Shown here one piece after another: positions 1 to 64,000 of a stretch of 64,000 nucleotides of DNA (its first letter is position 1; each line of letters starts with the position of its first letter). The notes below the pieces were generated by a model, which saw only the letters and a list, made by a program, of their open reading frames with translations, did not search any database and had not been told where the DNA came from. Position numbers and translations under genes: made by a program. The DNA is from Rhea pennata (taxonomy: Eukaryota > Chordata > Aves > Rheiformes > Rheidae), in assembly GCF_028389875.1 (NCBI RefSeq), contig NC_084665.1, forward strand, positions 18,570,001-18,634,000, given 5' to 3'.

Positions 1-986
1 TTCATATATGAAAGTTCATTTATTCATTTAATTTCTCTCTTTAAAGTTCATAACTCACTGGGATGCATAAACAACTATTTTGAGGCACATTTTATATCAG
101 AGTTTGAGGAATTTATACAAGCATGCTGGAAAAATTACAACAATTTACAGAAGACAATAAATTATTCAGTCAGAAGAAACAAACCCACAGCTCTTATGTT
201 TGCACAGCTCCATTGTCAAATCAGCCAGTTGCACAGCCAATGTACAAAATATTGCAAAGGGAGCTTGAAAATCTTCTATAACATATTTATAGTTACATTC
301 TGTTTTGTTTGTCACTTAGTTTTAAATCTGTGAACAGCTCAAGCAGGCAAATATTTTAGTTAGATGCCTCTTTTGCTGACTACCAAAAAAGACCACTCAT
401 GACACTTTTTGTCTCTTGGAGCTTCATTTCTTTAATGTCTGTTTAAGTACTCTACAGCTTTTTTGTAATTGGTACTTACAAACTTTTCCAGACTCACAGC
501 CACATTTTTCTGTAGTGGTGAACACACTGTTGATGCTGTATGAGGCAGTAAAATCTCATGTTTATCAATGCACAGAGAGGAATTCTGCCTTTACAGAATC
601 ATGACGACTAAGAGGACAGTGGAGGAAGGCCAGGTCATCACTAATGCCAATCTGTCTTTGGATAAAAGTGCCAAGAGATCTTTAGTAGCCATGATCAGGT
701 GTCTCAGACAAAAGATATATGATACAATATAGTTTAAAGAGGCAGACTGGATATGAGATTGACTGTCAGGATCCAAGGTATAATATAGATTCTTGATGAT
801 TTAAGTCCAGTATGCTGCCTTTCTGCCTTAGTCTCACATGATATTCTTATGAAAAACTTCTGTTTTGCTTAGCCAGACCACAGGGAATCAGGTCTATAAG
901 CTCATTGGTATTTCATGCTTATAAGCACTTACAGAATTTGAGCAATGAAAAATAATAACTCTGCTTCTCCTACTCTCTTTATTTAG
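1..986 (+). other. XDH: XDH intron, 3' portion
   Basis: This stretch precedes the first visible XDH exon and is AT-rich with no exon-like frame. The exon that should encode the residues just before the SIDASEA segment is not found here, so it lies beyond the left edge. The acceptor is the TTTATTTAG at 978-986. Confidence 0.85.
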
Positions 987-1110
987 TTCTATAGATGCAT
1001 CTGAAGCCCAGAGTGTCCCTGGGTTTGTGTGCTTTGTCTCTGTGAAGGATGTTCCTGGGAGTAACATCACTGGCATTGCTAACGATGAGACTGTTTTCGC
1101 TGATGACTTG
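987..1110 (+). CDS. XDH: XDH exon, bovine residues about 619-659
   Basis: The exon starts with one base completing a split codon, then reads [16 protein letters not shown] and on through VPGSNITGI and [10 protein letters not shown]. It ends in phase 0 at a GTACGT donor. It is the first exon visible and forms the start of the molybdopterin-domain portion seen here. Confidence 0.95.
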
Positions 1111-4100
1111 GTACGTGGTTAAAAATAGCCTCTCTCAATCACATGATGTAGGAGATGGAGTTTTTCATCTTATCCAGTGAAGTTCTCCACTGTACATAAA
1201 GTGAAATCCTGATTACATTGGAGTCAGTGGAAATCTTGCCATATTCAGTTGCCTGAATTTCCTCGCTCTGTGCCCCTAACCTCCACCTCTCTGCACCATT
1301 CTCCTCTAAGCTGCAGGCAACTGGAACAGGATCATTCATTCAGTTACTTTCCAAGTTATTTACAATCAAGTTTTTTTCTTGATAAGCTATGACTAATTTT
1401 TGGCTATATATCATTCAGATAGCTCTTACACAGTGAAGGTGAACCTGGCCCTCAGTGAAAAGCAAGATACCACAACTCTAGCCACTCAGCTAGTATTAGA
1501 CTATTGCTCATCCTATTCGAAGCTATTTTAAAAATCCTGGTCCAAACAAACAAATAAAGAATTGCACAAAAGGAAGAGATGAGAAATCATTGTGAGACTT
1601 TCAGTGCCTTCATATACACACAGCAAGTGATGATGGATCCTATTCTTTCCACTAGGTCACTTGTGTTGGTCATATCATTGGCGCAGTTCTTGCAGACACA
1701 CAAGAGCATTCCAGAAGAGCAGCTAAAGCTATGAAGATTAAGTATGAAGAGCTTGAACCTATTGTCACGATTCAAGTAAGATGACTCAGATCTGATTCCA
1801 CAGTCAATCCGTGGCCCACTGATGGCTAGCTAATCTCTCTTCTCACATGGGATTATTTAACCATGTGTTTTGTTGCCTTTGTGATGTGAATGCAGCAGGA
1901 TACAGATACAAGGAATAGTTTATATATTTAAATATAGAATACCTCTTTGGTGTTGTACTAATTGGGAGTGCATTAACATGTTCTGCATTATCTGATATTG
2001 AAATAAATAAGCCAGACTCTGGGAGATACATTGCACTCAACATAAATTTGTTTAAATTAACAAGATTGCTTTCAGTTACATTCTTACTCACAGATGCTTA
2101 CTCTCAATATGCCTTCTCTCATATAACCCTACTGGCTTCATTGGTATTCATTCATTCTCCGCTTGTTGATTTACAACACTTAATAAGAGAGTGCAAAAAA
2201 GTCCCTTCTTGCTTTGCAGCTGTGCTATTTCTTTGTGATTCTACAGAATATTTGTCTAGTTCTAAAGCTGATGAAATTAATTTTCAGGTGTTACTTCTCC
2301 ACAGTGAACATTTCCACTGACTTTATGGATAGTCCTTTAGCACATCTTGTCAAAGCTGAAGAAATTAATGTTACCAATTTGTGACTATTTTATGCCTTTT
2401 TTTTAAATCAGAAGACTTATTAACAAGCTTTTCTTATATGAGAGTAAAAGCAAATTTCAATATTTAAGAAAGTATTCCCATACAGAAAAAAAGTATGAAG
2501 CCATTCTTACTGGGGAGAAATTAGAACCATGGATTTCTGATTTTTTATAATGGTCAATATTTCATATCCATGTGTTTTGTAATGTGAATTGTATTCATGC
2601 AAATACTAAGAGTCTGTGCATTGTCTAGTATGGACATAGATGCTGTCATCTATGCACAAAGGTCCTGATTTGCTTTTACAATTTGGGAGTTCACAAACCA
2701 CATTTAAGAACTTTTTCCTTTCTGAGATTTTTAGCTACTTATTCAATCAGTAAAATGATAGTGAGCCCAAAAATATGCTGCTTTTTTTTTTTTTTTTTTT
2801 TTTTAATCTTCTTAGAAATCTGGGTTGCTTTTTTATTATGGAAGTTTCAGCTGTGGCAAAAGTGAAATGTATTTGTAAAATTTCAGCAAGATTATAGTAT
2901 TTTGACTCCAAAGGGATCTATTTTTGCAGAGGTTCTCATCCCTTCTGGGGGATTTAGTTTGCTCACTCTCTCTCTTTTCTCTGTCTCTCTCATCTGTCCC
3001 TCCTACCCCAAGCCATGAACTGCAGTTCATCAGTTCATGTAAATTGTAAATTGCAGCTCTGGTAGCTATGAACTTTGCATATGTAAGGTAAAATGGATCA
3101 CAAGAAACAATCTAAGATTGTTTAGTTATGGTGCTTTCTGTAAAATTACTGTGTTGTGAGAAATTGTTTTGTACTGCTTTAAGTCAATAATTTGCCTGTT
3201 ACCATAATTAGCATCTGATAAGTTCTTGTACTTTTTATCTTGGATATTTTTTCTTCAGTAAGAGAAAGTGTTGTCACTCTGTTTCCATAAAAGCCTCACT
3301 GTGTTATTTTGTTTCCTAGGAAGCTATTGAGAAACAATCTTTTTTTAAGCTTACAAGAAAGCTTAAAAAGGGAGATGTGAAGAAAGGATTTGAAGAATCT
3401 GATCACATTTTGGAAGGTGAGAATAAGTATTAATAATTCTTTGCAAATAGTATAGTTTTTGACAAAAGAAGTCAAACTATGAGCCTTCTTTTCACACATG
3501 ACACTGAGCTCATGCAAGTAGGCTTGCTGGGCTGAACTGATTCCACATTAAGATCTCATGAAAGATCTAATTTCAGTTTCAAAAGGATTTGGATGTTCCC
3601 ATGGGAAAGAGTACATCTGTAAACTTTCTTCCAATTTAAGGCCACTTACTTCTTGAACAGATGTTCTACATAGTGATTTTTTTCCTGAAATGTATCCATA
3701 TAGGAGCTTTTCCCTATCCAAACACAGAGTGGTTCAAATCTTATAGAAAGTCATTTTCCTTTAATCTGTTATGTGGCTTTAATTTATGGAAATGGGACAC
3801 ACATGCTTCTGAAAACCTATCTACCAATATTTGCACCTGTATGTATCATGAAGAATACGGAACTGTTCTGTGACACTTCTTGAATATTGTTTTTGGCCTC
3901 TCTTTGGGGATAGGTGTTTTAGTACATTTCTGGGTTTAATTCAGTTGGGGTCTGCCAGGCAGGGTTTAGAAGGGTGGCTAAACATAGCAATTATCATCAA
4001 CTGATTAATAGCAGTAAGAGTCAGGAGGGGACAGTGCCAGAGCTGTGAACTAGAATACTTTGTCAGAACCACATAATTTGATCAGGAATAGCCAAGAGTA

Positions 4101-7100
4101 GCTTGCCCAATATATATCATTGGTCAGTAGCTCCTGAAAGGAAGAGTCAAAGACTGTAGACCTTCAGGGAATTATGTATTTATTAATGAGAGAGTGTTAC
4201 CTCCTTTGGCCAGGTCTGAGAAGGCAGAAAATTAATTCAGTTACAGATAGAAGGCCTAGTATGAGGAGTTTATATTCAGAGACCATGGAGTAGCATGTCT
4301 AATCCCCTTCCTATGGAGGAAGGAGGGTATTATTTAACTGAAACAACCATTTCCAGTTATGACATCTTCTGTATTTTGCTATACACTGCTGACATCCTTT
4401 TTCTCTGCAGTCAGCCACTTGAGCTGGCACTTCAAGGGGTTCATAAGCTGTTGTTAACTGGTTTTTATGGAGCGCTATAGAAACTGAAAAGAACTGTGCC
4501 AGGCAAGGCAGAAGCTGTTTCGAGCTATAAGAATAGCTTATTTTAAAAGCCCACAAAATTGTGTGGAAGCCAGACCAAGGCCCTTAGGGAGACAGGGGGA
4601 ATGTCCTGCTAGGTACAACAGCAGGCATTGTCTCCCCCAGGTGTACATCTCTCACTGAGGTACCTAACGAAGACAGCTATTTTGTTGTCCCTGAGTTGAA
4701 TAGAACCGAGGAACAGCATTTTGGGAATTGCTCTGAAGACTAACTTTCATGGCAGCTAAATAGACCAGGGCCATGACTAGGAAAGAAGGTTGTTGCTGAG
4801 ATTTAACAATGTGTGTCACAGCTGAAAATTGCACTGCCAGCACTGCCAGGTGAGATTTTCTAGGAAAGAGCCATGTGCAGTCACTGAGAGTTGACTCACA
4901 TCTAGATCTTATTAATGCATTTTGGGTTTCTATTTTTGCAGCCTGGTTTCCAAGTCTGTAATCTTGCATTTGGTCTTCTCAGCTAGAATATATTTGATTT
5001 ATTTTTATCCTTCATTTCAATGGTGTTATCAGACCAGTTTGAAAGGCACAAAACATTGCCTATTAAGGGTTACTGGGTAAATGGATTGATGGGCAGACTT
5101 ATTTTTTGAAGTGCTACCCCCTTGTGATATGGATTGAAGAGTTATAGAAAGTAGGATGCTTTTTCTTTATAAAAAAGAAAACCCAACAAACTGGAACTGT
5201 CAATTGGAAGGCTAGGGATATCCAGTTCTGGACAGAGCAAAGAAGTTTCCTTTAACACCCGTCAGAAGAGTTTACAGACAAGTGGTGGGAGATCGCTTAT
5301 GACTCCAGGGATAGTCCTATCTATGAGGCACTTCTTCCTCTCTGTTTTCTAGGAGAGATGTACATTGGTGGACAGGAACATTTTTATCTGGAAACTCACT
5401 GCACTGTGGCTGTGCCAAAGGGGGAAGATGGTGAGATGGAACTTTTTGTGTCAACCCAAAACCTAATGAAGACACAGGTACTATCTCTCATTAGCCTGCT
5501 GCTTCAGAATTTGGTTCTCAGAGCTTAGATTAGGTGAATTGTTGTTTTGCAGTTTGTCCTAACTTATCTTGTATAAAAATGTCACACTGGCTCAGAACTG
5601 GATATGGATCTAAAGTCCATATCCATTCTCGTGGTGTTCTGCATTCACTTCCAGGTGATGGAGAAGTTTCTGTTGGCAGCACTTCTCTCTGTGCCTGGAT
5701 TATATCTTCAACTATTTTCTGGAGATGGGGCTAGCTGGTGAATAGGCATGGCCACTGAATGACATGTCAGAAAGGGAGGTAGTGCAAACACTGACAGTAT
5801 AGACCAATCCTGCCACCTTGTGGGACAGGCTACTGGCACTACGAGATGTCTTTGCCCTGTTTACTTACTGACTTCCAACAAAAAAGCATTATGCCCTATA
5901 AATTTTCCCTTGTGATTTACATTCACTTTCAAATGTGGTGCAGTTGTGGACACTAAGACTATCCAGAAGTCTCATAATTGAGGGAGGAGAATAGATAATG
6001 TGGAAGGGATCTCAAACTTTGTGCTAAATGAGATCCATGCCTGGTAAGCTTACCTCATATCATTCTCTTCCTGAATCTCATCTGTCCACTAAAGCGCTGT
6101 ATATCTTCTCATTTCAGAGATGATATACTGGGCTTGCTGGTTCCAATTGCAACAAATCCACTTGCAGGACCAGCAGAACCTGCAATAGAAACGGAATACT
6201 TGCACTGTTGCAAAGTTTACAGAATGGAGAAAGCTAAGACAGATCATATTTTGGTATCTAATTCTTATCACCAGCTCAGCTCCTTGCATGGTCTGCTTTT
6301 CTGTTTTTCTTTAGGAGTTTGTTGCTAATGCATTAGGAGTCCCTTCAAATCGGATTGTGGTTCGAGTGAAAAGAATGGGAGGAGGATTTGGAGGAAAAGA
6401 GACTAGAAATACTATTTTGTCAACTGTAGTGGCTGTGGCTGCTTTCAAGTAAGTTTGGATACAGGTAATTGTGCTTCTTCCTTTCAGTCTTCGTCTGTCC
6501 CAGGCTGCCCATTTTGGAGCACCACTTGTACTGGGGTGCTTCAAAGGCTCTTTATGTCTTCTTACTGTATAGCTTGTGACAGGCTTGGGAGTTCCTACAG
6601 GAGAAGTGTAATGGGCTTTTAGTTGGAAGGAGAAATGAAGCTGCTGGAAGGGGCTGTGCTTATGCAGGAATGTCAGCTTTTGCTCTGTGAATAAGAAAGG
6701 GAAAACCCTTACTCTACTTTTCCTTTGATCTTCTCCTAAAACTCTTGTATGTCAAACTCTCTGCCCCTCCAATTCACTTCACCCCCAAACCTTTCAAAAT
6801 CCAGCAGTAGCCTTGCTAGGATTATGTTTTGTATGATAGAGGTGTGACAGCTTCTTCTGTACTCAAAAATCTACTACTGACATGAACTGTTACTGCTACT
6901 GACACTGCTGTTTCTCTGCTCTTCTGCAAACCCTGCTGTCTTTGGATTTTCCCTAGGAAGGAGAGCAGGCCACAGTACAGAGAACCTCACTTTTCAAACC
7001 CCTTAAAGCTCATGGAATCAACCTATGTTGTAGCCATTTGTGAAGCACAGATTGTAAATGTGCTTCTGGTTTCTTGAAGTTTGATGTGGGTTCATCTTTA

Positions 7101-10100
7101 ACTGTGCACATTTTCATGGTTGTGAGTGAACATGGCCTCTGAGATAACACTTCTGCTCTACATGTAATGCTTCCCTTTCCAATATTGCTCTTGTATGCTA
7201 GGATGCTCCCTGCTGTTAATGTTAGCTGTATGTTTGGACATAGCAGTACTTTGATAGAGTATTTTTGGAGGAGAATAGCCAAAATGAAGCTCCTATACTT
7301 AAATCAGCTTTAGTTTCTCCATTCTGAGCAAATCTTCTGCTTTCTCTACTTAATCAGTAATACATATTCGTCTTGTGTTTTCTTTATCTGTCAGCCAAAC
7401 TACTGATTTTGTATTCCAGAGGTAATGAAATTACATCTATTTTATTCCCTAGATGTATTTGCAGCCTAAAGAGAGGCACTGAGAAGTCAAGCTTGTTAGA
7501 AAGTGAAGAGCAGCTCCTTTTCTCCTCCATATTATCCTCCATGGGTAATAATCAAGCAACTAAAGACAAGGTCAAAGTGAAGTCTAGTTATGATCTTAGC
7601 ATTATTTCATAATTTATATGGTATTTTCTCAAGCAGAGCCAAAGTGTGTTTTGAGAAATAGTCCAGAAAACAGTGATTGCTCACTTATTATTGTCTGTGC
7701 CTATAAGAAACTATCCTTTTAAAAATAGGATTGTCCTCAAGAGTTTTCAAGAACAGGTCCCAGTATCTAAGATATTTTTCTTTTTTTACTCTATCTTGCC
7801 ACTTTCTTAAGAGGAAGATATATAATCCAGGTGATTTACTCTGAACTCATGTAGCCATTGCCACTCTGGAAAGACAATGCCCACAGAAAAGCAAAGAACC
7901 TTCCTCTGTAGGAACTGTATAGTGCACTTCAGGCTTTGCCTGATAAATGTATCTTTTCCTTTAACAGAACTGGCTGCCCAGTACGGTGCATGTTGGATAG
8001 AGATGAGGACATGCTGATAAGTGGTGGAAGGCATCCCTTCCTGGGGAGGTACAAGGTATGCATGCACATAAAATGAATGCATGTCCTCTTGATGTTGCTA
8101 TCTGAAGCATCAGAGAGCAGTAAGGTACTGTGATAAACTTTTGCTCTGGTTTCACTGCTGATCTCTCATGCTGCACATGGGTCTAGTTAGCTGATTATGA
8201 AGTTTTGCCTGTTAGAATCCTGCAGAAGTTCTGTGGGCTCCAGTGATCCTTCTTTCTTACCTCAGAGTGAACACTTCCCTCTTCCTTGAAGCCAAGATTG
8301 TGCCCTTCTTGACAATCACATTGCTCTTAGATGGCCCCCAATTTGTTTACAGTATTGCATTACTAGTTGTTCTGTTAACTTGCTTTCCTCTCTCATCCTC
8401 ATCCAACTACTTAAAAAAACCCCTCCCATTAAGGAGAGAGTGGCTGCTGCAGGTGGCCAGTACTAATTTCAAAAGTGTTCCCTGAGGCAAGACTGAGGTG
8501 CTTGCAGGCTCTTAGGCTTGTCCTATGCTACAGCAGAAGACAGCCAGCCTCATGCTTTTTGTTTGTGTAAGGTCCACTGAGTTTTGGGTGGGAGGCAGGA
8601 AACAGAAAATTTTGTAGAAGAAACATTACCGAAGAGACTCTCTTGACAGGTTGGCTTCATGAAGAATGGGAAGGTCAAGAGTTTGGAGGTGTCATACTAC
8701 TGCAATGGGGGCAACTCGGTAGACCTCTCTTATGGTGTAAGTAGAAGAAATATTCTGATGGATAATTAGGTGGAAAACACATATTTTCCTGGGCAACCTT
8801 TTGCTCTAACTTTGGAGAATTGCCATATACAATAATGCTTGCATGTTTTGCTCTTTGACATGACTGAAAATATGCCTTAGTGATTTTGAGGGCTTCTATA
8901 ACTGTATAACTGCTCTCTGAGCCTTGGCATGTGCCCCATAGTTCTTATTGATGCTGTAGTAACTTGGATTGGGCAAAAGGGTCAGGAGAGTTTATTTTGT
9001 GTTACAATTATATGCAGAGGGCTGTGACAGGAGACTTTTTGCACAATGCAGGATGACTGATAGACTGTACCGACATACAGTGGGGCAGGTATGGAGGAAG
9101 TTAGTTCCTTGGAATAGGAAAATATCCAAGTCAACATCCTGACAGGAGCAGGGTGCCTAAACCAACAAGCTGATTAAGCAGTGCCTAAACCTAACACAAG
9201 CTTAACACTGGAGTTTAGAAGCAGTAAGGACAAAGATGGACTGTAATTCTGTGTTGCAGTCTCCAAGAATTTTACACTGTTGAGTAGAAAACTCTCCTCT
9301 TCTGTCACATGAGTGCCTTACACAGTACCTACTGTGATTCAGGTTTAATCTAGCTCGCCTTCCCTGGTCTACTGAGTCCTGGATGTTTTTTTTGAAAAAT
9401 GAATGCATTGCAGAGGGAGAAGAATGCAAATACCAGAGACACATTTGGTGTTGGTAGTGTGCTTGGTGCTGTACAGAGCAGAATGGCAGAAAGATGTCTT
9501 TGTGTAAAGTAAAGGAATGGTTGGGAGTGCATCAGTGTGAGTTGTCTTTTTGAGTGTGTCTGAAATTAAGGTCTGGGATGTGCATAATCTCCTCTCTGCT
9601 GGGAGGGAATTCTGTGTGCACAAACCTGAAAGAAGTGCTGGCTTATTCCCAGTCTGGATAATTAGTGGATGAAAGTCCTATATCCTGCAGTTTAGCTGTT
9701 GCTATTGAAAACCTTTACTTCACATAGTTGCTGTTACTTCCATAGCTCTCAAGCTGCTGAGCCACTTGATATCAGCAAGACTTATTTTCTAGGATCAAAT
9801 TACTCAGTGTAATTAACGGAAGATTCTTGTGCTTCCAGATGAGTATTGGCATTTAGGGATGGTTGGGGCCCAGCATTAGCCCAGGGCCAAAAAAGTATTT
9901 GAAGCTCATTTTGTCCCAGGGCCATAAGTGTCATGGAGAAGTGGGCTTAATGTCTTGTCCTTCAGGAGGATGTAGCAAGTGGCTCACTTGATGCTCAGTT
10001 GCAAATGGGAGGGAGTGAAGATTGTACATAATTGCTCATCCAGATGAACTGACCGCAGGCCTGTAAGATGCAAGAGAAAGTGATTTTTGTTGTGAATTAG

Positions 10101-13100
10101 GTTCAGACCTTTCTGGTCTGTCTGTAGCTAGCAGTGGAAAGTCTAACATGTGATTCATATCAACTGTCCCCTGTTTCCCCACCTCCACCACCTCTTTTCT
10201 CCCTTAGGTTATGGACAGAGCCCTGTTACACTTGGATAACTCCTACAACATCCCTAATGTCAGCAGCTTAGGCATCGTTTGCAAGACCAACTTGGCTTCC
10301 AACACAGCCTTCCGTGGCTTTGGAGGGCCTCAAGGAATGATGATTGCTGAGTGTTGGATGAGTGACCTTGCTCGAAAGTGTGGCCTGCCACCTGAGGAGG
10401 TACAAATCCACTGACGCATTTCAGGGCAGTGAACAAGCTCTGGCAACTGGACACACGACTACAGCAAATCATGAAGCATAAGAACTTTTGCTTCATTTTT
10501 GCTGACTCTTTAGAAGGACCTCAAAATTACCTTGGTACAGCCACATTATAGAGTGGGTTATCTTCTGCTTCATTAAATTCCCTTAATAACCTCAATTATG
10601 TAACACCAGTTTTAATGATAGATAGATTCAGAAAAGTCCAAGGAGAACAGGTACCCTAATCTTACTATCAATGTACTTGTTTCAAGAAGGATTCTTCTTG
10701 AAAACTCCCATCTTTAGTGTCTTATTTCCTTATTTTTCCATGAAGAGAGATTTATCTGTTAATTCTATTGTTCTGCAGATTGAACAGAAGAGTAAAAACT
10801 AGGGACCATCTTCCTTTTGATGTTATTCATTAAAAAGACTTAGTTTGAAGCATTAAAATTGGCATATCCTTTATATGTCACTTTCTTTGGGAAGGTACGG
10901 AAGCTCAATCTTTACAATGAAGGAGACCTAACCCATTTTAACCAAAAGCTGGAGGGTTTTACTCTGCAAAGATGCTGGGATGAGTGTTTGTCAAGCTCCA
11001 GCTATCATGCTAGGAAGAAGCAAATTGAAGAATTCAACAGGTAGGTATTCTGCAGCTACAGTGACATTGTGTGTACCTGTTGCCCACTAACTTCTAGAGT
11101 GCTTTTAGCAACTGGAATGATAGGAAATCAGACCATATATTCAGAGAATGATTTTTGAAATTTCTCATTTTGAAATTCCTTCAGACGCACAGTGGGAGTA
11201 AATCTCTATCTGTGATCTTGGAGCTTAGATAAGGCTCAATTTAGATGTGGCATCATGTGTTCTTTTTTTAATGGAGATATTAAAGCAGAGGAGAGGGGTC
11301 TATTGAGTCTAGTCTTTGCCTGACTTTTCAGATGGCTATCAAGGCAATATGTTGACTTGTATTTATAATTTGATGGCTAATAGTCCAAACAGTTACTTTT
11401 CTAATTACTTTAGTACTTCCGTAGAAGTATCTTCAATTCAGATTTCTTCTTGTTGGGACCTATAAACAAAGCCAATGTTTTGTAAAAACTTACTGATCAA
11501 CTCAATCTGTATTGCAGTCAAACACTTCATTTCAGCTATGATAGCCCAAGGAGTCAGAGAGAAACATGACATGGAGTTGTGATGAAAGCCTGGCAAATAA
11601 AAAATAATATTCTCTTCTTATAGGCAGAATCGCTGGAAGAAAAGAGGCATGTGCATTATTCCTACCAAATTTGGCATCAGCTTCACTATCCCTTTTCTGA
11701 ATCAGGTCTGTAAAAGTCAATAGATGAGCTAAATTTGTCCTGCTTCCCCCAGGCCTTCCTCCATCTATACCAAACTAGAGCTTTTCAAGGGAGGCAGTAA
11801 ACTAATTAAAAAAGAGCACAAAATTTCAAAACCAAAATGGGAAAAACAACAGTTACTGGTTTATATGGTCCAGAAGGTACCGTAATGCAGCTATATTTTC
11901 ATGGTAATTCGTTATATTACTTTCCCTGCCTAATCCCTCTTCATCAATATTAGCAGCACTGTGACCCTGCAATATGGTTGTTTTTGTCTGTATGCATAAC
12001 CTGCGTTCTTGGACTTGATGGGCTGTCAGCAGTGTTGGCAAGTTCAGATGAAGGGTACCTCTCTGTTGTACTAGGGCAGGTTCTAGTTGGTCCATCTGAT
12101 TTCTGAGCTGAAAATGTTGGCTGAGGTTTGCCACGTCATTAGAACCTCTGTTGAGCCAGTGACGCTAGAAGAAATCCACCCTAAGGATGCACTAGTGGCT
12201 TTAGTTACACCAAGCAGCAGCGTGCTTCTCCATTTTGTAATCCAGTTTTGCTATTTTGGTCCAATTCCAAATCCTATATCTCTTTCTGTCTCTAGTTTGT
12301 GACTCAAGTCTTCCAAGTATTTCACTAGCTCACTTACGATGACTTTTGGATTAATATTCTCTTTCATAGGCTGGAGCTCTGGTCCATGTGTATACAGACG
12401 GCTCTGTGTTACTTACACACGGTGGGACTGAGATGGGTCAAGGACTTCACACCAAAATGATCCAGGTAGTGTGTTTAGACTCATTTGTAGGAGATATCTT
12501 TTCAGGCAAATTACACTCACTGTATAAAATTGCCTCAAAGAGCTTGAAATCTCTGTGTGCAGGGTAACAAATCCTGACTAATTCCTCTTACTGTTTCAGT
12601 GGCAGTGCCAGATTTACAGCCTGATATTACAATCGAGTGCAAGAATTAGAATCATCAGCATTTTAGTTCTTTGCTTTTAACATGCTGTTTAAATTTGTGA
12701 CATAAAACTGAAAATGTAGATAATGCAGGTTATGCTTGAAATCTAGCTTCTTATGGCAATTTCTTTTTATTCAATAGAAGCAGAGTATACATGTATTTTA
12801 TACTAATAACTGTCCCACTGCAAACGTATTTAACTGCATTTGTTACCAATTTATTAATCACATTTGCCTTTTTAATTAAAAGGGCATAGGGAAACAGCAT
12901 TGTTATGGCAGAGAAATGAAAGGGAAATCTAACAGGGCTCTTTATCCTCTGATTCCTTTAATTGTTGAGATAAGAATTTAGTCTTGGTGAATGTCTGTCA
13001 TTGTGGCAAAAGTGTACAAATATATGTGCGCATGAATTCTCAGGCTGTCAAAGGCAAACATAATTTTCCGGATAGCTTGCAATCACCAAGCTAACTGACT

Positions 13101-16100
13101 CCCCAAGAAAGATGAAGTTTAGGAGAGGAGAGGATAGAGTTTGCACTCCAGACCCTAGCAGCACAGGCAATGAATGATTATGCTCATGTATAAGAACAAC
13201 CACTTAGCAGTTTTTTACCTTTGTTCCCCAGGTTGCTAGCAGGACACTGGGAATCCCTACCTCCAAAATTTACATCAGTGAGACAAGCACAAACACAGTC
13301 CCAAATACCTCCCCGACAGCTGCCTCTGTCAGTGCAGACATCAACGGAATGGCTGTCCACGTATGGAAACTGAGTAATTTGAGCTATTGGGTCAAAAGCT
13401 GGGACTCCAGAACATGAAAAACTGATGTATATTTATCTGTTGCTTAAGAAAGGTAGAGCCTTCAAAAGGGAATTCCAGGCAAAGGACTCTTTATAACTTC
13501 CTGTACCTGCTGTAACTATGAGGAGATGATAGATGATGAATGACCATATTTTTTTCCAATATTTTTTGAAATTGTCCTTTAGTTCTTTTGTAATTATAAA
13601 ATGGAACATCTGTGATCACTTAAAATGGACAGAACAAAACATCAATTTGGATAGCTAGCTTCTTAGTAGTTAATGTTATCTTATATATGACAATATAATG
13701 GGCTGCACATATTACTTGTAAGTGGTTTGGGGACTAACCTTTAAACCAAAGACTTCTAAATATTGATACGCTTAAAGAAAATATCCTTCTGCAGCAATGG
13801 CATCATCATGGATGCCTGACACGGTGGAGGAATGAATGCATCTGTTTGCATGTTGAGATTATGTTGAACAGAAGAATTTAGTATTGGTCATTCTCAGGTT
13901 TGAAGAAAAGAGGATGTAAAGTTACAGCTCCCAAAATATTTGCAGCTGTTTTTACTCTCTGTGCAGTTTGATTGAGTGGGTTGAATATTGGCAAGAATAA
14001 TTTTTTTTTCAGTATTATGGGTTCATCTTGCTAGATATGCTAAAGTGTCTTTCTATGACTTGGTGTAGGCAAAGCTAGTGCACAAATGAGTGGACTTCTA
14101 ACACTTTGCATCATAATCTGGAAGACTCTGTGCTGTATTTGGGATTCCCTTCTGGTATCAGCATAGCCAATGTGTTTTAGAATTCTTTTCAGACAACATT
14201 TCTACCTATGTAGCAAGTTACTGAACTTTGTTCCATTCTACGATGTATCAGAGTCCTGAAAGCAGAGTTGATTTAATCAGAAGATTCTTGAAGAGTTATG
14301 CCGCTCCTAATACTATAGACTGACTTTTAAAATCTTAAAATGTTGCTCCTCTCTCTCTCTCTCTTTTTTTTTTTTTTTAGAATGCATGTCAGACTATCCT
14401 AAAAAGGCTTGAGCCAATCAAACAGTCTAATCCCAAGGGGTCCTGGGAAGACTGGGTAAGGTGGCTTTATCTGTTACAGGACAAACGGGCTTTGTCAGAG
14501 ATTGTTCCATTGGCCAACCCAGTGTGCAGCTATATCCCCCAGGCCTCCCCCACCTCTGCCAGGAAAGGCCTGAGCAAAGGCAGTGAAGCAGAAACCTGGC
14601 AGGGGAAGACCCAAAGCTTGAAAGGGCTGACCCCCAAAATATCAGTTATGAATTTAATACTGAGATTCCTCCAGGTTCTAGGGCCTGCCTATGACAAACC
14701 AGACCAAATAAGAAACTTGAGTGGTTACATATATCCCTGTAGTCAGACTATAGTTCTGGGCAGGAGGAGACCTGATTTGAATGAAGAGATTCTGTGACAA
14801 ATATATCTCTTTGCTGAGCTGCCATCCACCTTTTCCTGTGGTGCTTCATGGCAGCAGTTTCTCTCCACTCTGAATATGGAAAGGTTGGTGCACTGTCAGC
14901 CTTCCAGGCAGTTTTCAGATCCAAGCTCTTCTTTTCTTGGGAGGAGCTTTGCCTTTGTGATCTGAAAGTCAGGACAGGATTTCCCCTGGCCACACTGAAG
15001 TCAAGGTGACTGGCAATTTAACCTGTGCCTTTTTAAGGGGAAAGTTCACCCTGTCCCTGAAAACCAGAACAGACAAGGTGCAAGTCTCATCCCTCTGCCC
15101 GTGGGTGAGCTCTGCCCTTTGTAGCTGCTGCTGAGGCTATTTGGGGAAACAGTTGCATGATGATGTTTTCCCTGGTGTTGCTGGTGCTGGGTACTGTGCT
15201 GACTGTCTGTGACTGTGCCCCTTCTGTACATGCTCTCCCGGAAATGGGCTTGGGGCAGCTATTTTGCAGGGACTGGTTGGACAATAAGTGCTTTAAAATT
15301 CCATGTTTTTTTTTTGCCAGATTAAAGCAGCCTATGTGAACTGTGTAAGCCTGTCAGCCACAGGATTTTATAGGTGAGTGAATATTCATGCTGCAGAGGC
15401 ACAATTCTTACTCAATTGCATGATATGTGTCAAGGGAGTTTCTGGGAAGATTTATGGCTCTCCCTGTCACTGTTCTAACCTAAGGCTTACAACCCTTTTC
15501 TCACTGACTGCATGCCCTTTCCCACCTAGAAATGTTAAACTGAGGTTAACACTGTGCCTCTACTCCGAACAGTCTCCTGGCAGTGAAGGATAGGTTCCTG
15601 ATGGAGCACATCTCTTGGGGCCAGATTCAGAATCTTGTGTAAATCAGAAGTGTATCTAACTTCACTGCAGCCAACTTAGGTTTGAAGAGGCATAAGTAAA
15701 ATCAGAGCTTTGCCTGGGGGTCTGCCCTGTGTCAGACTCATGACTGTGGCAGTCTTACTGCCTAGTGGGGGCTCCAGGGGAAAGGAGGGCAGGAGGTGTC
15801 CTTGAGGACAGAACTACCTACAGCAATTGACTGAAGCTGCATCCTATCTGTTCTGGCATTAGCAAATTCCAGTGTTGCCAGTTTTACTTTCCCACTTTAA
15901 ACTCTTGCTAGTTTCTGTGCAGTTCTGAAATGATACACTCTCTTCTTAGTCAGCTTTACTCCTGAGGGCAAACAGAGATCCATCATCTCTGAGACAGAGG
16001 GACTGACATAAGAAACTAAACACTGTGTTGAGAAGAGATTCTGTAGGACTAAAGTGCAGTATGAGCTCATTTCTCTTGCATCTCTGAAATGTGTTACTTT

Positions 16101-18416
16101 CTTAACCAAGTGGCAGCCAGTATTTTAATAAAAAAGCTTTCAGATAAAAAACAAGTAACCAGACACACAGTTTTCTGTGAACTGTGCTTAACAACAGTCC
16201 TCAACTTAGTCAATTCAGCTTGGTTATTCTCTAAAATTTAACGATCTCTAAGTCGTGTTCACCTGCACTCTAAAAGCAAAGGATTTCCTGTTGCATTCAT
16301 GGGAATGAATCCATAACAGTCATCACAAACCCTGAGATTCATGGGAAAATAAAGATAGATAAAATAGTAGGGCTTTGGAGTATGGGGAAGGCTTAGTAGC
16401 TTCCTATTTATAGTTGTTTATACTTTTCATTTCTGCATGAGCTTGATGGAAGGGATAAAACACAAGTAAGTACGGATTTTGGTAAGTGGCAATGTGGCTG
16501 TATTCATTTTGACAGTTCATGACATTAAATGTGTTTTTTTTCCTCTTTGTATTAAGAATTCCTGATCTTGGCTACAACTTCGAAAAGAATGAAGGGAGAC
16601 CATTCTGCTACTTTAGTTATGGTGTTGCTTGCTCCGAGGTTGAGATAGATTGCCTGACAGGTGACCACAAGGTGAGGAAGTCAGCAGTAAAATAGCCATC
16701 TGCGTTTAGGTGAGGGAAACATTCACAGGGAGTTAGAACAAACACTGGGCGTCAGTTTGTTCCTAGCTCTGTCATTGGTTCAGTATGACCTTCAGTAAAT
16801 TTCTTAACTCTTCTGTTTGACAGTGCAACAATCTGCAAAGTATAATAAAATGATAATTATCTGCCCTACAGGGATATTATGAGGCTTAATGAATGCTTGC
16901 AAAAGTTATTGGATTTGCTTAAGTAAAAGATAACAGCACTGTGTTAGCGTAAAGGAACAGCAACATTTCAGAATTGAGTTAATCATTAAAAATAGCACTG
17001 GGAGACTTTTAGAAAGGAAAAAAAAGAAAAAAAAAAGACAATTAATTAGAATCTGGCCTAGTTGGGTATGTACAGTACAGAGCATTGACAGGGGTAGTTT
17101 GGAACTAATACTAATGCAAAACATATCTGGTGGGTTTCTGAGGAAAACTGAAATGACTTCCTTTATATTAGTTTATGGATGAACTCAGTTTAGAAGTCAG
17201 GATGAAGAATTGGGTTGAGATAGATAGCAGGAATAAAGGCCAAATGTGGATAGTGCTGGATACATTACTCTTCCTTGTAAAAGATCACAATGTCCCAGTT
17301 TTCAGTGCTTTGCACTTTTATTCTTTATTTCTGCCTTTTAGAACATTCGCACAGACATTGTTATGGATGTTGGTACCAGTTTGAACCCAGCCATAGATAT
17401 AGGACAGGTAAGGAAAAGTGTCACTAATTTCACTATGTTAAAGAGATTCTACTAATTTAAGGTTTTCTAAATGAACCATTCTCTATTTTGAACATATGCC
17501 TTTGCAAACAGCATTTTAAACTTAAATGGATCATTCAGTGAGGCATTTTAGGTGCACTTGTAAAACCAGTTTGACCCCATATTAACAATGCAATAGGTAC
17601 AGAATTAGGTGAGGAAGTACCCTATGTTTTTTGGCTCGAGTACTGAGAAAGACTCCAAGGTATTCTTCAGTTACCACCATGCTAATGCTTTTCAGTGTCT
17701 ACCTCCACTAACGAATGCATCCAGTTTGATTCACCTCAGAGTCTATGAATATTTGTGTTGAATCTTTAGGCTGCTCTGGTCTGTTAGATCTCTCTGTGAG
17801 CTCAGATAGCAGAACTCCCTCTTATAGGATAGTTCAAGCACATCCCTCTCCGCCCCCTTCTCACATCTGCTCCTTTTTTTTTTTTTTTCCCTTCTAAAAC
17901 TTCTAAAACAATTATATAAGAAAGCCTTTGGTATTTGAATAGATAGGGGAGTGTTTTTTCAGGCATCTGTGTTGATGACTGGGGAATATGTAGTGTTCAG
18001 GACAGTATAAGGTAGTTTTATATTGAAATAGAAAAAGAAAAATAATTTTTTTAAGATATGTCTTCTTCAGTCCTCTCTTGTCCTTTGAGTTATTAGCAAG
18101 TACAACTCATTCAGTGTTATTTTGCCCACAGGTAAATCAATATTTTAGCATTGATTTTTTTTTTCTTGCTTCATCAACAAAGTTCTTGTCTTGCATTTAC
18201 AGCATATCTGTTTGTATGTGTGTGTGAATTGCTCCATCTACCAGGGAAATGCAACCACATCTATATGGGAACAGAGGAATTACGTAACAGTGGCAAGCTG
18301 TACTCAGCAGAAGAGACAAGATTTAGAAATGAAAATTTGTATCTAGCCAAGAAGGGAGGGTTGAAAGCTCCACTTTGAATCATCATTATTTGTTCTTGTG
18401 CAGGAATGAACAAAAA

Positions 18417-18448
<32 letters not shown>

Positions 18449-21047
18449 GGAAAAAAAAAAAAAAGAATGTAACCTTGTTTGGATATGTTTGTAGATAGAA
18501 GGAGCATTTGTCCAAGGCCTTGGTCTCTTCACCATGGAGGAGCTGCGCTATTCTCCAGAAGGGAATTTGTATACTCGAGGGCCAGGGATGTACAAAATCC
18601 CAGCATTTGGAGACATTCCAGCAGAATTCTATGTGTCTCTTCTCCGTGACTGTCCAAACAGCAAGGCGATTTATTCATCCAAGGTATATCTGCAAACTCT
18701 GCAGGCCTCTTACTGATGCATACTTCTGTGAAGCTGTGTGATATAAAGTAATGATGCACATATCTGAATAATTAACCTTTTTATGCTGGCTTTATTTTGG
18801 AGTCAGGATGCTTTTGCATTCCTTACCAGAAACACAAATATTATCCCTTATAGTAAGGAGGCACATTGCTACCCTGACTGTTCGTAAGAGAGATGTGAAA
18901 TGGCTTTGTTGTGCCAGAGGTTCTGCTCTAACAGAAGTTGCCAGCCTCCCTCTGCACCTCAGTTCCCTTAGTGTCTGCCCCAAAACCTCTGATTGCCCTT
19001 CCCTGGCATCAGAGTCACCATTTGGCTCAACATTTCCAGCAGTATTGTTTCTGAGTTTGCTTATTTTGCTTCCCTAGCGGTTTTCCAGTGCTCACTTCAC
19101 CCTTACAGTTTCATTATTAATCCACGTGTCCTTCAGCTGTTTTCCCTGCAATCAGTGCTGTTCCCTGCAGCTAGTCAGGGCTGCACAGAATGGAGCTAGA
19201 TATACAGCATCAAGAAGTTTGCTTTATTCGTGGTTCAAAGGAGCATTTAGAGAGGACTTCCTATGTCATTATCTGTATATGTCTGGCCTGCCTCCACACC
19301 TGTTCCCTTTTCCCTCCCTCTACAGAAACATCTTCATCAATGAGGAGAACTATTTGGTTGATTAATGCTGATCACAGAACTAAGTAAAGAAGGCCTGGCA
19401 GGGACCTCAGTGTCCTGCACTACACAATACTTGTGTAATCCCTGTGAGAGGCATGCCTGCTGGTTTGCAATGGCCTCCATTGATGGAGCACAGTGCTCTG
19501 GCCAGACAACCCCCACAATGCCTAATCTGAATTCCCTTTGCTACAGTTTCAGCTCCATCCAAAGGGCTGTGGGAAAGGGTTAGTCTCTTTTTTTCTTTAT
19601 AATGACCTTAATGTGTTAGAAAGCTATATTTTCCTACTGTCTTCTCTTCTTTAAATGGACCGATGGTTCTTTTAGCTTAGTTTTTCCTTGCTGATCACTT
19701 CCGGGAGACTGAGGGGTCACAAAGAAGGAATGAGGAATAAGCATAATGGCTGATTGTCACTTCAGACTTGCTCTTCTTTCTGTTAGCCCTGTTAGTTCTT
19801 CCTCGGCCAGGGCTGTTTTGAGCTGTAACCTCACTCTCGCCTGTGCTCTGTCTAGGCTGTAGGAGAGCCTCCTCTGTTCCTGTCTGCCTCAGTGTTTTAT
19901 GCCATTAAAGATGCCATCTACTCAGCAAGGAAGGACTCTGGTGTGACTGAACCATTCAGGCTGGACAGCCCTGCCACCCCCGAGAGGATCCGCAATGCTT
20001 GTGTGGACATCTTCACCAAAATGGTATTGCTTCCAGCTTCATACTCTGCTCCCTTGTTAACCTGCCCCACACCGAGTGTGTTGTGATGGTCACTGTGGCT
20101 CACATCTGCGATTAGGTCAGAGTGGGGAGGCTCTGACCTTAAGCAGCTGGGTTTTAGTTCATGTGTGTTGTCCTTTACTTAACATGTCATCAGATGAGAG
20201 ACATCTCACATTACAAGAAGACCTGCCATATGGTATCACTGAAGTCATATTTCATCCCTACATCCCCCAAGTGCTGTCTGTAGGACAAAAGCACTGACTT
20301 CTTGTCCTGATGCTCCTGACTGTCATCTCTTAGGGAATCACAACTCATATCACATCCTGCATATCCAGCATGTAATTTATTGTCCTGCTCGTGGAGGAAG
20401 AGAGAGGAAAATGTTACTGACAATACTCATTTCTGCTGAATGTTTTGGCACTGGCAGTCACCTTACAGACTGTGGGCTTGATATGAAGGAGTGCAAGATT
20501 TAACCCTGCCACTATCTCCTTCTGACCCCCTCCTCTGTTGGGGTACTCTGGCAGGGCTGTGCAGGTGTGGATCCCTGCAGAGAATCCCATTGATTATGTG
20601 TGACTCAGAAGACATAGCTTTCCGTCCACATGTGCATCCGTCAAGCTTTGGTCAGCTTAAACTCCCCTGTAGTTGACTGCAGAACCTGAATATCTTAGTC
20701 TTTCTCACCTAACACCTGGCTCGCTGTCTCATGAGAAGGACTCATAAAAGACTTTGAGAATTTCCCCAAACTGTTGATCATCTGGCCTTGAACTAGAGCC
20801 AGACATAGACTGCTCACAAAAGTGCCATGAGACAAATACCCTTGTATTTAGAAAGGCTGGGATATGAGCTCAGATCTTCAATGGTACAAAGTCACCTACC
20901 TTAGTGGGAGTACAATAGGGCTCACTGAACACAGGCTGGAACCTCCATGTGTTGCTGCTATTGCTCACTATATTTTTTTTCTCCTCTTCTTTACAGTGCC
21001 CATCTGCCGAGCCAGGAACCTTTAAGCCATGGTCTGTTCGTGTGTAA
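987..21047 (+). CDS. XDH: XDH, xanthine dehydrogenase, 3' half of the gene (19 coding exons, C-terminal 711 residues)
   Basis: XDH oxidises hypoxanthine to xanthine and xanthine to uric acid in the cytosol, passing electrons through two 2Fe-2S clusters and FAD to NAD+. In uric-acid-excreting animals it is the terminal step of nitrogen disposal. The window carries the molybdopterin domain only; the Fe-S, FAD and first part of the molybdenum domain lie upstream. Joined exons: 987-1110, 1656-1775, 3320-3416, 5353-5477, 6315-6448, 7968-8055, 8650-8736, 10208-10399, 10895-11040, 11624-11705, 12370-12465, 13232-13360, 14381-14455, 15321-15373, 16557-16671, 17342-17407, 18495-18683, 19856-20023, 20997-21047. 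All junctions are GT-AG and the phases join into one open frame. Counting from GGFGGKE (Glu802) runs without a gap to GEPP (Glu1261). Glu802, Arg880, Phe914, Phe1009, Thr1010, Gln1040, Ala1079, Gln1194 and Glu1261 equivalents are kept, so this is XDH and not aldehyde oxidase. Bovine numbering is from memory. Confidence 0.97.
1656..1775 (+). CDS. XDH: XDH exon, bovine residues about 660-699
   Basis: Forty codons in phase 0, reading [15 protein letters not shown] and then [11 protein letters not shown]. The acceptor is TTTCCACTAG and the donor GTAAGA. CVGHIIG is a signature of the family. Confidence 0.95.
2782..2804. repeat. Poly-T run, 23 bases, in an XDH intron
   Basis: An uninterrupted T run in the intron before the 3320 exon, about 515 bases from its acceptor. 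Confidence 0.9.
3320..3416 (+). CDS. XDH: XDH exon, bovine residues about 700-731
   Basis: Reads [19 protein letters not shown] then [13 protein letters not shown], and ends with the first base of a Gly codon. The acceptor is TTTCCTAG and the donor GTGAGA. The segment is lysine-rich and less conserved than its neighbours. Confidence 0.93.
5353..5477 (+). CDS. XDH: XDH exon, bovine residues about 732-772
   Basis: Reads [17 protein letters not shown] then [18 protein letters not shown] and MKTQ. It holds the GGQEHFYLE signature and the Gln of STQN, equivalent to bovine Gln767, which contacts the molybdenum cofactor. Phase 0 end at GTACTA. Confidence 0.96.
6315..6448 (+). CDS. XDH: XDH exon with the MGGGFGGKE molybdenum-site loop
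   Basis: Reads [16 protein letters not shown] then [16 protein letters not shown]. The Glu of GGKE is equivalent to bovine Glu802, a purine-binding residue that is Val in aldehyde oxidases. Its presence is a main reason for calling XDH. The exon ends after two bases of a Lys codon at GTAAGT. Confidence 0.97.
7968..8055 (+). CDS. XDH: XDH exon, bovine residues about 818-847
   Basis: Completes the Lys codon and reads [15 protein letters not shown] then [12 protein letters not shown]. The RHPF Arg corresponds to bovine Arg839. The acceptor is CCTTTAACAG and the donor GTATGC. Confidence 0.96.
8650..8736 (+). CDS. XDH: XDH exon, bovine residues about 848-876
   Basis: Twenty-nine codons in phase 0: [19 protein letters not shown] then [10 protein letters not shown]. 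The second half differs most from mammalian XDH, but the length is the same. The donor is GTAAGT. Confidence 0.94.
10208..10399 (+). CDS. XDH: XDH exon with Arg880 and Phe914 equivalents
   Basis: Sixty-four codons. [11 protein letters not shown] carries the Arg equivalent to bovine Arg880, which binds the purine and is Met in aldehyde oxidase. [19 protein letters not shown] carries the equivalents of Arg912 and Phe914, the latter stacking on substrate. It ends at PPEE, with donor GTACAA. Confidence 0.97.
10895..11040 (+). CDS. XDH: XDH exon, bovine residues about 941-989
   Basis: Reads [19 protein letters not shown] then [13 protein letters not shown] and ends within an Arg codon at GTAGGT. 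The acceptor (TTTCTTTGGGAAG) has a weak pyrimidine tract, so this is the least typical acceptor in the gene. The open frame and homology leave no doubt that the exon is real. Confidence 0.95.
11624..11705 (+). CDS. XDH: XDH exon carrying the Cys992-to-Arg position
   Basis: Completes Arg and reads [20 protein letters not shown] then TIPFLNQ. The Arg codon CGC of QNRW sits where mammals have Cys992, one half of the XDH-to-oxidase disulfide. ISFT supplies the Phe1009 and Thr1010 equivalents. The donor GTCTGT is weak. Confidence 0.96.
12370..12465 (+). CDS. XDH: XDH exon, GGTEMGQG segment
   Basis: Thirty-two codons: [20 protein letters not shown] then [20 protein letters not shown] is a molybdopterin-domain signature, and its Gln equals bovine Gln1040. 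The donor is GTAGTG. Confidence 0.97.
13232..13360 (+). CDS. XDH: XDH exon, SPTAAS segment
   Basis: Forty-three codons: [18 protein letters not shown] then [20 protein letters not shown]. The SPTAAS stretch carries the equivalents of Ala1078, Ala1079 and Ser1080 around the cofactor. The acceptor is TTGTTCCCCAG and the donor GTATGG. Confidence 0.97.
14350..14378 (+). repeat. (CT)n and T-run at an XDH splice acceptor
   Basis: A CT microsatellite followed by a long T run, ending in AG at 14379-14380. It doubles as the pyrimidine tract of the exon at 14381. Confidence 0.85.
14381..14455 (+). CDS. XDH: XDH exon, bovine residues about 1092-1116
   Basis: Twenty-five codons: [20 protein letters not shown] then SWEDW. 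The acceptor follows a (CT)n tract and an uninterrupted T run, a very strong but length-variable pyrimidine tract. The donor is GTAAGG. Confidence 0.95.
15321..15373 (+). CDS. XDH: XDH exon, bovine residues about 1117-1133
   Basis: A short 53-nt exon reading [17 protein letters not shown] and two bases of an Arg codon. The acceptor is a T run followed by GCCAG and the donor GTGAGT. It is too short to find without the family match. Confidence 0.94.
16557..16671 (+). CDS. XDH: XDH exon, bovine residues about 1135-1172
   Basis: Completes Arg and reads [16 protein letters not shown] then [20 protein letters not shown]. The [10 protein letters not shown] stretch is near-invariant in XDH. The donor is GTGAGG. 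Confidence 0.97.
17342..17407 (+). CDS. XDH: XDH exon ending in the Gln1194 equivalent
   Basis: Twenty-two codons: [16 protein letters not shown] then AIDIGQ. The last codon is the Gln equivalent to bovine Gln1194, a cofactor contact. The donor is GTAAGG. Confidence 0.97.
18412..18464. repeat. Interrupted A-rich run in an XDH intron
   Basis: Twenty-four A, a GAAAGAAAAGAAAGG spacer and fourteen A. It ends about 30 bases before an XDH acceptor, so it occupies the place where a pyrimidine tract and branch point are normally expected. Confidence 0.9.
18495..18683 (+). CDS. XDH: XDH exon, bovine residues about 1195-1257
   Basis: Sixty-three codons: [20 protein letters not shown], then [13 protein letters not shown] and [15 protein letters not shown]. 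It begins Ile-Glu-Gly where mammals have Val-Glu-Gly. Long A-rich runs (18412-18464) lie about 30 nt upstream of the acceptor TGTTTGTAG, which itself has little pyrimidine tract. Confidence 0.96.
19856..20023 (+). CDS. XDH: XDH exon with the catalytic Glu1261 equivalent
   Basis: Fifty-six codons starting [19 protein letters not shown]. The Glu of GEPP equals bovine Glu1261, the general base of hydroxylation. [17 protein letters not shown] follows. The stretch between YAIKDAI and FRLDSP is about three residues shorter than in cattle and human. The donor GTATTG is weak. Confidence 0.97.
20997..21047 (+). CDS. XDH: XDH terminal coding exon
   Basis: Sixteen codons and a TAA stop: [16 protein letters not shown]. 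The KPWSVRV end is the family C-terminus; the nine residues before it differ from mammals. The acceptor is CTTCTTTACAG. Confidence 0.95.
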   Translation, partial: CPSAEPGTFKPWSVRV

Positions 21048-21881
21048 AACTCAAGTGTGAGGAGCAAATTTTCCTCCTGAAACTGGGCTTACACCAGAGG
21101 GGACACAAAGCAGTAGGGCTGTAATGGAAAAAAAAAATCCACATTCATGTGGCTCATCCACTGATTCATAGAGCTTTCTCATTTAATTGTCCAATCATTG
21201 TTTCCTCTAGGAGGGAGTGATTTCTGCCAGGTTATAGCTGTGATGTAAGTTTAAATGAAGAGTAACTGGATGATGATATCCAGGTGTAATTGAAAATTTT
21301 ACAGATCTAATTTAAAATTGCTGCAAGGATAGAAGACGAACTTGATATCAACCAGCTTGAAAAGGTGCTTTTGTTTGGTTTTGTTTTGTTTACTGTGGGG
21401 AAAAGAATGGTCACCTTCTGACGTTATACCAAGAAGGACTTAAATGCATTGAACCCAGATAAACAGCCCTTTAGTGGAGGTGGGGGAGTGCATGAGACGT
21501 ACTGAGGGCTGGACCCCAATGTGTCCTCTCTGTATGCAAAGCTAGACATACATTAGAGGAAGATGAAGAGAAGTTTTGATGTTAGCTAACTACTGTGAAA
21601 GTCTTATCTATGTATGTATGTAAGGACAGTTGTTCAGACAGAAATCCTAAAATGTGACTAATACCTGATTTATCCTAAGTTAAATGAGGACTGCTTCACC
21701 TACACCAGGGCTTTAATGAATTTTTAGTTCACGTGCTACCTTGCTGTCTCTGATTAAAGACAGAGACTAGAGATAACAAGAGGATTTTCAGTAAGATGCT
21801 GATTTATTTGACACATTCAACCTCCTCTCTTCCCCCAGCCATGTCTTCTGCTCATCTCTTAAATAGGAGAGGATATCAAGG

Positions 21882-21924
21882 CTTCAAGTAGCAGAGAAGC
21901 AAAGGACCTTCAAGTAGCAGAGAA
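21882..21924 (+). repeat. Imperfect two-copy direct repeat, 26-bp period
   Basis: CTTCAAGTAGCAGAGAA occurs at 21882 and again at 21908. This is a short local duplication with no visible function. Confidence 0.8.
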
Positions 21925-22382
21925 AGTTACTGATTGCTGGTTCCAAGGCAATTTAGGCCAGCCCTGGAGGTAGGTGGGAATTAGCTGGGTCTGAGTGCCC
22001 TCTAGGGACAGTCCCTTTCTTGCTATGTTACGGCCTGACTTTCCTTTCAAGGCAACTCTTAGTTTTGCTGAATATAACGGAGCATTTTGCTAAAGGGAGA
22101 GTTTGTCTGAAAAATGTGCTTATTGTGTGATGACCTCATACCTTTTGGGTTGAATGCATTTTTCATGTCGGATTTAATGCCAGGCATCCCTTTTCACAGT
22201 TCATGTCACTGCATCATCACGTTATCTCTAGATTATGTCAGCCATGTACTGTACCTGCTCATCATGTGCAAACTTTTATCCATTTCTCTGGCCTACAGCT
22301 CTATGAAAATGTCCTTTTTCTATTTTTGCACTCCTAGGGCTGCCAAAAATATGGTGCAAGAGGATGTGACTCCATTGCCTTA

Positions 22383-22388
22383 AATAAA
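22383..22388 (+). terminator. Candidate XDH polyadenylation signal
   Basis: AATAAA about 1.3 kb after the XDH stop codon, followed by a T-rich stretch. It would give a 3' UTR of plausible length for XDH. Confidence 0.4.
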
Positions 22389-23733
22389 ATTTTGCTCACT
22401 TGCATTCTGCTTGAAGCTAGTCTCTATCTTAGGACTTAAAAATGCATGCACAGTCTGAAACATTTTTGAAGTGCTCCAAGGCATAAAATTGTGAAAACTG
22501 TAGATATATGTCTCAGCTTAAAATATAGTTTTACCATCTGGAAAAAGGGCATTTGTATATATGAGTTGCAGAAAGTGTTTTGTGCCTGCTGTGCTAGCTA
22601 TGTAATTGTTTTACTAATTGAAATATGATATTGGTGTTTCTTAAACTCTGAGGTACTGGACAAGAACATTTTCTTTTTTCTCCTGAAAGCTGGCAATATG
22701 TAAAGAACCTTTCAGAGAAGAACATGTAAACATTTGCATGCAAACACAGCCACTGGAGTCTGTGTATTCATGTTCTTCGATAGCCAAGAAGGGTTGCGAA
22801 ATACGAGGTCTGTAACGTAGGTTGGTAACTGCATTGTCTCTATGGCGGTCCACCTCATCTGATCTCTGGACACTCTCAATCAAATTAGGCAGAAAAGAAA
22901 TACAAAGGAAATATTATATGTGTTGATGCAGAACCCGGTGACTTACAAGCAACGTGTGTGATATCAGTGAGGTTCCAGCATCTTCTTATGGAAACTTGCA
23001 AGAGTCCTGCTCCCAGAGAAGGTCTCGGGATGTTACAGGATGTCACTAGTAGGATGGATAATTGCTGTTTATTTGCTGTGGCTCTGGAGTACCTTTCTTC
23101 ATTTCAAAATGGATTTGGTATCTCATGTAGCTATGGCTACTGCTGGGCAGTTGAATTTTTTAAAACTAGATTCATCAAGAATGTCTTTAGTTATTTACTT
23201 TGTGGGTCAATTTGATGTGTATTTGCAATGGTCAGAGCTGGCTTATTTGATGGTTTGCATGCCTTAACCTGTGAAGCCACTTCTGCTGTAGTATTTGTGA
23301 TCCACCATTTCACAGATATAAGACCTCGCTCTCATGTTCACCCTAGTTCAGGGCTGTCTTATTACCCTTCTACAACCACTGGTTGTCAGAAGGAGAAAAC
23401 ATCCTTTTGAGGATATTGGATTTGAATATAGACGATAGCAAACACATGAGGTGAGGTGGGGGTAGGGTACAAATTCAAGGTTGCAAAGTAATCTGGAGAA
23501 ACTGTTTTTGAGGGTGTAGGAAAAGGGAATTTGGGGATGATAGCAATCTACACAGAGATGCAATATAATGCCCAACCAGGGTGTAGGTGGTACAAGACCC
23601 TAAAGAACATGAAGCTGAGATTTTATTTCGCCTCTCTAGCACTATCTTAACATTTCTTACATTGCTTTCCAATGGAACTAAGTGCCAGATACTCTAGAGA
23701 GGGAAGGGACCTGTTTTAAAGGACTGGGAGAAA

Positions 23734-23772
23734 GAGGGGGCGCTGCCATAGCGGGAGGGGGCGCTGCCATAG
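23734..23772 (+). repeat. 21-bp tandem repeat with two CTCF-like cores
   Basis: GAGGGGGCGCTGCCATAG occurs at 23734 and 23755. Each copy contains AGGGGGCGCT, the core of the vertebrate CTCF consensus, on the + strand. The bases before each core do not match the usual CCACC flank well. Confidence 0.7.
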
Positions 23773-24352
23773 GATATCCCAGTTTAAAATGTGGTCTGCA
23801 CTACAGAACTGTCTGAGAACAACTCTGCTGTTGTGAATACATGGTACTGTCTTCTGCTATATGTTGCGTTAGATCTGTTCTTGCATGTGCTGCTGCACCA
23901 GATTTCAGCTTGCCATTGCTGAAGGGAAAGCTACATATGAAGATAAGTTGTTGTTTTCCTAGTACTTTTCAGTGAAATATAATATGAATGTATGACTCTA
24001 CTGTTACGTATAATCTGGAAATTTGCCCCATTTCTCCTTCTAAAACTGTGTCGTCAAAAGGGAACTGTGCTGCCTTACTAGACTATGAAGTGTTGCGCAC
24101 AATAATGGCACTTAAGCAATAATTGCTCTACCTTGATAGTTTGAGGATGAAAGGAGGTCATCTGATCCAAAGTCTTAACATTATTAATTGCAGGCCCGTC
24201 TGTAAAAGAGGGAGACCAGGTTTTAGTAATTGTTTTAAGTCAGTTCTAGTTGACAGTTTTCACTGTCATTCTTTAATGAGTATTGTTATCAGATCACTGT
24301 CTTTGTCAGATCAATGTGTATGGAATTCTCTGTGAATGTCACATCGTTGCAA

Positions 24353-24358
24353 AATAAA
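24353..24358 (+). terminator. Alternative downstream polyadenylation signal
   Basis: AATAAA in GCAAAATAAAGC, 3.3 kb after the XDH stop. It could serve a long 3' UTR isoform or be unused. Confidence 0.25.
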
Positions 24359-24360
24359 GC

Positions 24361-25759
24361 TAAAAATATTCTGGAAAGTAGTATACTACTGTTAAAATCT
24401 GGTACAATTTAAAAGCTGGAGAACTTCAGCTCCTCCTTGGCACTTGGCAAGGACAGACCCTTCCAGGTGCATGTAGGTCATCTCCGTGGCTGAGGCTGTG
24501 AGAGAGGGGAGTAGTTTCTCCAGGCTACCCAGCAGGACACAATAGGCAGAGTCTGGAGAGCTCAGGCCTGTGTCTGGGCCATGTAGGCAGTCAAGTCCAA
24601 AAGAAAGCAGAGTACTTGGTATTTCTCTTTCAGGAGAAACTCAGTAGCTGTCCCACGCAACATAGTAATACTTACTTGTCCACCTCCACTGAGCTGGTCA
24701 GCTGTGGAGACAAGGTGGAAGGTACAGCAGTGTATTGGCAAAGGGGAGACCATCAGCCTCGAGGCAGGCTGTCTCTGTGGCATGGGCAGGCATGTCTGAT
24801 CTAGGTAGGTAGTGCTAAGCTCACACAGCCCCAGAGGTTCCCTGTGGCTTGGAGGGCTTCCCTGCTATCAGACCCTGAGTCAGCTACTTCAGGCCAGCAT
24901 GCCCACACGGCAGCATTGCTCACAGCACAGGCGCAGTGCTACTCCGCCATCTTCAGCAAGTGAACCAAAATGGTGGTTGCTCATGCACATTGCTAACCTA
25001 TAGTAGTGGGTACTGGTGAAAGCTAGGCTTGGCCAATTTAGGTCAGACCTCTACAGGGGAACCTAGTGTTACTCAAAACCTGTGAATGGAGCAAGCATTC
25101 TTACACCTCCCTGGAGCAGGGGGACCTCCACTCTATCTTGAGTGCGCAGGAGATGTGGGGTATTAACACAGGAAACAGTCCACACAGAACATGTCAAATC
25201 AGATAATGGGCCAGGCCTGGCCTTCATGCAACATAAAAGGATTGGGAATAGCACCAGCATTTCCCCCAGAGGGCTCTCCCATTCTGTGTCATTTCTCATC
25301 TATTTGCATTGAGTAGGCAGACAACAGGTAATATGCTCCTTTGGGAGCACTTCTATGTTTTTGTGCAGGTTTGTCACACAGAAGCCACTGCCAAACATCT
25401 TGGCCTAAAAGGAAGAGGAAGTCCAGAAAATGAAATGTGAGTGTCTTCAGAGTGTGTGAGGATGATGACTCTGCAGCGAGTCCAGGCCAACCTACCCCAA
25501 ATGGCTGCAAAAAGCATTCTGAAAGCTGTGTTTCTCTAGAGCCTGTTCCTGCAGTATTTAAACACAAATCTGTAAAGAGTCTTAATACCCTCTCTCTGGC
25601 AGTGGTCTGTCTCAGTTTCCTGCCTTGTCTTTGGGAGCTACAATGTGGGGAAGTTGCCAGCAGCCAGTCACAGTGTCAGGGTCTGTCCCCAATCCAGCTG
25701 ATCTTCTGAAGTGTTTAAATTTGAACTCTGAAAAAGTCCTGCCAGCCAGGGTATTTCTG
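24361..25759. other. Spacer between convergent XDH and the sulfotransferase-like gene
   Basis: No exon is recognised. The block 24.42-25.0 kb is richer in G and C than its surroundings but has few CpGs and no recognisable protein. The part next to 25759 should include the 3' UTR of the - strand gene. I did not find a clear AATAAA for it on the - strand. Confidence 0.5.
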
Positions 25760-26580
25760 CTATGTCTCTGGTGTGCTGAGGAGGTCTGATAGCAAACTGT
25801 TAGAAAACTGGAAAGCAGAAAGGTCCCAGCGATAAAAATGAGACAGTTGTTTCTTCTGTTTGAGGGACAGTTCACTGAATAGTTGCTCTGATAACCACAT
25901 ATAGGTCCACCGCACCTGGGTGTCAGTGAATTCAGGGAGGTGGATGTCCTTTGGCAACCCAGTCCGATGCAGCAGGTGACTCAGTTCCTGCCTGAGGAAG
26001 CCAAACATCATCACGTAGTCGTACTGGATGAGACAAGGCCAGCACAAGCTGACAAGCGGCTTTGATTCCAGGCTGGCGTTGTACTGTCCCCTGTCTAAAA
26101 CATCCTGAACAAAACTGCTGAAGGAAGGACTGCTGCCCATGCCTTGCATGTAAGCTGAGATCAGCCTCTGGAAAGGGTCCCTGACAAACAGTATTTTGGT
26201 GTAGGAGCCCATCATGGCCTCTATCATGGTCTGATTGAACTTGCTCAGCTGTGTCTGCAGAGCATGCTGCCGAGGGTAGGGAAGCGGCATCAGGACCGTC
26301 ATATTTTCTTTCTCTTCTAGCTTCTCCAAAAGCCACTGCCAGCCCTCCATCCCTGTCGCTGGCACTTGGCAATAGAGGAAGTCCAGCTTGGTGCTGACTC
26401 TCACACTGGAGAGCATGCGGGCTCGCTCCTCGCTGCTCTCCGGTAGCGTGGGCGCTTTGGCTAAGCGGCTGCAGAAAGCTCTGAGCCTCTTCTTCCGAAG
26501 CTGCTGGACATGAAGGAAGGTGTCCAACGTCAGAGAGGGGAACTCCTCTGCCCTGGGAGCCAGGTCGTCTGGAAAACACC
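25760..26580 (-). CDS. Sulfotransferase-like gene, exon 2 (entire luminal domain)
   Basis: An open frame ending at a TAG (25760-25762). The acceptor is CAAAG at 26581-26585 or TTTTCCAG ending at 26569; both keep the frame after the one-base overhang of exon 1, giving an exon start at 26580 or 26568. An internal ATG at 26588-26590 could start an unanchored protein, but that form would lack the Golgi anchor the family needs. Confidence 0.85.
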
Positions 26581-27893
26581 CTTTGAACATGAGAGTTGAG
26601 GAAAACCCAGAGCAGAACTCTGCCCTTAAGCCTGCAGCACCACCCAGGCTGATTTGTACTATGGATCCAGTTCTCCACTAAACTATAAATTTTTGTTCTT
26701 AACTCCTCTCTTTCCCCTCCCTATAACTCTTTCAGTTCAGCTTAACTGAGGTGAGTCCTCCATGCAGCAAATATAGTCAGAGAATTTCTGAGAGGCGTGT
26801 GAGGGGTAAATTGCTTTGTAGATACAAATGCACAATCCCCTTGAATGCTTTGGAAACAGTAATTGTTTAACATCAGAACACATCATATGATCAGCTGCTG
26901 TCAAAGCTATGTTAAACCAGGAGATTATTCTTAAAGACTACTAGTGTTTGAGGAATCCAGATGACATAAGTTCTTGCATCACTTAAATATGTACTTTTTT
27001 CTTATGAAGATAAAAAGCAAACAAAAAGGGAAATACAAATAAAAGCTAGAAGACAAAAAAGCAAATATAAAAGTCTAAAGCAAATAAAAAGCATCGAGGA
27101 CAGTTGCCTTTAATTTGTCAAATTTCAGCTTTGTGCCTTGCTTTTTAATCTTATTATTTTTCATGTGAAGAGGCCATAGTGAGTTTAAAGCTCCCATGAA
27201 TGCAGAGAACAAATGTTTTGCTTGTGGCATTTTTTTATTAGTACCACTTGTCTGCCACATCTGCTTAATGCAGGCATTTGGCAGCCCTGGGGGCGTAGTT
27301 AGTTTCATGGGTACTTGGGAAGTTAAGTATTTTTCACTGATTTGGGCAGGCTTTCACCCAGGGAAGAGCAACACTTTTTATAATTAGGAAACAAACAAGC
27401 AAAACCAGGGAAGGCAGGAGAAACAGGTGCCCGAAGCTATTCAAAGCTGCTTCTCAATTTGCTCAAGCTCTGATTGACAATATTAACTAGTTCCCACGCT
27501 GGCTTGGAGCTGGATTGACAGGACTGAGAAGGATGCATTTTGGGGGGGGTAAAAGAGATGCATTAAGTGCCTGTTTTGCTTGCCTGGTCCCTGACTCCTC
27601 CCCAGGCTGCAGGACCGATCCCTCCGCTCCCCGGCCCTCCGGCAGCGGTTTGCTCCTTGCAGCACCGGTTTCGAGAATCACCTCCGAGCGTTTGAGGCAT
27701 GTTTCCCCCACCCCACCTGTGACAAGGGACCGAGAGCCGCCCCCGCGGGCCACTCTGCCCCACGCCGTGCAAACAGGCTGGGCTGCCGCGCGGGCTCGGC
27801 GTTACCTCCGCGGCGCCCCAGGAGCAGCCGGCAGACCAGCAGGACGGCGGTGGCCAGTGCGGCCGCCAGGAGCAGGCGGGGAAGGAAGCGCAT
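25760..27893 (-). CDS. Divergent carbohydrate sulfotransferase-like protein (CHST8-14 / HNK-1ST family), two exons
   Basis: This is a predicted Golgi type II membrane protein of about 302 residues (298 with the alternative acceptor), in two exons: 27806-27893 and 25760-26580. Family members move sulfate from PAPS to sugar hydroxyls. The N-terminus MRFLPRLLL begins a signal anchor ending before GRRG. The luminal part carries YCQVPATGMEGWQWLL, aligned with the 5'-phosphosulfate loop, then KILFVRDPFQRLISAY, a good 3'-phosphate-binding motif. It ends with SLCWPCLIQYDYV, like the family's CxPCxIxYD block, and a C-terminal KKQLSHFYRWDLSAFQ segment. Three sequons (NMT, NQT, NAS) fit a lumenal domain. 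Oddities: the loop lacks the usual lysines, and the stretch after ISAY is about 30 residues shorter than in CHST11-like enzymes, so substrate and even activity are uncertain. It converges on XDH. I cannot assign it to a numbered CHST. Confidence 0.8.
26581..27805 (-). other. Intron of the sulfotransferase-like gene
   Basis: AT-rich with no exon-like frame matching the family. A further small exon cannot be excluded, but the phase already fits without one. Confidence 0.6.
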
Positions 27894-27965
27894 GTCGTGC
27901 CTGGCAGCGAGGTCCCGCGGCGCTGGGAGCTGAGCACCTCGCTGCACCGGTGACGAGGGACAGGC
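27590..27965. promoter_or_regulatory. CpG island at the 5' end of the sulfotransferase-like gene
   Basis: A block dense in CpG and very rich in G and C covers exon 1 and its flanks, while sequence on either side is AT-rich or CpG-poor. No TATA box is evident. It is the likely promoter of the - strand gene. Open frames across the block on other strands are composition effects. Confidence 0.7.
27806..27893 (-). CDS. Sulfotransferase-like gene, exon 1 (signal anchor)
   Basis: ATG at 27891-27893 (read on the - strand), with a purine at -3. It encodes 29 residues plus one base. FLPRLLLAAALATAVLLVC forms one membrane segment with basic residues on both sides. The donor GTAACG is at 27801-27805. 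The phase matches exon 2 exactly, and the exon lies in a CpG island. The link to exon 2 is inferred from phase, strand, spacing (about 1.2 kb) and topology. Confidence 0.7.
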
Positions 27966-29778
27966 CCAAGGGAAGGATTAGGAAACCTCCTGTGTTTATT
28001 TAAGGAGAAACACACCCAGGACCTGGGTTAAAGTTCTGTTTGGGCAACAGATTGTCTCAGGGGCCCGAGGTGCAAAAGCTGCGTGTAGCTAACACAGCGC
28101 TGCCTCTCGCTCTGCAGCCACAACACCAGCTTTTGGAGGCTTTTTGCCTTCTCTTTCAACATTTGCATAGTCTCCAGCACTCTGTCACTCAGCCCACACC
28201 AGGGCCCTGCAGCTGCCCACGGCCCCATGTGCAGCATCCCATGGAGCGATGGGGGTGGCTGGGGTCCAGTTTGCTTGGGGGGCTATTGCAGCGGGTTGAG
28301 GGTTCAGCCTCCGTGACATTGGAGAGAGTTTCGAGATGGAAGCAGGGCAGGAGAGACACGGTGAAGTGGCACATCCCGAGGGACGTGGCCAGTCTCTGAC
28401 AGCAGGGACTGGAGGCGCTGAGCTACTGCCTGTGTCCTTTCCGATGGGGCTTCTTAAAAATCGTGGCAGAGGCAGTCGTCTGCGTGCTGAAAGCCCCCAG
28501 AGGCCCCAAGCTGAGCAGACGTCCGCCCCCACCGTGCTGCAAAAGGGGTGTATGTGTGTCGTGTGTGGGCGCACATCTCTGCCCTTCCCCAGGGAGCCTC
28601 GTTGGAGACCGCGCACTGTCAGGCAGTGCCACAACCATGGCGAGGCAAAACCACGCTTTGCCTCCATCAGGAGGGATGTGGTCCGGCTGGAAGCCCCAGC
28701 AGCCCCAAACGGGCTGGGATAATGAAAGGAAAAGGGATTGCTACCGAAGAGTACAAACATGCAAGCGTGCATGGTTGGTAGACAAACACGGGCAGGATAT
28801 ACTCATCAGCAGTGTGCAGCAGCCGTGGGTGCAAGTGTGCTGGCATGGGAGAGCATGGTGGCCATGAGTGCCTTCGACCCACCTCCAGGACTCTCCGGAG
28901 GGCAAGGGGCCACCTTGGGCACCTCCTCGCCTGCCTGGGATTGCTCTCCTTTGCTGGTGGAGCTGTGCTTTTTCCACCAGAGGGTGCTCCACACATGAGG
29001 AATCAACACCTCGTCTCCCCGTGGGGCTCTGGGGGTTGGTGGGGAAGCCTGGTTGCACATAACACCTCCCCACTGCAATTTATAAGAACTGAAGTAAAGG
29101 CTTCTATAGTGGCAGATGTATATTTTAAAGTCTGCTGGGTCTCCTTCAAGCCTTGGAGGGCTGACATGACCCAATATGGGCTATAAAACATTTCTCATCT
29201 CTCTGTTGGTACAACGTATTTGTTCTGGGCAGTGAGATTTCCATATTTCTTGCTCTGGAGTGTAAATCTTACAGGGTAGGAGGACATGAAAGACATGAAT
29301 TTTACTTGGTGCTGCAGTGCCATGGTTATTCCTTACAGTGTGATGGGTCTTATGGCAGGAGGTTGCCTGAATGAAGGATAAATATCTACTTAATATAATA
29401 ATTGTGACTTGTTTTATGGTATTACAGTAAAGTTACGGTAGTGCCAACAGCCTCACAGGGCTAAGTCCTGCATAGCTGCAGGATGCAGCAGTTGAAGTTT
29501 CCATCCAAGCCAACATGCCCTAGGGTTTCGACCAGTGCAGGCAGCTGCTGTGCACAGCAGTGCTGTGCACCATCAGTGCTCCAAGCAGCCAAACTCTCTC
29601 TCTGGCCAGGGCTTTCCACCTGCTGCTCCCAAAGCTGCCATTGGGCCAGTGCTGCCTGTCGTGCGTGCAGGGCACTGCGACACAGAGCCCGAGGGGGCTG
29701 CCGCGCAGGAAGGACTGCGAGCAAGAGCCGCTCCAAGTGCCAGGCCAGGACCAGTGGGGCAGGTTCCAGCCCAAGGAT

Positions 29779-29779
<1 letters not shown>

Positions 29780-29807
<28 letters not shown>
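29780..29807. repeat. Poly-T run, 28 bases
   Basis: An uninterrupted T run. No AATAAA lies just before it on the opposite strand, so there is no clear sign of retroposition. Confidence 0.9.
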
Positions 29808-29810
<3 letters not shown>

Positions 29811-31219
29811 CTACTGCAAGCTTAACAAGTAGAAAAGCAGAAGGAACGACGCAAGTCCTCATTGTTAACCAAGTAGCAGCAGCGCTTGCCTTCCTGTATT
29901 GAAACGCAACCCATTGGTGGGGACTGTCCCAGCTGTGGCCCTGCCGAGTGAAGCACAGCTGAAGCTGCGAGGGAGAAGGGCAATTTATTTTTAAGCAGGC
30001 TTGTCAAGGATACAGTCGTAAGGCAAAAGGAAAGAGATGGTCTGTGGCTGAAAAAGAAAAAAGCATCCTACTGCTGAATGCTGAATGCATTGCAAGCAAG
30101 GAGCTTCTGTGAGGATTTATCAGGATGGATCTGTTCAGGGGAACAGGCGAGAAAACCAGTGTCTGCTGGGCCTTCACGACCAGATGCACTGCAAAAAAGA
30201 GAAATGGCTCGGGAGCTGTGGGGGCTGTGAGAGCGGGCTGAGCCCTGGCCACAGCAGGGTGCTGGGGACAGCAGGCCCTGGGGGCGTGGAGCAGAAAGGA
30301 CAAGCTGCTGTGGGGCTGCAGGGCATGAGTGGTCCGTCCCCAAGGTCCTCCTGCCAGCCAGGATGGAGAAATACCCATCTCTGGGTGTGGGTGTCTGAAC
30401 TTCACTTGGAGGCCTGTGTGAAATCTGTGTGGTGGCTTCTACCTTTCTCTTTCCCAGATGTTTGTAGACAATTTAAAATCACTGATAAATTTTCTGTGAT
30501 TGTCTTTCCCGGGCCACTTAGAAGTGACCAAGTCTGTGATGGCAACTGTTGCAGTGAAAGGCTTCTTGCTCCATGTCCGCAGGGGTAGCAGCCTTTGCAG
30601 GTACTGAGGTAGAACCAGGCATGTAAATGCACTTATATCTGCTATTTAATGCGGTTGTGTGAGGGTAGCACTGTGGGTGCTGGGTCTCAAATTTCATTTG
30701 AAGCTTCTTCGGGGGGGGGGGTCCTTACTCGCAAAAACTCTTACTGCCTTGAATGTGAAAAAGATATTCTCTTTTTCTTTAAGTTAGTAAAATGATCACC
30801 TGAAGAAGGATTTCCAGATTTAGCTCCAGGGATCGCTCGAACTGGATTGCTTTGGACTCAGCTTTTTCTCATAGGACAAAAACCCTTTGGAGATATTCTT
30901 ACATGTTGATAAACATCCTCATCTTGAGGCTTCTAGAGTTCCTCCCACACTTCAAAATTTTGCAAAGTATTGTTTTGTGTGACCATGACCTGAAGAAAGC
31001 GGTATGCCGATCCCCATCCATTGTTCCTCCTCGCGCTGGCCGCTGCCGAACGCACGTGTGCGCGGAGGAAGGCCGAGCATGTTGTCTCCTTGTGGGAATG
31101 TGAACTTTGTTAAGTGATGGCAAATACTGCCTAATTCAGCGAGGGATATTTTTACATTCTTCATAAAGGAAGAGCAGATAGGAAGCCTACTTTTTCTCCC
31201 ATTTCTTGTTTGGAAGGCT

Positions 31220-31271
31220 AGCAGTTGGAAACTCAGATGTGAGATGTAAGCAGTTGGAAACTCAGATGTGA
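31220..31271 (+). repeat. Two-copy direct repeat, 29-bp period
   Basis: AGCAGTTGGAAACTCAGATG begins at 31220 and again at 31249; 23 bases are identical. It is a recent-looking local duplication. Confidence 0.85.
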
Positions 31272-32139
31272 TTCAAAATCTACATTTTGAATGCTTTAAA
31301 GTAGTAAACACTGGGAAGGTTGAGTAGTCACTCTGCAGCAATGTGGCAATAGCCAGAGGTTTAGCATATTCTTCTACTCCAAGAGCCTCACTTAAATTGC
31401 AAAGCATCTCCTACGCTTAGAGATGCTAGGCCAGAAACCAGAGTGATGGGGTTGTTGGCTAATTGGCAGCAAATTGCGCCACATGGAGGCAGATTCCTCA
31501 AAATAAAACATAAAAGCTTAGAGGAATGTGGGTATCTGTGAATAAACCGGGTACGCTGCAAGCTGAGAAAAGGGCCTTTTCTCAGCCTCAGCTGCCAATT
31601 CTTGGAGCTTGTTTCTCTGTGCTCACCACCAGCACTCGAGGCAGTGTGAGGAAGCTGCCCACGCAGTTCTCTGACATAGACTTGCTCCAGCCCTGGTGAG
31701 GTGCTTACAGGGTGACCCTCATCGCACAGGGCTGCTGAGGACGGGGCTCCCTGCTCCACGTTAGGGTTTGCCAGGAGCTTCGCCAACAGGAGATACCATG
31801 GTGCGAGGACGTGACAGAGATTTACCACCCCAGGGCTGCGTGAGCTGGGGCGCTTCTGTAAATATCAGCTTTTGTGGTCCTTTAAGAACCTTAGCCAAAA
31901 ACATCAGCTCTTGGCTATTTTGGGTGTTGGAGGATGCAGGATTTTCTCATGCTTTGCTCCTGCCAGCTGCAGGTAGCAGTGAGATGTATGGGCATGCTGT
32001 GGGGCGCCCGGGCCACCCTGCTCCTCCAGCATCCCCATCCAGGGGTGCTGCCCACCCACCCACGCCAGCGGCAGGTTGGAAATGAGGAAATTTTGCCTGC
32101 TTCTGCTTTGGACCGAGGGCGCCTGGCTGGTTGTGCACT

Positions 32140-32300
32140 GATCACCGGGGCCCAGAGACCCCGGAGTGAGCGCGGCGCGCATTTCCGAGCTGCACCCCAT
32201 TTTGGTGCACTTGCCCAGCGTCCTGCGGCCCGGACGGCCCCCGCGGCATCGGGAATCCCCGCAGCTGCAGCCCACCGCGGTGCGCTCGGCGTCGGATGAA
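32140..32300. promoter_or_regulatory. Orphan CpG-rich block 1
   Basis: Dense CpG in a short block (GAGCGCGGCGCGC, GCGGCCCGGACGG and CGCGGTGCGCTCGGCGTCGG), far from any recognised first exon. It is followed by a purine-rich GGAGAGGAGAGGAAAGGAAG stretch with ETS-like GGAAG cores. It could be a promoter of an unseen noncoding RNA or an enhancer. Confidence 0.45.
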
Positions 32301-32589
32301 GTTACGTAGAGAGGAGAGGAGAGGAAAGGAAGTTCTCGCTGCATCCCGGAGCAGGGCAGGTAGGGCGGCGTTTGGAGCAGTTGCACGGCTCAGGCGCTTC
32401 CTGTTTTCCTCCCGGCAGGAGCCGTGATTGTCACTTATTATTCAGCTCCTCATCCTGGGAGGAAGACGGTATCGGGCTGTGCTGGGGCAGCAGGATGTTT
32501 ATGTGGTAGGCTGAGTTAAGGTACTGCTTTTAATACTCCCCGGAGCAGAGTCATTGGGGGAAACGTACATTTTGGGTTTTTTAAGAAGG

Positions 32590-32910
32590 GCTGTAAACAT
32601 CCCCAGCGCTTCGCCATCGCCACGTGGGCCGCGTGGCTTCCTGCCAGGCCGGAGTGGCGCGTGTCTAGGGCTGTTGCACCGGGTTTCACCAGGTGCCGTG
32701 CAAACTACGGGCAATCGAGCGAGCACTCGTATAGTTAATGATGCTAGATTGAGAGGCTTTGGGCCCAGCGCGGGCTCCGGCGGCTCAGCCGCAGCAAAGA
32801 CCGGTTCTCGCTGGGCAGAGCATGTTGCAAGGCGAGGGAAATCAGTGGGAGAGCTGGCAGGTCGGGCAGTGCCGGCGGCAGGGGGCAGCTCCCGTGGCAC
32901 CCGGCGAGCA
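32590..32910. promoter_or_regulatory. Orphan CpG-rich block 2
   Basis: A second CpG-rich stretch about 300 bases after block 1, with long open frames on both strands that look compositional. No domain or splice-consistent exon is recognised. Confidence 0.4.
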
Positions 32911-34542
32911 GGCCCTGCAGACCCACCTTTCGCCCTTCCTTCCTGCTCTGCACTAATCCCCTCTGGCAGGTATTTTGCTGGTCTGTTTATAGGATGAAAG
33001 TGTCTCCTTGCCGCCCATTCCTCCCCCAGCTCAAGCAGCTGAGCATAAAGCTCCACACCAACCGCTGCTGTTCCTCACAGCTCCTTCCCACTTTGCCTTT
33101 TCAAAAGCTAAGGCCATTACAGCTGTTCTCTCTCTGCAGTAGCAGGTGGGACTCACAGAAAAAAAGTCATGTGTGAGTGTGTAACTGAAGGTTGCATCCC
33201 AGTCCGTGCATGCTGGGCAAGGGTGCACGTCGGGACTTACGGAGAAGACCTCCGCCCCAGCAGTTCCTCACCGAGCTTCTCTCTACAGCCCAGATAGTGT
33301 AGGATTTTTTTACTGCCAAGCATTTATCTAAACAAATTCCAGCCTTGCTTTATGTCCAGAGTGCTTTCCAGCTTCTCCCAGCATTCCTTGGCTGCCCTCG
33401 GGCCAAGCGCAGCTGTGCTGCGTTATAGAGCTGCCATCTCCCACCCAGGGGAGATCTCACCTGCTTTTCTGAGGAAACGCAGTAATCAAGCTCATGGAGT
33501 ACTCACAGCTATTAATTTTGCTCCTTGCATTGCTTCACCCTAGGTGACTTTTAAAATGCAGCAGCATTGTGTGGGCCTGGAAGAAAGCAAAAGCAGCTGC
33601 AGACAAGCAAAGCAGGCAGTGCTAACGTGTGCGTGGTAGTCGGGGAAACCCAGATCTTCAGGTTTTCTTCCTCATTTATTTCCAATGTGAAGCAAGTTAT
33701 CTTCCTGTCCTAGCTACTCTGTTCCTTAATAATACGTATGCTTTAGGGTATAACTGTCAGCTGCCTTTTCTGTGTTAGGTTCCTGACCCTAAGTAATTCC
33801 TGTGGTATCTGCTTATTTATTTCATTCAGACACTTACCGGAGTGCTGCTCGTTTGGGGACTTGAGCGACAAGGAGACCCATCAGCTGCTGGCGCAGCGCT
33901 GCTGGAGGCTGGTGAGGAGGCTCTGATGGCCCATCCAGACTGCGCAGCAACACTGCTTGGACTGCTCAGAGTTTGAGTCCAAAATGTTTCCAGACTTCCT
34001 GGAAAAGGGATAGTGGTAGTGGGACGATAGGGAAAAAAAAAATCACTCAACTGTGAAACATCCAGCCCTGGAGCTGGACTTTGGCCTTCCTCCTGCAATG
34101 CTGGAAAGGAGGTGCTGTGGGAAGATGGGTAAAGTGAGGTGGAGACTGCTGCCGGGCAGGAGATGCGTGGGCTCACATCTCCCGGGAACTCGCTTTCCTT
34201 TCTGGGCTTCAGCTTCCTCTCTGCAGATTGGGGAACCCCAGGACCGTGGGCGAGTGCATACCGGGGACCCAGTCACCGCGGTGGAGGAAGCCAGGAGCCC
34301 CCAGGGACAGGGTCACCGCAGAGGTGCCCCCGGCAGGTCCCATCCCTGAGGTGCCGGCACCGCCCCCGCACTCCCCTCCGCCTGGGCACCGCAGCCGGCT
34401 GCAAGCCGAAACCCCCGGGCTCCGGTGGCACGCTCCTGCAAGCAGCGCACATACCTGAAATGTTTTCCTCATCGTTGCTAGGGACAAGCAGCAAGGTTAA
34501 AACAACCCCAAACCATGTTTTTTTTTTCTTTTTTTCCCTTCT

Positions 34543-34557
34543 CCCCCCCCCCCCCCC
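34543..34557. repeat. Poly-C run, 15 bases
   Basis: Fifteen C in a row after a T-rich tract, giving a strand of almost pure pyrimidine from about 34518. Confidence 0.85.
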
Positions 34558-35278
34558 AAATTATTTGTTTGTGGAGAATATTAGATGGTTGCCCGTCAGG
34601 GAGAGGTTAGGCAGGGGAAAAATGCGCAACCCAAAGGCCACTGAGCACCACCAGAGCTGAGGCGCATCAGGGGAAAGGAATTTGCTTGGCAAGCAGGAGC
34701 CCAACGCCTATTTACAGTGCGATGCCAGGAGCCTGGGGAACCTCACCAGCTCCCAGGGTGGATCTGCCGGGGGTCACCGTGGGGCAAATGCTTTGAGAGC
34801 GCTCCAGGAAATGGTAGGTCCTCAGCAGCCTACAGTTTCAGCTGGATTCAACATCCTTTCTCTTGATCCCTAGCATTGGTCAGAAATATTTTTTTTTCTT
34901 CTTTTTTTTTTAATTTCCTCAGGGAAATTTTTTTGATCAAAAAGTGAAGAAAAGAGAAACTTCTCTTCTTATCGTTCTTTTTAAAACATTTTTGGACTGG
35001 GGAAGAAGGAAGAGGGGGAGTGATTTTCCACCCTCATTTAAAGTTGGCAAATGTAGCAGAAAACTGCAGCCTCCTCCTCTCATTTTTTAAGTTTTATAGT
35101 AAATCTTGCTCAATTGCCTGTAAATTGGGCACCTCTGTGGATATTTTCACTCAGCGAGAAGTGAAACTGAGGATCTCCACATCAGTTATGGGTCAAGGAG
35201 ATCTCTCTCCCCTTGCTCTGTACTTCGATTAATCCATCTGGGAGTATCTGGGGAGGTGGGAACCCAAGAGCGCCATGC

Positions 35279-35286
35279 TGACGTCA
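35279..35286. promoter_or_regulatory. Consensus cAMP response element
   Basis: TGACGTCA, the full palindromic CREB/ATF site, running into GTCA so that TCAGTCA overlaps as an AP-1-like site. It is an isolated single match, so function is only a guess. Confidence 0.3.
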
Positions 35287-38200
35287 GTCACTGCCGTTTA
35301 TCTACATCTCCTCTGTATGTCTTCGTTCACATAGAGTTGCCTCATTGCAAAATCTTTCACCGCTATGCTATCTGCTGGGCTCCTAGTCACCTCTTGTTCT
35401 GTGAAGGACATCGCTTTTGGTAATCAGCCTTGCTGCTGAAAATGGCGCATAACCTCCTCTCTTCGTCCCCTCTTTCTTGACAGGCCCTTCTCCGTTGTTC
35501 TTCTATTGCTTGACCATTTCCATGTATCCATCTACTTTTACTTTCATCCCCCTCTTTTGAATGCCCCTCCTTGTTCCCTCATGCAAGGCTTTCTGCTCAG
35601 CAGGCCCTCGTATTTCCCAGGGCAGCACTGCAGGCCCCTGCACTCCACTCACCCGAGACAAGGTCACTCTTAAATGCAGAGTCCTTGTCTCCATAGGCCC
35701 TTCAGGATGTATGTGGATATGTACAGACTGCTCGAAACAAAGCAAGAACAATCTTTTGTTCTCTCTTTTGGGTACTCTGAAGATCAGCCCACCCAGGAGG
35801 TGTTCAGGGATGCCTCACTTTTCCCTTCCCACTGCATGCTAGCGCAGTATTTTGCGGCTGCTGACTTCCAGGTGCCCCACTATTTGGGACACAAGGGCTG
35901 CCTGGTGACCAGACCACCTTCCCTCCAGGGACATGGTGCTGTCAGTAGCCCTTCAAGCATGGCAGCCCTTGGACACGGGGCAAGTGGCAGAAGCTGGCAT
36001 GTAGCACTGGAGTGAAGCACCAAGAGGTTGCTCCCAGACCTGCGCCTGTTCAAAGGAAAAAGTTTACATTGATTCAGAAAGTGACCAGATAAATTTGCAG
36101 AAGAAAAACCAGCCAGGGTTTTTAAATGTCAAGATGCCACCTCTGCCCGAGGTAGTCCTGAGACCACAGCTTCCTGGAGGCTCCCTGTCCTTGGAAGGTG
36201 TCAGGACACGTTCATCCTAGTCTAGGGCTCTTTCTTGGTTATCTGCTTTAGTGACTGTCAGAGATGGGACTGGGGCCTTTCACCTGGTCTGGAATGGCTG
36301 GTTTGTGTTATATTATATTGATTTAAAAATGATATCTTTTTCTGGTATAAACAATACAGCACTTAGTTCTCAAATAACTGTGAGAGTGATTTCACTAAGA
36401 GCACGTTTGCTTTCCTGCAGGTTGCATTAAATCTCTGCAAACAAGCTGCAGACAAGGGAAGTGCTTCTTACCACCTGTAGCATTACATGTCCGTCAAAAA
36501 AAATGTTATGAGAGGAAGAGCCTGGAAACCCCAAAATCACTTGAGAAGAAAATTTACGGGAACAAGTAAGTTCTTTCACAGGTGCTCACGATTAAACAGA
36601 TTATTAGATTGTCAAAGCAATTTTAGTCTGAAAAAAACTCCAAAGGATTACAGGCATGCTCTCCAGTGCAGGGCGTAAAATACTGTGGCTGTTAGAAGTC
36701 ATGGTCTGATGATCCACTTGCACTGTGTAGTGAATTTGAAAGCAGGCAATTAAATTGTTACCTAACAGGGCAAAAAAGGCATAAAAATGGAGGGCAGAGA
36801 GATTCTGGATTAACAGGCCTGAAAGAAAGGTCGGGAGGAAAAGTCCTTGTTGCCGTGAGCCTGTTTGGCCTTTGCATTTAACCGGGAGTCAAGCCCTGAA
36901 ACGCCCCTGCAGACCTCTCTGCAGGCTTCCAGGTCCCGCTTAGGCTTTTTTAGCCCCTCGGCTGTTTGTCTTGTGTTACTCCAGCACATTTCCACTCCCT
37001 TACTCCTTCTCCTTGCGGAAGACCATTCTGGCATCCCGGGGGATTTGTCAATGCCAACTGCCTCTATAAATACTCATGCTATAAATTCAAAGAACTTACT
37101 CACTGGCAGCCGTAGCTCTGCCTTGTACCACTGAGCTGGAGGAACCGCGGGCTGCCTGGCTATAACCTCATAGACACTGGGCTGGATGCAATTACTACCA
37201 GAAGAGAAAGTTGTTAACATGTTTTTGTAAGACTTACATTTCAATTTCCAATTGATTAATAAAAATAATGCAATGGCAGCTGTTTGGTACTTCAGCATCT
37301 CTGTTCACTTGGGCTTAAGGCAAACGTTTCGGGTTTTGTATCAGAACAGATGTTTCTTATAAGGCAGGAGTGCTCGTGCGCACACTTAGATGTGCTGTAG
37401 ATTCAGTGGCAATGAGCCTGGGAGCTGGAGGGAGACCTCAGTAGAGTGTACTCAGACCTTTAGGTCTCGGGAGTTCATTCTTGTCTGGCCATTTCATAGA
37501 GAAGTGGCTAGTTTCTATCATCATGAAACTTTACAAGATTGCAGAATACTTCCTGTTCTGCCACGGACTGTTTTGAAGCCTCGTATTTTCCCAGAAAGAG
37601 CAGACTGAAGACAACTCTCATGTCTCCATCACCTCTATGTTCTCCTTAACTTTTGGAATAGCAGCAACAGTCTTAAGTTGACATAAAGTGACACTTTTTT
37701 TTTTACAATGTGCTTATCCAGAAGGGACACTGTGTTCCTTCCAATTCATATTTCCTTTCTGAGCCTTTTCATTGGGAGAGGCTGAGTCACTGCAAATGCC
37801 CCGTTCTGATTTAACCCAGGGCAAGGAGGAGCGGAGGAAACCCTACCTTGGCATGCATCTGTGGCAGCTCTGTGCAGTATTGCAGGCATTGACCTCTTAT
37901 ATTCACAGTTCTAGCAGCTTTGCATGAGAGAATCAAGTTCTAAACAAAAAAAAAGTACATTTCTTGGGAAAAAATTATCAGCCCCTTTTAGATACTTACC
38001 ACAAGGAATGGCTTGAGAGAAATTTCTATTCAAGACTGGGAAATGTGCAAATTTCTCTTTATGGTCCTGTTGGCATACTTCCTTTTAGCACTTTGATTTT
38101 CCTTGAGATTTATTGCTCGACTGCAGAAAAATACAGGCAAGAAGAATTGATCAGGAGAGAGTAAAAGCTGCTGAGTGACAGCTTTTACCAACATTTTTCT

Positions 38201-40949
38201 TTTATAAATGTCCTTGAGCTGGTTTCAGGTGTGTGAGTACTAGTCCAGTGCACATACAGCTAAGAAAAGAGCAGCACTTTCATTCTCCAGGAGGCTCTGA
38301 AAAAAAGCGTCAGCTTTCAGACTTCAGCAGGAACCATGCAGCTCATCTTGCAATTGCAATTCTTCTGTTTCCTGCATATTGTGTTAAAACATTATTTGCA
38401 GGGACCGTAGCCATGCTCTAATTTCATTCTTGTCTTTGTCCCCAAGACTTCTTGTATGCATCTTCTTATGAAGGGAAGCCAAATATTTTCCCTCCAGAAG
38501 GTGCTCTTTCAGGTAATGGTAAATATGAAAACAAAACTAATTTTTTTCATGTTTTCTTCTGGAAATAGTGGTAGCAGGGTATGAGTTAGCAGAGTGTGAT
38601 CTGTTTTGTCTTAATTTGTGGTGAGGTACCAAAACTCCAGGACAGTCCCATTTTTACTGTGCTCCTAGGTACTTCTAGGAACATCTTAAAATATGACATT
38701 GTGTCAGATTGCAAGCTGAAGGTTTCTGCATACTTAGCCAAGGCTTGGATTTTTTTTCCAGGGTGTCTTTCGGAGCAGTAGTAAGTGATCTGTCCTGTAG
38801 CAGCCTTCTCTGGGCTTTATTTGCGTAATTAGCCATCTAACAGCAATTGTTCTTTGTTGGCAATGTGGGAAACAAAGGCAAATACCCCGGCCCTGTCTGA
38901 GGAAAGTATAACTCTGGCAGAGCTTAAAATGCAAATGTTCTCAGGCCAGCTGAGCTGTGAAGGCTGCCATATCCCTGGCACGGGAAGGTACTAGCGTCTC
39001 CAGTTTATAACTCACACTGGTTTACAGGTCCCTTGGATTTAGGGGGGAGGGGCTCTAAAACTCACCAGCACTAACAACAAGCTAAAATAAATAGGTGTAC
39101 AAACTGCTGCCAGGGGCTCACAACCAGCAGGGCTGTACAGGAGACGGATGCAGCTGTGGGGAGGGGGCTGCATGCCGATAACTTGCTCAAGGAGAGAATG
39201 TGAAAAATGGGAGATAAAACCCCATGCTCAATACTAAAAGCAGGCAGTAGTTATGAGATGCTAAACAGAACAGAATAACTGAAGGGACTTAAAAATACAA
39301 TGGATGGGAAGTTTCCTCTGGCCAAAAGCCTGGGCAGATTGCAAGTGTGGCAGGGTTTTGATTTCAGCAGCGCTTTTCAGGGGCTGAATATTAGATCACA
39401 TTGCAGATATGGCTTAGGAGTCAAATGCCTGTTTGTGGGATTAACCCTTGGATCCAAATTACAGCGTTACCCTCAAATGCAAGCTCAGGCCCCCAATGTG
39501 GAAATGTTGATCTTTCAAATGCTTTAGTTGGAGGGACATGGTTCACAAGGGTACTCAACATTAATAATGTTAATAATTCAAACTCAGGCTTCACATGCAG
39601 GTTACAGGCTGCAAAACTTGCCTCCCTGGGAGGTCTGTCCAGTGGGGACCATTCCCGCACTGAAATCGGGGTGCTGAAGGCAGCTTGGGTCAAGCAAGGC
39701 ACGGGAAGTGCTGGCGGGCAGCAAGGGAGCAGCCCTCGGGCTGTTAATGACGAATGAGCTCATTCAGGAGTGTGGGAGCAGTGTCGCGGGGGAGCGGAAA
39801 GGGTGGAAAGAACGACTGTTCTTGCGCACTTTTGTTTATCAATGGCTGAACTCAAAAGGCAGGATACAACTCTTTGGAGCCCGAGAAGGTCTCTGTTTTA
39901 CACAAACACCTACCTGGGAAGGATGCAAACCCAAACTCCACTACTAAAAATATTCAGCCAAACAGAGAGATTTTTTCCAAAACAGAATTCCGGAAATTCT
40001 AAATTTGGTGGTGGTCTATTGGGGGAGCACAACTGCTTTATTTTTTTCCCTTAAGGCAAGTGGGAACAATGTAAATACAGAACACTACTCATCCCGTCCC
40101 CTCCTCTGTGCTGCCGTTCTTTGAAGAGCCCATCAATAACCCTGTAGCCATCAGCTTCCCAAGAAGGCGGACCTGTCGCAAAAACAGGAATCCCTTATCG
40201 GGTGACAGGAAATTCTATTTTTACACGAAGTTCAGATTAAAAGGGAAAGATACGCACAGGAGTTCCGGGCTAAAATTAAACCTTTAGCTTCTCCCCCAAA
40301 GGCTGGATCTTGGTGCTCTCCTGGTTGAGAAAGCCGGGGTGCACTCCAGGAGAGATCCTGCTGCTCTTGGTGGGTTTTGCCTTGCTCCAGTGCTTTTCTC
40401 CTCAGTATCTTCTCAGAGATTCTGAGTTTCTGAATGTGCCATGAGCAGCCCTGTCCAGACCCGAGCCCAAGCCTGGTCCGTGGCAGCCAATTGCCCACGT
40501 GGGTAAGCATTCAGGCAAACATTTCCTTGTCAAAGATGTTCAGTCAGAAATGATACCTCTTTAGAGGCATCTTGCCCAAGTGTCTATCAACCTAAGCATC
40601 AAACACTAGTAATAACCCAGATTTCTGCTCAGGGTCAGAACGGGAGGGAGTCGCAAGGCAGCCTCCTGGCTGGCCCTAGTTCGAGGGATGAAACATATCT
40701 ACCCAGGAGGCCTCCTCTTTCCTCCATCCACACAGCCCCCCTCAGCCTCTTCCAGCCAAGGGGTGCTTTCGGGTTGTCCTAGTCAGATGCTCCACCATCA
40801 CCAGCTCCCAGTCTGGCATCCCAGGGTGGCTGAGACAGGCTCATCCCGGCTTGGCAAGGGGCTGCATTTTGAGCATTGCCGGACGAAGTGCTGCAGGCTC
40901 CTTGATGAGGATTTAAGCCCTTGGCCACAACCCCCCAGTCTGCTCCTTT

Positions 40950-41250
40950 TCTGCAGTCCCACCCTGAAAAGCAGCTGCCAAGACAGCATCGCGGCTGCAG
41001 CATTCGGCACCGCTGTGACACACGCGCGGGACGCGACCCCTTTACGGCCGCGCTCGCGCTCTTCAGCGGCTGGTGGCTCTGCCGGCTGGGGCCAGGCCCT
41101 GGCATCGCCCCCGAGGCTCGGCTCCACCGGGCTCTCCAGCGCTGCAGTGCTTGGGCCAGATGCACGGCTGCCGCTGCCTGCAAAGGGGGCACCACCGGCA
41201 CACTGCCAGCAAGCCTGCCAACCAGGCGGAGAACAGCTTGCTTCAGGCTG
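40950..41250. promoter_or_regulatory. Orphan CpG-rich block 3
   Basis: Contains ACACGCGCGGGACGCGACC and TTTACGGCCGCGCTCGCGCT within otherwise CpG-poor sequence. A 207-codon frame crosses it (40688-41311, +), but its composition is low-complexity and resembles no family known to me. Confidence 0.4.
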
Positions 41251-44200
41251 CTTCCTGCACCCCAGAAAAAATCCCTTTCCAACAAATATGGACAGCAGGA
41301 TGGCTTTTTAGAGTCAGGTGGGGGCTTGCTGAAATAAAAGAGGCTTTCAGGTGAGTGAGGGATGTGTTAATGCTGCAGTCAGGCATAGCCAGCTGCTGGG
41401 GCGCAGTGCGGTGGGGAAAGGGCTGTTTCAGGAAGGCACTAGCACGCATGGCTCACTTCTCCCAGATGCAACCAGGGACCTGGGTTTTGGGGCTCAGAGC
41501 ACGAGCAGCACAGGAATGCAGCGTGTTACGTAGACACAGTCCAGAAAAGCCCTGAGTCTCTGACAGGCGGAGAAAGGAATTTGCAAGGAATTCAGAGATG
41601 ATAAACTGCAAGTGCTCAAGTGTTTTGAAGCTTGGCAGGAGGAACAGAGCAAATGGAGTGAATGTGCTGAGCTCAGAGAGGGCTCAGCCTTCCCTTGCCT
41701 AGGAGGGCCCTGGGGTGCTGTTGCCAGCTCTGCCTCAGCTGACCTTACAAATGCTTTACAAATCCTTTTATTTGCTAATTTTAAGAGGGAGGATAAAAAA
41801 AGCTAGTCCGAGTGTGATGACCAAGAGGCTTTTTGTTTTACCTCAGCAAAGCTTTGCTTTTAAGACTTTGGCTGTGAAATATGCCCTGAAAGCCTGCTCC
41901 CTTGGAAGGATCAGCTGTGAGCATTTACAGCCCAAACCAGGACGGGGAAGCCCAAACTAAGGGAAAAATGGAATGGGGTGGTGTGAGTTAGCCAAACCTC
42001 TGCAGATGCTCAGCATTTGTCATTAACACTCTGCAACCATTCATCGTTGCAAGGTGAATCATAGTTGGAGAGTAGAATTTCTTTTACCTGAGCTAGTCTC
42101 CCCCTTGTTAAGGCAATTATAAAGAGCTTTGAAAAGCTGGGGAGAAAAACAGTAATGTGGTGCTTCTTCCTTTGCTGTGGAGTGGCTGCTGGCAGGACCT
42201 GTGAGTACCTAGGGGATACAAGTTACAGGAGCAATGAGTTTTTTTGGAAGAACAGGTAGTGAGGCTGGCTCACTACCAGGGGGAGGTGGTGTTGGTATCA
42301 AGTGATGAGAAAGTATTCAGCATTATTTCTAGACATGCTTGAAAAGCATTGGGCCGAAGGGGGCAGCTGGAGTTGTTGGTTTGGTCCTTGACTGTAGCAG
42401 GTTTTTTTTTTGTCACATGGTTGTTTTTGGATGGTTTTCCTTTCTTGGAAGCTGGCATGACTGTATTCTCTGTGGCTGTTCCTACTTGTGTGTGGCCCCT
42501 TTCAGCTGCATGTTCTGCAATTTAATATTGCTGTAGTGTTCAGTTCACCTGTCTTCCTGCACACTGAAGTAGGCATGCAGTAGGAGAACTCACTGTCAGC
42601 CTTTCTTGCTAATATGGGTAAGAAATTAGATTGTCTGGGGCAAGCTCACATATGAGTAACTGCATGTGACTCATATGTAGTGAAAAATGAAGGTCTGAAA
42701 GGCCACAAAAAAAGTCCTAGTTCTCTGCTATATTGTGTATTTCTTACATTTGTTACCTTCTATAAGATGAAGAGGTGGAACTGGGTTTGAAGGGGAAGTG
42801 GTACAGAACATTGTCCACGTGAACTTTGAAAAAGTACTATCACAAGAATGTCTTCCCCCTCCTTAGGTCGCAATGTACTTCATACTTTGAGATTATTCTG
42901 TTGTGCATAAGAGTGGAATGTACTGATAGCTCTTATTTTCTCTATATTCCCTTGTTGTTTTGTCTATTTGAAAGTGCTTCCAAGGTTGTTTAAACTGCTG
43001 CTCTCCTGCCCTGTCCCCACACACCTGGCTTTACTTCTGTCCCAGGCCACTTGTGGGGACTGTGGGACGTGTGCGTAGAGCAGTGAGATTGGTTGAAGTA
43101 GCAGCACTGGCTGGGAGAGGAGGAGAAGGCTGCTGAGATGAACATACTCACAGGGGAGGTGGAAACTGAAACATAATCCTCTCTCTTGGGCTTGGTACAG
43201 GATCTGCAGTCTGTCCCTGATCAGTAAGACTGGTCAGTGCAGGTGGTTCACGTGGTATTGCAAAGGGAAGGGCTCCCCATACAGACCGCTGGGATCCCTG
43301 TGCTGTGGAGAAAACTAAGACAACCCGTGCAGAAGAAATCTCTGATGACTTCAGAGCTTCGAAAAGAAACCTGTTTCTGAGGTCACTCATTTGAATGTAG
43401 GCCAGGTCAGTAGTCACCAAAAATAGTCAACCATCTGGTCACTCTCTTTGAGCCAGTGCATACTCCCAGACACAACAGAGATCATGCTGCCCCCTTAAAA
43501 ACATAGATTAATAGAGGTTGGTGTCTATAGAACTTCCAGCTTTTTACGTATGCTAAAGTCAGTTAATGAGTGTTGCTAGAAACCATATAAAAATGTGGCA
43601 CGTGGAATGACAGAGATTAGGCTCAGTTCAAAAGGTGAGCGCAGAAGCTAATCTGTCATCACCAAGCAGGTATGGATGCCAACGTATTCCCTGCACATGT
43701 TTTCTGAACTGAGCTAATGCTCTCTGGTTTTTGGAACTGGTTCTTGCTTCAGATGTAGCAAAAACCAGGACAGAATATTTTGCAACAGAAAATATTTGGG
43801 GGAATTAAAAAAAAGTCTGACAGTACTTCCTCTTTTGAGATGTTTGAGTTAATTATTATAGTAAAAAAAAAAAAAAACAAACTCAAAACAGGAAACTCTT
43901 ATCGGCTTGACAGGAAGCTCTATTGCTTTGTGGAAGTGTTACTGCACGGTCATTGCTACTTTCAGTGGCTGTTTGTTAGTAATTTATGGGTATAAGATGG
44001 GTGTCAAATCTTCCATGCAACCAGGGGACAGGCCTTAAAGCAGGGATGGGCATTGGTAGGAGAGGAGGGTGGAGGGGAAATACCAGGGAACAGGATTTGT
44101 ATTATCTTACTACATATATTTACAATGATAAGATTTTCATTGTCTTCTATGGTAAGTTATGATCCTGTTTTTGTTCTGTATTTGGATCAGGAAACAACAA

Positions 44201-47200
44201 AGCTATGTCTTCAAAAAATGCACAGGCTTAATCTTCACTGACTTCATTATTCAGCAGAAGTAATCAAGGGATGTGGAATGATATGTAACTTCTTGGAAGG
44301 GCAACTTCTAAATTTTTCCCCTGTAAAGTATTACATGCTCATATTCCAAACGCATGCCTGTGTCTCTGTGTGAAAACAATGGTCATATATGTATGTACAA
44401 ACTATATATATAAAAACCTGTCAAAAGGATTTGATTGATTCTTTTGGATGCCTTGACTTTGTCGTGCTTATTTTTGAACAGAGAACTTGCATATGTATAG
44501 ATGGCATTTCTTGAAGGGAAAAATCTTTCCTCTAAAGTATCTTTAGCTATTAAAAAAAAAAATGTGGTATGTAATGTAGTTAAATATATCCGAAAACTTG
44601 GCAAGTGTGCTTTACATACTTAGATTTGGAGCTTACAGTCCAAATCTGTCATGTATTTGTGCTGAACAATACTGGCTCTTTGCCCAGTATTTGCTATTTT
44701 GGGGGGGGTGTATGTGTTCAGGTGCTTTGTGGATTGTTGTTATCCTTGCAGTTGTGTGAGGTTACAACTGTCTTAACAAGAGATATGTTGGGTGTCCTGC
44801 AAACTGTGTGGGGCGTGCAAAACATGCAGAAGGAAGGGGAATGCTCTAGCAGGTTATCACACCCACAGTGTTGATTGCTGACTAAAGTGCTTGTTCATTG
44901 TTTGTTTATCTTTTATTTTGTATAGGCAAATCCATTTTGATTAAAACATAAGAATTAAACTTTTCTAGAAATCAATGTGGGACAACAAAGGAAGAGAGAG
45001 CTAAACCTAGATTTCTTTGTGTTTCAGCCCTCAGGGTGGTGACTCTGAAGTTTACCTCTTCCACATTGTCTCTCTCCTCCTCAGTCACTAAATATCCTTA
45101 CTCTTGACATGACAGCCACTACTTTGACAAGGAAAATGTTTAATATATGATCAGCTTCTTAAGCATAGTTAGGCTGCATAGAGCAGCTGGGGTGAGGCAC
45201 CTCCCAGCTCAGTAGGTGCCACTAGCAATGCCCAGAGTGTCTTTGTGGGCTCCTGTGCTCTAGCTTTGAGCTTAAACAAATGCAGCAATGTGCATAAGCC
45301 TTACCCAGGGACTTAAGAGCTGTGGACTTGGAGAGCAGAGATCCTGCTTCTGGCTGCATTGCTTGGTCTTCTCTTTGTTGAAGGAGTCTCTGAGGAGCAA
45401 ATGCTAGAGAAGTTAAAGATCTCCATGCTCTAATTTCATAATGGATAATGCAAGTGTGGTTTTCCAATACAAACTCCGCAGTCTGAAATCTAGCTATGCT
45501 TGTGGGCTTCTGATTTGAATCCCCTTCTAATAAAGGAGATCCTCAAGTAAAAATATCAAGACTTTCTTGCAGACTACTTTGAAATTGCAATCTTAAATCC
45601 AGAGTGCTCTGTGGAAAGAGGTGATTGCACCTATGTGCAGCGCTCTTGGGAAAATGGGGTCACTTATTCACTATTGCTCAAAGTCTTTGCTCAAATACAG
45701 TTATATTGTTCATATAAAAAGAGGTACAGCACAATAATTCCACTTATGTGTGCCTCTTTTTTTAAATGCACACTTTTTTAAAGGTATCTGAAGAAATGTA
45801 TTTAAATATCAATAAATGGAGTTAGTGGCCTTTTCCTCTGCTTCAAATACATGCAGTGCTCTCCCACTTATGCTCATTTAGGAAATAAATAGCTTTTTGG
45901 GGGGTCTGCAAAAGTCGCTCTTCCTCTTCTTGTGTCACTTAGATTTTTATATATATAAAAATCTATCTCGTAGATATAATCTCCTTATATCGCTTCCCTC
46001 AGGCAAATGGCAAGAGCTGCTTTCCCCTTTCCCCACCTTTCTCTCCTCTTTCCCCATTCTAGAAAACACTTGGAGGGTTTAATATGTCAGGTATCAGCTC
46101 ACCAGAGACGACTGTGTGACTGTGCAAAATAACAGTAGCCTCTGTCTCCTAAAAGGCCTCCTGGCTGCTGCTGGCTCCAGTGGGACAGGGCAGGCTGGGG
46201 GCTGAGAGAGAACAGGGAGGCAGGCCAGCTCATGTGCCTTGGAGACTTGTCTCCTTGCTCTGTTGTCAGGAGGTGCCCATCTCCCTTGCCCCTGGGGCTA
46301 AGGACTTTGGGGCAGATGGTGAGACTGTGTCTGATGATTATATTTGAGTCATCCCAAATAGTCAGCAATGCTCAAAGTTAACTGGCAGGTCTGTCTGTGT
46401 CTGCCTAACCAAAAGCCTCTAGGTGGTGTGGGAAGTTTCTTGAAAGGCTTTTTTTTTCTCTTGACTTAAGGAAAAATGGCCTGTGAACAAGTCTGCCTGG
46501 CCCTAGAAAGGATGGGAGGCCAGCTCTGAACATCCTTCTGCCTCTGCAAGTCCCTAAATAGCTCAGCCAAGCCCTCAGGTCCTGCGTTGTCTTGACTTTG
46601 GCAGCTTTTTCATACATATCAGAGCTTTGACATTCATGTCTGCAAGCAGGATGGATAAATAAACTTCTGAAAGAGGAAAGATTATTACAGCTATTGTGTA
46701 CCTTTGGGATTGCAAGCAGTGATTTCCTGTCCCCCAACTATCCCACGCTCTCAGCTGCAAAGACCCAAGCTTGAAAGAGAAGAATGTGTCGGCTTTTGCT
46801 CATAACTGTCCCTCTTCAAGGGAAGAGTGAAAATCCACGATCCTTTTTCTGTGAAATGAGTGAGGCAAGCTATCGGAAGCAGATCATTAGAAATATCTGT
46901 GACCTTATGTGATCTGCAGGGTTAGGAAAAAGACAGCCGGAAAGGACAACGCATCCTTGTTGTCACATTAGCAGTTTATCATCTCCTGTTCTACATGGCT
47001 TGTCCTCCTCCTTGGAGGAGGAGGTCTCTGCGTTTCCTGCTGACCAGGAAGTTGCTGCTCTGGGATGGCCTGGCTGCAAACAAAATGGTACCTCTGCCAA
47101 CTCTCCATAGCCACACTCCGCTCCCTCCTCTAGTCCCTCCTCTGGGCTTCTTCAGCTCCTTTCCTGCTTTTGATGCTTCAGCTGCAGGCTGGGCAAAGAA

Positions 47201-50200
47201 GAAACCACCTTGGCTGTGTTCCTATGGGTCCTAACAGGCACTGGCTTTCTCCTAGTTGCTGCCAAAGGGACTGCAGGACAAGGACCATCGCTTTTGCTGA
47301 TCTCAGATGATCTTTAAGTGCTGGGATGAGCACTTCTGTTTCCTCCTGGTACATGGGGTCGATGGGGATTGTTATTTCCTCACACCCCTAATGGGGGAGG
47401 CAAGAAGGACATAATGACTAGTAAAGATGAATCAGTACAGAAGAAAAATGTAAGTTAAGCTTGTAATTTCTCCTTTGAGATTCTCAAAAGAGATAAGAAA
47501 CTGCTAACTTTGGGTCTGTACTGAAATGCTACAAAAACTGAGAAGCGGTGCTTTGAGGGTTTAACTGAGCTGTTTAGAGGATGTAGGGGAACAGGGAAGA
47601 TGTTCAGAACTAGATTTTACCACTTTCTAGGCAGCACATAGTCATTCTTCTGTTCTGCATGTGTGCATTGCCTATGGCAAATCATCCTTTCTTCTTATAG
47701 AGCTACTGAATGTTGTTTGCAAGGCTGGGAAAATACTACAGGCAAAGGACTACAGAAATTGAGTCAGCAGAGCTTAAAAAAAGACATGCTGCTGCCAAAC
47801 CTCATGCCTTATCAATCACCATTCCTGCAAGGTGTTTACTGAAAAAAATGTCATAAAGGTTGCATGATTGCTGAAACAACTGTGGACCACATATCATGGC
47901 CTTGGAGACAATCGATGGTCCATGAACTATAATTTGGTTACTAAGTCCCTGGGTATATGAGACCTTCAACCACTCCTGTTGTATGGTATTGCTATATTTG
48001 ATGGCTACAGCAAATGAGGCAAAGTACAAGCGTAACTGTCCAGAAGCAATTTTTGATTATAGCATGTGTTGTATGTCACAGGCCCTGGGCTGAAGCAGAT
48101 CTGAACAAGAGGAAAAATTGGCTCTCAATGTATTATGAGTGTTTGACCCACACATTTTTTATCTTATTGACTTCCTGTGACAACTTGCACTGACATCATT
48201 GGCTGCATAAATCTGGTTCTATGAATACTCTTGTCCAGTGCGGTGTGTGTAAGACCTCTGGGATACAAAGTCAAAGTCTCCTCCACTCATTAGTTCATTC
48301 GTCACCTGCAGGCAACCTAAAAAGCTCCATGGCGGATACTGGTACTGCATAACAATCACTAGATCATTGGATCATCAATTTTGGAAGGAACAGATCTTGC
48401 AAGATTCAGAAAGAAGAAATAGCATATTTTGGCTTGGAAAGAGAGATTGTGTGCTCTGCCAACAGATGTTGGTGATTGTTGACAGGTGCCCTTGGAAACA
48501 CGAGACCATTTCTTTTCATGGTTTAATTCACAATCTGTGATTTCTTGGCGGAAAGGTCGTCAGTCTCCTTTTATCCCTTTGGCAAGATGAGTCATCGTAA
48601 GTCATAATTTTCCTTGTGGCAAATGGTGCAAGTTCACTGGTTTGTCTGAGTTGCTCTATGGTGGAACTGGATTAATGGGTGCTGATTAGCTATTACAGAT
48701 ATTTAAGCTTTTTATAACCTTTCTAGGTATATATGTGAACAAAACCTTTTAACGACATATGAAAGCCCTTTACTGAGGGATTGAATCCTCTCATCCTAAT
48801 CAGGGGTAGTGGTGGTGGCAGTGGCATCTGTGCTCTTGATAATTTAGCATACCTGTTATCTGCCCTTGGGAGTTCAGTCATGATATAAATTAGATTGTCA
48901 CTGTGTGACATGAAAACTCCAAAGATTGTTGAATCCAAATAATTTCCTCATGTCCTCCTTGTGAATAGCTTAAACATGTGGTAGGCAGCCAGGTAGTTAG
49001 CTTCTATTTTGATTCCTTCCCACTCATTTTAGAAATAAAGGTGCTGAAATACTGCCTGAGAAGTAACAGTTGAAGGTGGTAAGAAAAGCTGGCCAGACAG
49101 CTTCTCACGTGAGCTGCACTTCCTCCTCTTGTGTGAGCTAGAACTTTCTTAAAAGGAATTTGATTCTCATCTTACTGATAATTACATATTTTAGTAGACT
49201 GAGTGGTGGGCTAAAACTGTTCAGAGGTAGTTTTCGGTTAGCATTTGTTTGCAATAATCTTGTGAAGGGTGACGAGAGGAATTCTACATATACCCTTTGT
49301 TTATGCAAAGGCAAGAAAGACAACCTAATTCAAGACCTACAAATACCTCCTACATTCATGTATTTAGAAGACCTCAATGGAGCTCTTGCTGACACTTGCT
49401 TATGTGACATGTAACTAGTTGGAATAGAGCTGATCTTAAAACCCTAATAACTTGTGCAGCATTTGAAATGCTCCTGGCCGGCTGAGAAATTGGTTTAGCT
49501 GACAAACCCTGGGGGATGTGAGATGTACTTACTCGCTAGTGATTTCTTCCCTCGTGGGTGGAGAGCAACTGTTTCAAAGTATGTTCACTGTGTGTAAAAT
49601 ACAGGATTTGTTATTTTATCTGCACTGCCTGAAGGAGTTGGAAAGCAACAGGTGACTGACTTGGCTGCACTAGCCTTGAACTTCTCAGTATGTCAAGTTC
49701 ACAGATGAAACCTTGTTTTTACTCCCCCCTTGCACAGACCAGAAAGAGGAGGGAAAGGCTCATAAGCAAAAGGAAGGAAAGACCAAAAAATAACAGATGC
49801 TGTGTTATGAGAACTCCATAAAAATAACTTGGATGTTACAGTCAAGTTACTCTGCTAGAATAACTCAGTGCTATTCTCCATGAGTGTTTCCAAACATGCC
49901 CAATCACACTCTGAAGGACTCTTCACTTCTGAGCCTAGCAAGAGTTTAAACACAGTGTATCATGTCCCTTGATTTGCCAAAGCCTAAATGTGGAGTCACC
50001 CAGTTCATCTTCCCACAGCTGCCCCTATACCAAGAGAAACATTGAAATGAACAACAGCAGAGGAAAAAGCTATAAATGATGCAAGAGGTGGAGCATGTTC
50101 CTAGACGAATTCTGGAAAAGCTTGTCCTCAGTTCCTCTGTATGTATGTTGTTACTATACATAAGGTCAAATTACCCACAAATTTGTTCCCCAACCCAAGG

Positions 50201-51170
50201 CTGCTACATGAACAAATCATTCAGGAGTAATGAGTAAATGTAGTTTTCCCAACCTAAATCTGAACATCACTGTATGTAGTTTGTGTCAGAACTTAAGATG
50301 GTGGAAAAACTGATTCTAACCTCTTGTGTTTGATTAAAAATCCCTCTGAACTCTAGCATCCTGGCTAAATTCCAACTCACAGAAGCAATTGCCTTTTACT
50401 AAACTACATCCCTCTTGAAATTTCACTTGAGGAATTTACTTGGTGTAATTACTATCCTTCCTTTCAAATAAATGGTTGTATAGCACTGTTGATCTGGACT
50501 GCTTGTCATCCTCTACAGTAGAGAACTTCATTTTTTTTTCTGGCTTGCAGCCTGTGTAATATATAGCTTCATTTTTTTTTTTTTATTATTTAAATCTTTC
50601 CCAGAGAGGAACAGAAATAGCAAAGACCAAATACACTAGTTGCCTTTCAGAGAGAGGAAATTTTTTGTTCTTCTGACTCTGAAGATGGGTAGAGAAGGAC
50701 ATGGCAAGATCAGAAGAGAGCAACAGTAGTATATTCATGTGATCATGAATAACCTCTTCCCCCTGCTGTAAATGAATAGGTTCCTCTGTATAATTTCCTG
50801 GGGAAACCTTGTTCAGTAATTGAGAACATTTCTTGGAAAGAGCGAGTCACGTCAAACATGGATAACTGTCTTTGGTTCATGGAGCCATACTTCCAACAAG
50901 GAGAACATACACAGGCAAACGGTTGTGTGAATAGCCTGAAGTACCATCAGATTTAGCAAATTGTATCCTTGTAAGACGCAAGAAACGATGAATTATCCAG
51001 ATAGTCATAACTGACCAAAAAGGCGTGTGTGTGGGGGGGGGGGATGTGCCTGTAGGAAGAAGTTGGTCATACTTGAGGGAGAGGATTGCATATACTGTTT
51101 AGAAAAACTCAGGGTGATTGAATTCCTTTAAGAAATACAGAGTTTAATGAGCAAGAGTGAAATGTGCTGT
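41251..51170. other. Intergenic sequence without a recognised gene
   Basis: Mostly AT-rich. It includes the 26-nt palindrome at 45940 and a small inverted repeat (CCTCCTCC, TT, GGAGGAGG at 47004-47021). No exon is recognised on either strand. Confidence 0.6.
45940..45965. repeat. Perfect 26-nt AT-rich palindrome
   Basis: TAGATTTTTATAT followed by its exact reverse complement ATATAAAAATCTA, with no spacer. It can extrude as a cruciform, and its centre is an alternating AT tract. Confidence 0.9.
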
Positions 51171-51177
51171 GATAAAC

Positions 51178-51400
51178 TTATCACAGAGAGGTTGAGATTG
51201 GAAGGGACCTCTGGAGATCTAGTCTAAACTCCTCCCACCAACCCCCCTGCTCAAGCAGAGTCAGCTAGAGCATGTTGCCCAGGATTGCGTCCAGATGGTT
51301 TTTGAGTATCTCCAGAGAAGGAGACTCTACAGCCTCTCTGGGCAACCTGTTCCAGTGCTCTGTTACCCTCGCAGTGAAGAAGTTTATCTTCCTCATACTC
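51178..51400 (-). mobile_element. CR1 non-LTR retrotransposon fragment, degraded
   Basis: GGAAGGGACCTCTGGAGATC, then CCCTGCTCAAGCAGAGTCAG and GGGCAACCTGTTCCAGTGCT are the reverse complement of the CR1 3' end and the end of ORF2. The element therefore lies on the - strand, 5'-truncated as usual. It has more substitutions and a broken frame compared with the copy at 61 kb. Confidence 0.85.
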
Positions 51401-54052
51401 TCCAAATACAGATGACTCTTTGGAAACATAATCTCTCAGGTTGTAATCATGCTTCCTCTCTGCAAGCGGGGTGCTTTGTCTCCTTTGCCCTGTTACTGAA
51501 TCATAATGTAATTGTATTAAGTAACTCTTCTTTGTTGCTAAAATGCTTATGTTAGTCTTTTCTTCCAGTCAGACTAGGGAAGTTGTATTCTGACAGAGCA
51601 AAGTGGCTTTGCAGTAAGTGTTGAAAGAAAACCACAGGTTACAGTCTGTGGTACTGTTTTGCGCACTTGACCTTTGTTGGTAGAGCTCTTTGTGCAGCTG
51701 TGCACTTTTAAGTGAATGCTGCTGAAATATCCCAGGGTGGCTGTCATAGAGACGCAAAAGAACAGGAGTGTCCCTATGATGCACAGAGCATGCAGAACCT
51801 GTGGCATGTGCTCTAGTGCTAATATGCCTTAGGTGTGCTGTGGCGGGTGGGGATGATTGCTGCAATATGTAAATAGGAATGAGGTTTTTCTGTGTCGATG
51901 ACAGATGATTTTGAGATTGCTAAGACTCTCAGTGTATAGCCCACGGTCACTGTCAACACAATGAAAACTGAAGTGTTTTAACTGAGGCTAGTAGTTTGGT
52001 TCATAAATTGGTATGCTAAAACAAACACCGAAAGGCTTTGTGCTTTGCAAGCCATTTGATAGATTTTTTTGACCTATCTGAACACCTTGCCTGTGTATAC
52101 TGAAAAAGGCTAATAGCCTTCATCTTCTGCCATCTCCTTTGAGGGCCTGCAATCTTCTGCTCTTTAAGAAAATTGTTAGGCCTTGCAGTGAGTCATTTGG
52201 CATAAGCAACACACTTTATGAGCAGCCACCAGAAAGCCAAACTTTGTTACCTTTCCTCTGTATTAAATAAGATTAATCTTGAGGTACAGTTCTGCTAGCT
52301 TCAATGAGTATAGCATGCAGTTGTGACTTGCTTCCAGAAGAGAAAGTAGACATTGCTGCGTATGTCATTTAGCATACTACTCCAAGCAGGGCTGACCCGC
52401 ACATGCACATTTGCGAATGTGCTGAGGATGACTTGCTTTTTCTATTGCACACAGAAATAAGCTTTTTGGATTTCTTTTTCCTTTTGGAATTCAGCCTTAT
52501 TTCATTTCACTATGTAAGGAAATAGACAGAGTTGACCTTTCTTTTTTAATAATGTTTAGGACCAGGGTACAAAAAAGGTTAATGCATTAATTTTTTAAGA
52601 CAAGTGATAAATGTACTGCAATAAGCACACCCTACATACATAGAATATATTTCTCTATATAATATGAACAGAGATATAAAATAAGTTATACTTGTCTTGG
52701 TTTTTCATCACAGTAGGAGCTCAGCTTATATAAAGTGACAACAGGAATTGGAACAACATGCTGCTTTAAAGCAACAACCAAAAACCAGAAGACTGCGTGT
52801 GAGTGTAAGCGTGTGTGCGGGGGCTGGAGGGGGGATAAAATGGGTAATTGAGGGATTTCTACCAAAATCGAGTCTTAAGAAAACAGAAATTTCATAGAGC
52901 ATGACAGAGTGGAACGTCTCTTGGCTCAGGGTGGAGGCTCTGGAAGGGATTAAGTGTTACTGTGTGGGGAGAATGGGGGTAGGTGAAGGCTGTCAACACC
53001 CCGGATATATTGGGGGGGGGGGGTGTCACAGGCAGTATAGCAAGCTCTGCCTGCTGCCCCTCTGTGTTCTCTGCTTGTATGAAGGACAATCTACCCAACA
53101 ATGCAGGGGGTTTTCATCTTTACAGTAAGAATGGGACCTAGTAGCTTTCACTGCACACGATGAGAGTAAACATATCACTTCACAGGAATGATAAACACCA
53201 CCACTGTTCAAAGGCTTTTGAAGGAGAAAACACTATCCACTTGAAATGTTTAGTGAGCCTGGGACTGGTGAGTCCTCTTCCAACCTACCTCATCTCTGCC
53301 TCCAGCACCCTCTCCTGCTGTTTCCCTTGAGGTGGTTGTTCTCTTGGCCATTCTCTGACAGCGAATCTCCCCCAGGGAGCAATGGGAGGTAGAAGCGCTT
53401 GGGAATTCTTAAGGTCTCTCCCTTTGTGGTTAATGAGGAATTTCAGCTGCCCTATTCAGAGCCAAGCCATTTTAGATTTCTTCTGATTTTAAGGACAGGG
53501 AATCACTTGCAAAATTTGGATTTAAAGGTAAATCTAGATTCATTAAATTCTTAGGTTTTGTATCTGGTATAGGCTCATTACGGATTAGGAGGTGCTCTTT
53601 AGTTTGGCTAACAGCATGGTGACCTCTTTGTGGTTTTCCCCTTCACTAGCGAGGATCTTAAGTCTCTTGGGGTTTGAGACCAATCAAATGGCGCAAGTGC
53701 AGCCAAAGCTCAGGAGTGACACTGGCAGTTAATTTCTATTAGTGCCTATTCCATTCTCAAAAGATGCAGCCCACTTGAGTCTTTCTTCTACTCCCACTTG
53801 TCAGCTTCTTCTAGTCTCAACATTCTTTGTATTTATAGACTAAACATTAGAAAGCAGCAGGGAAATTACACTGGAAGAGTTAATTGCATATTATCTTGAA
53901 GGACTGGACTTTGTTTTGCCTTTTTTCTTCATACAGCAGAATAGGTATAAATCCAAAAGTGATCTCACATCTAAAGGTATAATTTAAGTAAACATGTTTT
54001 TCTAGATCTCTTCTTTCTCCCTTCCCCTTTCCTCTCCCCTGCAACCTTTCCT
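51401..54052. other. Intergenic sequence grading into the EHD3 3' UTR (- strand)
   Basis: No exon is recognised. Sequence just left of 54053 should be EHD3 3' UTR; its extent is unclear. - strand signal candidates are ATTAAA (52545-52550) and, further on, AATAAA (50582-50587). A 12-base G run lies at 53012-53023. Confidence 0.4.
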
Positions 54053-54580
54053 TCACTCTGTTATTTTCCTCTTGGATGGAGGGAGGAGATGGGAAGGAAG
54101 CTCATTTGGCAGCTCATGACCCTCCAACTTTACTTTAATGAGATGATTCGCCAAGGCAAACTCCTCATCATCCAGCATGCCATCTTTGTCAATGTCAGCC
54201 AGTTTCCATATCTTGCCCAGGACAGTGTTGGGCAGCTTAGACCTTACCATCTCCTTCTTTGCATTGGCACCAGTTATTTTACCATCAACAGGCGAGAGCG
54301 TGTAGAAAATCTCATCATACATAGGCTTGTCCCTGGCTACCACCCACTCAGCATCATCGATCCCTTCACCAGCGCCTTCACCATAGCCGTGGCCAAATGG
54401 ACCATGCAGGGTGCCCTCGAAGGCTCCGCCCTTCACCATCTGGGTAGGCCGCTGTGACTCCTCCTGGCGTACAAGCACCATGAGCTGGGCAATGTCATTG
54501 GCCAGCATGTCTTCCACTGTCTCCAGTAGCTTGCTCTTCAGGGGCTGGAACTTGCTAAAATCCTGAGCCTGCAACTGATC
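54053..54580 (-). CDS. EHD3: EHD3 terminal coding exon: linker and EH domain
   Basis: 175 codons and a TGA stop (54053-54055). It starts [20 protein letters not shown] after the CACTTTAAG acceptor and includes [12 protein letters not shown]. The GPF motif of the linker can dock on the EH domain in the EHD2 structure. The EH domain runs from about [11 protein letters not shown] to [10 protein letters not shown]. Confidence 0.97.
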   Translation of the reverse strand, partial: DQLQAQDFSKFQPLKSKLLETVEDMLANDIAQLMVLVRQEESQRPTQMVKGGAFEGTLHGPFGHGYGEGAGEGIDDAEWVVARDKPMYDEIFYTLSPVDGKITGANAKKEMVRSKLPNTVLGKIWKLADIDKDGMLDDEEFALANHLIKVKLEGHELPNELPSHLLPPSKRKITE

Positions 54581-57500
54581 CTTAAAGTGGGACAACAGAG
54601 CAAAGGGTGAGCATGGCTGTACACTGTGCAGGGTGGGCTCCCGGTCCGCTAGAGTGGGGGGAACACACCATTCCTTCCTCCAAGAGCCCTGCTCCATAGC
54701 ATGTGATGAGATTTCCCCAGCTGGTCTTGTTTCTACTTAACCTTCTTTAATCCCTATGGAGAATCATCTCCTTTACCCTCCCCCCACCTACCTATGGGGG
54801 CTGACAAGGTACAGAGAGGACAATATGTTTACTCAAAGGCCCAAATGATGGCTGTAAGCAAATAGAAGAATCTTCTGTTTCAAGTCATATGTAAGAAGCA
54901 TTCTCCTCAGCGACCAAATGGCTAAAGGCAAATTGTGCATCTCTGCATGGTCACTGTAGCTTTTGCTACACCCTCCAGCTGCTGCTGTGCATTTCTTCCT
55001 CCTCAGTATTCTGAGGAAGGAAACACCACTCTGGCAAAAGACTCTTAGCAGTAAAACCTCTGTCATCATGCAGCATAAAGACAGTAGGACTTTAAAACAG
55101 GCCTTTGTTTCTCTAACTTTCACACCTAAGTACAAGTGCTTTGAGCAGGGTCTGAAGATAAATTCTTTTTTGAGAACTGTAAACATTCTACAGCTTTTTC
55201 CTTCATCTTCTACTTATTAAATCCAATCTATTCACTCCTACCCTACTACAGTGGGATTTTTTTTTTCATTTATTCACTGGTTGTTAAGATATGTGTATAT
55301 GATCTTCTATTTAGTACACTCGGTAGATCTCATTCTCAAGAACTTATGGAAAAAAATATATATATATATTTGAAAATAAGAGAAGATGCTGTATTTTCCA
55401 TAGGGAGCTAGTAATAACTTTAACAGCTCAGTGACTGGGAACAGGTTCCTGCTTGGACTGAAGCCACGCAGCAATGTAGCCATGTCCAGTATTGTTCACA
55501 TATACAATACAAGGCCCTGATCCAAGGTCTTTGGAGTCTTTGATTTATGAACATTGGATCAGCCTCAGCTTTTCAGCACACAAAATTTGCTTCTTTCCTT
55601 AAAACAGTCTGGGGCTTTTAGTATTCATAGCCTCCTTTCTCTGAGTCTTTTTAGAAACAAATAGTGAAGTAGAGGATAAAAAGATAAAGTCCTCGAGGAG
55701 AGGCTTACGTGTAGGCTTTTCAAGAAACGTATCCTTCATTTTTAATATAGATTAGCAGTATTCTTAGGTCTGAAAAATCTGAGACTGGAATCTGGAACTA
55801 AAGAAAAATGGAAGAAATACTTTGCAGCTAAGAACTATCTAGGCAAAGACTTGAGAAATGAAGGCAGCTGAAGCTTTGCATGTGCAAAAATATTTGTGCC
55901 TAAATATAGTCTTCATATAGTTCAGGGCTCATTCAGTAATTTCAGTATTGCACCAGGCCTTTTGCATGGGGAACAAAAGCCAAAGAAGTGTGGCTTCTGC
56001 TGTACTCCCTACAGTTATTCTAATGGTCTTTCTTTGGATGTTTGGTCTGTCTTTGGACGTTTGGTCCATGGTCTTTGGATCTGCATGGAATGCTGCCACT
56101 TACCTGCATCTTCCTCAGATTAGGGAAGTCTCCTGGTGAGATCTGATGCTCCCGTTCAATTCGGGCATAAATCTCTCCCAAGTTGTTAACAAGCTCTTTC
56201 TTTTTATTGTCTTTCCCAAATACTGAGGGCATTTCCTTCTTCAGTGAACTGATGATGTAGGCATGGACCTGAAGGGCATTAAATAACATGGAAGGAAGAC
56301 TATAAGATTTAAAGAGCGTGTCAGTATGTTCTTCCCAGTGCTCCTGGGAGTACTTATGCTTAGGACTCAACTCTATCTTGTCTCACTCTGAAGAGCAGCC
56401 TGAGCTCTTCAGTTTGCCCCGATCTGTCGATTGTCACTTCTGTGCTAAGAGCTGCTCAGCTGTGTTCTCTAGCTGCGCTGAGACAAGGTGAGGATGGTGT
56501 ATGAGCCCTTGGCATGCAGAGAGCAATATTCATAGCTACTCCCTCTGGGGAATTCCCTTCTCACACACCAGGCATAGCTTTACAGGAAAGTCCCCTGCCA
56601 GCTGTACCATAATTGTCAGCACACAGACTTTTTGGAGCTCTTTAGATTTTGTTTAATATTTTAGTATGATTGACTCATCAAGTCACGTGATGCCATTCTA
56701 TTGAGTACTCTGCACTTGAGAAATGTGAAGGCTCAGACTAACCATTTTCATCAAATTAAGTCTGCACTCTTCCTGTTGATATTAATGATTCTGAAAGCAG
56801 AATCTATTTTATTATTCCCAGCAACAGTGATCAACAGTGGTGGATATAAATCAATTTTACTATTATTATTATTATTTTTTTTGCATGGTGGACCAAGCTT
56901 TTTCTCTTGGAGATGCAGACCCCTGCTTAGAAAGTTTTTTAGGGATCCTTTGAAAAGAGGGATCAATTTATCTTGATCCCTGTTCCCAACTGATATGAGA
57001 CTGTTTCCTGTATTTTGAAGAGCAACATTCAGCTCAATTTAAACATTCATGGAGATGGAACTTCTGGCACTGCTCTTTGGAGTTATATTCTCATGCTCAT
57101 TGCAGGCTTATTGCCATTCTTGTGAGTCTGCACCTCCTCTACATCCATCGAAGTCAGGTTTCTCTCTTTGCTAAGGCAGTTTAAAACAAAAGACCATCTT
57201 CCAAGTTCCCTTGGTGTATGGTTCTGGCAATCTGAATACGTCTGAATGCTCTTGCAGTGCAACTGTTTTCCATATCCCCTTCAGTGTGACTTACTTTGAT
57301 CTGTGGTAATCTACATCACTCAGGCCTGTGATGACTGACACACCATGCAAAGGGGTTCCTCAAAACATTTAGGATAAATATATGAGACCCTGGGGCAAAA
57401 CAGGATGGAAAAGAAGTAGCTCCATGAGCTGGACTGGCCAAGACTACTTCCCTGCACACTGCAGAGAGCTCACATTGAATGCTTGGGCCCATGTGTGGCA

Positions 57501-57921
57501 ACATTTACCTTGGCCAGCCGCGCTCGCTTGATGAGATCATTCAGCTTCCTCAGGGCTGCGTTGCGGGGTAGGCTCTGAATATCCCTGAACAGGTCCTGCT
57601 CCTCTGCCTCAAACAGCTTGCGGTTGTCAGGGATGAGCAGCGGATGGGACCAGAAGGAGCCAATGTAGACCCTGATGACCTCAGGAGTGTTGACGATCTT
57701 TCCCAGAGACCACATGAGGGCACCATACACCCGCATGAGCTGCTGAGTCTCTATCTGGTCTGCTTTGTTGAGGACAACTCTCATCTTGTCCTCATGGTTC
57801 TTGAGGGCCTTGATGACCTCGGAGAATTCATCTGAGATGTCCAGCTTGTGTGCATCAAAAAGAAGAATAATGCGGTCGACCCGCTCTGCAAACCACTCTA
57901 GCACAGCAGCAAAGTCGTAAC
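54053..57921 (-). CDS. EHD3: EHD3, EH domain-containing protein 3, last three coding exons
   Basis: EHD proteins are dynamin-like ATPases that tubulate endosomal membranes and control recycling through the EH domain. Exons: 57509-57921, 56104-56268, 54053-54580, all GT-AG with matching phases. Together they give 367 residues after a split Gly codon. In order: end of the nucleotide-binding domain with the NKAD motif; helical domain ([19 protein letters not shown]); lipid-binding tip [11 protein letters not shown]; a linker with the [14 protein letters not shown] motif; and the C-terminal EH domain, whose EF-hand loop [12 protein letters not shown] fits calcium binding. The end PPSKRKITE resembles EHD3 more than EHD1, and the location next to XDH supports EHD3. 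The P-loop exons are beyond the right edge, so the gene is partial here only because of the window. Confidence 0.95.
54581..56103 (-). other. EHD3: EHD3 intron
   Basis: The last intron of the gene. It holds a short (TA)n tract near 55354-55366 and no exon-like frame. Open reading runs past the acceptor at 54581 for a further 39 codons, but that extension is intronic. Confidence 0.75.
56104..56268 (-). CDS. EHD3: EHD3 exon: helical domain with lipid-binding tip
   Basis: Fifty-five codons in phase 0: [20 protein letters not shown], then [20 protein letters not shown] and [15 protein letters not shown]. The VFGKDNKKK tip corresponds to the membrane-contacting residues mapped in EHD2. The acceptor is GCCCTTCAG and the donor GTAAGT. 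Confidence 0.96.
56269..57508 (-). other. EHD3: EHD3 intron
   Basis: AT-rich with no exon-like frame and no repeat recognised beyond a short (ATT)n stretch near 56860. Confidence 0.7.
57509..57921 (-). CDS. EHD3: EHD3 exon: end of nucleotide-binding domain and helical domain
   Basis: Starts with two bases completing a Gly codon, then [30 protein letters not shown] is the G4-type nucleotide motif. It ends RARLAK at a GTAAAT donor; the acceptor is CCTTTCAG. The exon contains 137 full codons. Confidence 0.96.
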
Positions 57922-58915
57922 CTGAAAGGGGTGGAGGAAGAGGAGAGATGTGTACACATGGGAGGAGCGAAGGTTGTTTGCCATACCTGAGCCATGCCAT
58001 TCAAGGGTCAGCGTGCAACAAGGAAACTTCCCCTAGTAAGTCAGACAGTTCGATAAATGAAACAGGAAACATGATTCCTGACCCCAGACTGGGTGGGAAT
58101 GAGTCATTGCTCTTCACACTGAAATACCTAAGAACTGCATAGTTAAGAACGATTCTCATTATCTCTGGATTAAGAGATCATCCAGAGAAGTCTTAAACTC
58201 ATACCACAGATGCTTTATTTGAATGCATACCATGGAGAAACTGCTGTGTTCAGACAGCTACTGCTGTAGCCTTGCACGTGGCAACAAGACAGGTAAGTCT
58301 AGCTTCTGAAATAGTGGCCATCAGCATAGCCTACAAAGGCTGTGGAGAACCAGGTAATTACAGTATCTGTATCCAGACTGTTTTGAGATGCATATTTTTA
58401 CTGCTTAGTAACTCTCAGGTCTTGTCTAGTAGTGTAAGACTAACTTTACTCCATCCTACTCAAAACCTAGGATGCAAATGACGTGCCTTGCCTGAGTAAT
58501 CATCCTGTCAGAGCTGCTGCATACGCACAAAGCAAAATGACTTGCATTTACCTTGTGAAGTACTTTCTGCTAGAAAGCAGCACTGCCATAAATACCAGAG
58601 GTGCATTCAAGTTAAAAACATTAGATTGGAATTTCACATCCCTTGGAATTAAGGCTAATGGATTCCTAGTGACATAGGACAATGTCTAGGAAATGCAAGG
58701 CATAATAAACTGTGTGAGTGTGTAAGTAGATGTTTTAAAAACAACAGCGATAACAGCAACAAAATGACCTTCTCTCCCAGCTCTGTGGCATTTCTTCACC
58801 TTCTTTAAGGCCTTACTGAAAAACTGATGTTCCCCTGATGTCCTCTCTTACGCTGTGCAGCATTTGGGATTACCTGTGTTACCAGAGTGCCGTACTCATG
58901 TCAGGAGAAGCTTTT

Positions 58916-58921
<6 letters not shown>

Positions 58922-58955
<34 letters not shown>
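58922..58955. repeat. Poly-A run, 34 bases
   Basis: The longest homopolymer in the window. No AATAAA lies in the 40 bases before it, so it gives no clear sign of being a retrotransposition tail. Confidence 0.9.
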
Positions 58956-58958
<3 letters not shown>

Positions 58959-61014
58959 CTTTCCTGATGCTCCTTTGCAACATAGTTTCTTTCCTGCTGG
59001 GCAGGAGAGATCAGGATACAGCATATGCTACTTGCATTTAAAGCCTTTAATATGGTGCTTTTTTTAATCTTGGCTTTCATGAATAAATTTTAAGAGAATT
59101 AGTTCAGTGGTGTGTGGTGAGGTTTTTTGGCCTTTTTTTTTTTTTAATGTAATACTGGAGAGCAAGCAATGAATTCCAGTCTATAGATCATAGCTGCAGA
59201 AGAGAGGACTGCTGAGCTTTTTTTCTTTTTTTTTCTTTCCTTTTTTTTTTTTTTTTTCCTGCCATTGGCCTTTTCTCCTCTACAACTTCTAACCAAATCA
59301 GGCTGAAATCCTGGCTCTGAAGTCAGGAGCAATTCCTGTGTAAACCTTTCTTTTCAGCTGGATAAATTGGTATTAAGTGTTTGCCACTGAGAATTCTTGT
59401 AAAAATGCAGAATATTATTACTGGGTAGAGTATTTCACCTAGCACCTAGGTCAGTTACAGTTTGCTCCTTCAATAACAAAGAAGAGCAACAATACTAGAC
59501 TGTAAAGCCATCAGCAGCAGGCTTTGTACAAGAAAGTATGCTGGGATGTGGACAGTTTGCCTTGTTTTTTTTTCCATGGGATCCCAGGAATAAGTGGGGA
59601 TGATGGATGTTTCTCTGACCAGGAACCTCCTGTGTACTTAAAACAGCAGTGCCTTCTCTAGCAGAAGCAAGTGATGCTGGGTCCTGGCTCTTTGCTCAGT
59701 TACATCTGACAGTGAGAACTTTGGAGAATTTAAAATTAATGCTGTTATTAACAGAGAACCACTATGCATTTGGTAATCAATATCTGTATTCCTTGTCTAG
59801 TTCAGTTTGTATGTCTGATCTTGCTAACTTTCAGTTACTTGCTAACTTCCTATAGGAGGCACATACAGCAGAACAGTGTCAACCTCAGTACCTCATTTCA
59901 CTTAAAGACAGAGCTCAGGCTGTAAGTTGCGCCCTTCTCAGCAGTTCCATGAATTTGCAAAGAAGGGGGCAAAACCCTGCAAAAAAAACTTTGCTGAAGA
60001 CTGCAGACATGCCCTCACCTAATGTTCAGTTTTGCCTGGGGTATACTGCAAGTCATCTAGTCTGGTACAACAGTTTACTCTTCCTGCACTGAGCCATGCA
60101 GCCTGTTTTCTCGTCATGGAAACAATGAGTCAGGGTGACTTTGTTTGGAAATGTTTGTGCATTTAATTCTGTCAAGTTTCATTGACTGAATGCATTCTCA
60201 TCAAGCTGGCATGTTTGAACTACACTACAATTACTTTTGCCAGTCTTTCCCCTTGGGGGGGGGGGGGAATCAAGGGGGAAGCTAAAGTCATTCTCTCTAG
60301 GGCACCTTGTAACACTACAGTGATGGCCTGTCTTACATCATGTGGATGGTTCTCCTGTGGCAATAGGAGCCACAGCCACTGCTGCGCTCCCTGCTGTGTT
60401 AGTATGGGCTGTATCTGACCATCTGTACAGTCTTTTCAGCAGTTTGGTAAAAGTGGGGATTAATTTTTTTGTTTTGTTTTTAAAGGAGGTTTTAATGTTA
60501 GCTGGGGACTTGGGAGACTGAGGTCAGCTCTTTAATTTGTCTACGTCTCAAGTTCTGTTGAAATTGGTCTAGGTGCTTAGCTCTGACTTCAATGTGTTTT
60601 AAGTCCAGATCCACAGCAATACATAGAGATCTGCCCTCTGAGATCTTTCCTATTCATGGACAAAAAATGTTGCCCTGCCCAACAGGAAAAGGGAATTAAT
60701 ATTTGCTCAGTTGTATGTATGTTCCCAGCTGCTATGGTAACACACACTGAGTCATAAATATCCCTGTGGACTTCATTAGATGTCTAGATTGATTAGCAGC
60801 ATGTCTTTCCTAGTTTCTTTGCTTGTTCACAGATATTCTCCTGACAGCTGTCCTGCATATCTCTATTAAAAAAGAACAAAGCCCTGGGGATTAACACTTG
60901 ATAATGTTTCAAAGCAGTTGCAACAGGATGGGGCAAAGGACTGGGTTGCATACCTTGCCAGGACAAAAGCCCAAATCCATATGCTCCTCTTTCTTGCCCA
61001 CTGGCTTGGCACTT

Positions 61015-61455
61015 AGAATCATAGAATTGGTAAGGTTGGAAGGGACCTCTGGAGATCATCTAGTCCAACCCCCCCTGCTCAAGCAAGGTCACCTAGAGCA
61101 TGTTAGACAGGGTTGCATCCAGGCAGGTTTTGAGTATCTCCAGAGAAGGAGACTCCACAACCTCTCCGGGCAACCTGTGCCAGTGCTCCGTCACTCTCAC
61201 AGGGAAGAAATTCCCCCTCACGGTCAGGCAGAACTGCCTGTGCTTCAATTTCCGCCCATTGCCTCTTGTCCTGTCACATGGGACAACTGAAGAGAGTTTG
61301 TCCCCGTCCCCTTGACACTCTCCCTTCAGGTACTTAGTCACATTGATCAGATCCCCCCTCAGTCTTCTCTTCCCCAGGCTGAACAGGCCCAGCTCTCGCA
61401 GCCGTTCCTCATAGGGCGGGTGCTCCAGCCCTCTGACCATCTTTGTAGCACTTAA
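61015..61455 (-). mobile_element. CR1 non-LTR retrotransposon, 5'-truncated, ORF2 C-terminus open
   Basis: The left end AGAATCATAGAATTGG is the reverse complement of the CR1 3' terminal repeat. The - strand frame (stop near 61093, open to 61470) encodes the end of the CR1 ORF2 polyprotein: [36 protein letters not shown] and [16 protein letters not shown]. Only the last 120 or so residues remain, so it cannot move by itself. The open frame suggests a younger insertion than the copy at 51 kb. Confidence 0.93.
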
Positions 61456-61966
61456 GGGAATGCATGACACATGTCACGTTGGTGCCCAGCTAAGCAAGAA
61501 ACATCTAGCTTGGCATGTAGCACTATCAAGTGCTGATCATACCTGCATTCTCCTGTATGGAGGTACTTGTCAGGAAAACCAAGGTGTACGCATATGTATT
61601 TTGTTTTTAACTGACAGAATACTTCAGAAGAACAGAAAAGAGAAAAAATATCTGAAGCGTTATAATTCTCCTTAATGCTTACCATAATGTGTAGAAAACA
61701 CAGGGCAGGTGGGACAGACCTGTGTTTACAACAATCTGCTTGGTGTCACTGACCTGATCTGTGCTGCTGCTCTCTCAAATAGCCAACTACCTAGAGAATT
61801 ACTACACAGGAGATTAATAGGGTCAATGTTTTATTTTTGCCTTTAGCACATTTAAAAAAAGTAGACTGTTACTCAGCTACTCAGGCATCTGGATACCAAG
61901 GTGACAGCCAAGGTGTGAAACTCTAAGGGCAAGCTGTTAATAAATACTTATTTACTTATACTTCTA

Positions 61967-61970
<4 letters not shown>

Positions 61971-61997
<27 letters not shown>

Positions 61998-62300
61998 GAT
62001 AAATGCTTAGAACATAACTTTATTCTCTTCTGGCAGTTTATTTCAGTGTGAGATTAGATGAAGAAGTGATCTTAACCTACAGTCCAATTAGGAATTTTCT
62101 GTCTGGAACTTCCCCTTGCTCATTCCAGTGCCAATGTGTTGATTCTTTACACCCTATTTTAAAGAAGTGTTGTAGAATGTTGCTAAGGCCTCTCACAAAA
62201 GCAGCCAATTACTATTTTATATTTGGCAGCATTTTGGTGATGGGTGAAATTATCTACATAGCATAGTTTATTGTGAAATTACAGGGCATTTGGGAAGCCA
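61971..62300 (-). other. Poly-A-tailed segment, possible retrocopied 3' UTR
   Basis: On the - strand an AATAAA (62019-62024), with a second at 62037-62042, is followed after 21 bases by 27 A (61971-61997). That is the spacing of a mature mRNA 3' end. The body to the right has no long open frame, so it would be UTR only. No clear target-site duplication was found, and the right boundary is a guess. Confidence 0.3.
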
Positions 62301-64000
62301 TTTGCAGCTGATGCAGCTTCTTCACAACCTCCAGACAGAAGAACATGAATGGAAAATGAGTCCCAACTGTACAGCAGTAGAAATATCAGACAAGATGAAC
62401 ATGCTAACTACTTTCTTCTATCAGATGTTCTTTCTCATGGGATAGACTTCTGATAGCATGAAAAGATTTAACAGATTTAACACACAATTGACAAGTCAGT
62501 GGGACTATTAGTAGATTCAGTCTACAGAGAAAATGATCTTCTTGCAGATGCCTTGCTACCCAGACTTTGTAAGGCAGGCCATAGCTTAATGAGTACTTGT
62601 CTGTGCACAATCAGAATACCTGGCAGCTTGCATTTAACCCAGATCAGGCAGGATTATGCAATTATATTTCTGTCAAATCAGCCCAGGCATGATATAGTCT
62701 TTATGCTGACTACGGGAAGACAGATGATACCTGACCCAGCATAAAATCCACTAGGTTGTAATACTTTCTAAGAACCAGTTTAAACCAGCTGTGTGTGAGA
62801 GAGAGTAGGTAGTGGTTCAGCATTTCTCACCATGTAGCTACACATTTTTTTTTTGGTCTGATAGTAAGCACACTTTAGCTGGATTTGCTGGCTTGTGGAC
62901 CCTGTGAGGGAGCTCAAGTAGGATGGAATGGGAATAGTAATGTCAAGAAGTGCTGAATAAAAAACAAAGCTGTTTCTTTGCACTAGATATCTTATAGTTT
63001 GCTGTCATTACTGCTTTATACTGTGCTGTTTCTTTTAGCAATTCATCTCCCTCCAAATGAATTTTAGTGACTGGGATTTCCCTCCTCACCACCCTTTTAA
63101 AGTTGCTGTTATCCACAGATTGAAAAGCCATCAGACCACAGCCCTCAAGAGGGCAGAGGGTTATTGTTCTGTGCCCCTCTGTGCCTACCCAGTAACTGAG
63201 GATTTCAGTAAGCTGGTCAAGGCTGCTGCGTGTGTCAGAGTCAGGTTCCTAAGGACAGTATCAGCAGAAAAATGGGATGGTTGGAATAGCAAACTGTGAG
63301 CCTCTAGGGAGGGAGCAACTCTTAGAAATGAAATGAGTGCCTACTCCTCAGAGCTAATGACTTGATCTGAGGTTTTAAACTGAATGATATGGGTTGGAGG
63401 TTGAGTCCAGCTGGTCAGTGATGTCTGGCATGAAAGCAGTTCAAAGTTTAGGGAAGAAGAATCTGTCAAGGCAAAATGAGCTGGCAGTCCATGCTGGAGG
63501 AGGAGAGAGTGCCAAGAGGTGTAGGTGTCACCTGAGTGTGACAGATGGCTAAAAGAAAAGAAGTAAGACTGTGGCTGAAAGTGGCTGCTGTGAAACCCGG
63601 GGAAGGATGACACAGAGGTGGGTGGTTGTGAGGAGGAAAGTACATCTGCCTGAGGAAAAGATGAGGGGAAAGGACTGGAGAGTGGAGATAGGAGAAGGGA
63701 AGGTGGAAAGGAGGGGTCAGGGGAAGAGTTTGAGAGATGAAACACTCTCACAATGATTTAAGGAAGTTTCTCTCAAGGTGAGTAGCTGGTGGGACAAGCA
63801 GAAGAGGGCAGAAGGGAAGATGAAAAGTAGAGATAAGTACTGGGTATACCTCATTGCAGCTCATCCTAAACAATTTTTGTAAAAAGCGGCTGTACTCCTT
63901 TCTGAAAGTGGCAGCTTTTCAAGGAGATACAGAGAGATTCCTGTAATATATAACTTAGGTATATTGGGAAGTAGGCAGAAATACTTCAGGATGAAAGGAC

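Follow-up and report, generated by a model that had tools for sequence, protein, structure and literature searches.

A divergent CHST-family gene between XDH and an EHD gene of Rhea pennata: a probable pseudo-sulfotransferase

The window, a stretch of 64,000 nucleotides from the genome of Rhea pennata, contains a gene of the CHST family whose product is probably a pseudo-sulfotransferase, that is, a protein that would have lost PAPS-dependent sulfate transfer and kept the fold (rough probability 0.65). The PAPS-loop lysine, the nearby basic residues and the HW pair are all absent, and catalysis is therefore unlikely; combined with a scaffold that is largely kept, these losses favour a non-catalytic role. 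The preliminary description of the gene had treated it as a sulfotransferase with a glycan substrate and missed the loss of the motifs. It thus needs one large correction, as the gene is a sulfotransferase paralogue but its product is probably no sulfotransferase.

The window gene is encoded on the minus strand, where joining the donor at 27806 to the acceptor at 26568 preserves the frame in phase 1 and gives 298 codons (Table 1). An alternative acceptor at 26580 is likewise in frame and would give a protein of 302 aa, but by eye the adjacent pyrimidine tract is better at the predicted splice site at 26568 (TGTTTTCCAG) than at 26580. The Pfam profile PF03567 matches the protein with an E-value of 6.3e-23 and 82.6 bits over profile positions 4-252 of 252, the curated cut-off for Sulfotransfer_2 being 22 bits. 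The GC content of the gene at codon positions 1, 2 and 3 is 0.56, 0.40 and 0.70 in a window of GC 0.44, and exon 1 falls within a CpG-rich bin (27601-27900, GC 0.72, o/e 0.81), five of the 213 bins of the window being CpG-rich. With splice sites predicted from the sequence, the window gene is a real two-exon gene, and the in-frame join and the full-length Pfam match bear out the compact two-exon CHST-like gene first described. A putative anchor and the three sequons of that description are also present: residues 7-25 form a hydrophobic stretch (the best 19-residue segment starts at residue 7, with a Kyte-Doolittle mean of 2.57) and N-glycosylation sequons occur at N118, N141 and N193. The protein is predicted to be a type II membrane protein, probably of the Golgi.

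Table 1. Predicted exons, intron and motif sites of the window gene (positions in the window)
Feature	Position	Strand	Remarks
Exon 1	27806..27893	-	Predicted; 29 codons and 1 base, comprising the start codon, a short cytoplasmic tail and the membrane anchor
Intron, phase 1, GT...AG	26569..27805	-	Read from the sequence; 1237 bases; GTGTTTTCCAG just before the acceptor
Exon 2	25760..26568	-	Stem and complete Sulfotransfer_2 domain (PF03567), stop codon included
Degenerate 5' PAPS-binding loop, residues 99-108, PATGMEGWQW	26333..26362	-	PKxxCxNWKR in the family; the invariant K is A100
Retained 3'-phosphate-binding motif, residues 159-169, RDPFQRLISAY	26150..26182	-	PXXRXXS satisfied
Former site of the HW pair, E197 S198	26063..26068	-	H and W in 8/8 paralogues
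Retained LCxPC motif, residues 204-208, LCWPC	26033..26047	-	From the paralogue alignment

The genome that contains the window (1.27 Gb in 180 contigs) was surveyed for PF03567 and gave 14 matches. Apart from the window gene these are seven full-length CHST domains, a pair of exons from a further CHST, three exons of HS6ST type and one of HS2ST. The paralogue alignment consists of the window protein, the seven full-length domains and CHST10, which was assembled from three exons and of which two exons count among the 14 matches; the three HS6ST-type exons and the HS2ST exon were omitted as more distant. The HS2ST exon and one HS6ST exon were checked against the PDB, and the other two are called HS6ST-type by resemblance.

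The 5' PAPS-binding loop reads PKxxCxNWKR in seven of the eight paralogues and PKVGNTQWKK in CHST10, and the loop of the window protein departs from every one of them at seven or eight of the nine positions that follow P99. The lysine and the tryptophan of the loop are present in all eight paralogues, with A100 in place of the lysine in the window protein, whose residues 91-111 include no K or R. The HS2ST exon of the same genome, which matches PDB 3f5f and 4ndz, also carries the PAPS-loop lysine, and a study of PF03567 describes it as the highly conserved PSB residue of the seed (PMC11625862). The HW pair that precedes LCxPC in 8/8 paralogues is E197-S198 in the window protein. The 3'-phosphate motif, defined in the same study as PXXRXXS for PF03567 (PMC11625862), is found as P161-F-Q-R-L-I-S167. 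The Sulfotransfer_2-type motifs of the preliminary description therefore stand in part, the 3'-phosphate motif being there and the 5' PAPS-binding motif missing. Four invariant cysteines (62, 96, 205 and 208) are also kept and are the sole cysteines outside the anchor.

Across the 36 columns that are invariant in the eight paralogues the window protein keeps 25 (69%), and the losses are K100A, K107Q, H129R, L149M, K172G, H197E, W198S, G216M, E219G, D224E and Y284F, of which the loss of the histidine at column 129 is uncertain because H131 lies two residues away. Leave-one-out counts for the other rows range from 36/36 to 36/46, the lowest being CHST10 at 36/46 (78%); L007, a paralogue with intact motifs, stands at 36/42 (86%). 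The overall loss is only somewhat above that of the most divergent active paralogue, and on this alignment it is the location of the losses that stands out. The invariant K and H columns are lost in five of six cases vs six of 30 for the others (Fisher p 0.006, or p 0.04 with R added), the classes having been picked post hoc. In addition, the window protein has 12 residues from the serine of the 3'-phosphate motif to the next invariant phenylalanine, where the eight paralogues have 37 to 47.

The intact R and S of the 3'-phosphate motif would also suit a protein that is still active, in which a basic residue in another part of the protein binds the sulfate of PAPS, or PAPS serves a different reaction. 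H131 could act as the base in such an enzyme, and Mt Stf0 is reported to carry alanine and arginine at its PSB, which means that variation in the loop is possible (PMC11625862). However, the window loop contains no K or R whereas Stf0 has arginine, the HW pair is gone and the segment after the 3'-phosphate motif is 25-35 residues shorter; continued activity is regarded as fairly unlikely. The loss of catalytic residues from a kept scaffold could also have produced a secreted or surface lectin-like protein, which would bind glycans beyond the Golgi, independently of any partner enzyme. This role is non-catalytic too and overlaps with the pseudo-sulfotransferase favoured here. The short basic tail and the hydrophobic stretch could then be a cleaved signal peptide, but members of the CHST family are uncleaved type II Golgi proteins and the loss of basic residues argues against the binding of sulfated chains at the old site, which leaves the lectin-like protein unlikely.

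Neutral decay was simulated by mutating a CHST8-like domain, with 400 frames for each level of loop change and on the assumption of a transition bias and of 5% indels. Open frames were left in 106/400 cases at one of nine loop changes and in 2/400 at three, and in 0/400 at six as well as at eight. In the window protein seven of the nine loop residues are unlike those of CHST8, yet its frame is open and most of its scaffold is kept. Selection therefore probably preserved the frame during or after the loss of the loop; the simulation models fully neutral decay only, as distinct from relaxed or positive selection or a recently ended function. From the retention of the scaffold in one genome, and not from dN/dS, we infer purifying selection on the window gene. 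The very long branch of the protein (7.4 to 7.8 changes per column across trees) and its odd residue make-up would fit a decaying or recently dead unitary pseudogene with a frame that is open by chance. Against this are the 298 open codons, the GT/AG splice sites, the invariant columns kept and the difference in GC between codon positions 3 and 2 (0.70 vs 0.40), as well as the fall of simulated open frames to 2/400 at three motif changes and 0/400 at six, with a recent loss of function lying outside the simulation. A pseudogene is accordingly judged to be improbable.

Working sequences of the human CHST8-14 domains, used here and in all comparisons with human members below, pair one to one with seven loci of the genome, none of which is the window gene. 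These are the counterparts of CHST8 (L005, 84%), CHST9 (L003, 88%), CHST10 (the joined exons, 94%), CHST11 (L002, 96%), CHST12 (L004, 89%), CHST13 (L001, 62%, with a tree support of 90/94 and CHST11 as the best single match at 74%) and CHST14 (L006, 71%). L007 is an eighth paralogue, without a match above 40% among human CHST8-14, and the window gene is the ninth, at most 31% identical to any of them. The window protein is 24-31% identical to the eight paralogues over the aligned domain, and, among the best candidates scored, its above-chance matches elsewhere in the genome are 25-34% identical over parts. No second close copy of the window gene was found among these best candidates (the tally again being a lower bound), and a recent retrocopy or duplicate was rejected.

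As the ninth paralogue, with an identity of at most 34% over part of its length, the window gene is not a misplaced numbered CHST. The preliminary description was right to call it a divergent CHST-family paralogue that matches no numbered member, since all seven human-type genes are placed elsewhere in the genome and no clear orthology to a known CHST with a known locus was found in it. A relocated orthologue of a numbered CHST, i.e. a fast-evolving CHST8/9, is very improbable in spite of best-scoring genome matches to CHST8 and CHST9 (30 and 31% over parts) and a place beside CHST8/9 at 87/84, not starred, in a 16-row tree, as the genome holds a separate CHST8 and CHST9 along with the other numbered members.

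The nine-row tree leaves the window protein unplaced on a branch of 7.8 changes per column. In the 16-row tree, to which the human rows were added, the smallest starred set that includes it comprises eight rows (96/96), with CHST11-14 falling on the other side. The tree program warns on the placement of this row, with its very long branch and odd residue make-up. The groups for the AU tests were named before any tree for the nine-row set and after the nine-row tree for the 16-row set. A sister relationship to CHST12 or CHST14 was rejected (p 0.004 with nine rows, 0.010 with 16), as was one to CHST11/13 (p 0.010, 16-row test only). The tests leave as possible sisters L007 (p 0.40 with nine rows, 0.215 with 16), CHST10 (p 0.43 and 0.075) and CHST8/9 (p 0.39, nine rows).

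L007 is encoded on the minus strand at about G000:C5:16819160-16820427 (16.82 Mb) and has 314 aa when a likely short first exon is included. This exon of 94 bases carries a membrane anchor and is followed by a phase-1 intron of 323 bases, and exon 1 of the window gene has 88 bases and also ends in phase 1. The scan for the first exon of L007 gave three candidates, two of them donors of one start codon that are both in phase 1 and the third, in phase 2, roughly 9.5 kb more distant. In CHST8, 9, 11 and 13 the acceptor ahead of the domain exon is, by eye, in phase 0. The phase-1 intron common to the window gene and L007 therefore hints that the two extra genes descend from one ancestor, a kinship that the trees leave undecided. 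L007 is itself an under-described CHST paralogue and may be the nearest relative of the window gene.

The neighbours of the window gene are those given in the preliminary description. XDH, one exon of which matches xanthine dehydrogenase structures with an E-value of 3e-28, is on the plus strand; the end of its coding sequence, near 21047, reads FKPWSVRV, which is typical of XDH. The EHD gene, which lies on the minus strand like the window gene and ends at 54053, matches EHD4 (E-value 6.6e-80) and is presumably EHD3, a name that follows the human gene order. To our knowledge human EHD3 and XDH are neighbours without a sulfotransferase between them, and mammals are not known to carry such a gene there. 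Three other stretches of the window were noted. A CpG-rich stretch of 900 bases between the window gene and the EHD gene (32101-33000), in which no gene was identified, could be the promoter of an unlisted transcript. Another CpG-rich bin lies within the XDH-EHD interval (40801-41100, GC 0.64, o/e 0.62), next to long open frames that overlap and occupy the two strands, and both-strand open frames at 29461-29825 run into a homopolymer (poly-A/T) and possibly are an old retro-inserted piece. Scans of the 64-kb window detected neither a tRNA nor an Rfam family at its gathering score.

Relatives were also sought outside the genome. In a copy of the PDB no relative of CHST8-14 was found, either by phmmer with the window protein (best E-value 0.93) or with a profile of the seven paralogues other than CHST10 (best E-value 1.3), both best matches being likely due to chance. 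NCBIfam gave no match to the window protein, bacterial and archaeal genomes gave 16 pattern stretches with 0 confirmed relatives, viral contigs gave one stretch with 0 confirmed, and phage records gave no match. Among the matches listed in the open-access PMC literature, at title and abstract level, nothing was found on this gene under the locus, CHST evolution or pseudo-sulfotransferases. CHST16 is a 6-O-sulfotransferase, a member of another family. Bird and reptile annotation databases may already carry the window gene under a '-like' name.

If the protein is a pseudo-sulfotransferase, its likeliest mode of action, by analogy with Fam20A and Fam20C, would be to pair with L007, a CHST8/9-type enzyme or another active paralogue, the partner being a guess. 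Alternatively, by the same kind of analogy, it may bind the glycan substrate of that enzyme, and either way it would tune sulfation. The wider proposal, that an old CHST branch absent from mammals holds a maintained Golgi pseudo-sulfotransferase whose dedicated role is to regulate an active enzyme, perhaps L007, or to assist its assembly as a partner, is tentative and rather doubtful; if true, it would be a parallel to Fam20A in glycan sulfation. According to one study, the HS2ST variant H142A seemed folded and bound PAPS with an activity below 1% (PMC6094399), a result on a relative and not on the window protein. Glycan sulfation is normally read from the active CHST enzymes, and a CHST-fold protein that transfers no sulfate would, if confirmed, add a layer of regulation or glycan binding to their list. 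The gene would be missed in human and mouse data if, as far as is known, mammals lack it, and the automatic label 'carbohydrate sulfotransferase-like' would mislead on its activity.

Among the closest known systems are CHST8 and CHST9 (GalNAc-4-O-sulfotransferases 1 and 2), with which the window protein has in common the domain, the four cysteines, the LCxPC motif and the 3'-phosphate motif, and of whose family the type II anchor is typical. Unlike them, the window protein has lost the PAPS-loop lysine and the HW pair and has 30 residues fewer after the 3'-phosphate motif, and its gene encodes a short stem and has a phase-1 rather than a phase-0 intron before the domain exon. L007 resembles the window gene in having no close counterpart among human CHST8-14, a likely short membrane-anchor first exon and a phase-1 intron, but it differs in its intact PKVGCSNWKR and IHW motifs and is 24% identical over the aligned domain. 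SULT4A1 is a cytosolic orphan sulfotransferase whose fold is kept in vertebrates; according to one account it has no demonstrated sulfonation and the crystallised protein bound no PAPS, and sulfate-dependent effects in yeast are given as a hint of activity (PMC11275347). It differs from the window protein in being cytosolic, highly conserved in sequence and in possession of the PAPS motif residues (PMC11275347). SULT4A1 is an example of how a missing measured activity can stay disputed, and by analogy calls for caution with the window protein. Fam20A is reported to be a pseudokinase of the secretory pathway in which a critical residue is missing and which enhances Fam20C, its active paralogue (PMC4421793). 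It differs from the window protein in being a kinase by fold and in having a proven partner, whereas the partner of the window protein is guessed.
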